From the NCBI GenBank assembly GCA_002747035.1, contig PDRZ01000020.1:113810-177809 (forward strand): DNA of 64,000 bases. The letters are read 5' to 3'. The stretch comes from Rhodobacterales bacterium (GTDB taxonomy: Bacteria > Pseudomonadota > Alphaproteobacteria > Rhodobacterales > Rhodobacteraceae). Shown here in pieces: positions 1 to 64,000 of this stretch; positions within the stretch are counted from its first letter, which is position 1, and each line of letters opens with the position of its first letter. The notes beneath the pieces were generated by a model, which was not told where the DNA came from, searched no databases, and worked only from the letters and a program-made list of their open reading frames with translations. The translations under genes and the position numbers were made by a program.

Positions 1-12
1 CAGGCTGTTCAT
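1..12 (-). CDS. start of next buf-operon gene (partial)
   Basis: The TGA stop of bufC (bases 9-11 on the minus strand) overlaps an ATG at 10-12 in an ATGA arrangement, so a further minus-strand gene probably begins here (Met-Asn-Ser-Leu) and runs off the window. In many bufferin operons the next gene is a DoxX-like membrane protein (bufD), but four codons cannot show that. Confidence 0.35.
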
Positions 13-764
13 GTATGTTTCTCATGTAGGGCGTGGGTGATGGCCTGGTCCTGCAACAGCAGGGTCAGCGTGGCCGTCAGATCAAAGTCGGGGGCAAGCG
101 TGGTGGCTGTGTCGGCCGCGTCTCCCAAGGGTGTGCCGACATTGAGCGCGGTCAGGAAGCTGGCTGCGCCGGGTCCCAGAAGCCGGGGGATAGGGTCAAA
201 TTCGGGCCGGGTGATCAACACGTTCTGGCCCTCGTTTGGCGGCTGGGGGGCGGTGTCACGGGTGTTGAAGACCCATATGCCATGGATCGGCCAGCGGGAG
301 CGGATCAGTTGAACACAAGGGGCAAGGGTGAGGCAGAGATGGGGCAGATCCTCGGGGTGGGCGGTCAGGGACGCGGGGTCCACCGTCTTTGCATCGGCGG
401 CGTGGTAGGATCGGCGCAGGGCCAGCTCCAGCCGCGCGGTATCGGCCAGATAGCCGAGATGGGCCAAGGGGTCGAAATTGGCCAGAAACCCGGGAAAGGC
501 CGCTCCGTAATGCATCATCAGCGGCGAACTGGGCGGATGCTGACGCAGGAAAACCCCGGCAACGGTGCGAAAATTCTCTTTGCCCAACAGTTTGGCGATG
601 ACGGGAAAGCCGGTTTCCAGGGCTTCGGTCAGGGACACGGCCACGTTGTTGCGATAGACCGAGAACCGCCTGCCGGCAGGAGCACCGTGCCCGTCCGTCA
701 ATCCTTGTGGCACGGGTTGGGAGGCGTCAAGGATCGCGGTGCGAAGAGTGGTCTGGTCGATCAT
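9..764 (-). CDS. bufC: BufC/HvfC-type partner protein (DUF2063)
   Basis: A 251-residue protein with the N-terminal DUF2063 'putative DNA-binding' domain (FSVYRNNVAVSLTEAL, then VAGVFLRQHPPSSPLMMHYG). In bufferin systems this protein works with the MNIO enzyme BufB as the precursor-recruiting partner that helps modify cysteines of the BufA peptide; despite the Pfam name it is not thought to act on DNA. It overlaps the bufB stop by 4 bp (761-764, ATGA), so the two are translationally coupled and probably made in equal amounts. The family and operon order are clear; the partner role rests on work on related operons. Confidence 0.85.
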   Translation of the reverse strand: MIDQTTLRTAILDASQPVPQGLTDGHGAPAGRRFSVYRNNVAVSLTEALETGFPVIAKLLGKENFRTVAGVFLRQHPPSSPLMMHYGAAFPGFLANFDPLAHLGYLADTARLELALRRSYHAADAKTVDPASLTAHPEDLPHLCLTLAPCVQLIRSRWPIHGIWVFNTRDTAPQPPNEGQNVLITRPEFDPIPRLLGPGAASFLTALNVGTPLGDAADTATTLAPDFDLTATLTLLLQDQAITHALHEKHT

Positions 765-1615
765 GCGGGCACCCGTTCAAGCGCATGTGCCGCGCGGGTG
801 GCTTCGGCGCAGAGAATGGGCCAGTCGGGCACATCCGTGTCCCATTCAATCAGAATGGGGCGGGGGCCGGATTGGGCCAGCGTGTGGTCCAGCAGCGCCC
901 AGACCGGGTCCACCACCTCGCGCCCATGGCTGTCGATCAACAGCGGTTTGCCGTGGTCATCTTCGTCCTCGTCATGCCCCCCAAGGTGGATTTCCCCGAC
1001 CTGGGCCAGGGGGAAGGCATCTATATAGCCCTTGGGCGAAAAGTCGAGATTGGTGGCGGAAACAAAAACATTGTTTACATCCAGCAGAAGACCACATCCG
1101 GTACGCCGGGCGATTTCGCGCAGGAAGTCGGGCTCGTCATAGGTGCTTTCGGCAAAGGCCAGATAGGAGGACGGGTTTTCCAGCAGCATCTGGCGACCCA
1201 GCGTCGTCTGAAGCTGATCTATATGGTCACAGACCCGGGTCAGGCTTTGCGTGGTATAGGGCAGGGGCAGCAGGTCGTTCAGGAACGCGTTTTCATGGCT
1301 GGACCATGCAAGGTGTTCGGAAAATGAGGCGGGATTGAGCCAATGGCACAGGTGTTTCAGGCGGGCAAGATGCGTGGGGTCCAGGGGGCCTTCTCCGCCG
1401 ATGGAAAGGCCGACGCCATGGACGGAAATCGGAAAACGTTCGGACAGGTGGCGCAGTTGAGCAAGCGGGCGGCCACCGTCACCCATGTAGTTTTCGGCGT
1501 GGATTTCAAGCCATCCCACGGGCTCGGGAGTCTTCAGGATGTCGTTGAAATGCTGAGGCTTGTACCCGACGCCGGGTGTGGCCGGTAAAGCGGTGCGAAG
1601 GTCTTGATCAAACAT
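761..1615 (-). CDS. bufB: BufB, DUF692 multinuclear non-heme iron oxygenase (MNIO)
   Basis: A 284-residue DUF692 protein with a TIM-barrel fold. MNIOs bind two or three irons and modify cysteines in ribosomal peptides. Family sequences seen include GVGYKPQHF near the N-terminus, WLEIHAENYMG, SVHGVGLSIGG, LLLDVNNVFV and EIHLGGH, which provide the His/Asp/Glu metal ligands. The open frame extends upstream to 1876, but the ATG at 1615 is preferred: GGAG lies just upstream and homologues begin near here. Predicted substrate is the small secreted peptide encoded just upstream (1692-1982). Confidence 0.9.
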   Translation of the reverse strand: MFDQDLRTALPATPGVGYKPQHFNDILKTPEPVGWLEIHAENYMGDGGRPLAQLRHLSERFPISVHGVGLSIGGEGPLDPTHLARLKHLCHWLNPASFSEHLAWSSHENAFLNDLLPLPYTTQSLTRVCDHIDQLQTTLGRQMLLENPSSYLAFAESTYDEPDFLREIARRTGCGLLLDVNNVFVSATNLDFSPKGYIDAFPLAQVGEIHLGGHDEDEDDHGKPLLIDSHGREVVDPVWALLDHTLAQSGPRPILIEWDTDVPDWPILCAEATRAAHALERVPA

Positions 1616-1632
1616 GCGACATCTCCGGTGGT

Positions 1633-1656
1633 CACGATTTTTATGTAAAAATCGTG
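1633..1656 (-). promoter_or_regulatory. perfect hairpin before the bufB ribosome binding site
   Basis: An 11-bp perfect inverted repeat (CACGATTTTTA / TAAAAATCGTG) with a 2-nt loop, in the bufA1-bufB gap just upstream of the bufB GGAG. It may lower or protect translation of the enzyme genes relative to the precursor gene. The role is inferred. Confidence 0.55.
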
Positions 1657-1682
1657 GGCGATGCGCCAGAAACGCATCGCCC
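1656..1682 (-). terminator. attenuator-like hairpin after bufA1
   Basis: A 10-bp perfect GC-rich stem (GGGCGATGCG / CGCATCGCCC) with a 7-nt loop, ten bases after the bufA1 stop and followed on the transcript by a U-containing run that is itself the second hairpin. It has the look of a partial terminator or 3'-end stabiliser allowing more bufA1 than bufBC transcript. Confidence 0.6.
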
Positions 1683-1691
1683 CGTTTTGAA

Positions 1692-1982
1692 TTATGCCGG
1701 CAGGTCGCGGTCCAGAGGTTCCAGCGAACCCATACGACCGCCTTCAACTTCCATGCTGGTGCAGGTGCCTTTGTCGACCAGTTTCCAGGCGTTGCCCTGG
1801 AAGTCGATGGTCGAGCTGCCCGCGCAGGTGGTGCCGGGGCCGGCGGCGCAGTCGTTTTTGCCCGCCAGGGCAACACCGAAGCATTTCTCTTTTTCGGCGG
1901 CTGCGGCAGGGACGGTGGCGGCTGCGGTCATCGCGGTTGCGACGGCACCAAACAGCGCGGCGGTTTTGAGTGTTTTGGACAT
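1692..1982 (-). CDS. bufA1: BufA1-type bufferin precursor peptide (DUF2282)
   Basis: A 96-residue protein with a Sec-type signal peptide (residues 1-29, cleavage after AAAA) and a small mature domain with four cysteines (C34, C45, C53, C74) in the DUF2282 pattern [12 protein letters not shown]. Bufferins are ribosomal peptides whose cysteines are converted by the MNIO BufB and which bind copper in the periplasm. It is first in the operon and separated from bufB by two tandem hairpins, as expected for a product needed in excess. The family is clear from the pattern; copper binding and modification are inferred from relatives. Confidence 0.88.
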
Positions 1983-2151
1983 CGGGAACTCCCTTGAGGT
2001 TGATAATCACGTATCGCGTTTTGCGATGTCCCCAGCCTAGCCAGGATTGGCGTTCACGGGCCACTCACGTCGGCGTGTGTCACGGATGCGTCAGGGCAAA
2101 CGTTGCGCGCGTGAGGTGGTGTAATAGGGCACAGGCGGTCAACCCGTTGAA
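1983..2151 (-). promoter_or_regulatory. bufferin operon promoter region
   Basis: The space between bufA1 and the thrS terminator. It contains an ATCGC-GTTTT-GCGAT inverted repeat (2013-2027) 31 bp before the bufA1 start and an AGGGAG ribosome binding site at about 1990. Related operons are driven by ECF sigma factors or copper regulators, but I cannot assign a promoter consensus here. Confidence 0.35.
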
Positions 2152-2187
2152 AACACATGAAAGGGCGCCCGAACAGATCGGACGCCC
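2152..2187 (-). terminator. thrS terminator
   Basis: A GC-rich stem (GGGCGTCCGA pairing with TCGGGCGCCC, one G-U pair) on the minus strand 43 bp past the thrS stop, followed by TTTCATGTGTTTT. Consistent with rho-independent termination of thrS before the bufferin promoter. Confidence 0.6.
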
Positions 2188-2229
2188 CAATGTTTCCCCC
2201 AAGGGAATGTTACAGTTTTCGCCGCGATG

Positions 2230-4188
2230 TTACCTGGCAAACCGGGCCAGATCGGGCGGCGTCGCTTCGGCTGTCAGGGATGTTACAACCTCGGCCAGGG
2301 GTTGAACGCTGGTCCGTTTTTCGCCCAGACGCCGTAAGGTTACGGTGCGTTCTTCCACCTCGCGATGCCCGACCGCGAGGATGACCGGCACCTTGGTCAG
2401 CGAGTGTTCACGGACCTTGTAGTTGATCTTTTCGTTGCGGGTATCCGCCTCGGCCCGCACCCCGGCGGCGCGCAATTGGGCCACTACCTCATGCACATAG
2501 TCATCGGCGTCCGAGATGATCGAGGCCACGACCACCTGGCGCGGTGCCAGCCAGAAGGGCAGTTTGCCCGCGTGGCTTTCGATCAGGATGCCGATGAAGC
2601 GTTCAAACGATCCCAACGTCGCGCGGTGCAACATCACCGGGCGGTGTTTGTCGCCATCTGCGCCGATATAGGTGGCGTCCAGTCGTTCGGGCAGGACGAA
2701 GTCCACCTGGAACGTGCCGCATTGCCAGACCCGGCCAATGGCATCGGTCAGTGAAAACTCCAGCTTTGGTCCGTAAAACGCGCCTTCGCCCGGGTTCAGT
2801 TCTGGCTCCACCCCGGCGGCGCGGGTGGCGGAGAGCAGGGCGCTTTCCGCCTTGTCCCATACCTCGTCCGATCCGGCGCGTTTTTCGGGGCGGTCCGAGA
2901 ACAGCACCTTGAACTCTTCGAAGCCCAGATCCTTGTAGACCGCCGACAGAAATCGGATGAACTCTGCCGTTTCCGCTTCGATCTGATCCTCGGTCGAGAA
3001 AATATGGGCGTCATCCTGAGTAAAGCCGCGCACCCGCATGATCCCGTGCAGCGCGCCCGAGGGTTCATACCGGTTACACGACCCGAATTCGGCCATGCGC
3101 AGCGGCAGGTCGCGATAGGATTTCAGACCTTGTTTGAAAATTTCCACGTGGCAGGGGCAGTTCATGGGTTTGAGCGCATTCACCGCCTTTTCGCGGGCGT
3201 GTTCTTCGTCGACTTCGACGATGAACATGTTTTCCTGGTACTTGTCCCAGTGGCCCGAGCGTTCCCAAAGCTTGCGATCCACCACTTGTGGCGTGTTCAC
3301 TTCGACATAGCCGCCCGCAGTCTGCATCCGGCGCATGTAATCCTGAAGCTGGACATAGATATTCCAGCCATTGGGATGCCAGAATACCTGACCCGGGGCT
3401 TCCTCCTGCATGTGGAACAGGTCCATTTCGCGGCCCAGCTTGCGGTGGTCGCGCTTGGCGGCCTCTTCCAGCATGTGCAGGTGTTTCTTGAGCTTTTCCT
3501 TGCCGGTGAAGGCGACGCCATAGATGCGTTGCAACATGGCGCGGTCGCTGTCCCCGCGCCAATAGGCCCCGGCCACCGACATCAGCTTGAACGCGTCGCC
3601 CGGCACCTGTCCGGTATGTTGCAGGTGCGGCCCACGGCACAGATCCTGCCAATCCCCGTGCCAATACATGCGCAGCGGTTCGTCGCCCGGGATCGCCTGA
3701 ATCAGCTCAACCTTGTAGGGTTCGTTATTGTCCTCATAGAATTTTATCGCCCGGTCACGATCCCAGACTTCGGTGGTCACCGGGTCACGCTTGTTGATGA
3801 TTTCCTTCATCCTGGCTTCGATCTGGCCAAGGTCTTCGGGAGTGAAGGGCTCGTCCCGGTCGAAATCGTAATACCAGCCGTTTTCGATCACCGGGCCAAT
3901 GGTGACTTTGACGTCGGGCCAGATTTCCTGCACTGCGCGGGCCATGATATGGGCGGCGTCGTGGCGGATCAGCTCGTTGGCCTGTTCTTCGTCTTTCATG
4001 GTGAGAATGGCGATCGAGGCATCGGCATCAATGGGCCATTGCAGGTCGAAATGCGCACCGTTCACGGTCGCTGAAATGGCCTTTTTGCCCAGAGAGGTGG
4101 AAATGCTGGCTGCAACCTCGGCAGGGGTGACACCTGCGTCATAGGAACGGGTATTGCCATCGGGAAAGGTAAGGGAAATCTGTGCCAT
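2230..4188 (-). CDS. thrS: threonine--tRNA ligase
   Basis: A 652-residue class II aminoacyl-tRNA synthetase that charges tRNA-Thr. Domains in order: N-terminal TGS (about 1-62), the editing domain with the HxxxH pair (H76, H80), the catalytic core with zinc-binding [12 protein letters not shown], motif 2 ([15 protein letters not shown]), motif 3 ([13 protein letters not shown]), and a C-terminal anticodon-binding domain ([19 protein letters not shown]). The frame is open to 4221 but the ATG at 4188 has GAGGAG upstream and gives the usual [11 protein letters not shown] start. Full length and standard in every motif. Confidence 0.97.
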
Positions 4189-4444
4189 CTGTGGCAAGCT
4201 CCTCGTCAGTTTGGCGCCCACGGAACGCCCGGTTGCGGGTATATGGTTCGGGCCGTGTTCTGCGCCTTTGGCCCAGGTAAGTCAAGGCAGGAGCCGGGGA
4301 CGTACGGGTTTGAGTACCCCGGGGTTTTGGGCAGGTTGGTGCCGGTTGGTTTCGGGCTGGTTTCAGGGGGGGGATATTGAGAAGGGTAAAGACCGGGGGT
4401 GCGGGACAAAACAGACCTTCCGGGTTTGCGCAGCAGGTCTGTTT
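4189..4444. other. intergenic, thrS leader side
   Basis: No gene is supported here. The stretch should hold the thrS promoter. Open frames in it have low-complexity or proline-rich translations without family resemblance. Confidence 0.4.
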
Positions 4445-4560
4445 CTAAAGCGTTCGACCTTTCACCTGAGACAGGGAAAAGAGCGAAGGCAGCGCGACAT
4501 TTATGTGTTTCGCGCGTCCTGCCAAAACCCGTGAGTCAGGTTTTTGGCAGGACGCTTTAG
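4445..4560 (+). repeat. family 1 palindromic element, full copy A
   Basis: A 116-bp element with 9-bp perfect terminal inverted repeats CTAAAGCGT / ACGCTTTAG. Left part: an imperfect hairpin (TTCGACCTTT ... AAAAGAGCGAA) around a CCTGAGACAGGG loop. Middle: the conserved CGCGACATTTATGTGTTTCG. Right part: a stem CCTGCCAAAA / TTTTTGGCAGG. Nearly the same sequence recurs at 63753-63869; shorter copies lie at 33479-33547 and 56221-56290. No coding content. It lies between thrS and the 3' end of the ThDP enzyme gene and may also terminate transcription. Confidence 0.85.
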
Positions 4561-4669
4561 ATTTCCACTGTTCGGACTGACCCTCACCGGGGCGCTTAGT
4601 TTGGCTCGCGATACAGAACTTCGGTAAGCGAAGGTGCGTGTGAGGCGATAGGGGGCGCGCGCCCCCAAC

Positions 4670-6295
4670 TCAGATCCGCATACGCGGCACGTCATGGGGG
4701 TCGAGGTGCAGTTCGATCAGCGCAGGACCCGAGGTGTGGCCGCGCAGGGTTTCGATGGCGACCTCAAGATCGGCGTCCGAGCGGACCTCTAATCCGATCC
4801 CGCCAAGCGCGGTGGCGGCGGCGGCGAAGCTGGGCCACTGAAAGACCGATAGCGAGGGGTCCATCTTGCGGTCCAGAAACTGGATATGCTCCGCGCCATA
4901 GGCCGCGTCATTGGCCACGATCACGGTCAGGTTCAGCCCCATGCGCACGGCGGTGTTGAATTCGTTGATCCCCCCCATCATGAACCCGCCATCGCCGGTA
5001 AACAGAACCGTGGGGCGGTTGGGGTCGGCGACGGCTGCGCCAATTGCTTCTTGCAGGCCCAGCCCGATAGAGCCGAAATTCACCGTAGGCACAAAGCTGT
5101 GCGGATCCGGGACCGAGATGCGGCACCAGGCTTCGGTCATGAACCGCCCGCCATCGGTACAGACGATGCGATCCTTGGGAAACAGGGCCTCCAGCTGTTC
5201 CAGCGCATGGACGAAGTTGATGCAGCCTTCGGCCGTCTTGTTGGGGCCAACCGGGTGGGTGGTCAGGTCCGTGCTGTCAATGTCGCGGGTAAAGCCGCTG
5301 GCGGGAATTTCGGCTTCGTTCAGCCAGTAAAGAATGGTTTCGGCGGTCAGCCCGGCATCGGCGATCAGCGCCGCGTCGGGATGCAGCCCGCCGCCAATGG
5401 CCGAGGGTTCGATATCGACCTGGATGATCCGTTTGCCGGTCATCAGCTTGCCATTGTCGGTGGTGAAATCATGCAGCGCCGCGCCGAAACAGAGGATGCA
5501 ATCGGTCGCGGCGATCAGGTCATAGGCGGCTGGCGTGGACAGGGTGCCGAATATGTCGATGTTATAGGGGTGGTCATTGAACAGGCCCTTGGCTTTGAGC
5601 GTGGTGGCCAGCGGGGCCTCTAGCCGGTCGGCCAGGCGGATCAGTTGTTCCCGCGCCGCCACGGCCCCAAGCCCGGCAAGGATCAGCGGACGGCGGGCCG
5701 AGGCGATCATGCCGATGGCATTGTCCAGCGTTTCGCCTTCGGCCACGCCGCCAGGGGTGGTGAAGACGTCCAGCACATGTTTCTCATGTACCGTTTTCTC
5801 CCACATCATATCGGCGGGCATGTTCAATACGATGGGGCGGCGTTCCACCTGTGCACGGTAAAAGGCGCGGGCCACGTCCGTGGACGCCGATGCGGGCGAG
5901 CGGAGCTGTTCAAACCCGGCACCGCTGGCCTTGATCACTTCGCGCTGGTCGATGCCCTGAACGTGGCGGGGATTATCGACGGGCGTATCCCCCGCCAAAA
6001 GCACCATGGGCATGTGGCCGCGCACGCCTTCGGTCAGCGCGGTCATGCAATTGGTCAGCGCCGGGCCGTGGGTGACGGTGGCAACGCCCAGCTTGCCCGA
6101 CACATGGGTATAGGCCAGAGCCATGAGAACCGAGCTGCCTTCATGGGCCGCCGGGATAAACGTGCCCTCGCAGTCACGCACATAGGAATCAACCATGAAC
6201 AGGTTCGCATCCCCCATCAGGCCAAACAGGGTGTCCACGCCTTGATCGGCAAGGGCGCGGGCAAGGGATTGGTGTACATGGATTTCTTCGGTCAT
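4670..6295 (-). CDS. ThDP-dependent acetolactate-synthase-like enzyme
   Basis: A 541-residue thiamine-diphosphate enzyme with the three-domain IlvB/POX layout: N-terminal PYR domain with the catalytic Glu in AAHEGSSVLMALAY, a central domain, and a C-terminal PP domain with GDGGFMMGGINEF ... VANDAAYG binding Mg-ThDP. Such enzymes decarboxylate or ligate 2-oxo acids. There is no adjacent small regulatory subunit (ilvH), so it is unlikely to be the biosynthetic acetolactate synthase; the substrate is not evident. The ATG at 6295 (MTEEIHVHQ) is chosen over an open extension to 6484 because the family begins here and the extension is low quality. Confidence 0.8.
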   Translation of the reverse strand: MTEEIHVHQSLARALADQGVDTLFGLMGDANLFMVDSYVRDCEGTFIPAAHEGSSVLMALAYTHVSGKLGVATVTHGPALTNCMTALTEGVRGHMPMVLLAGDTPVDNPRHVQGIDQREVIKASGAGFEQLRSPASASTDVARAFYRAQVERRPIVLNMPADMMWEKTVHEKHVLDVFTTPGGVAEGETLDNAIGMIASARRPLILAGLGAVAAREQLIRLADRLEAPLATTLKAKGLFNDHPYNIDIFGTLSTPAAYDLIAATDCILCFGAALHDFTTDNGKLMTGKRIIQVDIEPSAIGGGLHPDAALIADAGLTAETILYWLNEAEIPASGFTRDIDSTDLTTHPVGPNKTAEGCINFVHALEQLEALFPKDRIVCTDGGRFMTEAWCRISVPDPHSFVPTVNFGSIGLGLQEAIGAAVADPNRPTVLFTGDGGFMMGGINEFNTAVRMGLNLTVIVANDAAYGAEHIQFLDRKMDPSLSVFQWPSFAAAATALGGIGLEVRSDADLEVAIETLRGHTSGPALIELHLDPHDVPRMRI

Positions 6296-6524
6296 CGGGC
6301 AAGGTCCTGTTATTTCACGGTTCAGAGCAGCATAGCGCATACCGGGTGCGGAGGGTGCGTGTTTATTGGGTGGATTGTGGGTGCGTGTGCGGGAAAATTT
6401 AAAAAATACAGGTTTTTGCGCGTAAATTGTGCGTCGCTGGTGTTGGCGCATTGAGGAGTTGTGGTGCCCGGTCAGGCCCGGCATGATGCGGCGGAATCAC
6501 TGGCGAGAACGGGGAACACAGAAC

Positions 6525-7271
6525 ATGGGCGCAACCTATCTTGAGACGGAACAGGGCCGGCGGATCGCCTTTCATCAAACCGGGGGCGAGGGGCCGTGCG
6601 TTCTTTTCCTTGGTGGGTTGAAGTCGGATATGGAAGGCACCAAGGCGATTGCGCTGGAAGACTGGGCCAAGGCGCGGGGGCGGGCGTTTTTGCGCATGGA
6701 TTATTCCGGGCATGGTATGTCGTCAGGTGCCTTCGAAGAGGGAACGATCGGGGACTGGCACGAAGATGTGCTGGCCGTTGTGGACCGGGTGATCACGGGG
6801 CCGATCCTGGTGGTCGGGTCGTCCATGGGCGGCTGGCAGGCGCTGTTGCTTGCCCGGGCACGGCCCGAGCGGATCATGGGCATGGTCACCATCGCCGCCG
6901 CGCCGGATTTCACCGAAGACGGGTATTGGGCCACGTTCACCGATGCGCAAAAGGCGGCGTTGGACAGCGTCGGGCATGTGGAGTTGCCCAGCGATTACAT
7001 GGAGCCCTATATCATCACGAAACGGCTGATCGAAGATGGGCGCAGGCGGCTGGTGTTGCGCGATCCGCTGCCCTTGCCGTTCCCGGTGCGGTTCCTGCAA
7101 GGCACCGAGGATACCGCCGTTTCAACAGAAACCGCCATACGTCTGTTGGACCATTGCGCGGGCGAAGACGTGCGGTTGACCCTTGTCAAAGGGGCGGATC
7201 ACCGGTTTTCAGACGCGGCCTGTTTGCAGTTGATCGAAAACTCCGTGGAAACGGTATTGAGCCGGGGCTGA
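6525..7271 (+). CDS. alpha/beta hydrolase, ABHD10-like thioesterase/esterase
   Basis: A 248-residue hydrolase with the nucleophile elbow GSSMGG, the preceding FRMDYSGHG-type strand (LRMDYSGHGMSSG), TIGDWHEDV and a late catalytic His in GADHRFSD. These match the mitochondrial ABHD10 and bacterial relatives, which cleave acyl-thioesters or acyl-glucuronides. The ATG at 6525 is chosen over upstream in-frame starts because the family begins at this point. It is divergent from the ThDP enzyme gene. Natural substrate unknown. Confidence 0.8.
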   Translation: MGATYLETEQGRRIAFHQTGGEGPCVLFLGGLKSDMEGTKAIALEDWAKARGRAFLRMDYSGHGMSSGAFEEGTIGDWHEDVLAVVDRVITGPILVVGSSMGGWQALLLARARPERIMGMVTIAAAPDFTEDGYWATFTDAQKAALDSVGHVELPSDYMEPYIITKRLIEDGRRRLVLRDPLPLPFPVRFLQGTEDTAVSTETAIRLLDHCAGEDVRLTLVKGADHRFSDAACLQLIENSVETVLSRG

Positions 7272-7381
7272 ACTCTTTGACCTGCATGGGGCGGTCTCGG
7301 CCCCGCCGCAGGGGCTGAAACGTCGTGTTTCATGCTTTTGGCCGAAGGCCGTAGAAACCCCGGGACAGAGGGAGGCGGGCC

Positions 7382-8362
7382 ATGCGTGCATTCGGGAAAT
7401 GGCTGGGGCGGGGGCTGATCGGGCTGGCGGTGTTGATCAGCCTTGTCTGGTTTTTTGGGCGCGAACCCGTGGACGTGGCGGCGAGGTTCGAGCCGCGCCG
7501 GTTTGGCGAAGGGGTGCAGGTTTATTTCGAAACCGTGGAAGCGCGGTTCGACGATATCACTTCGGGCACCCAAAAGCGGGTGATCTGGGCCGGGCAGGCC
7601 GAAACGCGCACCCCGGTTTCGGTGCTTTATATTCATGGGTTTTCGGCCACGTCCGAGGAAATCCGCCCGGTGCCCGACCGGGTGGCGGCGGTTTTGGGGG
7701 CCAATCTGATCTATACCCGTCTCGCGGGCCATGGGCGGGGCAGCGCGGCGATGGCAGAGCCCCGGGTCAGCGACTGGATGGCGGATGTGGCCGAGGCGCT
7801 GGCGGCGGCGCGCGCGGTGGGAGAGAATGTGATCGTGCTCGCCACCTCGACCGGCGGGACGTTGATGGCCGAGGCGGCGCTGCAACCTGAGCTGTCAAAG
7901 GGGGTGCGCGGCATCGTGTTCCTGTCGCCCAATTTCGGCGTGAATGACCCCAATGCCCATCTGTTGACGCTGCCCGGAATGCGGTATCTGTTGCCGGTGC
8001 TGGTGGGGGCAGAGCACAGTTGGGCCGCGATGAACGAGGCGCAGGCTAAATACTGGACCACACGCTATCCGGTTGCGGCGATGATCCCCATGGCGGCGCT
8101 GGTCAAACACGCAGTGGCACAGGATTATTCCGGGGTGTCCATCCCGGCGTTGTTCTATTTTTCGGACAGGGATCAGGTGGTGCGGGCCGAGGCCACGCGG
8201 GCCATCGCGGCGCGCTGGGGCGGCGGGGCGCGTGTTGTGCCCCTGCCCGAGGGAGCCGAGGTTGGGGAGACCGCCCACGTGATCGCGGGAGACATCGTGG
8301 CACCGGGCAATACCGAGGCGGCCATCGCGGTGATTCTGGACTGGGCGGCAGGCGTATTGTAA
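7382..8362 (+). CDS. membrane-anchored alpha/beta hydrolase
   Basis: A 326-residue protein with one N-terminal membrane segment (about residues 10-26, GLIGLAVLISLVWFF) followed by an alpha/beta hydrolase domain: oxyanion region YIHGFSATSEE, the strand with LAGHGRG, nucleophile elbow ATSTGG, and late acid/His near YFSDRDQVV and GETAHVI. The anchor suggests a lipolytic or carboxylesterase role at the inner membrane facing the periplasm. RBS GGGAGGC lies upstream of the ATG. Substrate not identifiable. Confidence 0.75.
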   Translation: MRAFGKWLGRGLIGLAVLISLVWFFGREPVDVAARFEPRRFGEGVQVYFETVEARFDDITSGTQKRVIWAGQAETRTPVSVLYIHGFSATSEEIRPVPDRVAAVLGANLIYTRLAGHGRGSAAMAEPRVSDWMADVAEALAAARAVGENVIVLATSTGGTLMAEAALQPELSKGVRGIVFLSPNFGVNDPNAHLLTLPGMRYLLPVLVGAEHSWAAMNEAQAKYWTTRYPVAAMIPMAALVKHAVAQDYSGVSIPALFYFSDRDQVVRAEATRAIAARWGGGARVVPLPEGAEVGETAHVIAGDIVAPGNTEAAIAVILDWAAGVL

Positions 8363-8466
8363 TGAGATGCGGTCCGGTGCGGTCCGGTGCGGGCAGTGCA
8401 GGGGTTTTGCGTGACCTGCCATTCCGGCCCGTTGGGCGGCAGTTATCGGTGAAGGAGAAGTAAACC

Positions 8467-8892
8467 ATGGAGCAACGTGTTTCCCTGATCACCCTTGGGG
8501 TGGCTGACATGGCACGGTCCTCGGGGTTTTACGAGGCGCTGGGGTGGCAACGGGTCGAGTCCCAGGATGGGGTGGTGGCTTTTGATCTGATTGGTCAGAC
8601 GCTTGGTCTTTACCCCCGCGACAAGCTGGCCGAGGATATGGGCGTGCCGGTTGAGGCGCTGGGGCATGGTGGTATGACCCTGTCGTATAATGTACGCGAC
8701 AAGGCGGAGGTGGCCCGTGTGATCGACGCCGCCCGTAGCGCCGGGGCGAGGGTGTTGAAAGAGGCGGCGGATGTGTTCTGGGGCGGGCATCACGGGTATT
8801 TTGCCGACCCGGACGGACATGTGTGGGAGGTGGCGCATAACCCGTTCTCGGGGCTGCGCGAAGACGGGGCGTTTCGGTGGAACGGGTATTGA
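8467..8892 (+). CDS. VOC family (glyoxalase/bleomycin-resistance fold) protein
   Basis: A 141-residue vicinal-oxygen-chelate protein: MEQRVSLITLGVADMARSSG at the N-terminus, GMTLSYNVRDKAEV starting the second module, and YFADPDGHVWEVAHNP at the C-terminus with the typical metal-binding Glu. Members include glyoxalase I, dioxygenases and binding proteins; the single-unit size suggests a dimer. AAGGAGAAG precedes the ATG. Specific function unknown. Confidence 0.8.
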   Translation: MEQRVSLITLGVADMARSSGFYEALGWQRVESQDGVVAFDLIGQTLGLYPRDKLAEDMGVPVEALGHGGMTLSYNVRDKAEVARVIDAARSAGARVLKEAADVFWGGHHGYFADPDGHVWEVAHNPFSGLREDGAFRWNGY

Positions 8893-9011
8893 GGCGGGCG
8901 GGAGCTGCTCGCCAGCCCTTACAGGCTGTCTCGCTTGGGCGGTGCCATGCGTAAACTGGTGAGCATGTGGCACCTTGTGACGCTGGGTCGTGTGCGGTTA
9001 TCGCGCATTTT

Positions 9012-9117
9012 TATAGCCAAACGACACAATTGTGATTGTGCCTTTTGACTATAAGGCTTTGATTTTACGCTGATGCTTTGTGGGTTTTGGGATCAAAATC
9101 CACTCCCGTCAGCTATA
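9012..9117 (-). repeat. family 3 palindromic element, copy 1
   Basis: A 106-bp element with TATAGC / GCTATA terminal inverted repeats. On the minus strand it reads a GCTGACG...CATCAGC outer stem enclosing a GTGGATTTTG / CAAAACCCAC hairpin, then a second palindrome (AGTCAAAAGGCACAAT ... ATTGTGTCGTTTGGCT). About 85% identical by eye to 55902-56009, which lies inside a decayed gene. The rest of the 8893-9336 gap shows no recognisable gene. Confidence 0.85.
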
Positions 9118-9336
9118 CATGCGCGAGTTGTCCCGCCGCAGGATATCCGCATATATCGCACCGAAAGGCATGTTGCTGCGGGCCGGAGATGAGCCGGGGG
9201 GAAGAAGGCGCGCAGGATTGCGGATTTCCCCCTTTTCGCGGGATAATCCATCCCTGACGTCAAGGCGGTGGTTGACGCCGCCGTGCAAGATGCGAAGCTG
9301 GGCCAACCCGAGATGCCATAAAGGAATCCCCACGAT

Positions 9337-10047
9337 ATGATCGAACCTCTTGTGTTGATCCCCGGCATGATGTGTGACGCCCGGCTCTACGCCCCGCAAA
9401 TCGACGTCATGAGCCGCGAGATGGGGGTCATGGTGGCCCCGGCGACCGTGGGAGAGCGGATCGAGGAGATCGCCTCGAACATCCTGACCATGGCCCCTGC
9501 CAAATTTGCGCTGGCTGGGTTGAGCATGGGGGGGATCATCGCCATGGAGATCCTGCGCCGCGCCCCCGACCGGGTGACCCGGATCGCGCTTTTGGATACC
9601 AATCCGTTGGCCGAAACGCCACAAAGCGCGGCCGCCTATGAGCCGATGATCGTCGGGGTCAAAGCGGGGCGGCTGGATGATGTGATGCGCGGGTTCATGA
9701 AGCCCGATTACCTTGCCCCCGGACCGCGACGGATGGAGGTTCTGGCGCTGATGTCGCAGATGGCGGCGGATATGGGCGAGGCGGTCTTTCTGCGCCAGAT
9801 CAGGGCGTTACAGCGACGCCGGGATCAACAGGTGGTATTGCGCCGTTGCAAGGTGCCGGCGCTGGTGATGTGTGGGGCCTATGACGGGTTGACCCCGGTC
9901 AAACGGCATCAGTTCATGGCCGAGCTGATCCCCTATGCCCGGCTGGAGGTCATCGAGGACGCGGGCCATGTGCCCACGCTGGAGGCGCCCGAGGCAACCA
10001 CGGCGGCGTTGCGCACGTGGATGAAGCAGCCCCTTGTGCTGCAATAA
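9337..10047 (+). CDS. alpha/beta hydrolase
   Basis: A 236-residue alpha/beta hydrolase with an N-terminal LVLIPGMMCDARLY oxyanion strand, nucleophile elbow GLSMGG, late acid in MCGAYDGLTP and catalytic His in DAGHVPTLEAP. The short lid resembles the BioH/MenH-like group, but neighbours do not indicate a biotin or menaquinone role. AAAGGAATCCC precedes the ATG. Its stop overlaps the next ATG (TAATG), so the two are translationally coupled. Confidence 0.8.
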   Translation: MIEPLVLIPGMMCDARLYAPQIDVMSREMGVMVAPATVGERIEEIASNILTMAPAKFALAGLSMGGIIAMEILRRAPDRVTRIALLDTNPLAETPQSAAAYEPMIVGVKAGRLDDVMRGFMKPDYLAPGPRRMEVLALMSQMAADMGEAVFLRQIRALQRRRDQQVVLRRCKVPALVMCGAYDGLTPVKRHQFMAELIPYARLEVIEDAGHVPTLEAPEATTAALRTWMKQPLVLQ

Positions 10048-10280
10048 TGCCGCCCGGGCGTGATCTGAAGCCGCAACTGGCCCGGTTGCAGGCGTGGAGC
10101 CGTCGTCATATTCCCCGGGGGCTTCGGCTTGTGGCCGGGCTTTTGTTGATGATCGGCGGCGTTTTCGGGTTCCTGCCCATTCTGGGGTTCTGGATGATCC
10201 CGTTGGGCGTGGCCGTGGCCGCGTTGGATGTGGTGCCGTTGTGGCGCTGGATCAGGGCGCGTTTTGGGGGGCGCAAATGA
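10047..10280 (+). CDS. small membrane protein, hypothetical
   Basis: A 77-residue basic protein with two closely spaced hydrophobic stretches (LRLVAGLLLMIGGVFGFLP and LGFWMIPLGVAVAALD), ending RWIRARFGGRK. The start is the ATG in the TAATG overlap with the upstream hydrolase; an upstream in-frame start would overlap that gene more. It resembles PGPGW-type small inner-membrane proteins only loosely. Function unknown. Confidence 0.6.
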   Translation: MPPGRDLKPQLARLQAWSRRHIPRGLRLVAGLLLMIGGVFGFLPILGFWMIPLGVAVAALDVVPLWRWIRARFGGRK

Positions 10281-10352
10281 AACGGATCGTGTTGATCACC
10301 CATGAGCTTTGGCCGTGGCAGGACAGGAAATCCAATTGAGGTGAGCGCGCTT

Positions 10353-10433
10353 TAAAGTGTTTCCGCACAACATATCAGCAGTGCAGGCGTTTCCAGCTAT
10401 TGCTGTGATCCAACAATAAATGGAAACGCTTTA
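10353..10433 (-). repeat. family 2 palindromic element
   Basis: An 81-bp element with TAAAGTGTTTCC / GGAAACGCTTTA ends and an internal AGCTATTGCTGTGATCCAAC segment shared with the copy at 49244-49358. Its last three bases are the TAA stop codon of the DUF6151 gene on the minus strand, so the element abuts that gene exactly. Confidence 0.8.
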
Positions 10434-10988
10434 GTAAAACGCGGCGCGCGCTTCACGGCTGAGTAGGGTGGGGGGCGCAATTGGGGCATTTTCCTTGAAA
10501 AACGGGCTGTTACGCCAGCGCCCCGAAAGATTTGCGGCGATCATCATTCGCACAACGCGCGCGCCGATCCGGTTGAACCCCTGATGTTTGTAACTGCCAT
10601 CGGGTTGTTTCATGAACACCTGGAACCGCGTGGGACCCAGGGCCGCGGGGTCGTCAAAGCGCGCGGCCAGAAACCCGGCGAGGGGCAAACGGGCAAACCG
10701 AAGCGTGGTGGTGAGGGGGGTGTTGCAGCAGCGCGCGTACCAGCGATAGACCCCTTTGGGAGAAAGCTGGAGCGCGGCCAGATGATCCGCGCCATGGGTG
10801 ATCCGGATCCGGTCCTGGGTGGTTTGCCATATATCAACACCGTTGGGGGCCGGATCCTGCTGTTGAAAATACAGCATCGCGGCGCGGCAATCGGGGCAAT
10901 GACAGGTGACCCGATGGCCCGCAGACCGCGCCATATCCACGGTGCCCCGCACCGTTCCACATGTGCAGGAAAACCCGTTTTTTCTCAT
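10431..10988 (-). CDS. DUF6151 / GFA-like zinc-binding protein
   Basis: A 185-residue protein with a cysteine pattern typical of the Mss4/GFA-like fold: C8-x-C10, C29-x-C31-x2-C34 and the pair C87-C88 (YARCCNTP). Members were named for glutathione-dependent formaldehyde activation, but most have no proven activity, and this one matches the DUF6151 branch. Its stop codon lies in the end of a family 2 repeat element, so the native 3' end may have been replaced. It is downstream of phaZ on the same strand with a 12-bp gap and may be read through from it. Confidence 0.7.
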   Translation of the reverse strand: MRKNGFSCTCGTVRGTVDMARSAGHRVTCHCPDCRAAMLYFQQQDPAPNGVDIWQTTQDRIRITHGADHLAALQLSPKGVYRWYARCCNTPLTTTLRFARLPLAGFLAARFDDPAALGPTRFQVFMKQPDGSYKHQGFNRIGARVVRMMIAANLSGRWRNSPFFKENAPIAPPTLLSREARAAFY

Positions 10989-11000
10989 GATTTCAAATTC

Positions 11001-12305
11001 TTAGGCCGCAGCGTTCTTGTTTGCGGCTTTCTTCGCGGTTTTCTTGGCGGCCTTTTTCGGCGCGACCTCTCGCGGCCCGGAATTGGCATCGATGAAGTCG
11101 ATGACCAGCGGGCGGATATTGTTGCGCCAGCTTGATCCGGCGAAGATGCCATAGTGACCGGCACCGGGTTCTACGTGGCTTGCCTTCATGCTGTCATCCA
11201 GACCGGTGCATAGGTCCAGCGCGGCGATACATTGGCCGGGGGCGGAAATATCGTCCTTTTCCCCTTCGACCGATTTCACGGCAACATTGGTGATGGCACC
11301 CATGTCGACCTTGTGCCCATCAACCACGAATTCGTTCTTGGCAATTTCACGATTCTTGAAGATGCGTTCGACCGTGGAGAGGTAGAATTCCGCCGTCATG
11401 TCCATGACCGCAAGGTATTCATCATAGAAGCGGTTATGGGGGTCGTGATCGCCCGCCTCGCCCTTCATGACCCGGTTGATTTGATTCTGGAACGCATTGG
11501 AATGGCGGTCGGCATTCATCGAAATGAAGCTGGAAAGCTGTAGCAGGCCGGGATACACCATGCGGCCCACGCCCTTGTATTTAAAGCCCACACGCTGGAT
11601 CATCATCTCTTCGAGCTGGCCCATTGTGACGGAAGCGCCGAAATCGGTCACATCCGTGGGGGCGGCACCCGGGTCGATCGGCCCACCGATCAGGGTGAGC
11701 GAGCGGGGCTGCTCTTCGGGGTGCAGTTCGGCCAGATAGGCCGTCGCGGCCAGGGTGAGCGGCGCGGGTTGGCAAACGGCGATCACATGGGTATCGGGCC
11801 CCATCTCGCGCATGAAGTCCATCAGATAGAGGGTATAATCCTCGATATCAAACTTGCCTTCGGAGACTGGGATGTCGCGGGCATTGTGCCAGTCCGTGAT
11901 ATAGACCTCGCAATCCACCAGCAGCGATTTCACGGTCGAGCGCAGCAGGGTGGCATAGTGACCGGACATCGGCGCAACCAGCAGAACCTTGCGCGGGTTC
12001 GGTTCGCGCCCGACAACGTTGAAATGGATCAGGTCGCCAAAGGGACGTTCCACCACGGTGTCGACATTGACCAGGTGATCCTTGCCATCCGGGCAGACAA
12101 AGGTGCGAATGCCCCAGTCCGGTTTGACCACCATACGCTGGAATGTCCGTTCGGTTACTTCGCCCCATGCGGCCATCCATTGCAGAGCAGGGTTTGGCAC
12201 CATCGAAAACATCGGGTAGGATGCAAAGGAGAGGGCGGATGCACCCAGCCACTGATTAGTGTTACGCATAGTTTCCATCAGATCGTAGTGGGCCATATAC
12301 CGCAT
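11001..12305 (-). CDS. phaZ: intracellular poly(3-hydroxybutyrate) depolymerase
   Basis: A 434-residue PhaZ of the intracellular alphaproteobacterial type, which degrades stored PHB. The nucleophile is a cysteine in AVCQPAP (C178), as in the Cys-Asp-His depolymerases; the late EPGAGHYGIFAG segment carries the catalytic His. The C-terminus is a lysine/alanine-rich tail (about 25 residues of KKAAKKTAKK type), unusual for the enzyme and like PhaF/histone-H1 tails. Start chosen at the ATG with AAGGAG 6 bp upstream; the frame is open to 12884 but that covers phaC. Divergent from phaC with a shared promoter region. Confidence 0.92.
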   Translation of the reverse strand: MRYMAHYDLMETMRNTNQWLGASALSFASYPMFSMVPNPALQWMAAWGEVTERTFQRMVVKPDWGIRTFVCPDGKDHLVNVDTVVERPFGDLIHFNVVGREPNPRKVLLVAPMSGHYATLLRSTVKSLLVDCEVYITDWHNARDIPVSEGKFDIEDYTLYLMDFMREMGPDTHVIAVCQPAPLTLAATAYLAELHPEEQPRSLTLIGGPIDPGAAPTDVTDFGASVTMGQLEEMMIQRVGFKYKGVGRMVYPGLLQLSSFISMNADRHSNAFQNQINRVMKGEAGDHDPHNRFYDEYLAVMDMTAEFYLSTVERIFKNREIAKNEFVVDGHKVDMGAITNVAVKSVEGEKDDISAPGQCIAALDLCTGLDDSMKASHVEPGAGHYGIFAGSSWRNNIRPLVIDFIDANSGPREVAPKKAAKKTAKKAANKNAAA

Positions 12306-12413
12306 GAGCGTCTCCTTGTTACAGTCCTGTGGCATATCCAGCCATGGGGCGCGCAAGAGGGCGCCCAAGGGAGGAATGCTGCGTAGCAGCGAAAGTAAGG
12401 GAATTACGTTAAG
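12306..12413. promoter_or_regulatory. divergent phaZ / phaC promoter region
   Basis: A 108-bp divergent intergenic space that should hold both promoters. It includes a CTGC-GTA-GCAG box 25 bp before the phaC start (listed separately). Confidence 0.6.
12378..12390. promoter_or_regulatory. candidate PhaR operator upstream of phaC
   Basis: Perfect inverted repeat GCTGC-GTA-GCAGC. It fits CTGC-N3-4-GCAG, the recognition sequence described for PhaR in Paracoccus denitrificans. The phaR gene lies 2.6 kb downstream. Confidence 0.7.
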
Positions 12414-14207
12414 ATGACAACAAAAGACGATGTCGCAGGGCAAAATCTCGAAAAACTGAATGAAAATCTTGCCCGGGTAGAGGCCTTGTCGCAACGTCTT
12501 ATCAATGTCATGTCGCATCGAAAAGCGGTGAACCCGACGTTGAATGGCCCGGATCAGGAGCTGTTCGCCAAGGCCGGGGCAGCCTATTGGACGGAATTGA
12601 TGCAGAACCCCGCCAAGGTGTTCGAGCAACAGTTGGATTACTGGGGCAATACGGTCAAGCATTTCATGGAAGCCCAACAGGTATTGGCCAAAGGCAAGAT
12701 TGAAGCGCCCGAGGACCACACCCCCACCGACCGCCGTTTTGCCAACCCGTTGTGGCAGACCAACCCTTATTTCAACTTCGTCAAACAGCAATACATGATG
12801 AATGCCAAGGCGATTCGCGACACGGTTGACGGGTTGGAGGATCTGGACCCCACCGAACGCCGCAAGCTGGATTACTTTTCTCAACAGATCATTGACATGT
12901 TATCCCCCACTAATTTCCTGGGCACCAACCCGGATGCGTTGGAACGGGCCATCGAAACCGAGGGCGAATCGCTGGTGCGGGGGCTGGAGAACCTGATCAG
13001 TGATCTTGAGGTCAATGACGGTGAGCTGTTGGTCAGACTGGCCGATGACCGCGCGTTCGAGCTGGGGAAAAACGTCGCAACCACCCCGGGCGAGGTGGTG
13101 TTTCGCAATCGCATGATGGAACTGATCCAATACACGCCCGCCACCGAAACCGTACACAAAACGCCGCTGGTGATCTTTCCGCCCTGGATCAACAAGTTCT
13201 ACATTCTGGATCTCAAGGCCCAGAACAGTCTGATCAAGTGGATTGTTGAACAGGGGTTCACACTGTTCGTGGTCAGCTGGGTCAACCCCGGTGTGGCCTA
13301 TCGTGATGTGGGTATGGACACCTATATAGAAGAAGGGTTTCTTGAGGCGATCCGCGTGGCCAAGGAGATCACCGGCGAAAAACAGGTTAATACGGTGGGC
13401 TATTGCATTGCCGGGACCACGCTGCACCTGACCCTGGCGCTGTTGAAGAAACGCAAAGACAAGTCGATCAAATCCGCCACCTTCTTTACGGCTCTTACGG
13501 ATTTCAGCGAGCAGGGGGAGTTCACGCCCTTCTTGCAGGAAGAATTCATCGATGGAATCGAGGACGAGGTGGACAAATACGGTGTGCTGCGGTCGCTTGT
13601 CATGTCGCGCACCATGAGCTTTTTGCGGTCCAATGACCTTGTCTATTCCCCGGCGATCAAGAATTACATGATGGGGGAAACACCGCCTGCGTTCGATTTG
13701 CTGTTCTGGAACGGGGACGGGTCGAACCTGCCGGCGCGTATGGCCAAGGAATATCTGCGTGGGCTGTGCCAGAACAATGATTTCGTTTCCGGCGGGTTCC
13801 GGGTGTGTGGCGAAGTGTTGAAAATTTCCGATGTGGATGTGCCGTTGTGTTCGATCACCTGTGAAACCGACCATATCGCCCCGTGGAAAGATTGCTATCG
13901 GGGGTTCCGGATGACGGGATCCGAGAGCAAGACCTTTATCGTGTCTGAATCCGGCCACATCGCGGGCATTGTCAATCCGCCCAGCAAGAAGAAGTACGGG
14001 CATTATACCAACCCGGACCTGAGCGGGGATTGTGACGCCTGGATGCAGGGCGCGACCTATCACGAAGGCACGTGGTGGCCGCGCTGGGGCAAGTGGCTGG
14101 CCAAGCGTTCGGGCAAGAAAGTCCCGGCGCGTACCCCCGGCGATTCGGCTTATCCGCCCATCGTTCCGGCCCCCGGCACCTATGTGAAGGCCATCCCGGA
14201 TCTTTAA
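12414..14207 (+). CDS. phaC: class I poly(3-hydroxyalkanoate) synthase
   Basis: A 597-residue class I PHA synthase polymerising 3-hydroxyacyl-CoA at the granule surface. The lipase-like box GYCIAG carries the nucleophile C331; the catalytic Asp is in CETDHIAPW and the His in SESGHIAGIVNPP. The N-terminal region (about 60-240) is the regulatory half and the rest is the alpha/beta hydrolase catalytic half. Length fits class I (about 590). Followed by phasin and phaR; no phaE, so class III is excluded. Confidence 0.96.
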   Translation: MTTKDDVAGQNLEKLNENLARVEALSQRLINVMSHRKAVNPTLNGPDQELFAKAGAAYWTELMQNPAKVFEQQLDYWGNTVKHFMEAQQVLAKGKIEAPEDHTPTDRRFANPLWQTNPYFNFVKQQYMMNAKAIRDTVDGLEDLDPTERRKLDYFSQQIIDMLSPTNFLGTNPDALERAIETEGESLVRGLENLISDLEVNDGELLVRLADDRAFELGKNVATTPGEVVFRNRMMELIQYTPATETVHKTPLVIFPPWINKFYILDLKAQNSLIKWIVEQGFTLFVVSWVNPGVAYRDVGMDTYIEEGFLEAIRVAKEITGEKQVNTVGYCIAGTTLHLTLALLKKRKDKSIKSATFFTALTDFSEQGEFTPFLQEEFIDGIEDEVDKYGVLRSLVMSRTMSFLRSNDLVYSPAIKNYMMGETPPAFDLLFWNGDGSNLPARMAKEYLRGLCQNNDFVSGGFRVCGEVLKISDVDVPLCSITCETDHIAPWKDCYRGFRMTGSESKTFIVSESGHIAGIVNPPSKKKYGHYTNPDLSGDCDAWMQGATYHEGTWWPRWGKWLAKRSGKKVPARTPGDSAYPPIVPAPGTYVKAIPDL

Positions 14208-14239
14208 TTTTCTTTTTTTATCAGGGGTTTTGCGTATTT

Positions 14240-14256
14240 TTGCTGCAATGCAGCAA
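14240..14256. promoter_or_regulatory. candidate PhaR operator upstream of phasin gene
   Basis: Perfect 17-bp palindrome TTGCTGCA-A-TGCAGCAA containing CTGC-AAT-GCAG, 33 bp after the phaC stop and about 100 bp before the phasin start. A second TGC/GCA-rich patch lies at 14271-14287. This is the arrangement by which PhaR represses phaP until PHB granules titrate it. Confidence 0.75.
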
Positions 14257-14358
14257 GAAAAAGCTTGAAATGCCGCAGCGCAGAAAGCATATTGTTTGCA
14301 GACGCAGAGAAACGCGAAACCCTGAAGGGCCAAGGCCCGGTTCAAAAGGAAAACCAAA

Positions 14359-14802
14359 ATGACCAAGACGCCAGATTTCACCGCCGTCATGAAAGACATG
14401 ATGGGCGCATTCCCCGTTGACACTGCGGCCTTTGAAGATGCCGTGAAAAACCAGGCCGCTCTGGGCGAAAAACTGTCCGCCGTTGCTCTGGATGCCGCTG
14501 AAAAGTCGGCCGAAATCTCCAGCAAATGGACCAAAGACGCGCTGGCCAAACTGGGCGACGTTTCCAAGGCCCAGACTGATCCTGCCGATTACGCCAAAGC
14601 CATGACCGATTTTGCTTCGGCTTCCGCTGAAGTTGCTGCCGAAAACATGGCCGCCTTCGCCGAAGTTGCGAAAAAAGTGCAAATGGAAACGGTTGAGCTG
14701 CTGATGGCCGCTGGCAAGGACGTCACCGAAGAGGCGACTGCTGCTGTCAAGAAAGCAACCGACGATGTGACCAAGGCCGCCAAAAAAGCGACCGCCAAGT
14801 AA
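14359..14802 (+). CDS. phaP: phasin
   Basis: A 147-residue alanine- and lysine-rich, helix-forming protein that coats PHB granules. Phasin-2 features seen: MTKTPDFTAVMKDMMGAFPV, AKAMTDFASASAEVAAENM, and a C-terminal A/K-rich tail (VKKATDDVTKAAKKATAK). Cysteine-free and of usual size. AAGGAAAACCAAA precedes the ATG. A PhaR-type palindrome lies upstream and a strong terminator follows. Confidence 0.9.
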   Translation: MTKTPDFTAVMKDMMGAFPVDTAAFEDAVKNQAALGEKLSAVALDAAEKSAEISSKWTKDALAKLGDVSKAQTDPADYAKAMTDFASASAEVAAENMAAFAEVAKKVQMETVELLMAAGKDVTEEATAAVKKATDDVTKAAKKATAK

Positions 14803-14882
14803 GTCACAGGTAAGTCTCAGTTGAGTTACCGGGAATTCGCATCCCTCCTCCCTCTCCTCCCATCCGGGATGCGACATCCAGA

Positions 14883-14918
14883 AGAGCGAGCCTTGCGGCT
14901 CGCTCTTTCCTTTTTTTC
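14883..14918 (+). terminator. phasin terminator
   Basis: 10-bp perfect stem AGAGCGAGCC / GGCTCGCTCT with a TTGC loop, followed by TTCCTTTTTTT. A classic rho-independent terminator between phaP and phaR, so phaR needs its own promoter. Confidence 0.9.
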
Positions 14919-14939
14919 TGCGGTCGCTTAAGGTTTTGC

Positions 14940-14965
14940 TGCGGTGCTGCAATTCACGCACCGCA
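14940..14965. promoter_or_regulatory. candidate PhaR autoregulatory operator
   Basis: Inverted repeat TGCGGTGC / GCACCGCA with a 10-bp spacer containing a further CTGC, 19 bp before the phaR start. TGC-rich like the two other candidate sites, which suggests phaR is autoregulated. Confidence 0.6.
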
Positions 14966-14984
14966 ATCCTTGGGAGGGATGCCG

Positions 14985-15551
14985 ATGGCCGACAGCGAAA
15001 ACACGCTTCTGATCAAACGTTATGCAAGCCGCAGGCTGTATAATACCGAAACCAGCGATTATGTGACGCTGGACGATATCGCGGGGTTCATCCGCGCGGG
15101 CCGCGAGGTTCAGATCGTCGATCTGAAATCTGGCGACGACCTGACCCGGCAATACCTGCTTCAGATTATCGCGGAACATGAAAGCCGGGGCGAAAACGTG
15201 CTGCCTGTCTCTGTGCTGAACGATCTGGTACGCAGCTATACCGATCAGGCGGCAAGTGTGATGCCGCAATTCCTGCAGGCCAGTTTCGACATGCTGAGAG
15301 ACGGTCAATCCAAGGTGATCGAGAATTTCGGTTCCATGAATCCCATGGCCAAAATGCCGGGATTCGAAGCGATGCAGGCCCAGCAGGACGCGTTCATGAA
15401 GGCCATAACCGGCGGCTGGGGCGGCGGCGCAGGCGGCGGAGGCCCCGAGGCCAAGCCTGATGCGAAGCCCGAACCGGAAGGTGAAAACCTTGACGATATC
15501 AAGGCGCAACTTGCTGATTTGCAATCGAAATTATCCAATCTGGACAAATAG
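14985..15551 (+). CDS. phaR: PHB synthesis repressor
   Basis: A 188-residue PhaR. The N-terminal PHB/PHA-accumulation DNA-binding domain is clear (LIKRYASRRLYNTETSDYVT, about residues 8-70), followed by a domain with SVLNDLVRSYTDQA, a Gly-rich linker and an acidic C-terminus. PhaR represses phasin and its own gene and is released by binding PHB granules. The second ATG (14985) is chosen because GGGAGGG sits 6 bp upstream of it, whereas the ATG at 14979 directly abuts that site. Confidence 0.93.
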   Translation: MADSENTLLIKRYASRRLYNTETSDYVTLDDIAGFIRAGREVQIVDLKSGDDLTRQYLLQIIAEHESRGENVLPVSVLNDLVRSYTDQAASVMPQFLQASFDMLRDGQSKVIENFGSMNPMAKMPGFEAMQAQQDAFMKAITGGWGGGAGGGGPEAKPDAKPEPEGENLDDIKAQLADLQSKLSNLDK

Positions 15552-15557
15552 GCCGAG

Positions 15558-16523
15558 ATGGTCGGCAGCCCCACAAAGATCACCCTTTGGGGGGTTGAGG
15601 TTTTTGTCGCCACAGCCGAGGAACGTTCGATCTCGGCTGCTGCGCGGCGGTTGGGGGCGTCGCCTTCGGCGGTGTCTCAGCAGCTGAGCAATCTTGAAAA
15701 TGCGATCGGGGCGACCCTGCTTGACCGGTCTTCGCGTCCTGTGCGGCTGACTCCTGCGGGCGAGATTTTTCGACGCCGGGCTCAGAGCATTCTGAACGAG
15801 GCGGCCCAGGCCCGGGCCGAGCTTGCCAATTCCGATCTCAGCGCGCTGACCCGGTTCCGACTGGGCATGATCGAGGATTTCGAGGCCGATGTGACCCCGC
15901 GCCTGTTGGCGCATATGGCCGGGGAACTGACCGGGTGCCAGTTCCTGCTTGAAACCGGGGCCAGCCATTTCCTGTATGATCAGCTGGACGCCCGGGCGCT
16001 GGACGTGATCGTGGCAGCCGAGATGGGGGCACCTGCGGATTGGATGGAAGTGCATCCGATCCTGGAAGATGGATTCGTGGTCGCGGCCCCGAAAGGGGCG
16101 GTAGACCCGGATGGTAACGTGTTGAAACAACTGCAATCTTTGCCGTTGGTGCAATATACCAGCCGACACCACATGGGACGGTTGATCGCGGCGCATCTGG
16201 CGCGGCAAAACCTGACCGTGGCACATAAATTCGAGCTTGATAGCTATCACGCGATCCTGGCTTTGGTGGGGCAGGGGGCGGGGTGGACGATCCTCACACC
16301 TCTGGCATTGATGCGCGCCCGGCGGTTTGCCAGCCAGATCGACGTGATCGCATTGCCCTTTGCGCCGCTGTCGCGCCGTATCAGCCTGATTGCGCGGCAC
16401 GGTGTCTTGAACGATATGCCAGGCGAGGTGGCCGCAGCCCTGCGCGACATCGCGCGCGAGGCCATCATTGGCCCCGCGATCAAGCGTTACGGGTTTCTGG
16501 AAGACGTGGTGAAGACGTTGTAA
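15558..16523 (+). CDS. LysR family transcriptional regulator
   Basis: A 321-residue LysR regulator: N-terminal winged helix-turn-helix (ITLWGVEVFVATAEERSISAAARRLGASPSAVSQQLSNLE) and a two-lobe effector-binding domain from about residue 100. It begins 6 bp after phaR on the same strand and probably shares its transcript. Effector and targets unknown; the convergent aminotransferase gene is not an obvious target because its promoter is at its far end. Confidence 0.85.
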   Translation: MVGSPTKITLWGVEVFVATAEERSISAAARRLGASPSAVSQQLSNLENAIGATLLDRSSRPVRLTPAGEIFRRRAQSILNEAAQARAELANSDLSALTRFRLGMIEDFEADVTPRLLAHMAGELTGCQFLLETGASHFLYDQLDARALDVIVAAEMGAPADWMEVHPILEDGFVVAAPKGAVDPDGNVLKQLQSLPLVQYTSRHHMGRLIAAHLARQNLTVAHKFELDSYHAILALVGQGAGWTILTPLALMRARRFASQIDVIALPFAPLSRRISLIARHGVLNDMPGEVAAALRDIAREAIIGPAIKRYGFLEDVVKTL

Positions 16524-16532
16524 AACAATGGA

Positions 16533-17768
16533 TTACGCGGCTTCTCGGCCCATCACCTGTTGGGCGGCCATGGTCAGCGCATCCGCGATCACATCCAGTT
16601 CCGGCAGGGTCAGACGGGCGGGCAAACGGGCGTCACAGGCCTTCATCAACATCTTGCGGGTGCGGGGCAGATCGGGAGTTTCCCCGGGAATGAATTGCCA
16701 GTTCCAGAAGGCGCGGGCGTTATCTTCGGACAGGCCAAAAATCTGGACCTTGATTCCACGTTCGGCAGCGGCCTTGGCAAAGGCGCGGGCTTCGTCTTCG
16801 CTGAGGTCCACGAGGTTGAACTGGATCGAATCCGGGGCGCGGTCTTCGGGGCCCAACTTGTCCGGCACGTTCAGCCAGGGCGAGGCGTTCAGCCGTTCGG
16901 CCACGTAGTCGTGGTTGCGGCGACCATCGGTGACACGGCGCGCCACTTCGGGCAATTGCGGGCGGATAATCGCCGCCGAAAGGTTGCTAAGCCGCAGATT
17001 ATAAAGAGGAAGCTGATTTTGCCATTTGGCAAAAGCCTGTTCCAGATCCGCCGTGTTATCGGCGCGGTCCAGGTGTTTTTGCCAGCTGTGTTCATAGGCC
17101 CCCGACATGATCACGGCGCGGGCCACAAGGTCGGCGTCATCGGTGATCAGGATGCCACCTTCGCCGGCATTGACCAGCTTGTAGGATTGAAAGCTGAAAC
17201 ACCCCACGCGGCCAATGGTGCCGATGTTGCGGCCATGCCAGGTGGTGCCAAGAGAGTGGGCCGCGTCTTCGACCACGGGGACGCCGCGCGCGTTACAAAG
17301 CGCCATGATCGCGTCCATGTCCGAGGTGTGCCCGCGCATGTGGGAAATGATCACAGCCTCGATGTCATCATCGAGGCGTTGTTCGAAGTCTTTGATATCA
17401 ATGCGATAATTGTCACCAACTTCGCACAGTACGGGAATGCAGTCGGCGTGGATCACCGATGAGGGCACGGCGGCGAAGGTAAAGCCGGGGATCAGGACCC
17501 GGGCGTCGCGGGGCAGGCCAAGCGCCTTGAGCGACAGGAACAGGGCGGCGGAACAGGAGGAAACGGCCAGCGCGTATTTGCTGCCCATCATCGCCGCGAA
17601 TTCCCGTTCCAGAAGGGTCACGGGCGCGTTTTCCGGGGCGGTATAGCGGAACAGGTCCCCGGTTTTCAGCAACCGATCAATTTCGGCGCGGGCGGCTTCG
17701 GGGATGGGTTCGGCGTCATAGACATTAGGGGCGGGGGTCTGGGATGGAACCGAGTTGTTCGAGCTCAT
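16533..17768 (-). CDS. DegT/DnrJ/EryC1/StrS family PLP aminotransferase
   Basis: A 411-residue fold-type I PLP enzyme of the sugar-aminotransferase family. Seen: VSSCSAALFLSLKALGL (PLP phosphate contact), VVEDAAHSLG with the PLP-binding Asp, and the Schiff-base lysine in CFSFQSYKLVNAGEGG. Relatives transaminate keto-sugars for cell-surface glycans or antibiotics, but no sugar genes are nearby. Start chosen at the ATG with AGGAAAT upstream; the longer frame adds low-complexity sequence. Convergent with the LysR gene (9-bp gap). Confidence 0.85.
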   Translation of the reverse strand: MSSNNSVPSQTPAPNVYDAEPIPEAARAEIDRLLKTGDLFRYTAPENAPVTLLEREFAAMMGSKYALAVSSCSAALFLSLKALGLPRDARVLIPGFTFAAVPSSVIHADCIPVLCEVGDNYRIDIKDFEQRLDDDIEAVIISHMRGHTSDMDAIMALCNARGVPVVEDAAHSLGTTWHGRNIGTIGRVGCFSFQSYKLVNAGEGGILITDDADLVARAVIMSGAYEHSWQKHLDRADNTADLEQAFAKWQNQLPLYNLRLSNLSAAIIRPQLPEVARRVTDGRRNHDYVAERLNASPWLNVPDKLGPEDRAPDSIQFNLVDLSEDEARAFAKAAAERGIKVQIFGLSEDNARAFWNWQFIPGETPDLPRTRKMLMKACDARLPARLTLPELDVIADALTMAAQQVMGREAA

Positions 17769-17984
17769 GTTTTCGGATTTCCTGAATTGCAATTTCGGAA
17801 AATCTAAACGATGGCGTTGGGATTGGGAAGAAAAATCTGCGCATGCGCCGAACTCTGCCGCGATCTGCGGGCGCAGGGTTAAGGTTTGGTTTTTTGGCTG
17901 GCGGCGGGGGGGTGACTTTTGCGCAGCGGGGCGGCACCGTGGCGGCATCGGTTTGGCGTTCCGGTGGTGGAGGGCCAGAAGGTA
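17769..17984. other. intergenic, no gene seen
   Basis: Promoter side of the DegT aminotransferase gene. No open frame here resembles a known family. Confidence 0.4.
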
Positions 17985-18008
17985 AACGGCACCGGGTGGG
18001 GTGCCGTT
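17985..18008 (-). terminator. hairpin after the ferredoxin gene
   Basis: A 9-bp perfect stem AACGGCACC / GGTGCCGTT with a 6-nt loop, about 50 bp past the ferredoxin stop on the minus strand. Only a weak T tract follows, so termination may be partial. Confidence 0.5.
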
Positions 18009-18029
18009 ATTAGTGGTATTTTCGGGGGG

Positions 18030-18057
18030 CTCTTCAGGCCTTATGGCCTGCCTCGCG
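18030..18057. repeat. REP-like hairpin GGCCTTATGGCC
   Basis: GCTCTTCAGGCCTTATGGCC then TGCCTCGCG. The same 28 bp with two loop changes occurs at 42432-42460. It directly abuts the ferredoxin stop codon. Confidence 0.6.
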
Positions 18058-18372
18058 TCAAACCTGAGGGACGATCAGGACGAGCCCGTCGAGATCGTCG
18101 GACGCGGTGATCTGGCAGGACAGGCGGGAGGTGTCGGACCGCGGCGCTTCGGCGGCGTCGAGCATGGCGTCTTCGAAATCGTCCAGCGTGCCGGTTTTTG
18201 CGACCCAGGCGGGATCCACATGGACGTGGCACGTGGCACAGGACAGCGAGCCGCCGCATTCGCCAATGACGTTGGGCACATTGTTGGCCACCGCGGCCTC
18301 CATCATGTTGTGGCCGGGTTCAACATCGGCGGTGATTTCACCGCCATCGGGGAGTTTCCAGGTGACTTTCAT
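18058..18372 (-). CDS. 2Fe-2S ferredoxin (adrenodoxin type)
   Basis: A 104-residue plant/adrenodoxin-type ferredoxin. Cluster cysteines C39, C45, C48 and C86 are in the C-x5-C-x2-C ... C pattern (CGGSLSCATC). It is third in the operon P450 - GS-like - ferredoxin, so it is the likely electron donor to that P450; no ferredoxin reductase gene is present in the window. Confidence 0.92.
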   Translation of the reverse strand: MKVTWKLPDGGEITADVEPGHNMMEAAVANNVPNVIGECGGSLSCATCHVHVDPAWVAKTGTLDDFEDAMLDAAEAPRSDTSRLSCQITASDDLDGLVLIVPQV

Positions 18373-18452
18373 GTGGCGTCCTTTGGGCTGGCCAGGGCGG
18401 TTTGGAGGCCTCTGGCGGGAGAGTTGCAGGGAAAGGTGAAAAGCTGCGGACC

Positions 18453-19742
18453 TCAGATGAAATGCACGTAGAAGTCGCGTGCGGCGTCCCCTTCCAGATC
18501 GCGGGTTTTCTTGACCTCTTTTTCCTTCATGAAGGCATGGTTGTCACAGAGGGTCTGTCCCACCGCCGCCGTCAGCTCGGTATCGGCGCGCAGATCCTTG
18601 ATCGCGCCGGCAAGATCCATGGCCGTGCTTTCCCTTGCATCGGTTTTTTCAAACCCGTCGCCGGTTTCCATGGGCGGCAGTTGGTGGTTGTTGACCACGC
18701 CCAGCCGCGCGGCGTGCAGCACGGCGGCGGTGGCGGTGTAAGGGTTGGAGGAGGCATCGGCCATGCGGTGTTCCAAACGCGCCTTGGCCCCGCCTTCGGA
18801 TGAAATCCGGGTGGTGACGTTGCGGTGATCGCCGCCCCAGTTGCGCCAGAACCCCGAAAGAGATCCCGGTTGCAGCCGTTGATAGGAATTGGCGGTGGGG
18901 GCGATCAGCCCGGCCAGTCCCTTGTGGTGGTGGATCAGCCCGGCAAGGCAGCCGCGCGCCAGGTTGTTCATATGGTCGGGCCCGCCCTGGTCCCCCGAGG
19001 AGAGCGCATTGCCGCCCGATTTATCCGTAAAGGAGAAGTTGATATGCATCCCCGAACCGCCCGCTTCGGCAATTGGTTTGGGCATGAAGGTCAGCACGAT
19101 CCCATGTTCCAGCGCGATTTCCCGCGCCATCAGGCGGAACAGCACGATGTCGTCCACCGCCTTGACCGCATCGCCAAAGGTCAGCACGTATTCGAATTGC
19201 GGGCTGTCATATTCGGCGGTGATCATTTCAAGGGAAAAGCCCAGTTGATCGGCCATCTCCCAGATCGCGTCGTTGAACCGCAGCGGGTCCGAGAACGGCC
19301 CGGTGCCATAGACCACGCCGCCGGGCGCGTCATAGGGGGCAAGCACGCCGTGTTCATCCGTTTGCAGCGCGAAGGCTTCCAGTTCGATGCCGACCTTGGG
19401 GGTGAGGCCCATGCTCTGCCATTCGGCCACGGCCCGTTTCAGCGCGCCGCGCGGACACATGGGCAGGGGGGCACCTGCGTCGTCGTAAAGATCGCCCAGC
19501 ACGATCCTGGTATCGGGTTCCCAGCTGTCGCGGATTTCGTCATGGTACCATTTCATCTCCATGTCCGGCAGCCCCTCCATCATCATCGCGCCGGGGGCGG
19601 GGAGCAGGTCCTTGTCATAATGCACCCCAAAGGTGGAGCGGCAGAACCGGGTGGAGCTGTCGGCGATTTTCGAATTCGGCAGGTATTTGCCGCGCATGAT
19701 CGACAGGTGGTCACAGAATTGAACACGCAGGCGGGGTTTCAT
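18453..19742 (-). CDS. glutamine-synthetase-like gamma-glutamyl ligase
   Basis: A 429-residue GS-fold enzyme. Seen: VGIELEAFAL (first metal-binding Glu), EYDSPQFEY, GSGMHINFSF (metal-binding His), and NWGGDHRNVTTRIS with the substrate-binding Arg. It is shorter at the N-terminus than GlnA and has no GlnA adenylylation site. GS homologues of this kind ligate glutamate to amines (gmaS, puuA, ipuC, tdnQ, pipC groups). GGGAGAG precedes the ATG; the frame is open upstream to 19955 but that overlaps the P450. Between P450 and ferredoxin genes, it most likely activates an amine substrate. Confidence 0.85.
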   Translation of the reverse strand: MKPRLRVQFCDHLSIMRGKYLPNSKIADSSTRFCRSTFGVHYDKDLLPAPGAMMMEGLPDMEMKWYHDEIRDSWEPDTRIVLGDLYDDAGAPLPMCPRGALKRAVAEWQSMGLTPKVGIELEAFALQTDEHGVLAPYDAPGGVVYGTGPFSDPLRFNDAIWEMADQLGFSLEMITAEYDSPQFEYVLTFGDAVKAVDDIVLFRLMAREIALEHGIVLTFMPKPIAEAGGSGMHINFSFTDKSGGNALSSGDQGGPDHMNNLARGCLAGLIHHHKGLAGLIAPTANSYQRLQPGSLSGFWRNWGGDHRNVTTRISSEGGAKARLEHRMADASSNPYTATAAVLHAARLGVVNNHQLPPMETGDGFEKTDARESTAMDLAGAIKDLRADTELTAAVGQTLCDNHAFMKEKEVKKTRDLEGDAARDFYVHFI

Positions 19743-19773
19743 GGTGGTACTCTCCCTTTGCTTCAGGATTGCT

Positions 19774-21030
19774 TCAGGCGCGTTGGATGCGCACGGGCAG
19801 TTTCTTGATCCCGCCGACGAAGTTCGAGCGCAGGAATTCGTGATCTCCATCGGCTTTGATGGAGGACAGGCGTTTGGCAAGTTCCTGAAACAGCACGCGC
19901 ACTTCGAGCCGGGCCAGCCACATGCCGAGACAGACATGAGGGCCGCCCTGGCCAAAGCTCATGTGTTTATTGGGGGTGCGGGTCAGGTTCACGCGGAACG
20001 GGTCGTCAAACACCCGTTCGTCGCGATTGGCCGAAGACCACCAGTACAGTACCTTGTCGCCTTCGCGGATCTTTTTGCCGTGGACTTCGATATCCCGCAT
20101 CGCGGTGCGGCGGAAATAGAGCGCAGGGGTGGCCCAGCGGATGATTTCGTCGGGCGCGGTGGCCCAGATATCGCCGGTTTTCATCTGCTCCAGCAGCTCG
20201 GGTTGGTGGCACATCGCCTGAATCCCGGCGGCGATGGAATAGCGGGTTGTGTCGTTGCCCGCCGCCACGAGGAGGCAGAAGAAATTGCGGAATTCTTCCT
20301 GTGTGATCGTGTTGCCGTCCTTGTCCGGTTGCAGGATCAGGTGCAGCACGCCCGAAGTGTCGCCCGCCGCCTCTTTGCGGGCCATCAGGTCCTTGGCATA
20401 GGTGTAAAGCTCGGCTCCCGCAGGCGAGTTGAACGGCATCATGCGGAATTCATCCGTGGTCATCTTGTCCAATACGTGATCGGTGAAATCCGGGTCGGTA
20501 TTGGCGATCAGCGCGTCGCCCTTTTCCACCAGCCAGGCAAGGTCTTCGTCCGGCAGGCCCACGATGCGCCCCAGCATGCGCATGGGCAGCAGGCGGGCAA
20601 TCTCTTTGGTGGCATCAAAGCTGTCGTTTTCCAGAACCTCGTCCAGGATTTCATCGCAGAGCAGTTTGATGTCCTTTTCAAATTCGGCAATCACCGGTTT
20701 GGAGAAGGCTTTGGCCACCTTGATCCGGGTTTTCATATGTTCGGGGGGGTCGGTTTCCTGGAATGTGCGGCGGGCGAGGTATTCTTCGTAGCTCTGGTCT
20801 TCCATTCGGATGCCGCGGGCCGAGGAAAACACCGCGGTATTGCGGTTCATTTCCGTGATGTCGGCGTTGCGGGTGATCGACCAGAACCCTTTGCCCGCGT
20901 CCCAGTCGGTCCAATGCACGGGATCCGTGTCGCGCAGGCGTTTGAACGTATTGTGAGGCGCGCCGTTGACGAAGGTGTCATGGCTGGTCAGATCGGCGTG
21001 ACCATCGTCGGTTGGAGTCCAGATCGTCAT
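19774..21030 (-). CDS. cytochrome P450
   Basis: A 418-residue soluble bacterial P450. Seen: I-helix oxygen-activating AAGNDTT (about 256-262), ExxR in EIIRWATPALYFRR (295-298), and the heme loop SFGQGGPHVCLGMWL with the heme-ligand Cys at 367. First gene of the operon; a ferredoxin is encoded two genes on. With the GS-like ligase it resembles the morpholine/piperidine degradation clusters of mycobacteria, in which a P450 attacks a secondary amine. Substrate not proven. Confidence 0.93.
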   Translation of the reverse strand: MTIWTPTDDGHADLTSHDTFVNGAPHNTFKRLRDTDPVHWTDWDAGKGFWSITRNADITEMNRNTAVFSSARGIRMEDQSYEEYLARRTFQETDPPEHMKTRIKVAKAFSKPVIAEFEKDIKLLCDEILDEVLENDSFDATKEIARLLPMRMLGRIVGLPDEDLAWLVEKGDALIANTDPDFTDHVLDKMTTDEFRMMPFNSPAGAELYTYAKDLMARKEAAGDTSGVLHLILQPDKDGNTITQEEFRNFFCLLVAAGNDTTRYSIAAGIQAMCHQPELLEQMKTGDIWATAPDEIIRWATPALYFRRTAMRDIEVHGKKIREGDKVLYWWSSANRDERVFDDPFRVNLTRTPNKHMSFGQGGPHVCLGMWLARLEVRVLFQELAKRLSSIKADGDHEFLRSNFVGGIKKLPVRIQRA

Positions 21031-21127
21031 GGGCGTCTCTTCCTGTTGGCTGTTGGCATTTGGTTGTTAGCTTGTTAAGTATATTATGAGCCGATTTAAA
21101 TATGTCAAAGAAAATCTGGAGGGCGCG
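21031..21127. promoter_or_regulatory. divergent P450 / amidotransferase promoter
   Basis: A 97-bp AT-rich divergent space (AAGTATATTATGAGCC and nearby) that should hold both promoters. Likely target of the GntR regulator at 21887-22537, by proximity only. Confidence 0.5.
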
Positions 21128-21835
21128 ATGAGGATCGCCATTCTGATGACCAACACGGATGAAAGCGATTTCGCCCATAACTGGCCCAGAGACGGGGAAA
21201 AATTCCCGGCCATGATGCGTATGGTCCGGCCGGAATGGGAGTATCCGGTTTATGCCGTCAAGGATGGTGACTTCCCCGAATCGCTGGAAGGTATTGACGG
21301 GGTGATGATCACCGGAAGCCCGCATTCGGTGAACTCTGATGCGGCTTGGGTGGCGCGGTTGATGGGGTTGATCCGCGAAATTGTAAGGGCGGGAATCCCG
21401 ATGTTCGGGGCCTGTTTCGGGCATCAGGCGATTGCCATGGCGTTGGGCGGATCGGTGGGCAAAAATCCCGAAGGATGGGTGTTTGGTCAGGTCGATGCGA
21501 CCTTCACCGATGGCCGCCGGATGCCGATTTATGCAAGCCATTGCGAACAGGTGGACCGCCTGCCGGACGGGGCGCGGGTGATTGCCAGCGGACCGGGATG
21601 TCCCGTGGCCGGATTCGTGATCGGGCAGGGGGTGATGACCACCCAGTACCACCCGGAAATGACCCCGGACTTCTTTGCCGCGTTGATTGACGAACTGACG
21701 GATGAATTGCCCGATGAGGTGACAGCGTCGGCGCGGGAGTCGCTTGTCGGTGCGCCGGACATGGTCGCAACTGCCGAATGGATTGCCTGTTTTCTGGAAG
21801 GCAAAGCGTTTCCGCATGACGTTGACTCAGCATGA
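21128..21835 (+). CDS. class I glutamine amidotransferase-like hydrolase
   Basis: A 235-residue GATase1 domain protein: nucleophile C96 in GACFGHQ, with H175 and E177 in QYHPE. Stand-alone forms either supply ammonia or, as in PuuD and TdnT-type proteins, act on gamma-glutamyl amides. That suits the divergent gamma-glutamyl ligase. Start chosen at the ATG with GGAGG upstream. The last ten residues (KAFPHDVDSA) and the stop are encoded by a family 2 repeat element (21803-21850), so the native C-terminus appears replaced. Confidence 0.87.
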   Translation: MRIAILMTNTDESDFAHNWPRDGEKFPAMMRMVRPEWEYPVYAVKDGDFPESLEGIDGVMITGSPHSVNSDAAWVARLMGLIREIVRAGIPMFGACFGHQAIAMALGGSVGKNPEGWVFGQVDATFTDGRRMPIYASHCEQVDRLPDGARVIASGPGCPVAGFVIGQGVMTTQYHPEMTPDFFAALIDELTDELPDEVTASARESLVGAPDMVATAEWIACFLEGKAFPHDVDSA

Positions 21836-21850
21836 TGTGGAAACGCTTTA
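21803..21850 (+). repeat. family 2 palindromic element (short form)
   Basis: AAAGCGTTTCC ... GGAAACGCTTT, an 11-bp perfect inverted repeat around TTGACTCAGCATGATG. It matches the left half of the copy at 49244-49358 and covers the 3' end of the amidotransferase gene. Confidence 0.82.
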
Positions 21851-21886
21851 AATCAGTGGGTTGATCAAGATTTTCCGCGGGGGTGA

Positions 21887-22537
21887 TCAATCCAGAGCCG
21901 CCAGCAGGTCCATCGCCGTCACGTGATCGAAACTCACATGCGCCGCCATCGCCGCTTCGGCCTCTCGCGATCTCCGGGCGGTGATCAGGGTGGCGATTTC
22001 GCGATGCTCCTGCGCCGATGCTGCGATCACCCCCGCGTAGCGATAGCGCGCCCTGTAATAGGCCATCAGCTTGCGCGCATTGGTCTTGATCATGTCCAGA
22101 AGGAAGGGGTTGCCTGCCGCCTCGGCCACCACCCGGTGAAAGTCGAGGTTGAGTTGATAATATAGATCCGGGTGGGCATCGCCATGGGTCCTGGCATGGG
22201 CTTCACAGGCCTGCGTCGCCTGCTCCAGCGCCTGGGCGTGACGCTTGGATAAACGGCGCGCCGCCAGCCCGGCGGCCTGGCCCTCAAGTTGCGCGTGGAC
22301 CTCCAGAATGGCGAGGAACTCTTCCAGTGTGGGTTTGAACACGGTGGCCCCTTTGCGGGGCAGGCGTTGGATCAACCCGGCGCTTTCCAGCTTGATCATG
22401 GCCTCGCGGACCGGGGTGCGGGACACGTTGTGCCGGTCAATCAGGACGTGTTCGTCGATCACATCGCCGGGAGAAAGATGCCCCGCATCTATCTCGGCAA
22501 GAAGGGTGTTAACCAGGGTATCGGTTTGGCCAGCCAT
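21887..22537 (-). CDS. GntR/FCD family transcriptional regulator
   Basis: A 216-residue FadR-subfamily regulator: N-terminal winged helix (HNVSRTPVREAMIKLESAGLIQRLPRKGATV) and a C-terminal all-helical FCD ligand domain with metal-site residues (NLDFHRVV, AQEHREI, AAMAAHVSF). Such proteins respond to organic or amino acids. It sits between the P450/GS/amidotransferase cluster and the decarboxylase/aldolase pair and could control either. Confidence 0.87.
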   Translation of the reverse strand: MAGQTDTLVNTLLAEIDAGHLSPGDVIDEHVLIDRHNVSRTPVREAMIKLESAGLIQRLPRKGATVFKPTLEEFLAILEVHAQLEGQAAGLAARRLSKRHAQALEQATQACEAHARTHGDAHPDLYYQLNLDFHRVVAEAAGNPFLLDMIKTNARKLMAYYRARYRYAGVIAASAQEHREIATLITARRSREAEAAMAAHVSFDHVTAMDLLAALD

Positions 22538-22777
22538 GCAGGGTACATTGCCGAATGCTCAGGGAATTGCAAATAAATTGCGCGGCAAAATATATTTAAA
22601 GCGTTGTCCACTGCGGCTCACCACTGGGTCGTGCCGGCCGTGCCGAAGGCACGGCCCCGCCCGCCGCAGGCGGCGGCCCGAAGGGCCGCTTTGGGTGTGG
22701 TTCATGCCAAAGGCATGAACCACACCCCCCCCCCCCCCCCCAGAATGCTGACGCCGCAGGCGGCGCAGGTCTTCGCG
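22538..22777. repeat. array of GC-rich hairpins plus a C17 tract
   Basis: Four consecutive hairpins: GGCCGTGCC-gaa-GGCACGGCC (22636-22656), CCGCCG-cagg-CGGCGG (22661-22676), CGGCCC-gaa-GGGCCG (22674-22688), and a 16-bp stem with loop AAA at 22693-22727 (GGGTGTGGTTCATGCC arm). A run of 17 C (22725-22741) continues from the last arm, then another CGCCG/CGGCG hairpin near 22752. No gene. Downstream of the aldolase gene, so it probably also ends that transcript. Confidence 0.75.
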
Positions 22778-23557
22778 TCACGTCGTGTCGCGTGATTTCC
22801 ACAGAGCCATAGTCTCCCGCGCGGTTTTCACAAGCATCAGCACGTCGATTCCCACGGCCAGAAACTGTGCGCCCCACTCCGCGTATGTTTGGGCAACCTT
22901 GTTGTCCACGGCCAGGATGCCGGCCGCCTTGTCCGATGCTGCGATACGTGCCAACCCGCGCTGGATTGCCTCGGCCACCTCCGGCGCAGAGGAGTTTCCC
23001 AAAAACCCCATGTCCGCTGCAAGGTCCGAGGGGCCAATGAACACACCATCCACCCCTTCAACCGTCAGGATATCATCGAGGTTTTCCATGCCCTTCACGG
23101 TTTCCACCTGAACCAACAGGCACATCTGGTCATTGGCCGTGGCCACGTAGTCGGGGATCGCCGAAAACCGCGAGGCCCGGGCCAGCGCCGCCCCGGACCC
23201 GCGAATCCCGGTCGGGGGATATAACATCGCTCGCACCATCTCGTGTGCCTGATCGGCGGTTTCCACCAGCGGGATCAAAAGCGTCTGAGCACCTGCATCC
23301 AGCACCTGTTTCACCAGCCATTCATTGCCCACCGGGAGGCGCACCACGGCCTCGGAGTGTTCATGCTGTAACACGCCGATCTGGGCCGACAGAGTTTGCA
23401 GGTCGTTGGGCGCATGTTCCCCGTCGACGACCAGCCAGTCGAATTCGGCTGTCGCCAGCATTTCGGTCGCATAGGCATCGGCAAACCCGGCCCAACAGCC
23501 ATATTGCATTTTACCCGCCTTCAGGGCGGCCTTGAAACGGTTTGTGGGTGCGGGCAT
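22778..23557 (-). CDS. HpcH/HpaI family aldolase
   Basis: A 259-residue class II (metal-dependent) aldolase of the HpaI/RhmA type, which cleaves 2-oxo-hydroxy acids to pyruvate and an aldehyde. Seen: catalytic His in VVDGEHAPND, QVETVKGMENLDDI with the metal-binding Glu, and GVFIGPSDLAADMG with the metal-binding Asp. Length matches hpaI. It follows the PLP decarboxylase with a 3-bp gap, so the two are co-translated. No 4-hydroxyphenylacetate genes are nearby, so the substrate is open. Confidence 0.88.
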   Translation of the reverse strand: MPAPTNRFKAALKAGKMQYGCWAGFADAYATEMLATAEFDWLVVDGEHAPNDLQTLSAQIGVLQHEHSEAVVRLPVGNEWLVKQVLDAGAQTLLIPLVETADQAHEMVRAMLYPPTGIRGSGAALARASRFSAIPDYVATANDQMCLLVQVETVKGMENLDDILTVEGVDGVFIGPSDLAADMGFLGNSSAPEVAEAIQRGLARIAASDKAAGILAVDNKVAQTYAEWGAQFLAVGIDVLMLVKTARETMALWKSRDTT

Positions 23558-23560
23558 GGG

Positions 23561-24988
23561 TCAGCTCTCCAGTTTTCCGGCGATTTCTGTGATCACGTCA
23601 TACGCCATATTGATGTCTTCCCGGGTGCAGTCAAACTGTCCCGCCTGGAAGCGGATGACCAGTTTATTGCCGGTGTTCCCCCCGGTGCGGGTCTGGGTCA
23701 GGTAGATGCGCCCGTCGTCATTGATGGCATTGACCAGAGACAGGTTCAGCCCATCCAAATCCGGTGCATCCTGTGGCGCGTATCGGAAGGTAAACAGAGA
23801 CAACACAGGCTCGGTCACGATTTCAAACCCCGGCGTGGCGCGCAGGCGTTCGCACAGGCCCTGTGACCACGTCACATGGTTGCGCAGCCGGGCGCGCAGC
23901 CCCGCCATCCCGTAGGCGCGGATCATGAACCACAGTTTCAGGGCGCGGAACCGGCGGCCAAGGGGGACGGACCATTCGGAATAGTTGATGATCCCGTCCG
24001 CCCCGTGAGTTTTCAGGTATTCGGGCTGGATCGCAAGGGTGCGGGTCAGATCCGCGGGGGCGCGGATGAAGTGGGCCGACAGGTCGAACTGTGCCCCCAG
24101 CCATTTGTGGGGGTTAAAGACCACGCTGTCGGCGTCTTCGATCCCGGCCCACAGCGGGCGGAATTCCGGACAGATCATCGCCGCCCCGGCCCAGGCCGCG
24201 TCCACGTGGACATAAAGCCCGTGGCCATGGGCCACGCGGATGGTTTCGCCAATGTCGTCACAGGCCCCGGTGCCGGTGCCCCCGGTACAGGCGACGACAC
24301 CGGCGGGCAGAAACCCGGCCTCCCTGTCGGCGCGAATGGCGGCGTCCAGCGCCGCCGGGTCCATCGCCCGCATCGGCCCCTGGGTGGGGATGCGGATCAG
24401 GTTGGCCTGACCAATCCCGGCAACCCAGATGGCGCGATCCACAGAGCTATGCACTTCTTCGCTGCAATAGACCCGCAACGTTTTTTGCCCGGACAAACCG
24501 TTCACGTTCCCGTGCCAGTTCAGCGCCCGTTCGCGCATGGTCAAAACGGCGGCAAGCGTGGCAGAGGAGGCGCTGTCCTGGATCACCCCATGAAAGGCGT
24601 CGGGCAAACCAATCCCCTGTCGCAGCCACTCCATCATCCGGGTTTCCATTTCCGTCGCCGCCGGAGAGGTCTGCCATAGCATACACTGTGGTGCCATGGC
24701 GGTGGTCAGGTAATCGGCCAGCACAGCGGCGGGCGAGGCGTTGGACGGGAAATAGGCAAAGAAGCGCGGATGTTGCCAATGGGTGATCCCGGGCAGGACG
24801 ATCCGTTCAAAATCGGCCACCACCTGTTCCATCGCCTGTGCCGTTTCGGGCGGGGCGGGGGGGAGTTGGGCGATGATCTCGCCCGGTTGGGTTTGTGCCC
24901 GGACCGGGCGGTCCCGCAAACCGGCGTGATACTGCGCCGCCCAGTCGGAGGCCCATTTGCCCCATTTTGGAAAGTCGCTCCAGCGCAT
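23561..24988 (-). CDS. group II PLP-dependent (aromatic/amino acid) decarboxylase
   Basis: A 475-residue group II decarboxylase. Seen: AVLADYLTTAMAPQCMLWQTSPAATEME (family N-terminus), HVDAAWAGAA (PLP-binding Asp), FNPHKWLGAQFD with the PLP lysine, and a C-terminal FRYAP segment. The resemblance is to L-DOPA/tyrosine/tryptophan decarboxylases, which make amines from amino acids. It has an unusual partner for such an enzyme, an HpcH/HpaI aldolase 3 bp downstream. Substrate unknown. Confidence 0.88.
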   Translation of the reverse strand: MRWSDFPKWGKWASDWAAQYHAGLRDRPVRAQTQPGEIIAQLPPAPPETAQAMEQVVADFERIVLPGITHWQHPRFFAYFPSNASPAAVLADYLTTAMAPQCMLWQTSPAATEMETRMMEWLRQGIGLPDAFHGVIQDSASSATLAAVLTMRERALNWHGNVNGLSGQKTLRVYCSEEVHSSVDRAIWVAGIGQANLIRIPTQGPMRAMDPAALDAAIRADREAGFLPAGVVACTGGTGTGACDDIGETIRVAHGHGLYVHVDAAWAGAAMICPEFRPLWAGIEDADSVVFNPHKWLGAQFDLSAHFIRAPADLTRTLAIQPEYLKTHGADGIINYSEWSVPLGRRFRALKLWFMIRAYGMAGLRARLRNHVTWSQGLCERLRATPGFEIVTEPVLSLFTFRYAPQDAPDLDGLNLSLVNAINDDGRIYLTQTRTGGNTGNKLVIRFQAGQFDCTREDINMAYDVITEIAGKLES

Positions 24989-25094
24989 GATCGCTCCTCG
25001 ATTTAATTTTACATGTTAAGTAATATCAGAGATGTCGCCGTTGGCAAGGGCGTTGAGCAGTTGAAACCGCTCTGGTCAGACATGGCGGACTGTT

Positions 25095-25152
25095 GAAAGC
25101 GTTTCCGCATTATAGCCAAAAGACACAATTCTGAGTGTGTCTTTTGGCTATA
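25095..25152. repeat. composite repeat: family 2 end joined to a family 3 palindrome
   Basis: GAAAGCGTTTCCGCAT (a family 2 left end) runs directly into TATAGCCAAAAGACACA ... TGTGTCTTTTGGCTATA (25111-25152), a 42-bp palindrome with the family 3 ends. The rest of 24989-25277 has no gene and should contain the decarboxylase promoter. Confidence 0.8.
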
Positions 25153-25214
25153 ATGGCGGGGGTTGCAATTCCCGGGATCGTTTTGGACAACCTTTCTGCG
25201 GACCCCTGTGCAAT

Positions 25215-25255
25215 GAAAAACGGGGGGCCTTTACCAAGCCACCCCGTTCTTTTTG
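25215..25255 (-). terminator. terminator of the homogentisate operon
   Basis: Stem AACGGGG / CCCCGTT with extra pairs inside, flanked by AAAAA on one side and CTTTTT on the other, 23 bp past the DUF2783 stop. The symmetry would let it work in both directions. Confidence 0.65.
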
Positions 25256-25277
25256 TTTTACCCGAATGGGCGCATGT

Positions 25278-25472
25278 TCAGCCGCGTTTTGCAGCCGCGA
25301 CAAGCGCCTCTGACAACACCGCGCGATCCCCGATATGGTTGGCCAGGATCAGGATAAGGCGCGCGTTATAGGCATCGCTTTCGTCCTTTGACAGCGGTTC
25401 ATGGGCCGCGATCAGTTCGGCATAGAAATCGTCAGGTGTGTCGATATTGGGGGACAGGTTCAATTCGCTCAT
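25278..25472 (-). CDS. DUF2783 protein
   Basis: A 64-residue acidic, helical protein (TPDDFYAELIAAHEPLSKDES, then ARLILILANHIGDRAVL) matching DUF2783, a small family often found next to flavin monooxygenases of aromatic catabolism. Last gene of the operon, 5 bp after the FAD monooxygenase. No catalytic motif is visible; it may be a small partner of the monooxygenase. Confidence 0.75.
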   Translation of the reverse strand: MSELNLSPNIDTPDDFYAELIAAHEPLSKDESDAYNARLILILANHIGDRAVLSEALVAAAKRG

Positions 25473-25477
25473 GTCTC

Positions 25478-27103
25478 TTACTCCTTGCCCGTGGCACGGC
25501 GCAGGGCGGCGCGGAACAGGGTTTCGTTGTAACTGTCGCGGCGGGCGGCCACATGTTGGTCGGGGCGGATCAGATAGACCCCGGAAGGCGCGTCGCCCAG
25601 ATAGCGGTCTTTCAACGCCTGTGTCGTGTCATCCGCCACCGACAGGGCCAGACGCGTGGCGGTGATGCCCTCTTCGGTTAGCTCCTCGGGGGCCTCGGCG
25701 TCGATGGTCAGCAGGGTGAATTTGCCGCTCAGCCGGGGCAACAGGAACCCATCCCCCAGCGGCGCATCGGGGCAGGGCGCGCCGGGACGCGACCGGGCCG
25801 GGCCGTCGGGCAGCGCATCCGCCGAATTCAGCGGCGATCCGTCATAGGTGCAGGGCACCGACAGACGCCCCGAGTTCACCAGCGGGCGGGCAAAATCGTA
25901 ATGTTCCGACAGGGCCAGCACGGCATCGCGGAAAATCTTGCTCATCCTGGATTTCGGGGTGATGAAATCGGTGGAGCGGGTCGAGTTCAGGATGTTTTCA
26001 TCCGCGCCGTGGATACGTTCACTGTCATAGCTGTCCAGAAGCGAGTCAGGCGCTTCGCCACGGATCACCATGCCCAGTTTCCAGCCGAGATTGTCCACGT
26101 CCTGCATCCCCGAATTCGCGCCGCGCGCGCCAAAGGGCGATACCTGATGCGCGGCGTCGCCGGCAAAGAACACGCGGCCATGGCGGAAACTGTCCATGCG
26201 TTTGCATTGGAAGGTGTAGATCGAGGACCAGACCATGTCATATTCGACACCCTCGCCCAGAAAGGCGTCCAGACGGCGGCGGATATTTTCCTCTTTCATC
26301 TCTTCGGCGCGGTCCACGTCCCAGCCGATCTGGAAATCCACGCGCCAGACGTCGTCGGGTTGCTTGTGCAGCAGGGTCGAGGCCCCTTCGCCATGGGAGG
26401 GGTCGAACCAGAACCAGCGTTCGGTGGGGAAATCGTCCGACTTCATCTTGATATCGGCGATCAGGAAGCTGTCCTGGAACACCTTGCCGGTGAAATCGAG
26501 GTCCAGCATGGTACGCAGGGGCGACGCCGCGCCGTCACAGCCGATCAGCCAGTCGGCATGGATCGTGTAAGGCCCGTCCGGCGTCAGGATTTCAATTTCC
26601 ACGTAATCGTTGTGTTGAATGACGTTTTCGACACGGTTCTTGCCACGGATTTCGATCGGCGCGCCGCTCTTTTGCAGCTCTTCGAACCGGTCCAGCATGA
26701 AGCTTTCGAAATAGGGTTGCTGCATGTTGATGAAGGCCGGGTATTCATGGCCTTCTTCGGGCAACAGGTTGAATTCGAATACCTGGCGGTCCTGATGGAA
26801 TACTTTGCCCAGGTTCCAGACCACGCCTTTTTTCACCATGGGTTTGCCACAGCCATAGCGGTCGGCGATTTCGAGACAGCGTTTGGCAAAACAGATGGCG
26901 CGCGACCCCATGCCGACGCCTTCGTGATCGTCCAGCACCAGCACCGGGATGCCTTGTTGGCCAAGATCAAGCGCGGTGGCAACGCCGATGGGCCCGCCGC
27001 CCATGACCACGACCGGGTGGCGGGCGGGGGTGGCCGCATCCTGATCGGCGGATTTTTCATAGGGGTATCGTTTGAACGCGAGGGTGTAGCGGTCGTCGAA
27101 CAT
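25478..27103 (-). CDS. FAD-dependent aromatic monooxygenase (class A flavoprotein)
   Basis: A 541-residue PheA/MhpA/PobA-type hydroxylase. Seen: FAD dinucleotide motif VVMGGGPIGVATALDL, the DG motif LIGCDGAASPLR, the GD motif GRVFFAGDAAHQVSPFGARG, and a C-terminal thioredoxin-like domain after about residue 400. In the homogentisate operon it could make a dihydroxylated ring compound feeding HmgA (for example from a hydroxyphenylacetate or hydroxybenzoate), but the substrate cannot be read from the sequence. Confidence 0.85.
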   Translation of the reverse strand: MFDDRYTLAFKRYPYEKSADQDAATPARHPVVVMGGGPIGVATALDLGQQGIPVLVLDDHEGVGMGSRAICFAKRCLEIADRYGCGKPMVKKGVVWNLGKVFHQDRQVFEFNLLPEEGHEYPAFINMQQPYFESFMLDRFEELQKSGAPIEIRGKNRVENVIQHNDYVEIEILTPDGPYTIHADWLIGCDGAASPLRTMLDLDFTGKVFQDSFLIADIKMKSDDFPTERWFWFDPSHGEGASTLLHKQPDDVWRVDFQIGWDVDRAEEMKEENIRRRLDAFLGEGVEYDMVWSSIYTFQCKRMDSFRHGRVFFAGDAAHQVSPFGARGANSGMQDVDNLGWKLGMVIRGEAPDSLLDSYDSERIHGADENILNSTRSTDFITPKSRMSKIFRDAVLALSEHYDFARPLVNSGRLSVPCTYDGSPLNSADALPDGPARSRPGAPCPDAPLGDGFLLPRLSGKFTLLTIDAEAPEELTEEGITATRLALSVADDTTQALKDRYLGDAPSGVYLIRPDQHVAARRDSYNETLFRAALRRATGKE

Positions 27104-27179
27104 GGGGTCTCCTCCGGGGGCTGTGTCAATGCTGGCACGGCTTTGCGTGTTTTGAATGGGTCCAGGACAGGCGCGCCGC

Positions 27180-27216
27180 TCGTCCGACCTTGCGGTCGGC
27201 CTCGCGAGGCGCGCCT
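27180..27216. repeat. REP-like hairpins between the monooxygenase and MBL genes
   Basis: CGTCCGACCTTGCGGTCGG (stem CCGAC/GTCGG, loop CTTGCG) followed by CCTCGCGAGG and GCGCGCC. Same CTTGCGG loop and CCTCGCG tail as at 18030 and 42432. It lies in the 131-bp gap inside the operon. Confidence 0.55.
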
Positions 27217-27234
27217 GTCAGGGCGCGAAGAGCA

Positions 27235-28185
27235 TCACCCCTGCAACTGTTCCCACATTTCCAGATCGCGCTGGGCGGTCCAGATGCGGGGGTGAGCGAT
27301 GCCGCGGGCTTCGTCATAGGCGCGGGCCACGTTGAAGGGCAGGCAATGTTCATAGATCGCGTAATCGGCGAATTTCGGGTCGCATTCGGCGCGCACCGCG
27401 TCCCAGGCTTCTTTAAGCGATCCACCACGCGCAGCCACGCGGGCGGCGGGCAGGTAGGTGCTTTGAACAAAGTCGCGGGTGCTTTCGATCGCGCGTTCCA
27501 CCGCCTCTTTGCTAACCAATGCGCCACCACGGCCCGGGGCGATGGCGTCCACGTCATAGGCCTTGATCTTGTCGAGCGTGTTGCCCCAGTCGGCAAAATG
27601 CCCGTCGCCACAGTAGCAGGCGGAGTGGTCCTCGACGATATCGCCGGTGAACATGACATTCTGGTCCGGCACGTGGATCACGGCATCCCCTGCCGTGTGG
27701 GCGCGACCAATCTGTTTGATGTTCACCCGGCGTTTGCCAAGAAAAACGGTCATTTCGTCCGTAAACGTGGTGGTGGGATAGGTCAGGCCGGGGATGCTTT
27801 CATGGCCTTCAAACAGGCGGGGAAAGCGTTGGAATTCGCTGTCCCAATCCTCTTGCCCACGTTCCAGCACCATGTTGTAGGCGGCGTTGGACATGATAAC
27901 CTGTTGGGCGTTGAAGGCCGAAGCCCCGAGTACGCGCACGGCGTGATAGTGGGTCAGCGCCACATGGGTGATCGGTTTGTCGGTGACGCGGCGCACACAG
28001 TCGATGACCTTGTGGGCCAGACGCGGGGTGGCTTGTGCTTCGACGACCATCACGCTGTCGTCACCGATGATGACGCCCGAATTCGGGTCGCCTTCGGCGG
28101 TAAAGGCATAGAGACCTTCCCCGATTTCATCAAAGGTGATTTTCTTTTCGGTCATGTCGCCTTGGGATGCGAATGCTTTTGCCAT
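27235..28185 (-). CDS. MBL-fold metallo-hydrolase-like protein
   Basis: A 316-residue metallo-beta-lactamase-fold protein. The first metal motif, usually HxHxDH, reads HYHAVR, so the Asp and last His of the second metal site are missing. Later ligand positions are present in GRAHTAGDAVIH and FTGDIVEDHSA. Many operons for aromatic catabolism carry such a protein, perhaps to cleave a thioester or lactone. Fourth gene of the hmg operon, 4 bp after the DUF2059 gene. Activity uncertain given the altered motif. Confidence 0.8.
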   Translation of the reverse strand: MAKAFASQGDMTEKKITFDEIGEGLYAFTAEGDPNSGVIIGDDSVMVVEAQATPRLAHKVIDCVRRVTDKPITHVALTHYHAVRVLGASAFNAQQVIMSNAAYNMVLERGQEDWDSEFQRFPRLFEGHESIPGLTYPTTTFTDEMTVFLGKRRVNIKQIGRAHTAGDAVIHVPDQNVMFTGDIVEDHSACYCGDGHFADWGNTLDKIKAYDVDAIAPGRGGALVSKEAVERAIESTRDFVQSTYLPAARVAARGGSLKEAWDAVRAECDPKFADYAIYEHCLPFNVARAYDEARGIAHPRIWTAQRDLEMWEQLQG

Positions 28186-28189
28186 TGGG

Positions 28190-28663
28190 TCAGTCCTTCA
28201 GAATTCTAATGATTGCGGGGGTTACGGCCCGTTTGACCGCTTCGATATTGGGGGCCATCCGGGCTATGGACCGGGTTGTCAGGCTGGTCGTTTTCGACAG
28301 GATCGACGCCCCTTCGGGCGTAGAATAGAATGCGATCATCGCCTTGAGTTCCGCCTTGGTGAAACTGCGCGCCGCTTCCCGGGCGAGGGTTTTGTTCATC
28401 GCTGGCAGGATCTGCATCATGCCCTGGGACAGGACTTTGCCGATCCGGCGCTTTTTCGAATTCGAGATTTTCACATTTTTCGGGAAGGTGTTGCGCACCT
28501 GTTGATACATCGCTTCGGGAGCGAACATTTCCCGCAACATCGCCTGCACGCCGGGAAGCGCGACGTATTGTCGGGCAAGCTCGGTGCGGCTCTGGGCCTG
28601 GGCTGTCTGAGCCGCGAAAGCAAGGGTCAGGGCAAGGAGAACAGGGGGTACGAAGTTACGCAT
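28190..28663 (-). CDS. DUF2059 periplasmic protein
   Basis: A 157-residue protein with a signal peptide (MRNFVPPVLLALTLAFAAQTAQAQ) and a DUF2059-type domain (ELKAMIAFYSTPEGASILSKTTSL). Function unknown; it is odd to find an exported protein inside a cytoplasmic catabolic operon. Start taken at the ATG that gives a clean signal peptide; an upstream in-frame start would add a charged extension. Confidence 0.75.
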   Translation of the reverse strand: MRNFVPPVLLALTLAFAAQTAQAQSRTELARQYVALPGVQAMLREMFAPEAMYQQVRNTFPKNVKISNSKKRRIGKVLSQGMMQILPAMNKTLAREAARSFTKAELKAMIAFYSTPEGASILSKTTSLTTRSIARMAPNIEAVKRAVTPAIIRILKD

Positions 28664-28765
28664 TTTCTTGTCTGGTATCATATCAGTTGTTGGGTTGATT
28701 TCGGGGGCCAAAGGCGGTGGCGTTGCGCCGCCTTTGGCGAAAGGCAGTGTGGAAAGGTGGCCCGA

Positions 28766-30028
28766 TCAGTTTTTGAACGGATCTTCCAGCGCGGGCAGGA
28801 TCGTGCCGACGCAATCGCCAAACCCGATGGTATAGCCGTCACCGCGTGCGTTGCCGCGCAGGGTCATGGTGTCACCGTCTTCGAGAAAACTGCGGACCTC
28901 GCCGGTGGGCAGGGTGAAGGGCTCGCGCCCGGCCCAGCTGAGCTCCATCAACGAGCCGTATTCGGTTTTGGTGGGGCCCGAAATGGTGCCCGACCCCAAC
29001 AGGTCGCCGGGGTTCATGCCGCAACCGCCCACCGCGTGGTGGGTCAGTTGTTGGGCCGCCGAATAATACATACGGCTGTAATTGGTGGTGGCCACGACGC
29101 TGGCGGTGTCGGCGGTTTCGGGCTGCATCAGCACCTGGAGTTCGATGTCATAGAGGCCCGGTTTGGTTTCGGCGAGATAGGGCAGCAATTCGTGCGTGCG
29201 CTCGGGCACCTCGGTGCGGAAGGGTTCCAGCGCCTCTTTGGTCACGATCCAGGGGCTGATCGAGGTGCCGAAGGCTTTGCCCTGGAACGGGCCGAGGGGT
29301 TGGTATTCCCACCCCTGGATGTCGCGCGCCGACCAGTCATTGAGCAGCACGTAGCCAAAGATCATGTCGTCGGCCTGTTCCGTGGTGATCGGCACCCCCA
29401 TGTCACAGGCGGTGCCCACCACGGCACCCATTTCCAGTTCGATATCAAGCCGTTTGCACGGGCCGAACGAGGGGGCGGCGGCGTCCGGGGCCTTCATCTG
29501 ACCCAGCGGGCGGCGGATGTCGGTGCCCGAAACCACCACCGAGGAGGCGCGCCCGTTATAGCCGATGGGGATGTGCAGCCAGTTGGCCGGCAGTTCGGGG
29601 CCACCGCGCAGGATCGAGCCCATGTTTTCGGCATGTTGCCGCCCGGCATAGAAGTCGGTGTATTCGCTGACCAGGAAGGGCATGTGCAGTTCTGCATCGG
29701 CGCGGTTGACCAGCAGGGGTTCGGCGGCGTCCCTGTCTGCCGATCCCTCGGACAGGATTTCGATCAGCCGGGCGCGCAGGGCGGCCCAGGCGTCAGACCC
29801 CAGCTCCATCACCTCGTTCCAGAACGGCACGTCAAACACCGCGTCTTCGGTCAGGGTGATCAGCCCGGTGTCTTCGGCGCGGGCCATGTCAAGAATCATG
29901 TCCCCGATGGCCACGCCGCAGCGCGGCTCAAGATCGGCGGTGGAAAACACACCATAGGGCAGATTGTTCAGCGGGAAGGGGTGGTTGGCGTCGTTGGCCG
30001 AGGCCACCCAGGAGGTCATCAGGGTCAT
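28766..30028 (-). CDS. fahA: fumarylacetoacetase
   Basis: A 420-residue fumarylacetoacetase, which splits fumarylacetoacetate to fumarate and acetoacetate in the last step of tyrosine/homogentisate breakdown. Seen: the N-terminal SH3-like part (NNLPYGVFSTADLEPRCGVAIGD), YTDFYAGRQHAENMG with the catalytic His, RLDIELEMGAVVG with metal ligands, NDWSARDIQGWEYQPLGPF, and the C-terminal DGDTMTLRG. AAGGAAAAACA precedes the ATG. 79 bp downstream of hmgA. Confidence 0.95.
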   Translation of the reverse strand: MTLMTSWVASANDANHPFPLNNLPYGVFSTADLEPRCGVAIGDMILDMARAEDTGLITLTEDAVFDVPFWNEVMELGSDAWAALRARLIEILSEGSADRDAAEPLLVNRADAELHMPFLVSEYTDFYAGRQHAENMGSILRGGPELPANWLHIPIGYNGRASSVVVSGTDIRRPLGQMKAPDAAAPSFGPCKRLDIELEMGAVVGTACDMGVPITTEQADDMIFGYVLLNDWSARDIQGWEYQPLGPFQGKAFGTSISPWIVTKEALEPFRTEVPERTHELLPYLAETKPGLYDIELQVLMQPETADTASVVATTNYSRMYYSAAQQLTHHAVGGCGMNPGDLLGSGTISGPTKTEYGSLMELSWAGREPFTLPTGEVRSFLEDGDTMTLRGNARGDGYTIGFGDCVGTILPALEDPFKN

Positions 30029-30107
30029 TGTTTTTCCTTGCTCGGAGGCTGTGTTGCCCCGCCAGCCCCGAATGGGAACCGGGCGGGGATTGGGCACAGT
30101 TTAGCGA

Positions 30108-31469
30108 TCATTTCTTGCCGGGTGTACCGTCGAATTTCTTTTCGATGTCGGCCCAGCAGTCGATGTAATCGTCCTGTAGTGGGGCTTCGTTGGCGGCAAA
30201 GGCGGTCAGATGCTGCGGGAAGCGGGTTTCGAACATGAAGGACATGGTATTGTCCAGCTTCTCGGCCGCAAGATCCGCATTGGAGGCACCTTCAAAGGCG
30301 TTCTTGTCCGGCCCATGTGGCAGCATCATGTTGTGCAGGGACATGCCGCCGGGGACAAAACCCTTTGGTTTGGCGTCATACTGGCCATAGATGTTGCCCA
30401 TCAGTTCGGACATGATGTTTTTGTGATACCAGGGCGGGCGGAACGTGTTTTCGGCCACCATCCAGCGTTCGCGGAACAGCACGAAGTCGATATTGGCGGT
30501 GCCGGGTTGGCCGCTGGGCGCGGTCAGCACGGTGAAAATCGACGGATCGGGGTGGTCAAACAGGATCGCGCCAACCGGGCAATAGGTGCGCAGATCGTAT
30601 TTCACCGGGGCATAATTGCCGTGCCACGCCACCACGTCCAGCGGCGAGTGGCCGATATGGGTGACGTGGAACTGGCCGCACCATTTGATGGTGACGGTGC
30701 TGGGCGTTTCGCGGTCTTCGAACGCGGCCACGGGGGCCTTGAAATCGCGCGGGTTGGCCATGCAGTTGGCTCCGATCGGGCCGCGCCCCGGCAGTTCGAA
30801 TTTCTGGCCGTAGTTTTCACAGACAAAGCCGCGCGCCGGACCTTCCAGCACCTCAACCCGATAGAGCAGCCCACGGGGGATAATGGCGATTTCCCTGGGC
30901 TCAAGGTCGATGATTCCCAGTTCGGTTGCAAAGCGCAGCCGCCCTTCCTGGGGCACCACCAGCAGTTCGGAATCGGCCGAAAAGAAATAGGCGTCCGTCA
31001 TGGAGTCGGTGACCAGATAGATATGCGAGGCCATGCCGACCTGGGTGTTCACATCCCCGGCGGTGGTCATGGTGCGCATCCCCGTGATCCAGGTCAGCGG
31101 CTGGTCGGTATGGGGCACCGGATCCCAGCGATACTGGCCAAGAGAGATCACATCAGGATCCACGTCGGGGGCCGATTTCCAATGTGGGACATCAATTTTT
31201 TCGTAACGATGCGAATGCTTTACGCTGGGCCGGATACGGTAACACCAGGTGCGTTCGTTCTGGTGGCTGGGGGCGGTGAAGGCGGTGCCGGACAGTTGTT
31301 CGCCATAAAGCCCATAGTTGCATTTCTGCGGGCTGTTCATGCCTTCGGGCAGGGCACCGGGCAGGGCCTCGGTTTCATAGTCATTGCCAAACCCGGGCAT
31401 ATAACCTTCGTGAAGACCGGGCAGCGAGGGGGCCTGGGTCATCGCGTGGGGAAAATTATGGGTGTTCAT
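30108..31469 (-). CDS. hmgA: homogentisate 1,2-dioxygenase
   Basis: A 453-residue homogentisate dioxygenase; it opens the ring of homogentisate to maleylacetoacetate using ferrous iron. Family sequences seen: [63 protein letters not shown], the iron-site segment [23 protein letters not shown] and [14 protein letters not shown]. Start chosen at the ATG with AGGAG upstream; the longer frame would cross the MarR gene. First gene of the operon. Confidence 0.96.
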
Positions 31470-31496
31470 CGCGTGTCTCCTGTGGATCGTTGCGAA

Positions 31497-31521
31497 GTTA
31501 ACAGTTGTTTTTGTAACTAAC
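31497..31521. promoter_or_regulatory. candidate MarR operator between hmgA and marR
   Basis: GTTAACAGTTG-TTTTTG-TAACTAAC, an imperfect inverted repeat in the 72-bp divergent space (31470-31541). The size and place suit a MarR dimer repressing both genes until an aromatic effector binds. Confidence 0.5.
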
Positions 31522-31541
31522 AACGGATAGATTGCTTCGCC

Positions 31542-31979
31542 ATGGCACAAACGGATGAATTCGACCTTCAGAATTTTCTGCCCTATCTGTTGAATCAGGC
31601 GGCGGAAGAAAGCAGCCTTGCGTTTCAGAAGGCCTATAAGGACCGCTATGGGATGCTGCGCACGGAATGGCGGGTGCTGTTCCACCTTGGGATCTATGGC
31701 CGTATGACGGCGAAAGACATCGGCGCGCGTTCGAAAATGCACAAGACCAAAATCAGCCGGGCGGTGGCGCGGCTTGCGGAACGCCGGTTTCTGACCCGGG
31801 ATCGGAACGATGCCGACCGGCGGCTGGAATATCTTGAACTCACCCCCGCAGGCACCCGCGCCTATCAGGATCTGCGCGAAGTGGCGGTGGAGTATGATAC
31901 CCGGTTGGTGGCACGGTTTTCCGAGGAAGAAGCGCAGCTGTTACGCGGGATGCTCAAACGGCTGATGGGTGACGGCTAG
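31542..31979 (+). CDS. MarR family transcriptional regulator
   Basis: A 145-residue MarR protein with the winged-helix core ([48 protein letters not shown]). Divergent from hmgA and so the likely local regulator of homogentisate breakdown. Full length. Effector (homogentisate or a related acid) is inferred. Confidence 0.88.
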
Positions 31980-31999
31980 ATCAAACCGCTCGCAACCTG

Positions 32000-32713
32000 T
32001 CAAATCCGGGATCGAAACGCGATATCGGCCCAGATCGGCAGGTGGTCCGAGGCCACGCGGGCCGGGCGCGCGGTATGGGTGCCGTGGTCCAGCGCCTCAA
32101 GATGGGGGGACAGGGCAAACCGGTCGATCGCGGCCACCGGACGCGGGGCGGGAAAACTGTGACGTTCGGGCAGGATGGTCAGCCCCGGCGTGGCCACCTC
32201 CAACGCCCGCGCAGACCCCCATTCATTGAGATCTCCGGCCAGAACCGTGGGCCTGTCGGGCAGGCGCGCCAGATGACGGGTGATCGCGGCCAGCTGTAAC
32301 AGGCGAAAGCGGCGCAAAAGGCCCAGATGCGCACCGATCACGCGCAACGCCCCAAATTCGGTGACCAGTTCGGCCCGGATCGCGCCGCGGGGTTCCAGAC
32401 CGGGCAGGTCGATATGGGCCGTTTCCACCACTTCGACCCCTGGGGCAACCAGCATCGCATTGCCATGCCAGCCCAGCGATCCGCTGCGCCCGCCAAGCCC
32501 GAAATCGGCGACGCGCCACCCGGCCTCTTCCGCCATGTCACGGGGCAGGGCCGCAGGGCGCGGGGGCAGGCGCTTGTCGGCTTCCTGTAGCACCACCACC
32601 GCCGCTTCGAGCGCGTTGATCACGCCAAGCGACCGGTCGGGGCGGCGGCGCAGGTCAAGCCCGACGCATTTTTGCAGGTTGTAGCTTGCAATTCGCAAGG
32701 AGGAAGATTTCAT
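32000..32713 (-). CDS. endonuclease/exonuclease/phosphatase family protein
   Basis: A 237-residue EEP-superfamily protein: N-terminal LRIASYNLQKCVG, VVVLQEADKR with the metal-binding Glu, VLAGDLNEWG and the C-terminal SDHLPIWADI His-Asp pair. Members cleave phosphodiesters in DNA, lipids or small molecules. The ATG at 32713 puts the first motif at the usual place; a TTG at 32743 would add ten residues. Substrate unknown. Confidence 0.82.
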   Translation of the reverse strand: MKSSSLRIASYNLQKCVGLDLRRRPDRSLGVINALEAAVVVLQEADKRLPPRPAALPRDMAEEAGWRVADFGLGGRSGSLGWHGNAMLVAPGVEVVETAHIDLPGLEPRGAIRAELVTEFGALRVIGAHLGLLRRFRLLQLAAITRHLARLPDRPTVLAGDLNEWGSARALEVATPGLTILPERHSFPAPRPVAAIDRFALSPHLEALDHGTHTARPARVASDHLPIWADIAFRSRI

Positions 32714-32751
32714 AGCAGATATATGCAAACTCACAGGAGCCAAGTCACGCG

Positions 32752-33417
32752 GTGTTTTCGGATCAGAGCATATTGACGCGGGCGATCTGGGCGGCGCTGG
32801 TTCTGTTTTGCCTCTGGGCGCTGATCACCGCCAAATGGTCGCTGGCCTTTGTGGCTCTGGCCACGTTTGCGTTGTCGATTGCGCCGCTGCTGGTGGCGCG
32901 CTGGGCGATGGTGGTGGTGCCGCCTTCGTTCATGCTGGCCATTGTTCTGTTCGTCGGAGGCACGTTGTTTCTGGGCGAAGTGTTCGACTTTTATACCCGG
33001 TTCTGGTGGTGGGACATTGCCATGCATGGGGGCAGCGCGGTTGGCTTTGGGCTGATCGGTTTCGTGCTTGTCTTTATGATGTTTCAGGGTGACCGGTTTG
33101 TCGCGTCCCACGGGGCGATTGCCTTTTTCGCCTTTTGTTTTGCGCTGGCCATGGGCGCGATGTGGGAGGTTTTTGAATTCGTCATGGATCATATCTTTGG
33201 GCTCAACATGCAGAAATCCGGGCTGATGGACACCATGGGCGACATGATCGTGGACATGATCGGCGCTGCGCTGGGGGCGGTGTCGGGCTATGTCTATCTC
33301 AAAGGGCGTGAGGGTCTTGGGCTGCCGGGGTTGATTGCACGGTTCGTGGCGGACAATCCGCGCCTTTTCCGCCGCATCCGGCACAGACACAGGAACAGGC
33401 ACGGCAAGGGCGAATAG
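32752..33417 (+). CDS. integral membrane protein, DUF2238/YjdF-like
   Basis: A 221-residue membrane protein starting with GTG (AGGAG 16 bp upstream) and about five to six hydrophobic segments. Conserved-looking polar residues lie in FYTRFWWWDIAMHGGSAVG, MGAMWEVFEFVMD and GLMDTMGDMIVDMIGAALGA, a pattern of the DUF2238/YjdF group. Ends in a short Arg/His-rich tail. Divergent from the nuclease-like gene. Function unknown. Confidence 0.7.
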   Translation: MFSDQSILTRAIWAALVLFCLWALITAKWSLAFVALATFALSIAPLLVARWAMVVVPPSFMLAIVLFVGGTLFLGEVFDFYTRFWWWDIAMHGGSAVGFGLIGFVLVFMMFQGDRFVASHGAIAFFAFCFALAMGAMWEVFEFVMDHIFGLNMQKSGLMDTMGDMIVDMIGAALGAVSGYVYLKGREGLGLPGLIARFVADNPRLFRRIRHRHRNRHGKGE

Positions 33418-33478
33418 CAGCGCGTGCGGAGGCGGGCATTGGTCCGGGATGTCTGGCCGGGATTTTCCGGCAACGGTG

Positions 33479-33547
33479 GCGAAACACATAAATGTCGCGC
33501 TGTGTTCGCCCTTTTCCCTGTCTCAAGTTAAAGGTCGAACGCTTTAG
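33479..33547 (-). repeat. family 1 element, truncated copy B
   Basis: On the minus strand it reads CTAAAGCGTTCGACC ... TTTATGTGTTTCGC, matching the left two thirds of the full copies; the CCTGCCAAAA hairpin and right end are absent. It lies between the membrane protein and EamA genes. Confidence 0.85.
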
Positions 33548-33585
33548 GGATTGATATTGCCGCCCCTCTCGTCGCCAATGGCGTG

Positions 33586-34506
33586 ATGGAGAGGCGGGAT
33601 CATATCGATACGACCGGGGCGTTGGCGCTGACCGGGTTTGCGTTGCTTCTTGGGTTCAATCAGGTGGTGATCAAACTTTCGGCACAGGGCATACAGCCAG
33701 TGTTCATGGCCGGGCTGCGTTCGGTCGGGGCGGTGGTGATCCTGTGGCTGTGGCTGCGGCTGCGCGCCCGAGGTCAGGGACACGAACCGGGACGGGGCAA
33801 GAGGGGGTCGCTGATGCTGGCCCGGCGTGCCTGGGGGGCCGGACTTCTGGCGGGGCTGTTGTTCACCGTGGAATTTGTCCTGCTCTACCTCGCGCTGGAC
33901 TGGACCAGCGTGGCGCGGGCCTCGATCATCTTTTATTCCATGCCGGTGCATCTGGCCCTTGCGGCCCATTTCCTGTTGCCGGGGGAACGGTTAACGGGGC
34001 CGCGGGTGGGGGGGCTTTTGCTGGCCATGGCGGGCGTGGCCTGGGTTCTGGCACGCCCCGGACCGGACGCGGCAAGTCTTTGGGGCGATCTGGCCGCGCT
34101 GGGGGCGGCAATCGCCTGGGCCGGGATTGCGCTTGTGGTGCGGATCACGCCGCTGGCGGATGAAAAACCCGAACCTCAGTTGATGTCGCAACTGGTGATT
34201 TCGGCGGTTCTTTTGCTGGCGGTTGCGCCGCTGTTTGGTCCGGTTCTGCGCAACCCCACCGGGTGGCATGTGGCGGGGATCGGGTTTCAGATCGTGGCGG
34301 TGGCCAGTTTCGGGTATCTTCTGTGGCTGGTGCTGATGAAGCTTTATCCCGCCTCGGGCGTGGCGTCATTTGCCTTTCTGTCACCGGTTTTCGGAGTGCT
34401 GTGCGGCTGGCTTATCCTTTCCGAACCTGTGGGGGTGGAAATTTTTGGCGGGCTTGGGATGGTGGCCCTTGGTCTGGTGCTGATCAACCGCCGCAACTCG
34501 GGGTGA
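33586..34506 (+). CDS. EamA/DMT family transporter
   Basis: A 306-residue drug/metabolite-family permease with ten predicted membrane segments in two EamA repeats (about 10-140 and 155-300; for example FALLLGFNQVVIKLSAQGIQP and LWLVLMKLYPASGVASFAFLSPVFG). Probably exports small metabolites. A GTG three bases upstream is an alternative start; no strong ribosome binding site separates them. Confidence 0.85.
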   Translation: MERRDHIDTTGALALTGFALLLGFNQVVIKLSAQGIQPVFMAGLRSVGAVVILWLWLRLRARGQGHEPGRGKRGSLMLARRAWGAGLLAGLLFTVEFVLLYLALDWTSVARASIIFYSMPVHLALAAHFLLPGERLTGPRVGGLLLAMAGVAWVLARPGPDAASLWGDLAALGAAIAWAGIALVVRITPLADEKPEPQLMSQLVISAVLLLAVAPLFGPVLRNPTGWHVAGIGFQIVAVASFGYLLWLVLMKLYPASGVASFAFLSPVFGVLCGWLILSEPVGVEIFGGLGMVALGLVLINRRNSG

Positions 34507-34596
34507 AGCGCGCGGGTCCAAAGGCATCTGTGCCCCCTGAGAGGCCGCCCCGTCCCGCCCGCGTTTCTTTCCCGACAGCCCGCGGCCGGGCAAGGG

Positions 34597-36009
34597 TCAG
34601 GTGCCACAGAACGTGGCCTGAACCCGCTCGTCCGGGGCCGGGGGCCGGGTGAGCCAGAGGTCATCAGGCTCTGCAAACGGGGTCGCCAGAGAGGTCATCA
34701 ACCGTTCAAACAACGACAGATCCCCTTCAACCGCGGCCGCGATCATCTGTTCAATCCGGTGATTGCGCGGGATTACGGCGGGGTTGGCCCTGGCCATCCG
34801 TTCGGGAACATCGGTTTCACGGCTCACCCGTCTTTGCCAGCGGCTGTGCCAGCTGTCAAAGGCGGCACGGTCGCTGAACCGATCCCGTGCGGTGCCATGA
34901 CCGAGCGCGCGGAACGTGTTGGTGAAATCCGCGCCCTCTGCCGTCATCAGGTCCAACAGGTCGGTGATCAGCGTGCGGTCCTCTTCCCCGGCTTCGGCCA
35001 GTCCGATCCTGGCCCCGAAAAGGCGCAGCCAATGGGCGTCGATCCGCGACGGCATGGCGTGAACGAGGGCGGTGAACCGTTCGACCGCCGCCTCGCCATC
35101 GTCACAGAGCGGCACGAGACAGGTGGCCAGTTGCGCCATGTTCCACACGATGATCCGGGGCTGGTTGGAATAGGCATATCGTCCATTCCGGTCGATCGAG
35201 GAAAACACCGTATCCGGGTGGTAGTCATCCATAAAGGCACAGGGCCCATAATCAATGGTCTCGCCGGACAGCGTGGTGTTGTCGGTGTTCATCACCCCGT
35301 GGATGAAACCGACCGACATCCAGCGGGCAACCAGTTCCGCCTGACGGGCGATGACCTGTTCCAGCAGGTCGTCGGGGGTTTGTGCCTCGGGGTAATGGCG
35401 TGTGCGGGTGTAGTCGTACAGGGCGCGCAGCGCGTCCAGATCGCGCCGGGCGGTGAAATACTGGAACGTGCCCACGCGGATATGGCTGGCCGCCACGCGG
35501 GTCAGGATGGCACCGGGCAGGGCGGTTTCGCGGTAGACGCTTTCGCCTGTGGTCACCGCGGCGAGCGCGCGGGTGGTGGGGATGCCAAGCGCGGCCATCG
35601 CTTCGCTTACCACATATTCGCGCAAAACAGGCCCAAGCCAGGCCCGCCCGTCGCCGCGACGGGAATAGGGGGTGGGGCCGGATCCTTTGAGCTGAAGATC
35701 GTATCGCTGTCCGTCGGCGACCACTTCGCCCAGCAACAGCGCCCGACCATCCCCCAGTTGCGGGGAGAAGCCGCCAAACTGGTGCCCGGCATAGACCTGG
35801 GCCAGCGGATCCGCACCGGGGGGTGTTTCATTGCCTGAAAACACACGCGCCATGGCGGTCGGGTCGCCGGGGGTGATGCCAAGCCGTTCGGCCAGCTTTG
35901 TGTTAAAGGCCAGAAGCTCGGGCGCTTTGACCGGCACGGCCTGTTGCCGGGTGTAAAAGCGTGGCGGAAGCGTGGCGTAGGTGTTTTGGAACGGGATCGA
36001 AAGGGGCAT
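34597..36009 (-). CDS. selO: SelO-type protein adenylyltransferase
   Basis: A 470-residue SelO/YdiU pseudokinase-fold enzyme that transfers AMP to protein Ser/Thr/Tyr. Family segments: QVYAGHQFGGFSPQLGDGRALLLGE, LQLKGSGPTPYSRRGDGRA, REYVVSEAMAALGIPTTRALA, FIHGVMNTDNTTLSGETIDYGPCAFMD. The protein ends FCGT, keeping the C-terminal Cys that is selenocysteine in animals. The ATG giving MPLSIPFQNTY is chosen over one eight codons upstream on family grounds; neither has a clear ribosome binding site. Confidence 0.92.
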   Translation of the reverse strand: MPLSIPFQNTYATLPPRFYTRQQAVPVKAPELLAFNTKLAERLGITPGDPTAMARVFSGNETPPGADPLAQVYAGHQFGGFSPQLGDGRALLLGEVVADGQRYDLQLKGSGPTPYSRRGDGRAWLGPVLREYVVSEAMAALGIPTTRALAAVTTGESVYRETALPGAILTRVAASHIRVGTFQYFTARRDLDALRALYDYTRTRHYPEAQTPDDLLEQVIARQAELVARWMSVGFIHGVMNTDNTTLSGETIDYGPCAFMDDYHPDTVFSSIDRNGRYAYSNQPRIIVWNMAQLATCLVPLCDDGEAAVERFTALVHAMPSRIDAHWLRLFGARIGLAEAGEEDRTLITDLLDLMTAEGADFTNTFRALGHGTARDRFSDRAAFDSWHSRWQRRVSRETDVPERMARANPAVIPRNHRIEQMIAAAVEGDLSLFERLMTSLATPFAEPDDLWLTRPPAPDERVQATFCGT

Positions 36010-36117
36010 GGGCGCGATGTGGAACCTTGGCATTTGTTTTGCGGGGGCAGGGCCGGGGGTTTTACACCCCCGGACCCCCGTGGGATACTTATGGTCAGAT
36101 GAAAGAGCCGTGCCGGG

Positions 36118-36564
36118 TCACGCCGTTCGGGTCATCAGGTGATAGCCATCCCGCGCCCGGAAACCGGCGCGTTGGTAAAGCCGTTTGGCGGCGGTATTGT
36201 CATGGGCCACTTCAAGGTGCAGCGCCTTGATCCCGTGTTGTTCCAGCGCGGGCAGCAGGCCCAGCAGCACCTCGGTGCCCATGCCGCGCCCCCGGACCTT
36301 TTCGCGGATGAAGAATTCGTCAACGCACCCCTCGATTCCGCCCCGTTCCACGCTATAGCCGAAGGATACCACGATATAGCCCACCGGAGAGCGGCGCGGG
36401 CCGATCAGGTAGGCGACACCATGGGGCAGCCCCTCCAGCAGCGGCAGGAGAGCGGCGCGGCGGGTGGTGTCGTCCTGTTCGATCCCCCGGGTGGCGTGGA
36501 AGGCCGCAACAAGAGGGAGCAGGCGGTCAAGGTCGTCAGGGCGGGCAAGGTGCAGGGCGTTCAT
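36118..36564 (-). CDS. GNAT family N-acetyltransferase
   Basis: A 148-residue GNAT protein with the acetyl-CoA pyrophosphate loop VRGRGMGTEVLLGL and a C-terminal DNTAAKRLYQRAGFRARDGY. Its ATG overlaps the stop of the upstream 72-residue gene (ATGA), which fixes the start and shows translational coupling. Substrate unknown. Confidence 0.85.
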   Translation of the reverse strand: MNALHLARPDDLDRLLPLVAAFHATRGIEQDDTTRRAALLPLLEGLPHGVAYLIGPRRSPVGYIVVSFGYSVERGGIEGCVDEFFIREKVRGRGMGTEVLLGLLPALEQHGIKALHLEVAHDNTAAKRLYQRAGFRARDGYHLMTRTA

Positions 36565-36779
36565 GAGGAGAAGGTTCCATTGTCCATCGGGGTGAGGGCG
36601 CGGTGTTCCAGGGTCTGGATCAGGGTGTGTTTGCAATCGCCATAGGCCCCGTGGTCCCTGGGGTGACGGGTTTCGCAATCGGCCTTGCACGCGGCATAGG
36701 CCGCGCGCAGTTCTTGGGTCGGCGCATGTGCCTGTTCGGGCCAGCGCGGGTCATAAGGGTGTTGCGGGGGCAGGCTCAC
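36561..36779 (-). CDS. small Cys-containing protein, hypothetical
   Basis: A 72-residue hydrophilic protein starting with GTG in a GTGA overlap with the nucleoside hydrolase stop and ending in an ATGA overlap with the GNAT gene. Three cysteines (C31, C35, C49) include a C-x3-C helix motif (ACKADCETRHP). No family recognised. Tight overlaps on both sides support it being a real gene. Confidence 0.65.
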   Translation of the reverse strand: MSLPPQHPYDPRWPEQAHAPTQELRAAYAACKADCETRHPRDHGAYGDCKHTLIQTLEHRALTPMDNGTFSS

Positions 36780-37714
36780 AACCGCGCCAGCCGTTCGGTC
36801 AGGAGGTCAAAGAAGCCATCCGCGTCCACATCACCCATGAACAGCGCGTTGGGCGCGCGGTCCGTCACCCGCCACCAATCGGCCACGGTCATGCCAAGGG
36901 TCAGGTCCGACTGGGTTTCAATTTCCACGTTGATATGGCGCCCGGAAAACAGGTCGGGGCGGATCAGGTAGGCGGTCACGCAGGGGTCGTGCAACGGCGC
37001 GCCCGCGCTGCCGTATTTTTCGCGGTCGAACCGTTCAAAGAAATCGGTCATCTGAGCCACGGCCACGCCCACCCGGGTGCCAAGGGCGCGGAAGGCGTCG
37101 TTGCGGGGTTTCGTCACCAGCGCCTTGTGCGTCACGTCCAGCGGCATGACCACGATTGGCGCGCCCGCCGAAAACACGATATGCGCCGCCTGCGGGTCCA
37201 CATAGATGTTGAACTCCGCCGCCGGGGTGATGTTGCCCACCTCGAAATAGGCACCGCCCATGAGCACGATCTCGGCCACGCGCGCAACGATATCCGGCGC
37301 TTTTTCAAAGGCCATGGCGATATTGGTCAGCGGGCCAAGCGGGCAGAGCGTAACGGTGCCCGGATCATGGGCGCGCAGGGTGTCGATGATGAAATCCACC
37401 GCGTGCTGATCCTGAAGCGGCATTTCGGGGGCGGGCAGGTCCGGCCCGTCCAGCCCGGTTTTGCCATGCACATGTTCCGCCGTGACCAGTTTGCGCCCCA
37501 GCGGGCGGTCACAGCCGGCATAGACCCTGACCTGTGGTTTTCCGGCCAGTTCACAGACCATGCGGGCATTCCTCGCCGTCAGGTCAAGCGGGACGTTACC
37601 CGCGACGCAGGTGATGCCCAGCAGGTCGATTTCCTCCGGGCTGGCCAGCGCCAGAAGGATGGCGACCGCGTCGTCCTGACCCGGATCCGTGTCGATGATG
37701 ATTTTACGCGTCAT
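36776..37714 (-). CDS. nucleoside hydrolase (IUNH family)
   Basis: A 312-residue inosine-uridine-type nucleoside hydrolase that splits nucleosides to base and ribose. Seen: the N-terminal calcium-binding DTDPGQDDA, LGPLTNIAMA, MGGAYFEVGNITPAAEFNIYVDP, and the late Asp in HDPCVTAYL. Substrate preference not readable. First of a three-gene overlapping set with the 72-residue protein and GNAT genes. Confidence 0.92.
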   Translation of the reverse strand: MTRKIIIDTDPGQDDAVAILLALASPEEIDLLGITCVAGNVPLDLTARNARMVCELAGKPQVRVYAGCDRPLGRKLVTAEHVHGKTGLDGPDLPAPEMPLQDQHAVDFIIDTLRAHDPGTVTLCPLGPLTNIAMAFEKAPDIVARVAEIVLMGGAYFEVGNITPAAEFNIYVDPQAAHIVFSAGAPIVVMPLDVTHKALVTKPRNDAFRALGTRVGVAVAQMTDFFERFDREKYGSAGAPLHDPCVTAYLIRPDLFSGRHINVEIETQSDLTLGMTVADWWRVTDRAPNALFMGDVDADGFFDLLTERLARL

Positions 37715-37828
37715 GGCGTGGTTCCCTGCGTTCCGTTGGTCCATTGCGGTCTGGTCTGTTCTGATCCGGGCCGGTCGGGGGAGAGTGACAAGCCCCGCAA
37801 GGGAAGTCCACGGCGAAATGCGCGTGTC

Positions 37829-38593
37829 TTAGCGTCCGGCGATATTGCGCTCCATCAACATCTGGAACAGGCGCGGGGACAGGCGGTTGAGCAGCCAGGA
37901 CAGCCGCGCCACACGGCCTATCGGGTTCATCGGTGTCCCCCGGTCCACCCCGCGCAGGATTGCGGCGGCGGCGGTCTCGGGGCTCATGTAATCCACCCCG
38001 TCGGGGGCCGACCCGGGACGGGCGATGCCGTTTTCCTGTTGCTGGGCATTGCCTATATTGGTGGCGACAAAGGAGGGCGCGGCGATCTGGACCCTGACCC
38101 CATGGGCGCGTTCCTCGGAGCGGAGCGAGGCAAAGGCCCCGCCAAGCGCGTGTTTGGAGGCGGCATAGGCGACCCGGTGATGCAGGGGCGCAAACCCCGC
38201 GACCGAGGAAATGGCAAGATGGGTGCCACGGGCCGCGCGGATATTGCGCAAAAACGCCTGTGCCATGGCCATGGCGGCGAAATAATTGATTTCCATCACC
38301 TTGCGGTGGGTGTCTTCGTCCAGGTCGTCAAAGCCACCAATCTGGGTGATCCCGGCGTTATAGACGGCAAGGTCCATGCGGGGATGACGCGCCGCGATCG
38401 CGGCCAGAGCGGCATCGCGCGCGACACGGTTGGTGAGATCACAGGCCACGCCTTCGACATCCGGGTTCAGCGTGGTGACATCAAGGTCAAGCGCCACCAC
38501 ATGCCAGCCCCGCGCCAGAAGCAGATCGCTGAGCGCGCGGCCCAGCCCCCCAGCACCGCCCGAAATCACCGCGGTTTTGCGCTGTTCGCTCAC
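37829..38593 (-). CDS. short-chain dehydrogenase/reductase
   Basis: A 254-residue classical SDR: NAD(P)-binding SGGAGGLGRAL, NAG in YNAGITQ, catalytic Ser in ISSVAGF and YAASK. Asp39 after the second strand (ALDLD) favours NAD. GTG start in a GTGA overlap with the upstream gene. Last of a four-gene operon with a flavin monooxygenase and a BASS transporter, so it may oxidise a hydroxyl on a sterol-like or terpenoid substrate (inference). Confidence 0.88.
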   Translation of the reverse strand: MSEQRKTAVISGGAGGLGRALSDLLLARGWHVVALDLDVTTLNPDVEGVACDLTNRVARDAALAAIAARHPRMDLAVYNAGITQIGGFDDLDEDTHRKVMEINYFAAMAMAQAFLRNIRAARGTHLAISSVAGFAPLHHRVAYAASKHALGGAFASLRSEERAHGVRVQIAAPSFVATNIGNAQQQENGIARPGSAPDGVDYMSPETAAAAILRGVDRGTPMNPIGRVARLSWLLNRLSPRLFQMLMERNIAGR

Positions 38594-39528
38594 AGGCCCA
38601 CGCTCCGTTTCCAGAGATCAAAGGTTTCGGCGCTGGTCTTTTCGGGGACATAGCCGAACCGGGTTTTGAGCGCGGTATTGTCCAGTACAGGGCGGTATTG
38701 CAGGAACCGCACCTGTTCCGGGCCATAGCGGCTTGCCCCCAGCGGGCGCGCCACGGCCAGCGCGGTTTTCAACAGCCAGGCGGGCAGGCGCAGCACGGGT
38801 TTGCCCAGGGCGCGGCCAAGCTCGGCAATGCTCATCGCGCCATCCCCGGCCACGTTGAACGCCCCGGGGGGGCCATCGGTGGCGGCGCGGTGCAGAATGC
38901 GGGCAAGATCGCGGGTCCAGATGAACACGAAGGGGCTGTCGCTGCCGCAGACGCCCAACAGGCGGGGTTTGTGGAACAGGGCGGTGATCTGGTTGTCGGT
39001 GCCCGGCCCCAAAACGGTGCCCACCCGCAGAATAACCTGTTCCAGCGCGGGGTGGGTGGCGCGGGCCTCGGCCAGCATCTCTTCGACCAGCCGTTTATGG
39101 CGGGCATAGGGAAAGGCATCATTGCCACGCAGGGGGGCGGTTTCGGTAAGCGGCACGGGGGCGTCGGGGTGATAGCCATAGGCCGCACCGCTGGAGGTGA
39201 CCACGAGCCGCCGCACGCCGTGGGCAAGGCAGGCGGCCAACACCTTGCGGCTGCCCTCCACATCCACGCGGTGGGCGAATTCTTCGTCCTGACCCGGTCC
39301 CGGCGTGACGATTGAGGCAAGGTGCAGCACCACCTGCGGTTTCCACGCACCAATCACCCGGTCCGGATCGTCGGTTGTCACGTCGAGCGTTTCAAAACCG
39401 ATCCCGTCAGGGCAATCAAATGCCGCAAGATCGGTGGCCAGCACGTCATGCCCGCCGGTTTCGGCCAGATGCGCCAGCACGGCGCACCCGATCATCCCCC
39501 CGGCACCGGTCACGAGAATCCGGGTCAT
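38590..39528 (-). CDS. NAD-dependent epimerase/dehydratase (extended SDR)
   Basis: A 312-residue extended SDR with GAGGMIGCAVL, the loop D(L)A after the second strand, VVTSSGAAYG (catalytic Ser) and YARHK. Such proteins include sugar epimerases and 3-beta-hydroxysteroid dehydrogenases. ATGA overlap with the transporter gene and GTGA overlap with the next SDR show tight coupling. Confidence 0.85.
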   Translation of the reverse strand: MTRILVTGAGGMIGCAVLAHLAETGGHDVLATDLAAFDCPDGIGFETLDVTTDDPDRVIGAWKPQVVLHLASIVTPGPGQDEEFAHRVDVEGSRKVLAACLAHGVRRLVVTSSGAAYGYHPDAPVPLTETAPLRGNDAFPYARHKRLVEEMLAEARATHPALEQVILRVGTVLGPGTDNQITALFHKPRLLGVCGSDSPFVFIWTRDLARILHRAATDGPPGAFNVAGDGAMSIAELGRALGKPVLRLPAWLLKTALAVARPLGASRYGPEQVRFLQYRPVLDNTALKTRFGYVPEKTSAETFDLWKRSVGL

Positions 39529-40424
39529 CGCGCCGCCTCGGTCCGTGACCAGAGCGCGGCGAGCGCCAGCCCGCTGATGGCGTGCCAGATCCCCCAGAAG
39601 GCGGCGACCACGGCCATGCCCCCGAGCCCGCCGAAAAAGCCGAAGATCAACACAAGGCCAAGACCGGAATTCTGGATGCCGGTCTCGATTGTCACGGCGC
39701 GGCGGTCAAATTGCGACAGGCCCGCAACGGTCGCGGTCAGGAACCCGGCCCCCAGTGCCAGCGCGTTATGGGCCATGACCAAGCCGGCGACATTGCCGGC
39801 CAGGTCAAGGAAAAAGCTCCAGTTCGCCGCCAGCGCGACGAAGATGAAGCTGATGAAGATCGCCATGGACAGTGCCTGGAGCGGTTTGCGCAGGCGCGCG
39901 GTCAGCCCGGGCCGTTTGATGTTGAGCATTATGCCCAGCACCAGGGGCAGGATCAGCATGAACCCTACCGTGATCGCAACCTGTACCGGGTCAATCGCCG
40001 TTTGCCGCAGGATCGCCCGTGTCGGCGCATAAAAATTGGCCCAAAGCGCAAGGTTGAACGGGGTCAGCGCAATCGCCCCCACGGTGGCAAAACCGGTCAT
40101 CGACACCGAAAGCGCCGCGTTGCCGCCCGCGCGATGGGTGATGAAATTCGAGATATTGCCCCCCGGACAGGCCGCAACCAGCATCAGCCCAAGCGCGATG
40201 GACGGGCGCGGCTGGATCAGCAAAACAAGCGCGAAGGTGGCTGCGGGCAGCACGATGAACTGGCTCACCAACCCCACGATCAGAGCTTTTGGAGTCTGGA
40301 GCAGCCGTTTGAAATCGCTTGGTAAAAGGTCGATGGCGATGGAAAACATCACCACCGCCAGAATGGCGTTCAGGATCAACAGCGACCCGGGGCTGAAATT
40401 CAGCATGACCTCGTCAATCGTCAT
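39525..40424 (-). CDS. BASS (bile acid:sodium symporter) family transporter
   Basis: A 299-residue membrane protein with nine or ten predicted segments, matching the bile acid:sodium symporter family (SBF domain): LGLMLVAACPGGNISNFITHRAGGNAALSVSMTG is the conserved sodium-site core, and IETGIQNSGLGLVLIFGFFG the second crossing motif. Bacterial members carry organic anions with sodium. It starts 3 bp after the flavin monooxygenase stop. Confidence 0.88.
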   Translation of the reverse strand: MTIDEVMLNFSPGSLLILNAILAVVMFSIAIDLLPSDFKRLLQTPKALIVGLVSQFIVLPAATFALVLLIQPRPSIALGLMLVAACPGGNISNFITHRAGGNAALSVSMTGFATVGAIALTPFNLALWANFYAPTRAILRQTAIDPVQVAITVGFMLILPLVLGIMLNIKRPGLTARLRKPLQALSMAIFISFIFVALAANWSFFLDLAGNVAGLVMAHNALALGAGFLTATVAGLSQFDRRAVTIETGIQNSGLGLVLIFGFFGGLGGMAVVAAFWGIWHAISGLALAALWSRTEAAR

Positions 40425-40427
40425 TGT

Positions 40428-41738
40428 TTATGCCCCCTTGAGCCGCCGGATCCACCTTGTTACCGCGCGGCGATAGGTGGCCTTGTCCACGTAATAGGCC
40501 ATCCGCGCGAGTTTGAGGTAATTCATGCCACCCGTGGCGCGGTTGAACCCCCTGGACTTTTCCGATTTGAGTGCCTGTGCCGCCGGGCTGCCCGCCGCCA
40601 GCCCCTTGATATAGCGCACCACCATTTCGGCCTGTTCATGACGGCCCTGCCAGCCCAGCCCGCTGGCCTCGACCATGCCCAGCACGAACAGGTCATCGCG
40701 CTCTGGATGAAAGGCGTTGAGATAAAGGTGGGGGGCGTCGCCCTGCCAGTTGAGCAGCGTCTTGTCGATAAACGGATAGTGCAGGTGATAGCCGGTGGCG
40801 GTCAGGATCATGTCATAGTCGCCGCAGCTGCCATCGGTGAAATACACCGTGTGGCCGTCCAGCCGGTCAATGTCGGGCCGCACGGTCAGATCGCCATGGC
40901 CGGCATGAAACAGGATCAGCGAATTGACCACCGGGTGGCTTTCGTAAAGGGCGTAATCGGGTTTGGGAAAACCGTATCTCTGGGGATCTCCCACGAACCA
41001 GCGCAGGATCATCCCGTCGATCCGGCGTTTGAGCCACATGGGCAGGGGGATCGTCCCCCCCAACGTATCGGCGGGTTTGCCAAACACGTATTTGGGCACA
41101 AAATAATACCCCCGCCGCATGGAGATGTCACAGGAGGCCCCGTGGTGGATGGCGTCCACCGCAATGTCACAGCCAGAATTGCCCGCCCCGACGATCAACA
41201 CCCGTTTGCCCGCAAACTGGCGCGGATCGCGGTATTGGGCGGCGTGGATCATCTCTCCGTCGAACGTGCCCTTGAAGCTGGGAAGATTGGGTTCGGCCAG
41301 CGTACCATTGGCGATCATCACCCCCTTGAACCGCGCGGTCTGGTCTTTGCTGGCATCGCGCCACGTCACATCCCAGCCGTCGCCATCGCCGCCCACAGGC
41401 GTCACAGCCGTCACTTCGGCCCCAAACAGGTAATCGTCGCGCAGGCCGTAATGGTCGGCAAAGTCGTGGAAATACTGCTTCATCTCGCGATGCGAAGGGT
41501 ATTCGGCCACATCCGCGCGCATGGGGAAATCGGTGAATTCGGTCATGGTTTTGGACGAAATCAGATGCGCGGTTTCGTACATGGTTGAACGCGGTGCATC
41601 GATGTCCCAGAGCCCACCCACGTCGCTTGCCAGTTCGAACCCCTGGAAGGGCACCCCCTGTTGCCGCATCACCTTGGCCGCAGCCAACCCCATCGGCCCC
41701 GCCCCGATCAGGGCGAACTTGTCCTCTGTTCTTGTCAT
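40428..41738 (-). CDS. flavin-containing monooxygenase (FMO/Baeyer-Villiger type)
   Basis: A 436-residue class B flavoprotein: FAD motif GAGPMGLAAA near the N-terminus, the FMO fingerprint F-x-G-x3-H-x3-Y in FDGEMIHAAQY, the NADP motif GAGNSGCDIAV, and TGYHLHYPF near the C-terminal FAD part. FMOs oxidise soft heteroatoms or ketones. First gene of the operon and divergent from a TetR gene. Substrate unknown. Confidence 0.9.
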   Translation of the reverse strand: MTRTEDKFALIGAGPMGLAAAKVMRQQGVPFQGFELASDVGGLWDIDAPRSTMYETAHLISSKTMTEFTDFPMRADVAEYPSHREMKQYFHDFADHYGLRDDYLFGAEVTAVTPVGGDGDGWDVTWRDASKDQTARFKGVMIANGTLAEPNLPSFKGTFDGEMIHAAQYRDPRQFAGKRVLIVGAGNSGCDIAVDAIHHGASCDISMRRGYYFVPKYVFGKPADTLGGTIPLPMWLKRRIDGMILRWFVGDPQRYGFPKPDYALYESHPVVNSLILFHAGHGDLTVRPDIDRLDGHTVYFTDGSCGDYDMILTATGYHLHYPFIDKTLLNWQGDAPHLYLNAFHPERDDLFVLGMVEASGLGWQGRHEQAEMVVRYIKGLAAGSPAAQALKSEKSRGFNRATGGMNYLKLARMAYYVDKATYRRAVTRWIRRLKGA

Positions 41739-41764
41739 TAAAACCCTCCCTCGCGCCGGTTTAG

Positions 41765-41782
41765 ATTGAACAGATGTTCAAT
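41765..41782. promoter_or_regulatory. candidate TetR operator
   Basis: Perfect inverted repeat ATTGAAC-AGAT-GTTCAAT in the divergent space between the flavin monooxygenase and TetR genes. It overlaps the first possible ATG of tetR (41774), which argues that translation starts at 41801. Confidence 0.75.
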
Positions 41783-41800
41783 ATAAGGCAAGATAAATCT

Positions 41801-42472
41801 ATGAGGGATGTGCAAAAGATTGAAAAGAAACGCCAAAGAGCGCCATCAAGACGGGCGCTGGCAACGCGGGAGCGGATATTGGATGCCAGTGAACGGGTGT
41901 TCGCGGCGCGGGGATTCGAAGGTGCCACGATCCGCGTCATTGCCGCAGAGGCAGGGGTGCAGGTGGGGTTGGTGCATCACCACGGTCATGGCAAGGACGC
42001 GCTTTACCGCCAGGTGATCGCGCGGCGGGCGGATGTGCTGGCCGGGTTGCGCCGGGACGCTCTGGAGGCGCGCAAGGCGGCGGGGGCGATGACAGTGCCG
42101 ACGGTGATGGAGTGTTTCGTTGGCCCTTACCTGCACCTTGCCGAAAACGGCGGCGCGCAGTGGCTGTCCTATGCCCGGTTGGTGGCACAGGTGTCTGCCG
42201 ATCCCCGTTGGCGCGACATTTCCGAACAGTATTTCGACCCCACGGCGGGAGTGTTTCTGGACGAAATCGCCGCACTTTATCCGGGCGCGTCCCGGTCGGT
42301 GATTGCGGCGGGGTTTGTATATTCGGTGTCGGCCATGCTGGCGCTTTTGACCTCGCGCTGGCGTATGGAGGCGCTGGGCGAGGGAGCGGAAGCACCGCTT
42401 GCCGGACATCTTGAAGAGTTGGTCACGTTCTGCTCTTCAGGCCTTGCGGCCTGCCTCGCGATGCCGGGGTAG
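41801..42472 (+). CDS. TetR/AcrR family transcriptional regulator
   Basis: A 223-residue TetR regulator: N-terminal helix-turn-helix (RERILDASERVFAARGFEGATIRVIAAEAGVQVGLVHHH) and a C-terminal ligand domain of the CerR/YbiH-like type. Start at 41801 rather than 41774 because the earlier ATG lies inside the operator palindrome. The last codons (SSGLAACLAMPG) run through a REP-like hairpin also found at 18030, so the original C-terminus may have been altered. Probable repressor of the divergent operon. Confidence 0.88.
   Translation: MRDVQKIEKKRQRAPSRRALATRERILDASERVFAARGFEGATIRVIAAEAGVQVGLVHHHGHGKDALYRQVIARRADVLAGLRRDALEARKAAGAMTVPTVMECFVGPYLHLAENGGAQWLSYARLVAQVSADPRWRDISEQYFDPTAGVFLDEIAALYPGASRSVIAAGFVYSVSAMLALLTSRWRMEALGEGAEAPLAGHLEELVTFCSSGLAACLAMPG
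42432..42460. repeat. REP-like hairpin GGCCTTGCGGCC
   Basis: GCTCTTCAGGCCTTGCGGCC then TGCCTCGCG, matching 18030-18057 except for two loop bases. It lies in the last codons of the TetR gene. Confidence 0.6.
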
Positions 42473-42563
42473 TGCGCCGCCCGGGCGAAGAGGGGGTGTG
42501 GAGGGCGCGCACAGAGGAGGGATCCCCCTGCGGCACGGTCTGTTTCCACCTCTTGTTTCCACC

Positions 42564-43991
42564 TCACGCCAGTGACGGCAGCCACAGCACAATGCCGGGA
42601 AAGGCGATCAGCCCGGCAATGGTCAGCGCGTCGGCCACGAAAAACGGCATGACGCCCCGGAACACGTCCTGAACCGACAGGTCATCGCGCACCCCCGCCA
42701 CCACGAAACAGTTCAGCCCGATAGGGGGCGTGATCAGACAGAACTCGGCCATCTTGACCACCAGTATCCCGAACCAGATCGCGCACATCGGCCCGGACAT
42801 GCCAAAGGCGCTGTCCGTGGCCGACACCATTTCCCCGCCATTCAGCGCCATTACCGCCGGATATACCACGGGCAGGGTCAGAAGCAGCATTCCGATCGCA
42901 TCCATGAACATGCCCAGCACCGCATAGGCCAGCAGGATACAGATCAGGATCAGCATCGGCGAATAGTCCAGCCCGGTGATCCAGTCGGAAAACGCATCCG
43001 GCAGCTTGGCAAAGCCCAGAAAACGCACATAGATCAGCACGCCCCAGATGATGGTGAAAATCATCACCGAGAGTTTGGCGGTTTCCAGCAGTGCCTCTTT
43101 CAGCTGTGCCCAGCGCATCCCCTGGATCAGGGCAATACAGAAGACGATGAACGCCCCCACCGCGCCGCCTTCGGTCGGTGTGCCCCAGGCTTCGCCCAAG
43201 GGGTTGTAGACAAAGAAGATGATGATCACCACCACCGCCACGATGGGCAGGGCGGGGGGCAGCGATTCGAACCGTTGCCGCCATGTGAAGCCGCGAACCG
43301 GCGGGCCGACGGTTTTGAACGCCATGGCAATGCCGATGATCAGCACACCATAGATGACGGCGGAAAATGCGCCGGGAATGAACCCGGCCAGCAGCAGCTT
43401 GCCCACATCCTGTTCCACGATGATGGCATAGATCACCAGAATGGCCGAGGGCGGGATCAGCGAGGCCAGCGTCCCCCCCGCCGCCACCACCCCGGCGGCA
43501 AAGCGTTTGTCATAGCCGATCTTCAGCATCTCGGGGATGGCGATGCGGGCAAACACCGCCGCCGTAGCGACCGAGGCACCAGAGACCGCTGCAAACCCCG
43601 CCGTGGAAAACACCGTCGCCACCGCCAGCCCACCGGGCACCCAGGCGAACCAGCGTTTGCAGGCCTCGAACAGTGCCGTTGTCAGCCGGGCGTGATAGGC
43701 GAGAAACCCGATCAGGATAAACACCGGGATCAGCGACAGCACGTTTGCGCTGACCTTGGATTGCGGGGTCAGCCCGGCAATCGCCACCGCCTTGGCCAAG
43801 GCCCCGTCCCACATGTCGCGCCGTTCGTTCCAGTAAAGGAACTTTTCCGGCGCGTATTTCATCTTGTCCCAAAAAATCCAGACGATGCCGACAAACCCTG
43901 CCATCCCGGCGGCAAAGGCCACCCGCATCCCCATGACGACCAGCACCAGCATGGCCGCCGATACCCAAAGCCCTATGGTAATCGGTTCCAT
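42564..43991 (-). CDS. dctM: TRAP transporter large permease (DctM)
   Basis: A 475-residue permease with about twelve to thirteen membrane segments; family sequences include SGASVATAAVFARIAIPEM, GGTLASLIPPSAILVIYAIIVEQDVGKLLLAGFIPG and a C-terminal LITPPIGLNCFVVAGV. It forms the transport channel with DctQ, driven by sodium. Its ATG overlaps the dctQ stop (TGATG). The frame is open to 44294 but that covers dctQ. Confidence 0.93.
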   Translation of the reverse strand: MEPITIGLWVSAAMLVLVVMGMRVAFAAGMAGFVGIVWIFWDKMKYAPEKFLYWNERRDMWDGALAKAVAIAGLTPQSKVSANVLSLIPVFILIGFLAYHARLTTALFEACKRWFAWVPGGLAVATVFSTAGFAAVSGASVATAAVFARIAIPEMLKIGYDKRFAAGVVAAGGTLASLIPPSAILVIYAIIVEQDVGKLLLAGFIPGAFSAVIYGVLIIGIAMAFKTVGPPVRGFTWRQRFESLPPALPIVAVVVIIIFFVYNPLGEAWGTPTEGGAVGAFIVFCIALIQGMRWAQLKEALLETAKLSVMIFTIIWGVLIYVRFLGFAKLPDAFSDWITGLDYSPMLILICILLAYAVLGMFMDAIGMLLLTLPVVYPAVMALNGGEMVSATDSAFGMSGPMCAIWFGILVVKMAEFCLITPPIGLNCFVVAGVRDDLSVQDVFRGVMPFFVADALTIAGLIAFPGIVLWLPSLA

Positions 43992-44659
43992 CAGCGGTTC
44001 CCCCCGTCCATCCCGTCCATCCCGTCCATCTCGTCCACTAGGTCCAGCGCCTCGACCTCGGCGCGGGCCTGTTGTTCGACGGTTTGTGTCAGCGGCACGG
44101 CCACCGGGGCGTCCAGCCCCAGTATGAGGGCGCGCCCATAGCCCCAGGCCTGAAGCGCCAGCCGCGCCACCAGAACGGCAAAGGCGATGGGCACCAACAG
44201 TTTCGAGGGCCAGAGCGGGATATAGATGTCGGTGGTGCTGTCTTTGGAACACAAGGGGCGGGCGCAATCGAACGAACGTTGAAAATGCTCCCACGCGCCC
44301 CAGGTCAGCGCGAGCATCAGCAAAAGCATCATCAGGACGGTGAGCAGTTCAAAGGCCCAGAGCGTCCGCCCGCGCAGCGCCCCGACGATCATGTCCATGC
44401 GGATATGGCTGCCGTCGCGCTGAACGTAAGACACGCCCATGATCGCGATCAGCGGCATGATCACCTCAATGATATCCACATAGCCCTGTAAGGGCGTGCC
44501 AAAGAATTTGCGTGCGCCGACCGACCATGCGGCCAGGAACATCAGCGAGAAAATGGCAAAGCCGCTGAGATAGGCCATGAGCCGTTCAAGGGGCACAAGC
44601 CCCCGGTCAAGGCGGCTGAGCAGGCTGGAATCTTTCAGCACGGCGGCGGAACCGGCCAT
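43991..44659 (-). CDS. dctQ: TRAP transporter small permease (DctQ)
   Basis: A 222-residue protein with four membrane segments (SGFAIFSLMFLAAWSVG, VDIIEVIMPLIAIMG, a central pair, and a C-terminal segment). The cytoplasmic tail (VDEMDGMDGMDGGN) comes from an in-frame 9-bp tandem repeat. Lies between dctP and dctM in the usual PQM order. Confidence 0.9.
   Translation of the reverse strand: MAGSAAVLKDSSLLSRLDRGLVPLERLMAYLSGFAIFSLMFLAAWSVGARKFFGTPLQGYVDIIEVIMPLIAIMGVSYVQRDGSHIRMDMIVGALRGRTLWAFELLTVLMMLLLMLALTWGAWEHFQRSFDCARPLCSKDSTTDIYIPLWPSKLLVPIAFAVLVARLALQAWGYGRALILGLDAPVAVPLTQTVEQQARAEVEALDLVDEMDGMDGMDGGNR
44003..44038. repeat. 9-bp tandem repeat in the dctQ tail
   Basis: CCCGTCCAT three times, then one variant unit CTCGTCCAC. 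In frame it encodes Met-Asp-Gly units. Length could vary between strains by slippage without changing frame. Confidence 0.8.
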
Positions 44660-44766
44660 CGCGACACTCCCTTTGGATCGAAGGGTGGGGGATCAGGTGT
44701 GGTTTTCGGCCATATGGGCAAAGCCCGGGGCCCCGGAGCCAATGCTCCGAGGCCCTTCGGGTTGGC

Positions 44767-45780
44767 TTAGTTGCCGCCCTTGGCGTCGGCCAGCGTTTTC
44801 ATGACAAGGTCATAAAGCTCCTGACCGGGCAGGCCCTGAGCTTCCATATCCTTGATCCATTCATCGCGGATCGGGTCGGCGGCCTTGGCGCGGAATTCGG
44901 CGATCACCTCGTCGGCGATTTCCACCTTGGCCACGTTTTTTTCAGCCAGCACACTGTCCCATTTTTCCAGCAGCCTGCCATAGTTGGCAAGGTAGTGATC
45001 CAGCGCCTCGGGCACCGAGCTGTCCAATGCGGCGCGTTCGGCATCGGTCAGCGCCTCATAGGCGTCGATATTCACCACCACCGGGCAATTCACCGTGCCG
45101 GGGTTGAGATTGGCGGTCCACCATTGCGCCTGATTGATGGTGCCAAAGGCCAGGTGGGCGTGTTGGGCAAAGGCGACCGTGTCAACCAGCCCGCCTTCCA
45201 TGGCCTGATAGGCTTCGGTTGCGGTGACCGAGGTGGGTACGGCACCCACGGCGGAAAACGCCTTGCCGATCCCGCCGGTGGCGCGCACGCGCATTCCTTT
45301 GAAGTCTTCCAGCGTGTCGCGCGGCTCGCCGGTGCCGACAAGGTTGTATTGCGGCATGGGCGAGGTCATGAGCAGCTTGGCGTTCCACTGGGCCATTTCT
45401 TCTGCGGCCGCCGGGTGGGCATAGACGGCGGCAGATACGGCCACCTCCTGTTCCAGGTTCTCAACGCCCAGGAAAGGCAGTTCCAGAACCGTGATCACCC
45501 GGTTCTTGTCGCGGTGATAGCCGGCACAGAACTGGGCCATCTCGAACGCGCCGATGGAAATCCCGTCCAGGTTTTCCTTGTTCTTGCTCAGCCCGCCATA
45601 GCTGATGTTCATGGTGAATTCGCCGTTGGTTTTTGCGCTGACCAGTTCGGCCAGCTTTTCCACATGTTCGGTAAAGGCCCGGCGTTTACCCCAGACGGAC
45701 ACGTTCCATTCGGTGGCCATGGCTTCGGTGGCAAAGCCCACGGTCAATGCCGCAACGGCAGCGGTTCTCAGCAACTTCAT
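44767..45780 (-). CDS. dctP: TRAP transporter substrate-binding protein (DctP)
   Basis: A 337-residue periplasmic solute-binding protein with a signal peptide (residues 1-22, ending AMA) and the DctP fold (VRATGGIGKAFSAVGAVPTSVTATEAYQAMEGGLVD carries the ligand-binding Arg). The substrate, probably a carboxylic acid, cannot be told. 107 bp upstream of dctQ. Confidence 0.92.
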   Translation of the reverse strand: MKLLRTAAVAALTVGFATEAMATEWNVSVWGKRRAFTEHVEKLAELVSAKTNGEFTMNISYGGLSKNKENLDGISIGAFEMAQFCAGYHRDKNRVITVLELPFLGVENLEQEVAVSAAVYAHPAAAEEMAQWNAKLLMTSPMPQYNLVGTGEPRDTLEDFKGMRVRATGGIGKAFSAVGAVPTSVTATEAYQAMEGGLVDTVAFAQHAHLAFGTINQAQWWTANLNPGTVNCPVVVNIDAYEALTDAERAALDSSVPEALDHYLANYGRLLEKWDSVLAEKNVAKVEIADEVIAEFRAKAADPIRDEWIKDMEAQGLPGQELYDLVMKTLADAKGGN

Positions 45781-45961
45781 GATGTATCTCCCAATCGATG
45801 CGACCGCTCTCCCGGGGCCGCTTGTTCGGGAGCCTAGCCCGACAGGTGCGATCTGCCAAGGGGGCAGGGAGGGCTTTTTCCCGACTATTTTACATGGGTA
45901 TTGACCTGGAAAAAAAACTCGGATTTAAGGATCGCAATGAAACTCACATCTAAGGAACCGC

Positions 45962-46969
45962 GTGATGTTTAAGAAAATCTCTGCCTCCCTTCTGGCTCTG
46001 GCCATTGCGGCCCCCGCCATGGCCGAAGAGGTCAATGTTTATTCCTATCGCCAGCCCGAGCTGATCAAGCCGCTGACTGATGCCTTTACCGCCGAAACCG
46101 GGATCAAGGTGAATGTTGCCTATTTGAAAAAAGGCATGATTGAACGGCTTCAGGCCGAAGGCGACCGGTCGCCCGCCGACCTGATCCTGACTGTGGATAT
46201 TTCGCGTCTTGCCGGTGCGGTAAAGGCCGGGTTGACCCAGTCGGTCGAGTCTGAAACGCTGTCGGCCAACGTTCCGGCGGCCTATCATGACCCCGATGGG
46301 CACTGGTGGGGGCTGACCACCCGCGCGCGGATTGTCTATGCGTCGAAGGACCGGGTGAAGGAAGGTGAAGTCACCACCTATGAAGATCTGGCGGATCCCA
46401 AGTGGAAAGGCCGCATCTGTACCCGTTCGGGCACCCATGCCTATAACGTGGCGCTGACTTCGGCTTATCTGTACCACCATGGCGCGGCAGAGACCAAAGC
46501 GTGGCTGGAAGGTGTGAAATCGAACCTGGCGCGCAAACCCCAGGGCAATGACCGGGCACAGGTCAAGGCAATCTGGGCCGGGGAATGCGACATTGCCATC
46601 GGCAATACCTACTACATGGGTAAAATGCTTGCCAACGAGGAGCAGAAAGCCTGGGCCGACAGCGTCAATATTGTCTTCCCGGTGATTGGTGGCAAAGGCG
46701 CGCACGTGAATATCTCGGGTGTGGCGATGACAAAACACGCGCCGAACGAAGCCGCGGCGCTTAAGATGATGGAATTCCTGAGTTCGCCCAAAGCCCAGAA
46801 AATCTATGCCACTGCCAACTATGAATACCCGATCGCACCGGGGACGAAACCCGATGCTCTGGTTGCGGGCTGGGGCAGCTTTACGCCGGATGACGTCAAC
46901 CTGATGGATATCGCAGCACTTCGCGGTGCCGCATTGCGGTTGATCGAAGAGGTCGATTTCGACGGTTAA
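45962..46969 (+). CDS. iron(III) ABC transporter substrate-binding protein
   Basis: A 335-residue FbpA/FutA-type periplasmic ferric-binding protein with a signal peptide (residues 1-21, AMA). Seen: VNVYSYRQPELIKPL at the mature N-terminus, Y-rich iron-site region (GNTYYMGKM) and the C-terminal YATANYEYPIAPG. No permease or ATPase gene follows; a terminator comes directly after, so its partners must be elsewhere. GTAAGGAACC-type site near the ATG. Confidence 0.9.
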   Translation: MMFKKISASLLALAIAAPAMAEEVNVYSYRQPELIKPLTDAFTAETGIKVNVAYLKKGMIERLQAEGDRSPADLILTVDISRLAGAVKAGLTQSVESETLSANVPAAYHDPDGHWWGLTTRARIVYASKDRVKEGEVTTYEDLADPKWKGRICTRSGTHAYNVALTSAYLYHHGAAETKAWLEGVKSNLARKPQGNDRAQVKAIWAGECDIAIGNTYYMGKMLANEEQKAWADSVNIVFPVIGGKGAHVNISGVAMTKHAPNEAAALKMMEFLSSPKAQKIYATANYEYPIAPGTKPDALVAGWGSFTPDDVNLMDIAALRGAALRLIEEVDFDG

Positions 46970-46995
46970 ACCGCTTGAAATTCTGTGAAAATCTT

Positions 46996-47025
46996 GGCGC
47001 TCCCATTTTTGGGGGCGCTTTTTTT
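46996..47025 (+). terminator. terminator of the iron-binding protein gene
   Basis: Stem GCGCTCCC / GGGGGCGC (one G-U) around ATTTTT, followed by a TTTTTTT run. 28 bp past the stop. Confidence 0.85.
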
Positions 47026-47097
47026 CGGGTGGTTTTTGGACGATTCAGAGGGATTCACCGCCCCTTTGAGGGCGATGTCGCCTGCGGCGGGCGGGGG

Positions 47098-47140
47098 GCG
47101 GTTATGCGGCTGTGCGCAGCGCGCACAGCCGCATAACCGC
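47098..47140. repeat. 20-bp perfect-stem hairpin
   Basis: A 20-bp arm (GCGGTTATGCGGCTGTGCGC) and its exact complement separated by AGC. It lies in a 360-bp non-coding gap (46970-47329) that otherwise holds only short CCTATG direct repeats near 47236. Confidence 0.8.
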
Positions 47141-47329
47141 CGGGCCCAACCAGAGACCGTGTCGTTTGCGTGAAACGTAGTTTCGCGTGACAGCACGGGA
47201 CATGGGCGGGAGTGCGCTCCCGTCGTGCTGGTCCCCTATGCCTATGCCTATGCCCGTGCCAGTATGTTTGCCATGCGGGTGTACCCGCAGGTGTAAATGA
47301 GCGGGGCTGCCCGCGGAGGCGATGAGGGA

Positions 47330-48211
47330 TCAGCGCAAGAGGGTCAGCCCGTCCAGATTTTCGATACGATCAAGGTCAACGGCATACCGGTTGCGCAGGG
47401 TTTCGGACTGTTCAGGCGTGAAGGCTGCGAACCCCATGTCTTCGTTTCGGTCCGCATTTTCGCGGATCACCTGTTGCCAGGCCGGGCGTTGCAGCTTCTC
47501 TCCCGCCAGATAGCGCCGTTGCAGTTCTATCAGGGCCGCGTCTGTTGCGCTTGTGTTCAACGCCTGCTCCGGTTCTTTGAACCTCTCCGCCGCCCCGCCG
47601 ATCAGGAGCGCCAGCAGATCGCGGCTGGCCCCGCGTCTTCCGTATTCCACCACGGTCATACGTGTGGGCGACAAAACCTTGCGCAGGGTGCCCAGCATTT
47701 CGGGCCAGCCGCCTTTGAACGCCACCATGCGTTCTGCCGAGTCTTTGAACGGTGATACGGGGTTGTCTTCGGCCCGCTTGCGAAACCCCGATACGAACAG
47801 CGCATCATAGGGGCGTATCACATAGATCACATGGCTCACCGGACCGGGCAGTGCGCCTTTGAAAACCCGCAGACGTCGACGTGCCGCGGGATAAAACTGT
47901 CCCGCATAAAAATGCATCATCCGCCCGGGCAGGTTTTCTTCGGACAGGATCAGCGGGCGCTCTGCCCCACGATCATGCGTCGCCAACGCCATTCGGCAAA
48001 AAGCCTCAAAGTTTTTGTCCTTGTCCCGCCGGTGGCGCGGCTGGGGCAGGCGCAGGGCCAACTCTCCGCCCGGCGCACCGTCGCGATCAGGATAGGCAAG
48101 GTCAAACCCTTCGCGCTCAAGCGTGGCACGATTGGCCGACAGGCAGTTCTGGAAACTGCTTGTTCCGGTCCGATGCGCCCCGGCGTGAATGAAGATCGGT
48201 TTGCTGCTCAC
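47330..48211 (-). CDS. sulfotransferase-like protein
   Basis: A 293-residue protein with an N-terminal P-loop-like FIHAGAHRTGTSSFQ that fits the 5'-PSB loop of PAPS-dependent sulfotransferases, and a central VSHVIYVIRPYDALFVSGFRK resembling the 3'-PB segment. Start taken at GTG 48211 with AGGA upstream; the open frame continues to 48556 but that part has no family features and bad codon quality. Target (lipid, glycan or small molecule) unknown. Confidence 0.75.
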   Translation of the reverse strand: MSSKPIFIHAGAHRTGTSSFQNCLSANRATLEREGFDLAYPDRDGAPGGELALRLPQPRHRRDKDKNFEAFCRMALATHDRGAERPLILSEENLPGRMMHFYAGQFYPAARRRLRVFKGALPGPVSHVIYVIRPYDALFVSGFRKRAEDNPVSPFKDSAERMVAFKGGWPEMLGTLRKVLSPTRMTVVEYGRRGASRDLLALLIGGAAERFKEPEQALNTSATDAALIELQRRYLAGEKLQRPAWQQVIRENADRNEDMGFAAFTPEQSETLRNRYAVDLDRIENLDGLTLLR

Positions 48212-48694
48212 GGTCCTGCCGCCTGTATTTTTGTGATCCTGCCCCAGTGTCGCCCATATGGGCGGAAGGATGCAACCGGCTTCCAGTCGCTTGCTGTGCC
48301 TCCCTGTCCGCGGAGCCACGTGCGCTATAGCTCCACGATGCTCAGCTTGGCCCCGGACCGGGGTCAATCCGACGCGCGCGCGGGTTGATTCTGTGCCGCG
48401 GCAGCAATTTGCGCATGGGGATGTCTTCCAGAACACAGCGAGAGGCGCGCCCTTTGCCACGAGCCGAGCTAACGTGGCCCCGTCAGAACTGGGGCACAGG
48501 CGCGCTTGAGGACATGGGAGAATTCCAGGGGGGGATCCGTGCGCGCACCCTTGCAAAGCCGGACCCGGATTTCAGAGATCATGGTACGGATCAATGACGG
48601 GAAAACCACAGAGTTGAACGCGCTCTGAGATCGCTTCCTGAATGGCGGGTCGAATGGGGGAGTATTGTGTCCGAAGGGATTCCCTTGGGGAATA
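48212..48694. other. intergenic, promoter side of the sulfotransferase-like gene
   Basis: No gene is supported. It contains a 14-bp perfect palindrome CGCCCATATGGGCG at 48251-48264, 39 bp before the GTG start, a possible operator. An open frame reading through on the minus strand lacks any family resemblance. Confidence 0.4.
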
Positions 48695-48772
48695 TGGCGA
48701 GCCGTGGAGGACTCGAACCCCCGACCTGAGAATTAGAAGTTCCCTGCTCTAATCCAGCTGAGCTAACGGCCC
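48695..48772 (-). tRNA. tRNA-Arg(UCU)
   Basis: A complete cloverleaf on the minus strand: acceptor GGGCCGT/ACGGCTC, D arm GCTC...GAGC, anticodon stem GGGAA/TTCTC with loop CTTCTAA (anticodon TCT), T arm GGGGG-TTCGAGT-CCTCC, and an encoded CCA end (48695-48697). Confidence 0.95.
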
Positions 48773-49066
48773 CCGTGTGGTTCCGGTGTATCCGGCAATT
48801 CCAGCCCTATGTCAACGTGCCAAACCGGAGTCAGACCGGGGGAAGGGCGGCTAAGTCCGTTCAACTGGGCGCAAGGGGGGCGGGGGGCTGTGTCTGGTGT
48901 GTCCCACGGATAGGCGCATCCCGCGCGCGCAGCAATGGCAATTGCTGGAAATTTGTCCGGCTTTCGTCTTGTGAAATCCCGGCAGTTTGGTTAGAAACGC
49001 CCGCGCATCCACCCGGCTCTCCATCCGGTGACGGGCCGGTGATGAGCCGGTGACGGGGGAACAGAT

Positions 49067-49142
49067 GCCTCAATAGCTCAGCTGGTAGAGCAGGTCCTTC
49101 GTAAGGACAAGGTCGGGGGTTCGAGTCCCTCTTGAGGCACCA
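49067..49142 (+). tRNA. tRNA-Thr(CGU)
   Basis: A 76-nt cloverleaf: acceptor GCCTCAA/TTGAGGC, D arm GCTC...GAGC, anticodon loop TTCGTAA (anticodon CGT), T arm GGGGG-TTCGAGT-CCCTC, and encoded CCA. The outermost anticodon-stem pair is G-A, a small irregularity. Confidence 0.95.
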
Positions 49143-49243
49143 TTTTTCATAAATGAAACAATCACTTGTGCCGCTTTGCCCTGGTTTTTCAACCGATACT
49201 GGGCTGGACGGGTGAATGCGCGGTGCCAATGCAATATGTGTCA

Positions 49244-49358
49244 TAAAGCGTTTCCTCATTGCTTTGAGTCAGCGTGATGTGGAAACGCTGCGCAATACAG
49301 TAGGGATGTGGGTGTTTTCAGCTCTTGCTGTGATCCAACAAGAACTGGAAACGCTTTA
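49244..49358 (+). repeat. family 2 palindromic element, full copy
   Basis: 115 bp with 12-bp perfect terminal inverted repeats TAAAGCGTTTCC / GGAAACGCTTTA. The left half is a hairpin (AGCGTTTCC ... GGAAACGCT) matching 21803-21850; the right half (CTTGCTGTGATCCAACAA core) matches 10353-10433. It lies between tRNA-Thr and the 3' end of pdhC. Confidence 0.87.
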
Positions 49359-49439
49359 AAGGGCGTATTGAGGCCCGTTCCGGGTGCTCAAATCAGGTGG
49401 CCCCCGAAACGTGTTGAGTAAGGCCCGTGGCTGGCCCGT

Positions 49440-50756
49440 TCAGGCCAGCATCATCAGGGGGGTCTCAAGATTCTGGACGATCTGTTCCAGAAGCTGCGCC
49501 CCAAGCGCTCCGTCGATGACACGGTGATCCACGGACATGGTCACGGACATCACTGTGGCGACGGTCAGTTCGCCATCCGCACCGACGACAGGTTTCTTGA
49601 CCCCGCTGCCCACGGCAAGGATTCCCGAGTGAGGTGGGTTCACGATGGCGTCGAAATTGTCGATCCCGAACATGCCGAGGTTGGAGATGGCAAAGGACCC
49701 GCCCTGGTATTCATGGGGGGCCAGCTTGCGGTCGCGTGCACGGCTGGCAAGGTCTTTCATTTCGGTCGAAAGGGCGCTGAGCGATTTCATGTCGGCGTCT
49801 CTCAGCACGGGGGTGAAAAGCCCGCCTTCGATCGCCACCGCAACGGCCACGTCGGAAGGTTTCAGTTTCAAAACCCGGTCACCGGCCCAGACAGCGTTGC
49901 AATCCGGCACGGCCTGAAGCGCGTTGGCCACGGCCTTGATGATGAAATCATTGACGCTGAGTTTGGTGCCCCGCGCCGCAAGCTGGGTGTTAAGCTGGCT
50001 GCGGAATTTGAGAAGCGCATCCAGTTGGATATCCCGGCGCAGGTAGAAATGCGGTATGGTCTGTTTCGCCTCGGACAGCCGTGCGGCGATGGTTTTGCGC
50101 ATCCCGTCCAGCATGACCTCTTCGGTGTCGCGGTCCGCATACATCTTGGCGACCATGTCGGCCGATGGTCCGGACGGAGCCGGAGCCGGGGTGGGGGCCG
50201 CTGCTGGCGCGGGCGCTGCGGCTGTGGCAACTGGTGCAGTTTTCACGTCGCCGATCACATCGGCCTTGACGATGCGTCCCCGGGGGCCAGAGCCGCTGAT
50301 CCGGGTCAGGTCCAGACCCTTGTCCGCTGCGATACGCCGGGCGAGGGGGGAGGCAAAGATGCGGGTTCCCTCCGCAGAGACCGGTGCGGTCGGGGCAGGG
50401 GCGGTGCCCTCTTCTCCCCCTGAGGGGGGAGTCTCGGAGATCGCGGGGGCGGGTTGAGCCGAGGCTGGCTTGTCAGAGCCGGACGAGGCGGCCCTGATGT
50501 CATCCGGGCTTTCGCCCTCTTCCAGAAGGACGGCGATGGCGGTGTTGACCTGTACGGCTTCGGTGCCTTCGGCCACGAGGATCTTGCCGATCACACCTTC
50601 ATCGACGGCTTCGAATTCCATGGTCGCCTTGTCGGTTTCGATTTCGGCCAGAAGATCACCGGATTGTACGGTGTCGCCTTCCTTGACCAGCCATTTGGCT
50701 AGGGTGCCTTCTTCCATTGTGGGGGAAAGGGCGGGCATGAGGATTTCGGTAGGCAT
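49440..50756 (-). CDS. pdhC: pyruvate dehydrogenase E2 (dihydrolipoyl acetyltransferase)
   Basis: A 438-residue E2. N-terminal lipoyl domain (1-80, lipoyl-Lys43 in ETDKATMEF), Ala/Pro linker, E3/E1-binding domain (about 131-167, [17 protein letters not shown]), second linker, and the catalytic acetyltransferase domain with [13 protein letters not shown] at the C-terminus. Only one lipoyl domain, but E1-beta brings another that is nearly the same. Third gene of pdhA-pdhB-pdhC. Confidence 0.96.
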
Positions 50757-50769
50757 GGCTCGGGTCTCC

Positions 50770-52158
50770 TTACCGATAGGTCACTTGTTTCACGGCGGCG
50801 ATCACTTCGTCGGTGGTCACCAGCGCGTGTTTTTCGAGATTGGCGGCATAGGGCATCGGCACGTCCTTGCCGGTGCAGTTGATCACCGGAGCGTCGAGGT
50901 AATCAAAGGCGCGGGTCATGATTTCCGCCGAAAGGTGATTGCCGATCGAGGCCACGGGCCAGCCTTCTTCCACCGTCACGCAACGGTTGGTTTTCATGAC
51001 GGAGGCGATCACCGTGTCATAGTCCAGCGGGCGCAGGGTGCGCAGGTCGATGACCTCGGCGCTGATTCCCTCTTCGGCCAGCTTGTCCGCTGCTTGCAGC
51101 GCATATTGCATGCCGATGCCAAAGCTGACCAGGGTCACATCCGTGCCCTCCCGCCAGATCCGGGCCTTGCCAAACGGGACGGTGAAATCGTCCATGACGG
51201 GGACATCAAAGCTGCGCCCGTAAAGAATTTCGTTTTCCAGGAAGATCACCGGGTTGGGGTCACGGATCGCTGTTTTCATCAGGCCTTTGTAATCCGAGGC
51301 CGAATAGGGCATGACCACTTTCACTCCGGGGATCTGGGCGTACCATGCGGCGTAGTCCTGACTGTGTTGTGCCCCCACCCGCGCTGCGGCACCGTTGGGT
51401 CCACGGAACACCATGGGTGCCCCCATCTGGCCGCCAGACATGTAAAGCGTTTTGGCGGCGGAGTTGATGATGTGGTCAATCGCCTGCATCGCGAAGTTGA
51501 AGGTCATGAATTCAACGATCGGGCGCAATCCGCCAAAGGCGGCACCCGTGGCGATGCCGGCAAAGCCATGTTCGGTGATGGGGGTGTCGATCACGCGTTT
51601 GGAGCCGAATTCATCCAGCATTCCCTGTGATATCTTGTAGGCACCCTGGTATTCGGCCACCTCTTCGCCCATCAGGAAGACGGTGTCATCGTTGCGCATT
51701 TCTTCGGCCATACCGTCGCGCAGGGCTTCCCGAACGGTTTGCTGTTTGACCTTGGTGCCTTCGGGCCAGTCGGGTTCCGGATTGGCCTTGGGTGTTTCGA
51801 TCACTGCGGGGGCGGCAACGGGGGCGGCGGCAACGGGTGTCTCGGCGACCTCCTGGGCCACCTCGCCCCCCGTGTCGGCAGGGGCCTCCGGTTGCGCGAT
51901 GTCCCCGACGTTTTCGCCATCTTCTACCATCACCGCGATGGGGGTGTTAACGGCCACGTTTTCGGTGCCTTCGGGCACCAGGATCCTGCCCACGATGCCT
52001 TCGTCCACGGCTTCGAATTCCATGGTCGCCTTGTCGGTTTCAATCTCGGCGAGGATGTCGCCGGATTGCACGGTATCGCCTTCCCTGACCAGCCATTTGG
52101 CCAGCGTGCCTTCTTCCATCGTCGGCGACAGGGCGGGCATCAATACTTGGGTTGCCAT
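50770..52158 (-). CDS. pdhB: pyruvate dehydrogenase E1 beta with N-terminal lipoyl domain
   Basis: A 462-residue E1-beta. Residues 1-80 form a lipoyl domain (Lys43) very like that of PdhC; after an Ala/Pro linker, the E1-beta body starts near residue 135 ([34 protein letters not shown]) with the ThDP-binding Glu in the MGEEVAE region, and ends with the transketolase C-terminal domain. The added lipoyl domain is typical of alphaproteobacteria. Confidence 0.96.
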
Positions 52159-52185
52159 TTCGGTTTCTCCTGAATTCTCTGTCGC

Positions 52186-53181
52186 TTAGGCGTCTGCGTA
52201 AATGTCGGTCCAAAGCTCTTCAAGCGCGGGTTCCGGCGAGGTTTTGGCGAATTCGGCGCTCTCGTTGACGATGGCCTTGATCTCTTTGTCGATGGCCTTG
52301 ATATCCTCTTCACTCGCATGGCCACCCTCCAGCAGCAGGGCGCGCACATGTTCAATGGCGTCGGATTTCTCACGCACTTTCTGGACCTCTTCGCGGGTCC
52401 GGTATTTCGCGGGGTCCGACATGGAGTGGCCGCGGTAACGATAGGTTTTCACCTCAAGGATATAGGGTCCTTTGCCCGCGCGGCAGTGGGCGACCGCCTT
52501 GTCACCGGCGGCTTTGACCGCCAGAACATCCATGCCATCGACGGTTTCGCCGGGAATGCCAAAGGCCTCGCCACGGGTATAGATGTCCGGGGTCGAGGTG
52601 GACCGGTTTTGTGCCGTGCCCATGGCATATTGGTTATTCTCGATCACGAAGATCACCGGCAAATCCCACAGGGCGGCCATGTTGAAGGTTTCATAGACCT
52701 GACCCTGATTGGCCGCGCCATCGCCAAAATAGGTGAAGGTCACGCGGCCGTTGTCCTGGTATTTATCGGCAAAGGCAAGCCCGGCCCCCAACGGCACCTG
52801 TGCACCGACGATGCCGTGGCCGCCATAGAAATGTTTCTCTTTCGAGAACATGTGCATGGAGCCACCCTTGCCCTTGGAATAGCCGCCCTCGCGCCCCGTA
52901 AGTTCAGCCATCACGCCATTGGCGCTCATGCCGCAGGCCAGCATATGTCCGTGATCGCGATAGGAGGTGATGCGCTTGTCCCCCTCTTCCGCGGCGGCTT
53001 CAAGGCCCACGACAACGGCCTCTTGCCCGATGTAAAGATGGCAGAACCCGCCGATCAGACCCATGCCATAGAGTTGTCCGGCCTTTTCTTCGAATCGCCG
53101 GATCAACAGCATGTCGCGGTAGTATTGCCGCAGCTCATCGGCGGAAATATTTGATTTTTTTGTGCTTTTCTTGGTGGCCAT
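52186..53181 (-). CDS. pdhA: pyruvate dehydrogenase E1 alpha
   Basis: A 331-residue E1-alpha with ThDP motif GDGAANQGQVYETFNMAALWDLPVIFVIENN, the phosphorylation-loop region YRYRGHSMSDPAKYR, and RRFEEKAGQLYGMGLIGGFCHLYIGQEA near the N-terminus. With PdhB it decarboxylates pyruvate and passes the acetyl group to lipoyl domains. A Lys/Ser-rich start (MATKKSTKKS) is usual in this group. Confidence 0.96.
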   Translation of the reverse strand: MATKKSTKKSNISADELRQYYRDMLLIRRFEEKAGQLYGMGLIGGFCHLYIGQEAVVVGLEAAAEEGDKRITSYRDHGHMLACGMSANGVMAELTGREGGYSKGKGGSMHMFSKEKHFYGGHGIVGAQVPLGAGLAFADKYQDNGRVTFTYFGDGAANQGQVYETFNMAALWDLPVIFVIENNQYAMGTAQNRSTSTPDIYTRGEAFGIPGETVDGMDVLAVKAAGDKAVAHCRAGKGPYILEVKTYRYRGHSMSDPAKYRTREEVQKVREKSDAIEHVRALLLEGGHASEEDIKAIDKEIKAIVNESAEFAKTSPEPALEELWTDIYADA

Positions 53182-53523
53182 GGGCGTGGACTCCCGCTCC
53201 TTAAGAAATAGTTTAGCATTAAACTAATTATTACCGCATTCCTTTTCGTAAAGCGAGAGCGTTTTTGCGTCGCGTTGAACTTCGGGAATGCGCTCACGCG
53301 AGCAAGGTTTTACGGTGCCCGGCCCTTGGTGTGCCCGGCTCTTGCTTTGATTGAGCCTGCGTGGAGACGGGTTATTGATCCTGCAAAGCCGAAGAAGGTC
53401 GCCCTCACCGCAATCATGCGCAAGCTCCTCGAACTCGCGAATGCCCTTGTCAGAGACCGCCGAAAATGGGCGCCAAAACGGGCTTGATAAAGACGGATAC
53501 TTTAAGCGTTGGGGTGGTCTGCG
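53182..53523. other. intergenic, pdhA promoter side
   Basis: An AT-rich patch (53205-53240, TTAGCATTAAACTAATTATT) just upstream of pdhA could hold its promoter. No gene is supported in the rest. Confidence 0.45.
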
Positions 53524-53823
53524 TCAGCGAATAACCAGTTCATCGGCGCGCACGAAACCAAGCACATCCCGTGCTTGTTGATCCAGAAGATCCAGATCGA
53601 GATAGCTGTCCGACAGGCGCAGGGTCAGGTTTTCCATGCGGGCGACCTGTGCCTCGACCCCGTCAAGTTCGCTCTGCAAGGCGTCGCGTTCGGCCATAAC
53701 TTCGATCCGACGGAACAGACCGTAATCGCCCTGAACCGCGGCAAAGGTGAAATACAGCCCCAGCGAAAACGCTACGGCGAAAAACACGAGCACTCCGATT
53801 GCGGGCCGGTTGCGGGGGGTCAT
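53524..53823 (-). CDS. ftsB: FtsB/DivIC-type septum protein
   Basis: A 99-residue bitopic protein: short basic N-terminus, one membrane segment (about 9-27, GVLVFFAVAFSLGLYFTFA), then a periplasmic coiled coil (RRIEVMAERDALQSELDGVEAQVARMENL) and a conserved end (DQQARDVLGFVRADELVI). FtsB links FtsL and FtsQ in the divisome. Upstream of pdhA as in many Rhodobacteraceae. Confidence 0.87.
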   Translation of the reverse strand: MTPRNRPAIGVLVFFAVAFSLGLYFTFAAVQGDYGLFRRIEVMAERDALQSELDGVEAQVARMENLTLRLSDSYLDLDLLDQQARDVLGFVRADELVIR

Positions 53824-54033
53824 CTTTGCTCTGCCTCATGCCCGGCGTTGCGGGACTGTTGTTTTTGAACGTCCCGGGTTTGCCCGGTTTGACGCAACGA
53901 AAATACTGCCACAGGCGGAAGGCAGGGCAAAACCCCCTTTCGCGACTTTGCTGGATTTGGTGTCATTCCTGCCACGCATATGGGCCATGTATGACGGGCC
54001 ACACATATGGGGCATACGGGTAGGGAGGGAACC

Positions 54034-55659
54034 ATGTCAGAAACGATTTCCGCGCCACGGGCGCAGCTGGAAAGCCACGATGTTTTGAACCAGCCTTTGC
54101 CGGAAGGCGGGCGCGACCTTTGGGTCAGCGACCCGGTGCTGCGCCATCACGTTGGGATCGGGGCTGCGGATCGGTCTGCTCTTTCGGCATTCGGGGCGCG
54201 TATGGGACGCGCCGAGATGCGCGAAGCGGGGGCAGAGGCGAACCGCACCCCCCCTGAACTGGTGCCGTTCGATCGCTCCGGGCGGCGGCTGGACGAGGTT
54301 CGGTTTCACCCCGCCTATCATCACCTGATGCAGGCCGGGCTTGAGGGCGGGATTTCGGCCATCGCCTGGGAAGGGGCGGCGGGGGGACATTCGGTCCATG
54401 CCGCCATGTGTTACATGACGACCCAGGTGGAACCGGGGGTGATGTGCCCGATGGTGATGACCTATGCCGCCGTGCCCGCGCTGGCGGCCGCGCCCGAACT
54501 GGCCGCCGACTGGGTGCCAAAGTTGACCGCGCGGGCCTATGACACGGCCCGCGCGCCGGTGCAGCAGAAGCGCGGCGCGACGCTGGGCATGGCGATGACG
54601 GAAAAACAGGGCGGGTCGGATGTGCGCGCCAATACCACCATCGCCACCCCGGAGGGGGGGGCGTATCGGCTGCGCGGGCACAAATGGTTCTGTTCGGCAC
54701 CCATGTCGGACGGGTTCCTGACACTGGCCCAGGCGCCAGAGGGGCTGACCTGTTTTCTTGTCCCGCGCTGGCTGGAGGGCGAGCGCAATGCGCTGCATGT
54801 CATGCGGCTCAAGGAAAAGCTCGGGAACAAGGCGAACGCCTCGTCCGAGATCGAGTATCATGATACGCTGGCCTTCCGGCTCGGCGAGGAGGGCGCGGGC
54901 GTCAAAACCATCATTGAAATGGTGCACCACACACGGCTGGGGACAGCCATGGCCCCGGCCGGGTTGATGCGCGGTGCCCTGGCCGAAGCGATATGGTGGG
55001 TCAGGGGCCGCACTGTGTTTCAGCGCCGGTTGATTGACCAGCCGATGATGCGGTCGGTTCTGGCGGATCTTGCTCTGGATTTCGAAGGGGCGGCAGCATT
55101 GGGGTTTCATGTGGCCCGCGCCTTTGACGGCAACAGCGAAGAAGAGCGCGGTTTTGCCCGGATCAGCGTGGCGCTGGCCAAGTTCCTGAACAACAAGCTG
55201 TGCCCCACCGTGGTTTACGAGGCGATGGAGTGCCTGGGCGGCATGGGCTATACCGATGACACGCCCCTGCCGATGCTGTTCCGTGAAACACCGCTGAACT
55301 CGATCTGGGAAGGGTCGGGCAACGTGATCTGCCTTGACGTGCTGCGCGCGCTGTCGCGCGACCGGGTGGCGGCAGAGGCGCTTGAGGCCGACCTGCGCAG
55401 GGCCACCGGAGCGGATGCGCGGTTTGACGCGGCACTGGCGGCGCATCGCGCCCGGTGGCCGGGCCTGCCCGAGGAGGGCGAGGCGCGGTGGTTCGTGGAA
55501 AGCCTTGCCACCCTGCTGACCGCGTCGGTCTTGCTGCGCCACGCCCCGGGCGCGGTGGCCGATGGCTATATCGTCACGCGGCTGGAGGGCGCGCGGGGCC
55601 GTGTACATGGTGCGGTATCCGGGTTGGATATAGCGGCGATACTGGAAAGGCTGGGGTGA
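54034..55659 (+). CDS. acyl-CoA dehydrogenase, AidB-like
   Basis: A 541-residue flavoprotein of the AidB branch: GMAMTEKQGGSDVRANTT, the FAD-contact HKWFCSAPMSDGFL, MVHHTRLGTA and the AidB/ACAD tail LGGMGYTDDTPLPMLFRETPLNSIWEGSGNVICLDVLRAL. AidB guards against alkylation damage in E. coli, but most homologues oxidise acyl-CoAs or have unknown roles. Start at the ATG after GGGAGGGAACC. Its stop overlaps the start of a decayed thioesterase gene (TGATG), so the pair was once coupled. Confidence 0.88.
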   Translation: MSETISAPRAQLESHDVLNQPLPEGGRDLWVSDPVLRHHVGIGAADRSALSAFGARMGRAEMREAGAEANRTPPELVPFDRSGRRLDEVRFHPAYHHLMQAGLEGGISAIAWEGAAGGHSVHAAMCYMTTQVEPGVMCPMVMTYAAVPALAAAPELAADWVPKLTARAYDTARAPVQQKRGATLGMAMTEKQGGSDVRANTTIATPEGGAYRLRGHKWFCSAPMSDGFLTLAQAPEGLTCFLVPRWLEGERNALHVMRLKEKLGNKANASSEIEYHDTLAFRLGEEGAGVKTIIEMVHHTRLGTAMAPAGLMRGALAEAIWWVRGRTVFQRRLIDQPMMRSVLADLALDFEGAAALGFHVARAFDGNSEEERGFARISVALAKFLNNKLCPTVVYEAMECLGGMGYTDDTPLPMLFRETPLNSIWEGSGNVICLDVLRALSRDRVAAEALEADLRRATGADARFDAALAAHRARWPGLPEEGEARWFVESLATLLTASVLLRHAPGAVADGYIVTRLEGARGRVHGAVSGLDIAAILERLG

Positions 55660-56106
55660 TGGCATTTGCAACCGATGGTGCGTATCAGACCCGCGTGCGC
55701 GAGAGCTTTGAGGCGCAAAGGGTCATGGGAACGCTGGGGGTACGCTGTATTCCGCCGCCGGATACGCGGCTTTTTCGCTTATGCCAGAGGGAGCAGGGGG
55801 GTGGCGGTGGAGTTGAAAGCCTCGCTTCTGCGACCGGGGCTGGAGAGAGGTTCCGGTTTGTCGGGCGGGTTTTGAAGCCGGGTAAAACGGTGATGTTCCC
55901 CTATAGCTGACGGGCGTGGATTTTGATCCCAAAACCCACGCAACGTCAGCGTAAAATCAGAGACTTACAGTCAAACGACACAATCGGAATTGTGTCGTTT
56001 GACTGTAAGCGGTGGCCTTTGCCATCGAGGGGAAAAAGAGGTGGAATATGCCCGGCTGACGGCAACGATGATGGTGGTCAAAGGGCGACAGGATGTGACC
56101 GGTTAG
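55659..56106 (+). pseudogene. PaaI-type acyl-CoA thioesterase, decayed and interrupted by a family 3 element
   Basis: The ATG overlaps the upstream stop (TGATG). The start (ATDGAYQTRVRESFEAQRVMG) is PaaI-like; the catalytic middle (HGG/HGGV region) is deleted; then LMPEGAGG, VAVELKASLLRP and GAGERFRFVGRVLKPGKTV follow one another in different frames. At 55902 a 108-bp repeat element begins, and past it the original end resumes (VAFAIEG, then EVEYARLTATMMVVKGRQDV, stop at 56104-56106). At least two frameshifts, one large deletion and one insertion, so no active protein. Its intact form was probably a housekeeping thioesterase partner of the acyl-CoA dehydrogenase. Confidence 0.8.
55902..56009 (+). 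repeat. family 3 palindromic element, copy 2 (inside the thioesterase pseudogene)
   Basis: 108 bp matching 9012-9117 in reverse orientation: TATAGCTGACGGG start, GTGGATTTTGATCCCAAAAC hairpin, CGTCAGC closing arm, then AGTCAAACGACACAAT-CGGA-ATTGTGTCGTTTGACT. The right end is slightly changed (CTGTAAG). Confidence 0.87.
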
Positions 56107-56194
56107 CGCCCGTGCAGCCTCCGGACGGTTTGATCTGGAGTGAAGGTTTTTCCCTTCAAAATCAATATCCTGTAAAATACATTTGGGGCTGTCC

Positions 56195-56330
56195 TAAAGC
56201 GTTTCCAGGTATTGTCAAACCGTTCGCCCTTTAACCTGAGACAGGGAAAAGGGCGAACGCAGCGCGACATTTATGTGTTTCGCGCGTCCTGGTGAATACT
56301 CCACCGGCTTGTAGCCGGTGGAGTATTCAC
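56195..56330 (+). repeat. composite: family 2 end, family 1 copy C, and a 17-bp hairpin
   Basis: CTAAAGCGTTTCCAGG (family 2 end) leads into family 1 copy C (56221-56290), whose left hairpin is perfect (CGTTCGCCCTTT / AAAAGGGCGAACG). In place of the usual CCTGCCAAAA hairpin there is a different perfect 17-bp stem (GTGAATACTCCACCGGC arm) at 56292-56330. Confidence 0.85.
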
Positions 56331-56519
56331 GACAGACCCTTAAACTATATGAAAGACAACATCCGCCCCTTCCGCCGCCCCCCCCGGCCAGACCGGCCAA
56401 ACCGGTCCATCGGCGGAAATTGGGGGATTCTTAATCTCGTTGGGCGACATTCCCCTTCGCCACTGGACCTTTGCCGGGATTTACGCCATATCGGGTTCAG
56501 GATTTTCGCGGAGACAGTC

Positions 56520-56903
56520 ATGGGCATTCTGAGCAGCATCGCGCGCGTGTTCACCTGGTGGAACGGTCAAACCCTGAACACCCAGATTTATACCTGGCGC
56601 AAAGGCGTCAAGGTTGGCGAAGATGAACAGGGTAACAGCTTTTATCGCACACGCGACGACAGCCGCCGCTGGGTTATTTTCAACGGCGAATGTGAAGCGA
56701 GCCGGGTCAGCCCGGACTGGCATGGCTGGCTGCACCGGACGTTTGACGAGGTGCCCTCTGAACAACCGCTGGTCCACAAGGAGTGGGAAAAACCGCACCA
56801 ACCCAACCTGACCGGAACGGCGATGGCCTATGCCCCCGCCGGGTCGATCCGTCAGGCGCAGCCAGCGGATCGCAGCGATTACGAGGCGTGGTCGCCCGAA
56901 TAA
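56520..56903 (+). CDS. NDUFA12 family complex I accessory subunit
   Basis: A 127-residue homologue of the complex I accessory subunit NDUFA12/B17.2: [57 protein letters not shown] and [14 protein letters not shown]. Soluble; in alphaproteobacteria it associates with the complex I matrix-side arm. ATG chosen because homologues start here. First of a four-gene conserved block. Confidence 0.93.
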
Positions 56904-56918
56904 AGGGGTCCGGGACCG

Positions 56919-57371
56919 ATGGCAGAAAACAAGACCGAAGTTGTGGTCGGTGGTGCCGTTTTGGCCGCCGCCTTGGGGTTTGTCCTTTATGCGGGGCAGA
57001 TGACCGGCCTGTCCGATCGCGCGGCGGGTTATCCGTTGCGTGCGTCGTTCCGATCGCTGGAAGGGGTCACCGTGGGCACCGATGTGCGCCTGGCCGGGGT
57101 CAAGATCGGCACCGTGACCGAGGTGGCGCTGAACCCCGAAACTTATCGTGCCGATACCACCTTTACCGTGGCCCAGGGGGTTGAAATCCCGGATGACAGT
57201 TCGGTTGTGGTGTCTTCTGAGGGCCTGTTGGGTGGAAATTTTGTTGAAGTGTTCCCCGGCGGATCGCCGTTCTACTATGCCTCGGGAGATGAGGTGATCG
57301 ACACGCAAGGGTCTGTCTCGCTGATCTCGCTGCTGCTTAAATTCGTATCGGGCGGGGAGGGGACGGAATGA
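56919..57371 (+). CDS. mlaD: MlaD-type MCE protein
   Basis: A 150-residue MCE-domain protein with one N-terminal membrane segment (EVVVGGAVLAAALGFVLYAG) and the MCE core (RSLEGVTVGTDVRLAGVKIGTV, then EGLLGGNFVEVFPGG). MlaD is the periplasmic lipid-binding part of the Mla phospholipid transport system; mlaEF are not adjacent. 15 bp after the NDUFA12 gene and overlapping the next gene by 4 bp. Confidence 0.9.
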   Translation: MAENKTEVVVGGAVLAAALGFVLYAGQMTGLSDRAAGYPLRASFRSLEGVTVGTDVRLAGVKIGTVTEVALNPETYRADTTFTVAQGVEIPDDSSVVVSSEGLLGGNFVEVFPGGSPFYYASGDEVIDTQGSVSLISLLLKFVSGGEGTE

Positions 57372-57730
57372 GAGCCTTTGCCGCGGCCTTCGGGCTAACC
57401 CTGGTATTGGCAGGGGCTGTGAGCGCCCAGAGCATCACTGTGGGCAAGGGCGCGGTGCTGCGCGGGCTGGACAAGATCGGCGGACGGGTGCGCGATATTG
57501 AGCTGCACAGCGGTGGCAGCACGATGTTGGGGCGCATCCGTATCACATTAGGCGAATGCCGGTATCCGTCGGGCAACCCGTCTGGTGATGCCTATGCCTA
57601 TGTCGCGATTCAGGAAGAGGGGCGCGAGTCGCCGCATTTCATCGGATGGATGATCGCGTCTTCCCCGGCACTCAGCGCATTGGATCACCCGCGTTACGAT
57701 GTGTGGGTGTTGCGCTGTATGACCAAGTAA
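57368..57730 (+). CDS. DUF2155 protein
   Basis: A 120-residue exported protein with a signal peptide (residues 1-20, ending VSA) and the DUF2155 core (GAVLRGLDKIGGRVRDIELHSG, RITLGECRYPSGN, IGWMIASSPALSALDHPRYDVWVLRC). Conserved next to mlaD in alphaproteobacteria; function unknown. Its 3' end overlaps that of aat by 37 bp in convergent direction. Confidence 0.85.
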   Translation: MRAFAAAFGLTLVLAGAVSAQSITVGKGAVLRGLDKIGGRVRDIELHSGGSTMLGRIRITLGECRYPSGNPSGDAYAYVAIQEEGRESPHFIGWMIASSPALSALDHPRYDVWVLRCMTK

Positions 57731-58329
57731 GGGTCTGTTTCCAAAGGCGTGTTCACAAAATCCGCAGTGCCTTCCAATGCCTGTTCCAGGCGAAGGTGAT
57801 AGGCCGCCCGGGTGATTTCGACCGCACCAAGAGAGGCAAGGTGCGGGGTCAGGAACTGGGTGTCGAACAGGGTGAAGCCAGCGCGGTTCAGGTGGTCAAC
57901 CAGATGGGCCAGTGCCAGTTTTGAGCCGTCCGTGGTTCGCGAAAACATGCTCTCTCCAAAAAATGCGCGCCCCAGCACAACCCCGTATACACCGCCGATC
58001 AGGCCGGTATCGTCATGAATTTCAAAACTGTGGGCGTGCCCGCTTTCGTGCAAAGCAAGGTAAAGATCAAAAATCTGCTCGCTGATCCAGGTGTCGGCGC
58101 GGTTGGCACAAGCGGTCACGGTGGCGGCGAAATCTCCGTCGATTTCGGCGTGATAGCCGCCGCGCCGCATCCGCCGCGCCAGCGAGCGTGAGATATGGAA
58201 CCCATCCAGCGGAAACACCCCGCGTCGCCGCGGATCGACCCAGAAAAGCTCCGGATCGTCGCGATGTTCCGCCATGGGAAACACGCCCGAGGCATAGCCG
58301 TGCAACAGCAGTTCGGGCGTGATCGTCAT
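57694..58329 (-). CDS. aat: leucyl/phenylalanyl-tRNA--protein transferase
   Basis: A 211-residue Aat that adds Leu or Phe to proteins with N-terminal Arg or Lys, marking them for ClpS/ClpAP. Family sequences: LLLHGYASGVFPMAEHRDDPELFWVDPRRRG, GVYGVVLGRAFFGESMFS, HLNRAGFTLFDTQFLTPHLASLGAVEI. The ATG at 58329 (MTITPELLL) fits the family; a TTG twelve codons upstream is an alternative. Convergent overlap with the DUF2155 gene. Confidence 0.94.
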   Translation of the reverse strand: MTITPELLLHGYASGVFPMAEHRDDPELFWVDPRRRGVFPLDGFHISRSLARRMRRGGYHAEIDGDFAATVTACANRADTWISEQIFDLYLALHESGHAHSFEIHDDTGLIGGVYGVVLGRAFFGESMFSRTTDGSKLALAHLVDHLNRAGFTLFDTQFLTPHLASLGAVEITRAAYHLRLEQALEGTADFVNTPLETDPYLVIQRNTHTS

Positions 58330-58382
58330 GGGGTGGTCAACCTGCGCAAAACTGTTTTGCAACAAAGAGGCAGAGCGCGCAT

Positions 58383-59735
58383 TTAACCCTCGTTAAATGC
58401 GGTTTCCAGCCAATGCTCCAGCCAGTGAATGTTATAGTCGCCGGAATGGATGTCCGGTTCCTGCAACAGCGCAGCAAACAGGGGCACGGTGGTGTCGATA
58501 CCGTCCACGATCAACTCACCCAAGGCGCGGTTGAGTCGCGCCAGCGCCTCTTGCCGGTCCCGGCCATGCACAATCAGCTTACCGATCAGAGAGTCGTAAT
58601 AAGGTGGGATCGAATACCCGTCATAGAGCGCCGAATCCATCCGCACACCCAAACCGCCGGGGGCATGATATTGGGTGATCTTGCCCGGGCAGGGGGCAAA
58701 ATTTGGCAGGCGTTCGGCGTTGATCCGCACCTCGATCGCATGGCCGTTGATGGCCAGATCGTCCTGGGCGAAGGACATGGGCAGCCCTTCGGCTACGCGG
58801 ATTTGTTCCCGCACGAGATCAACGCCGAAAATCGCTTCTGTTACAGGGTGTTCCACCTGCAAACGGGTGTTCATCTCGATGAAGTAGAACTCACCATTTT
58901 CGTAGAGAAATTCGATGGTGCCCGCGCCGATATAGTTGATCTTTGCTACGGCATCGGCGCAGATTTTTCCGATCCGGGCGCGCTCTTCTGCCGTGATTGA
59001 GGGGCCGGGTGCCTCTTCGAACACCTTCTGGTGGCGCCGTTGCAACGAACAGTCCCGTTCCGCCAGATGTACCGCGTTGCCCTTGCCATCGCCAAATACC
59101 TGAATTTCGATGTGGCGCGGCGTGGTCAGGTATTTTTCGATATAGACTTCGTCATTGCCGAAATTCGCCTTGCCCTCGGCCCGCGCGGTCATGAAGGCCT
59201 GTTCCATATCCTCGGCGGTTTCGGCGACTTTCATCCCCTTGCCCCCGCCGCCGGCGGTGGCCTTGATGATGACAGGATAGCCGAATTCTTCACCGATCTT
59301 CTTGGCCTCTTCCACGCTGGCCACGCCGCCGTCCGAGCCGGGCACACAGGGCACCCCCAGGGCTTTCATCGTGTCCTTGGCCGTGATCTTGTCACCCATC
59401 ACCCGGATATGTTCGGCGGTGGGGCCAATAAAGGTCAGCCCGTGATCTTCGATGATCTGAACGAAATTGGCGTTTTCCGACAGGAAACCATAGCCGGGGT
59501 GGATCGCCTGGGCTCCGGTGATTTCGCAGGCCGCGATAATGGCCGGGATCGACAGATAGCTTTGCGTGCCGGGCGCAGGGCCGATACAGACGCTTTCATC
59601 CGCCATGCGTACATGCATCGCATCGGCATCGGCGGTGGAATGTACGGCCACCGAACGAATACCCATTTCGCGACAGGCGCGGATCACGCGAAGGGCGATT
59701 TCGCCACGGTTAGCGACGAGGATTTTCTCGATCAT
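58383..59735 (-). CDS. accC: biotin carboxylase subunit of acetyl-CoA carboxylase
   Basis: A 450-residue AccC: N-terminal [25 protein letters not shown]-grasp with glycine loop [12 protein letters not shown], metal-binding Glu residues in [26 protein letters not shown]. It carboxylates biotin on AccB using bicarbonate and ATP. Start at the ATG giving [11 protein letters not shown]. 10 bp after accB and 53 bp before aat. Confidence 0.96.
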
Positions 59736-59745
59736 TGCCAAGACC

Positions 59746-60246
59746 TTATTCGATGATCACGAGGGGAGAACCGAATTCCACCGCATCGCCATCGGCGACG
59801 AGGATACGTTTCACCGTACCCGATTGAGGGGCCGGGATATGGTTCATGGTTTTCATGGCTTCAACGATCAGGATCGTGTCGCCTTCGGACACTTGCGAGC
59901 CGACGCTGACGAAAGAGGGCGAGCCCGGTTCGGGCTGAAGATAGACCGTGCCGACCATGGGCGAGGTGACGGCACCGGGGTGGCTTGCCGGATCCTCGGC
60001 CGCGGTCGGGTCCGCAGGCGCGGGGGCCGCCGCCGCAGGCGCTGCGACCGGAGCGGGGGCGGCAACAGGGGCCGCAGCCACCTGGGCCACAATCTCTTGC
60101 TTGCGGCTGACCCGGACGTTCAGGCTGTCATTTTCGCCATAGTCGCGTTTCACGTTCAGCTCGGTCAGATCATTGTCGTTCAACAGTTCAGCAAGCGCCT
60201 GAATGAAAGCCACATCTGCTTCGTTGGTGTTGGTTTTCTTTGTCAT
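59746..60246 (-). CDS. accB: biotin carboxyl carrier protein
   Basis: A 166-residue AccB: a conserved N-terminal helix region ([21 protein letters not shown]), a long Ala/Pro linker (about 57-90), and the biotinyl domain with biotin-Lys132 in VEAMKTM. First gene of accB-accC. Length is usual. Confidence 0.96.
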
Positions 60247-60433
60247 TCTATCCTCGACCGGTTCACGCCCCTCACCTGTGCAAGTGACGGTGCGTCATGT
60301 CCCATTTGCCGCCTTATAGGACAGAGTGCGGGATGTGAAAAGACGGCTTTCGCAAGGATAGTTGGGGGTTTTTCATCCGATTACGAGGGGAAAATTGCAA
60401 AAGGGAGCGCAAACCCGTGGGAAGCCACGGATT

Positions 60434-60976
60434 TTAGAGGGGCATTCCCGAGAGTTTGGCAACCAGTTCGGCCAGTTTGCGGGCCTGAAATTTTTCAAGC
60501 AGCCGGGCACGGTACACTTCAACCGTGCGATAGGAGAGGCCAAGTTCCAGCCCGATCTCCTTGGAGGTCAGGCCACGACAGGTCAGGATCGCCACTTCGC
60601 GTTCGCGCTGGGTCAGGGCCACGACCGGGCGTTCGTCCGAGAGATCGGCGAAGGACCAGACCCCTTGTTCAAATGGATCCTCCGGGGTCAGCGATTGTCC
60701 CCGCACCCGGCACCAGAACAGGGTGCCGTCAATGCGCCGCATGATACGTTCATCCGAATAGCGACCGCTGTCGCGCATCGCGGCAAGCCCGCGCGCGCCG
60801 ATGGTTTCGAAATCCTGCTGCGACGGATAAAGAAGCGCGATGGGCTGACCGGCGTGAAACGCGGGCGTTTCCCCGAAGATCCGGGAAAATTCGAGATTGC
60901 AGGTGCGGATCACCCGCCGTTCCAGAACGGCAAGCCCCACGGGCGCATGATCAAAGGCAAGTTCGGATAGGGTCAT
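60434..60976 (-). CDS. PAS-LuxR transcriptional regulator
   Basis: A 180-residue protein: N-terminal PAS domain (about 1-115; LAFDHAPVGLAVLERRVIRTCN, FWCRVRGQSLTPEDPFEQG) and a C-terminal LuxR/FixJ helix-turn-helix (LTQREREVAILTCRGLTSKEIGLELGLSYRTVEVYRARLLEKF). Divergent from the acyl-CoA ligase gene and so a candidate regulator of it. The frame stays open far upstream, but that part is a shadow of the ligase gene. Confidence 0.85.
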   Translation of the reverse strand: MTLSELAFDHAPVGLAVLERRVIRTCNLEFSRIFGETPAFHAGQPIALLYPSQQDFETIGARGLAAMRDSGRYSDERIMRRIDGTLFWCRVRGQSLTPEDPFEQGVWSFADLSDERPVVALTQREREVAILTCRGLTSKEIGLELGLSYRTVEVYRARLLEKFQARKLAELVAKLSGMPL

Positions 60977-61090
60977 GGCGTCAAATCTGGCAGGGTTCGG
61001 CGGCTCTGCCAAGGGGCGCGTATTACTACGCAGTTGATCGCAGCCGGGCCGGGGTGGTTTCTTTGCAGGCAGACGAGGAGGAGAACGCCG

Positions 61091-62611
61091 ATGAATGTTG
61101 CCCATTGGCTTGATCGCAGCGCGCAAGCTACGCCAGAAAGCCCGGCATTGTTTTTTGGCACAGAACAGGTTGCGGATTATACCGAATTCCACCGGCGGGC
61201 CGGGCAGGTGGCCACCTGGCTTGGGACCCGGGGTGTCGGCGCGGGGGACCGGGTTGGGATTTTCATGAAGAATCTGCCCGAATACCTGGTTGTGCATTAC
61301 GGAATATGGATGGCCGGGGCGGTGGTGGTGCCGATCAATGCAAAGCTGCATGGGCGCGAGGCGAAGTGGATTCTGGAAAATGCAGGGGCGGTTTTGTGTT
61401 TTACCTCGCCCGGGCTGGATGCGGATTTGCGGGACTGTGGCACCGGCATCGCAACGCTTGATGTGACCGGCCCGGAGTTTGGTGCGTTTTGGGCGATGGA
61501 ACCCGTGCCCGCCGCCGCGCATCGCGCGCCTCAGGATCTTGCCTGGCTGTTTTATACCTCGGGCACCACGGGGCGGCCCAAGGGGGTGATGATCACCCAT
61601 CGGATGCTGGGCCTGATGGCGCTGTGTTATCTGGCCGATGTGGATGAGGTCAGCGCACGGGATACGGCGCTTTATGCGGCGCCGCTGAGCCATGGGGCGG
61701 GACTCTACTCTTTGATGCATGTGATGAAGGGGGCGCGGCATGTTTGCCCCGCCTCGGGCGGATTTGACGAGGCCGAGATTTTTGCGCTGGCCCGATATCA
61801 CGGGCGCACCCATATGTTCGCCGCCCCCACCATGGTGAAACGCCTGACCGACGTGGCCCAAAGCACCGGGGAAACCGGACAGGGGCTGCGTAGCGTGGTT
61901 TATGGCGGCGGGCCGATGTATGTGGCCGATATCATCGAAGCGGTGGCGCATTTCGGCGATATTTTTATCCAGATCTACGGCCAGGGCGAATGCCCGATGG
62001 CGATCACGGCCCTGTCCCGCGCAGATGTGAGCGACCGCAGCCATGCCCGCTGGCGTGATCGGCTTGGATCGGTTGGACGAGCCCAATCGGCGGTTGAGCT
62101 GCGCATAGGCGATCACGAGGGACGGGACGTTCCCCGGGGCGCGCCGGGTGAGATCATGGTGCGCGGCGATCTCGTGATGCCGGGATATTGGCGCGCCCCC
62201 GAAGCGACGGCCAGGGCGTTGAATGATGGGTGGCTGATGACCGGGGATGTGGGCAGCATGGACCAGGACGGTTATGTCACCATGCGGGACCGGTCCAAGG
62301 ACCTGATCATTTCGGGGGCAACGAACATTTATCCACGCGAGGTTGAGGAATGCCTGTTGCTGCAGCCGGATGTGGTTGAAGTCAGCGTGGTGGGCCGTCC
62401 GCACCCGGAATGGGGTGAAGAGGTGGTGGCCTTTGTCGTGACCCGTCGCGACGTCACACCCGAACGGCTTGAGGCTCATTGCCTTGAGCACATTGCGCGG
62501 TTCAAGCGGCCCAAAGCGTATGTCATGTGCGATGACCTGCCCAAAAACAACTATGGCAAAGTGTTGAAAACCGAACTGCGCAAGATGCTGCAAAAAGACA
62601 CCCCGGAGTGA
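61091..62611 (+). CDS. class I AMP-dependent acyl-CoA ligase
   Basis: A 506-residue ANL-family ligase activating a carboxylic acid to its CoA thioester through an acyl-adenylate. Seen: P-loop FYTSGTTGRPKG, IYGQGECPM, GYWRAPEAT, MTGDVGSMDQDGYV, RSKDLIISGATNIYPREVEE and the C-terminal lysine in NNYGKVLKTELR. Substrate chain or ring type cannot be told. GAGGAGGAG lies upstream of the ATG. Confidence 0.9.
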   Translation: MNVAHWLDRSAQATPESPALFFGTEQVADYTEFHRRAGQVATWLGTRGVGAGDRVGIFMKNLPEYLVVHYGIWMAGAVVVPINAKLHGREAKWILENAGAVLCFTSPGLDADLRDCGTGIATLDVTGPEFGAFWAMEPVPAAAHRAPQDLAWLFYTSGTTGRPKGVMITHRMLGLMALCYLADVDEVSARDTALYAAPLSHGAGLYSLMHVMKGARHVCPASGGFDEAEIFALARYHGRTHMFAAPTMVKRLTDVAQSTGETGQGLRSVVYGGGPMYVADIIEAVAHFGDIFIQIYGQGECPMAITALSRADVSDRSHARWRDRLGSVGRAQSAVELRIGDHEGRDVPRGAPGEIMVRGDLVMPGYWRAPEATARALNDGWLMTGDVGSMDQDGYVTMRDRSKDLIISGATNIYPREVEECLLLQPDVVEVSVVGRPHPEWGEEVVAFVVTRRDVTPERLEAHCLEHIARFKRPKAYVMCDDLPKNNYGKVLKTELRKMLQKDTPE

Positions 62612-63193
62612 CCCGGGCCGGAAGGCCGGAGGTGTCTGGCTTCAGGTCGCGAAACGCTTTGGCTTTGTGATCCTGCCGCCCATTCCGTGACCGGCCCCAC
62701 CCTCACGGCGAATGGTGGTTGGACGGCCCAGAAAGAGCGGAGGATCAACCCATCATGCGCTCTTGCACATCCCAGAGTTCATTGAGAAGGCGCATTTCGG
62801 TCAGATCGGCCGCAGTCATGGATCCGGTGGACAGTGTGGTGCGCGACGAAACGGGGATATGCACGCCGCGCCCCGAACGGCTTTCCAGCATCATGCGTGC
62901 GGTGTCCGTGGCTGGGGGTTGCTGCACTGCGGTTGCGGTTTGTGTCGGGCTGCGCAGGATATCGGTTCGGCATCTGTTCGGCTCGAGGCCGGGGGGTGCG
63001 ATGCTCGGTCACTGCGGTCCCAACAAGGGCGCTTCCCGCCTTGCTGATCGGTTCGATTACAGGCATTACTGGCTCTCAAAGACGGAGCCACCACCAAGGA
63101 CCAGTGTCCCTTTCAAGTCTTAATAGATGGCGAAGCCCGTCGGGCCGGGTGTGGGTAATTTAACTTAATTCCCGGCGCGACGGCGGCGCAGGA
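62612..63193. other. 582-bp gap with a possible gene remnant
   Basis: No intact gene. A minus-strand frame at 62745-62927 reads DTARMMLESRSGRGVHIPVS ... then ends NELWDVQERMMG, which resembles the C-terminus of a Gfo/Idh/MocA oxidoreductase; nothing upstream continues it, so it may be a decayed remnant. The rest shows no pattern. Confidence 0.3.
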
Positions 63194-63466
63194 TCAGCCG
63201 CAGGGGCCGGTGCGATAGGTGCCGTCGCCGTTAGAATAGGCGCATTGCCCGGTCTGGCGGTTCTTGGCGACCATGGTACCCGCGGCGGCCCCGGCGATTG
63301 TTGCCAGGATGGTCCAGTTCTTGTTCGCGCCAAGCATCTTGGCCGTAATCAGACCAGCCATGCCGCCGCCAAGACCATAGCCAAGCTGCTCTTCTTCGGC
63401 GGGGGACATGCAGGCGGACAGGGCCATGGCTCCGACCAAGGGCAGGGCAATCAGGGGTTTGCGCAT
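63194..63466 (-). CDS. small lipoprotein with glycine-zipper segment
   Basis: A 90-residue lipoprotein: signal with lipobox LSAC (Cys19), a Gly/Ala-rich membrane-like segment (GYGLGGGMAGLI and ILATIAGAAAGTMVAK) and a two-cysteine end (QTGQCAYSNGDGTYRTGPCG). Related to the SlyB/17-kDa-antigen type in style. GAGGAGAAACCTG precedes the ATG; the longer upstream frame has no family features. Function unknown. Confidence 0.8.
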   Translation of the reverse strand: MRKPLIALPLVGAMALSACMSPAEEEQLGYGLGGGMAGLITAKMLGANKNWTILATIAGAAAGTMVAKNRQTGQCAYSNGDGTYRTGPCG

Positions 63467-63652
63467 CAGGTTTCTCCTCGCTATGCGGTTCACTTGCCTG
63501 CACCCTAGCTGTGGTTTCAGCGGCGGAAAGGGGGGCAGGGGGGTAAGTGTGTTTCGGGGCAGAAACCTGCCGAAGCGCGGCGGTTTTCCGCGCAAAACCC
63601 TATGAATTGCGCAATAAAAACGGGCCGGTACGAGGATCGGCCCAGACAGGGG
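63467..63652. other. intergenic, no gene seen
   Basis: Promoter side of the lipoprotein gene. It holds only short GC-rich stretches and an 11-bp hairpin-like GCCGG/CCGGC patch near 63624-63642. Confidence 0.35.
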
Positions 63653-63654
63653 TC

Positions 63655-63702
63655 TTAAAGCGTTTCGACGTGTTGTTGAACTGCATCCATGAAGTGAAAC
63701 GC
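63655..63702 (+). repeat. family 2-like hairpin
   Basis: TTAAAGCGTTTCGACGTG ... AAGTGAAACGC, an imperfect palindrome with the common TAAAGCGTTT start, directly before family 1 copy D. Confidence 0.6.
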
Positions 63703-63752
63703 GCGGAACTTTTTTTGTTGTGGGCGTTGCGAAATCAACTTCGTGTCTCAGG

Positions 63753-63869
63753 TTAAAGCGTTCGACCTTTAACCTGAGACAGGGAAAAGGTCGAAGGCGG
63801 CGCGACATTTATGTGTTTCGCGGGTCCTGCCAAAAACCCGTGGTTCAGGTTTTTGGCAGGACGCTTTAA
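63753..63869 (+). repeat. family 1 palindromic element, full copy D
   Basis: 117 bp with 9-bp ends TTAAAGCGT / ACGCTTTAA and the same three-part body as 4445-4560 (about ten differences by eye, one indel). The left stem TTCGACCTTT / AAAAGGTCGAA pairs perfectly here. It lies between the lipoprotein promoter side and the 3' end of acs. Confidence 0.87.
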
Positions 63870-63905
63870 TCTCGAAGTGCCTTGGCCAGTCAGATACCCC
63901 GGCCC

Positions 63906-64000
63906 TCACCCTTTGATCATTCTGTTTTGGATGAGGTCATCGACGACGGCGGGTTCTGCGAGTGTTGAGGTGTCGCCGAGGGATGCGTAGTCGTTTTCGG
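63906..64000 (-). CDS. acs: acetyl-CoA synthetase, C-terminal end (partial)
   Basis: The last 30 or so codons of a minus-strand gene entering from the right edge: ENDYASLGDTSTLAEPAVVD then DLIQNRMIKG and TGA at 63906-63908. This matches the conserved end of AcsA/Acs (DYGALGDTSTLADPAVV type). The rest lies outside the window. Confidence 0.82.
   Translation of the reverse strand, partial: ENDYASLGDTSTLAEPAVVDDLIQNRMIKG

Follow-up and report, generated by a model that had tools for sequence, protein, structure and literature searches.

A complete bufferin-1 operon in a Rhodobacterales bacterium, with a putative double-dyad operator and a hairpin between precursor and maturase genes

The genes at the start of the window (the whole 64,000-nucleotide stretch of Rhodobacterales DNA that was analysed) raise the questions of whether they form a bufferin operon, of how such an operon is switched, and of how its precursor and its enzyme are kept in proportion. 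Thousands of cases of the bufferin family have been collected (PMC12452194). The sequence-only reading had proposed the layout bufA1-bufB-bufC from a one-strand run of a DUF2282 peptide, a DUF692 MNIO enzyme and a DUF2063 protein, and both the positions, in that order on the minus strand, and the Pfam matches bear this out:

1692..1982, minus strand: bufA1, bufferin precursor (DUF2282), 96 aa; Pfam PF10048, E 1.2e-23, 83.2 bits (cut-off 22.4)
761..1615 including the stop, minus strand: bufB, MNIO (DUF692) bufferin maturase, 284 aa; PF05114 (MbnB_TglH_ChrH), E 2.9e-103
9..764, minus strand: bufC, DUF2063 partner protein, 251 aa; PF09836, E 6.7e-24, 84.4 bits (cut-off 27.2)
1..12, minus strand: 5' end of bufD (DoxX family), 186 aa; PF07681, E 1.2e-7, 32.7 bits (cut-off 23.6)

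The product of bufB also clears the NCBIfam cut-off for MNIO_BufB (NF050167, 376 bits against 310), and family models are thus over their cut-offs for A, B, C and D. The predicted ATGA overlap of the MNIO and DUF2063 genes is present at 761-764. A second ATGA, at 9-12, joins bufC to bufD, the DoxX gene that it had been suggested to seek among the next genes to the left; it starts at window position 12 and its remainder lies left of the window at C37:113261-113809 (whole gene L002:13261-13821). The roseobacter setting was also recognised correctly, the BufB matches kept being mainly from Ruegeria, Leisingera, Shimia, Marivita, Roseovarius and similar genera. Relatives of A, C and D all accompany BufB in 80/80 of these records, the top-scoring 80 out of 553 or more matches, and DUF2282 is carried by 140 of 198 sampled genomes of the family. 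The locus is very probably a complete bufferin-1 (Buf1) operon, bufA1-bufB-bufC-bufD, for a copper-binding modified peptide. As such it is an ordinary new case of an already known family, and what it adds lies in its control elements. No report of DUF2282 or DUF692 in roseobacters was found among the literature matches listed.

BufA1 has cysteines at 34, 45, 53 and 74 (C-x10-C-x7-C-x20-C). Its N-terminus, judged by eye, has a basic start, a hydrophobic stretch and an Ala-rich end ahead of EKEKC, and residues 1 to about 29 form a putative Sec signal. The sequence-only reading had placed the cysteines correctly but regarded four as few; there is no shortfall, as Buf1 precursors are described as having four conserved cysteines, of which the middle ones carry the modification and the outer two are joined by a disulphide (PMC12452194), and the 10-7-20 spacing is the commonest among relatives (75/88). 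The four cysteine columns of the alignment hold Cys in 81 (one gap) or 82 of 82 sequences, and the C-x10-C-x5-9-C-x20-C spacing occurs in 138 of 140 family genomes. Because four cysteines are the rule in Buf1 and in the relatives, the idea of a reduced or degenerate precursor was dropped. Membership of the Buf2 (BufA2) group was rejected as well, the peptide scoring 18 bits with the BufA2 model, whose cut-off is 60; Buf2 bufferins have the same enzyme pair and likely the same function as Buf1 (PMC12452194), but their precursors carry 6 or 12 cysteines. A sequence search of the PDB found no relatives of BufA or BufC.

Residues H66, H101, E146, N147, D179, N182, H210, D228, H230, E257 and D259 of BufB are invariant in 38 aligned BufB sequences, the window's included. 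Of these we take H66, H101, E146, D179, H210 and E257 to be the ligands of metal sites 1 and 2. Loss of the conserved His/Asp/Glu ligands had been named as a finding that would speak against a DUF692 enzyme of this type, and the set is retained. In an alignment made via PDB chain 3bww, with an inferred offset of one in the HvfB numbering, D228 and H230 match HvfB D242 and H244, N181 (at least 90% conserved) matches HvfB N175, and D259 matches FonB Asp249. Changing any one of N175, D242 and H244 abolished HvfB activity (PMC13419390), and Asp249 is the proposed catalytic base of FonB (PMC13097082). Membership of the oxazolin (HvfABC) group was rejected, with 229 bits for BufB against the HvfB cut-off of 360 and 51.9 bits for bufC against 142 for the HvfC equivalog model, as was membership of the methanobactin group, for which BufB scores 56.8 bits with MbnB against 376 with MNIO_BufB.

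By analogy with characterised relatives, we infer that BufA1 is modified, exported and able to bind copper. It would be made as a Sec precursor, and cytoplasmic BufB (an iron MNIO) together with BufC would convert the central Cys 45 and Cys 53 to thiooxazoles. After export, Cys 34 and Cys 74 would form a disulphide and the peptide would chelate excess copper in the periplasm, with BufD as a probable accessory DoxX membrane protein. The captophorins (oxazolin HvfABC, fontiphorin) likewise combine an MNIO with a DUF2063 partner and have Cys-derived thiooxazoles that bind copper (PMC13097082); their precursors carry EGKCG repeats, whereas that of the window is a DUF2282 protein without EGKCG. The Caulobacter vibrioides bufferin 1 operon (CC3254-CC3257), which is controlled by SigF-NrsF, has the same four families in the same A-B-C-D order (PMC3511200) and, like the window, a four-Cys DUF2282 precursor (PMC12452194); the Caulobacter precursor has a signal peptide, the one in the window a putative one.

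Two other views of the product were weighed. An oxazolone-thioamide, as in methanobactin, was the structure first assigned to the related oxazolin (PMC12452194), but that assignment has been revised to 5-thiooxazole, the group installed in all characterised MNIO-DUF2063 cases (PMC13097082); with the low MbnB score of BufB, this makes an oxazolone product very improbable. Thiooxazole peptides are reported to have a band at 302-305 nm (PMC12538549). It is unlikely, with somewhat more in its favour, that the bufferin operon serves mainly against another stress (gold, silver, cadmium, chromate, or oxidative or sulphur stress) rather than copper. Related operons respond to gold, silver, chromate and cadmium (PMC8224329, PMC3511200), the homologous cluster of Cupriavidus metallidurans had no effect on copper resistance (PMC8224329), and a DoxX homologue protects against oxidative or sulphur stress, with roles for other metals described as possible (PMC12452194). 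Inactivation of sigF in Caulobacter, however, severely affected growth with copper and left chromate and cadmium sensitivity unaffected (PMC8224329), and thiooxazole peptides are reported to bind copper (PMC13097082), so that copper chelation by a thiooxazole peptide stays the preferred reading.

Compared with the published description of the Caulobacter locus, the window differs in having no adjoining sigF-nrsF and in having a double dyad with an ordinary -10-like element. SigF-NrsF control of the window operon was rejected. NrsF (PF06532) has no match in the organism's own genome, which is weak evidence because that genome is only 77.7% complete; no sigF-nrsF genes were found beside the operon, and the 200 nt ahead of bufA contain no SigF-type promoter. 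The published SigF promoter sequence is GTAACC-N16-CGAA (PMC3511200), and a GTAACC-N14-CGAA stretch, its spacer two bases shorter, lies inside thrS at 2320-2343. Across the family, PF06532 was found in 29 of 198 sampled genomes, in 28 of them over the cut-off. The elements upstream of bufA1 are:

2061..2093, minus strand: double-dyad element, putative operator, 33 bp, of TGACGn4CGTGA nn CACGn4CGTGA type, at -111 to -79 from the bufA1 ATG
2034..2040, minus strand: -10-like element CTAGGCT, 20 nt downstream of the double dyad

The two dyads of the tandem are spaced 15 bp centre to centre. Across 51 non-redundant upstream regions, columns 20-26 after the double dyad form the next conserved block, and the spacing from double dyad to -10-like block is near-constant although the distance to bufA varies. 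The -10-like element was not reported by a general sigma-70 scan. Scored with a motif whose seed pattern was picked out by eye and whose 58 training sequences were among those then scored, the double dyad lies above the 99th percentile of base-by-base shuffles in 79 of the 80 upstream regions that could be used, the window's included, and in 57 of 58 non-redundant clusters; one locus (L113) was left out because its upstream sequence was too short. The lone miss (L077) had been scored before the second of two bufA genes, and the element stands before the first (score 37.8).

The exact pattern occurs in the organism's own genome at the bufA site only. With up to two mismatches the window gives two matches against a chance mean of 0.04, namely the bufA site as seen from each strand, and the genome gives nine, two of which are again the bufA site on both strands, against three for a reversed control; besides the bufA site, one match in the genome has a single mismatch (C27). 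Six exact matches among 41 relatives, own genome included, all lie beside DUF2282 loci. Exact or one-mismatch matches were present in only 15 of the 41, and several with one mismatch are away from bufA, others of this class being next to DUF2282 loci. A multi-gene regulon was rejected on the sole exact match in the genome being the bufA site and on the counts of nine and three.

In a census of 140 bufA loci, the double dyad was found in 92/118 without NrsF, in 1/6 with NrsF elsewhere and in 0/16 with NrsF nearby, the last group having been assigned by hand from coordinates and including genomes in which NrsF is as much as about 3 kb away (G026, G077). Fisher's test of 92/118 against 1/22 gives 4.6e-11 with loci counted as independent despite kinship, and the relatives used for training overlap in genus with the census genomes. 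Of the 118 NrsF-lacking loci, 26 fall under the threshold. The census scored just a portion of each upstream region, which makes misses likelier (L009 scores 18.7 on the whole locus and 1.2 in the census). Loci with NrsF nearby usually have one dyad and a SigF-type promoter in place of the double dyad, and this single dyad stands 5-6 nt before the GTAAC of the promoter (pattern G[T/G]AAC-N15..18-CGAA) in 9 of 11 loci having both. The group labelled in this test as family loci without NrsF and with operator was all of L200-L308 (108 of 109 usable), some NrsF genomes included.

Between bufA1 and bufB lie two stem-loops:

1656..1682, minus strand: GC-rich stem-loop, 12 pairs, loop of 3
1634..1655, minus strand: second, AT-rich stem-loop, which pairs the T run after the first stem

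The bufA1-bufB gap of 76 nt folds with a z of -4.0, and 0/200 shuffles were as stable. A hairpin of at least 9 pairs occurs at the bufA/bufB junction in 73 of 81 loci (shuffles 3.6%), whereas stems of that size were found at other places of the same loci in 0 to 14 of 80-81. In a separate count, 6 of 31 gaps between other codirectional genes and 8 of 42 convergent gene ends of these loci carry such a stem, with gene calls for neighbours and control gaps made by a length heuristic. Family-wide, the long GC-rich hairpin is present in 113 of 140 genomes with diverse stem sequences. Most hairpins have no free T run after them: 14 of 81 show 4 or more T's within 8 positions, a count that misses T's within a stem. 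Formal covariation is modest: in 20 of 22 Ruegeria-type hairpins (L055 and L058 dropped as identical to L054), scored on a structure derived from those same sequences, both partners vary in three pairs, a count that 94 of 500 shuffles attain, whereas 1 of 500 attains the covariation score. Rfam gave no match over window positions 1-2600 at E up to 1, and nothing tying MNIO enzymes or bufferins to a hairpin or terminator was found among the literature matches listed.

A bufferin being a stoichiometric binder, its enzyme would be needed in smaller amounts. The hairpin may stabilise the bufA1 message and/or partly terminate transcription, with the result that the precursor would outnumber the enzyme; a hairpin at the A/B junction would thus explain how one operon gives a precursor surplus. 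In the Rhodobacter puf operon and in clostridial ABC-importer operons an element likewise follows the gene needed in excess (PMC6238624, PMC9045158), and the clostridial internal terminators combine a GC-rich stem with a U tract that is weak or paired (PMC9045158, PMC6238624); the genes are unrelated to those of bufferins.

Against a role in setting this ratio, the hairpin might be a plain terminator or stabiliser of RNA ends, with bufBCD read from a promoter of their own after it, and the similar stems at convergent ends of the same loci fit such a role. We consider this doubtful: only 76 nt separate bufA1 and bufB, no sigma-70-like promoter was found in 1-2600 (a weak test), the hairpin recurs at one place with a 5' arm that takes 64 different sequences across the 81 loci, and in other operons ratios are set by internal stem-loops whose U tracts are weak (PMC9045158). 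The double dyad, for its part, could belong to the end of thrS (69 of 81 loci have a codirectional thrS homologue upstream) or be a structural element rather than a regulator site for bufA. Its position is tied, however, to the -10-like block of bufA, and the single dyad of NrsF-nearby loci keeps a mostly fixed distance from the SigF-type promoter. Outside the family, moreover, the dyad with at most one mismatch precedes bufA in 19 of 49 loci against 6.7% in shuffles, and an origin in thrS or in structure is quite unlikely. Of the 8 loci outside the family that have both a dyad and a SigF-type promoter, only 3 keep the two 4-5 nt apart.

We prefer a reading in which a putative DNA-binding protein at the double dyad would switch transcription beside an ordinary -10, in place of SigF-NrsF. 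The chances are about even that double dyad and hairpin both work as proposed, as regulator site and as the means by which precursor exceeds enzyme. For the roseobacter family as a whole, we would give a probability of roughly 0.5 to a regulator that binds the 14-bp dyad TCAC-N6-GTGA, in tandem before an ordinary promoter where SigF-NrsF is lacking and singly, a little upstream of the SigF promoter, where it is present, with a bufA hairpin that has re-evolved many times with new sequence setting the surplus of precursor over maturase. If true, the presence of the same dyad upstream of bufA in part of the other proteobacteria would point to a general bufferin regulator. No description of the double dyad or of the bufA-bufB hairpin was found in the bufferin and MNIO literature searched, nor an answer to how bufferin operons without SigF-NrsF are switched, for which the double dyad offers a handle. 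The 33-bp element could be used directly as bait for its regulator. No conserved regulator gene beside the operon appears among the 25 neighbour clusters shown for the 81 loci; the only regulator-like cluster is of ArsR type, about 2.7 kb upstream of the operon in 10 of them.

The operon at the left end of the window is a typical Buf1 bufferin operon that includes bufD. The sequence-only reading had placed bufA1, bufB and bufC one after another on one strand, which the coordinates and the Pfam and NCBIfam scores bear out, and its bufferin interpretation is right overall. Novelty may lie in a pair of control elements, a double dyad before bufA and a hairpin between bufA and bufB. No description of either was found in the bufferin and MNIO literature searched; since this coverage was partial and the founding bufferin paper lay outside it, absence from print is not established.

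Features of the operon and its flanks
2230-4221, minus strand: thrS (threonyl-tRNA synthetase, by sequence), preceding bufA1 on the same strand
2061-2093: 33-bp double dyad TnACG-n4-CGTGA-nn-CACG-n4-CGTGA, spanning -111 to -79 relative to the bufA1 start
1692-1982, minus strand: bufA1, Pfam DUF2282, E 1.2e-23, above gathering score
1656-1682, minus strand: GC-rich stem of 12 pairs inside the bufA1-bufB gap
1634-1655, minus strand: AT-rich stem following it, which sequesters a T run by pairing
761-1615, minus strand: bufB, Pfam MbnB_TglH_ChrH, E 2.9e-103, above gathering score
9-764, minus strand: bufC, Pfam DUF2063, E 6.7e-24, above gathering score
12, continuing left of the window: start of bufD, a 186-aa DoxX protein, PF07681, E 1.2e-7

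The search for bufD to the left, proposed earlier, located the gene there, with an ATGA overlap at its start. BufB scores 376 bits against its NCBIfam equivalog (cut-off 310). The HvfC model gave 51.9 bits (cut-off 142), and two other identities were rejected, HvfB for bufB (229 bits, cut-off 360) and BufA2 for the precursor (18 bits, cut-off 60). The source genome (2.52 Mb, 77.7% complete; the window is from contig C37) has a single match each to DUF2282 and the MNIO family in this incomplete assembly.

DUF2282 occurs in 140 of 198 Rhodobacteraceae genomes (one per genus), and in 84/240 and 63/299 genomes of the class and phylum samples, both of which include some members of the family. Of at least 553 named BufB matches, the 80 highest-ranking come from roseobacters and marine alphaproteobacterial assemblies (75-84% BufB identity), and all 80 have bufA, B, C and D. 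A thrS homologue lies upstream in 69/81 loci, the window counted. Convergent to bufD in the flanking sequence are genes for an ArsC-family protein (L002:12411-12737, plus strand) and a 122-aa protein without a Pfam match (L002:12776-13144, plus strand); compared by eye, look-alikes lie 3' of bufD in 52/81 and 41/81 loci, the window's own copies falling outside the neighbour clusters shown.

The earlier remark that the mature peptide has only four cysteines thus corresponds to the usual condition, four being the Buf1 norm in the available text of PMC12452194, the central pair being modified and the first and last disulphide-linked. All four columns are conserved in 81 or 82 of 82 aligned precursors, the sole gap being a truncated sequence, and spacing in 88 sampled DUF2282 proteins is 10-7-20 (75), 10-8-20 (7) or 10-6-20 (6).

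Loss of the His/Asp/Glu ligands from the DUF692 protein had been named as a point against the reading; the set is conserved across 38 BufB proteins, the window's included, with H66, H101, E146, N147, D179, N182, H210, D228, H230, E257 and D259 invariant and N181 nearly so. BufB gave phmmer alignments with 3bww, the DUF692 protein 8hci and MbnB chains. Mapped through 3bww with an inferred numbering offset of one, N181, D228 and H230 correspond to HvfB N175, D242 and H244, changes at any of which are described as inactivating (PMC13419390, seen in part), and D259 corresponds to Asp249, the proposed catalytic base of FonB (PMC13097082, likewise). In our reading of the phmmer alignment FonB Arg15, Arg16 and Phe250 become K19, P20 and T260, the latter two agreeing with the non-conservation of Arg16 and Phe250 in DUF2282 enzymes reported in the part of that paper available.

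For the 76-nt bufA1-bufB gap the predicted fold has a free energy of -30.9 kcal/mol (z -4.0; 0/200 shuffles as stable). Of 81 loci compared (the window's and those of 80 relatives), 73 have, 3' of bufA, a stem with 9 or more consecutive pairs. By the same measure it was found in 0/81 of the last 90 nt of bufA, 2/81 inside bufB, 3/81 after bufB, 4/81 after bufC, 14/81 after bufD, 12/80 before bufA and 3.6% of 810 dinucleotide shuffles; other gaps of these loci had it in 6/31 codirectional (40-150 nt) and 8/42 convergent cases. The 81 loci have 64 distinct 5' arms, and the structure is therefore retained under changing sequence. In 20 Ruegeria-type hairpins (18 distinct; 13 pairs), 6 pairs never vary and three are altered on both sides, a number reached by 94/500 shuffles, the covariation score being reached by only 1/500. 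The stem is present in 113/140 family-census genomes and, at bufB-adjacent loci, in 14/25 of the class and 11/24 of the phylum sample, or 19/43 outside the family by our row tally after removal of six phylum-sample positives from the same family. A simple count found a free T run 3' of the hairpin in 14/81. In clostridial importer operons, stem-loops located 3' of the first gene, their U tracts weak or paired, are described as setting ratios through partial termination (PMC9045158), and in the Rhodobacter puf message differing segment stabilities are described as contributing to stoichiometry (PMC6238624), both papers seen in part; by analogy, the bufferin hairpin may likewise set ratios.

For the double dyad, k-mers picked out by eye served to seed a motif model, whose refinement used 58 non-redundant regions. 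Its scores exceed the 99th percentile of shuffles in 79/80 usable upstream regions, the window included (57/58 clusters), and stay under -11 inside bufB and after bufD (80 loci). In the window's genome the only exact copy of the pattern is the one before bufA. Distance to bufA ranges from 61 to 126 nt, whereas the next conserved block, a -10-like element, keeps its place 20-26 nt downstream of the dyad. The sole miss, Shimia sagamensis (L077), has paired bufA genes (3153-3533 and 3618-3962) before a single bufB, with both double dyad and hairpin at the first, upstream and 3' respectively. Close pairs also occur in G007 (L030) and G099. A same-class DUF2282 frame (G637:C6:952778-952939) has one in-frame TAG, and no bufB was detected just downstream of DUF2282 in L119, L126, L129, L136, L142, L154, L160 and L167, some of these stretches being short.

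In Caulobacter, NrsF is the anti-sigma factor of SigF. It was found in 29/198 family genomes, 28 above cut-off, and had no match in the window's 77.7%-complete genome. In a census of bufA surroundings of all 140 DUF2282 family genomes (30 plus 109 loci and the window), the double dyad occurs in 0/16 with NrsF nearby, 1/6 with NrsF elsewhere and 92/118 without it (92/118 against 1/22, Fisher 4.6e-11, uncorrected for relatedness). G128 was placed among those without because its match is under cut-off and has stops. Upstream of NrsF-nearby loci we found GTAAC-N15..18-CGAA in 12/16, the published SigF sequence being GTAACC-N16-CGAA (PMC3511200), and in 15/16 a lone TCAC-N6-GTGA dyad, allowing up to one mismatch (6 exact; shuffles 5.3%), which ends 5-6 nt before GTAAC in 9/11 loci with both. 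Outside the family, dyad and SigF-type promoter each occur in 19/49 (dyad with at most one mismatch, 5 exact; shuffles 6.7%), 4-5 nt apart in only 3/8 with both. One protein that binds the dyad may therefore serve both wiring types. The 25 neighbour clusters shown for 81 loci include no regulator gene conserved beside the operon. By eye, an ArsR-type regulator with a C-terminal extension lies about 2.7 kb upstream of bufA in 10/81 loci (L040:90-878 and similar).
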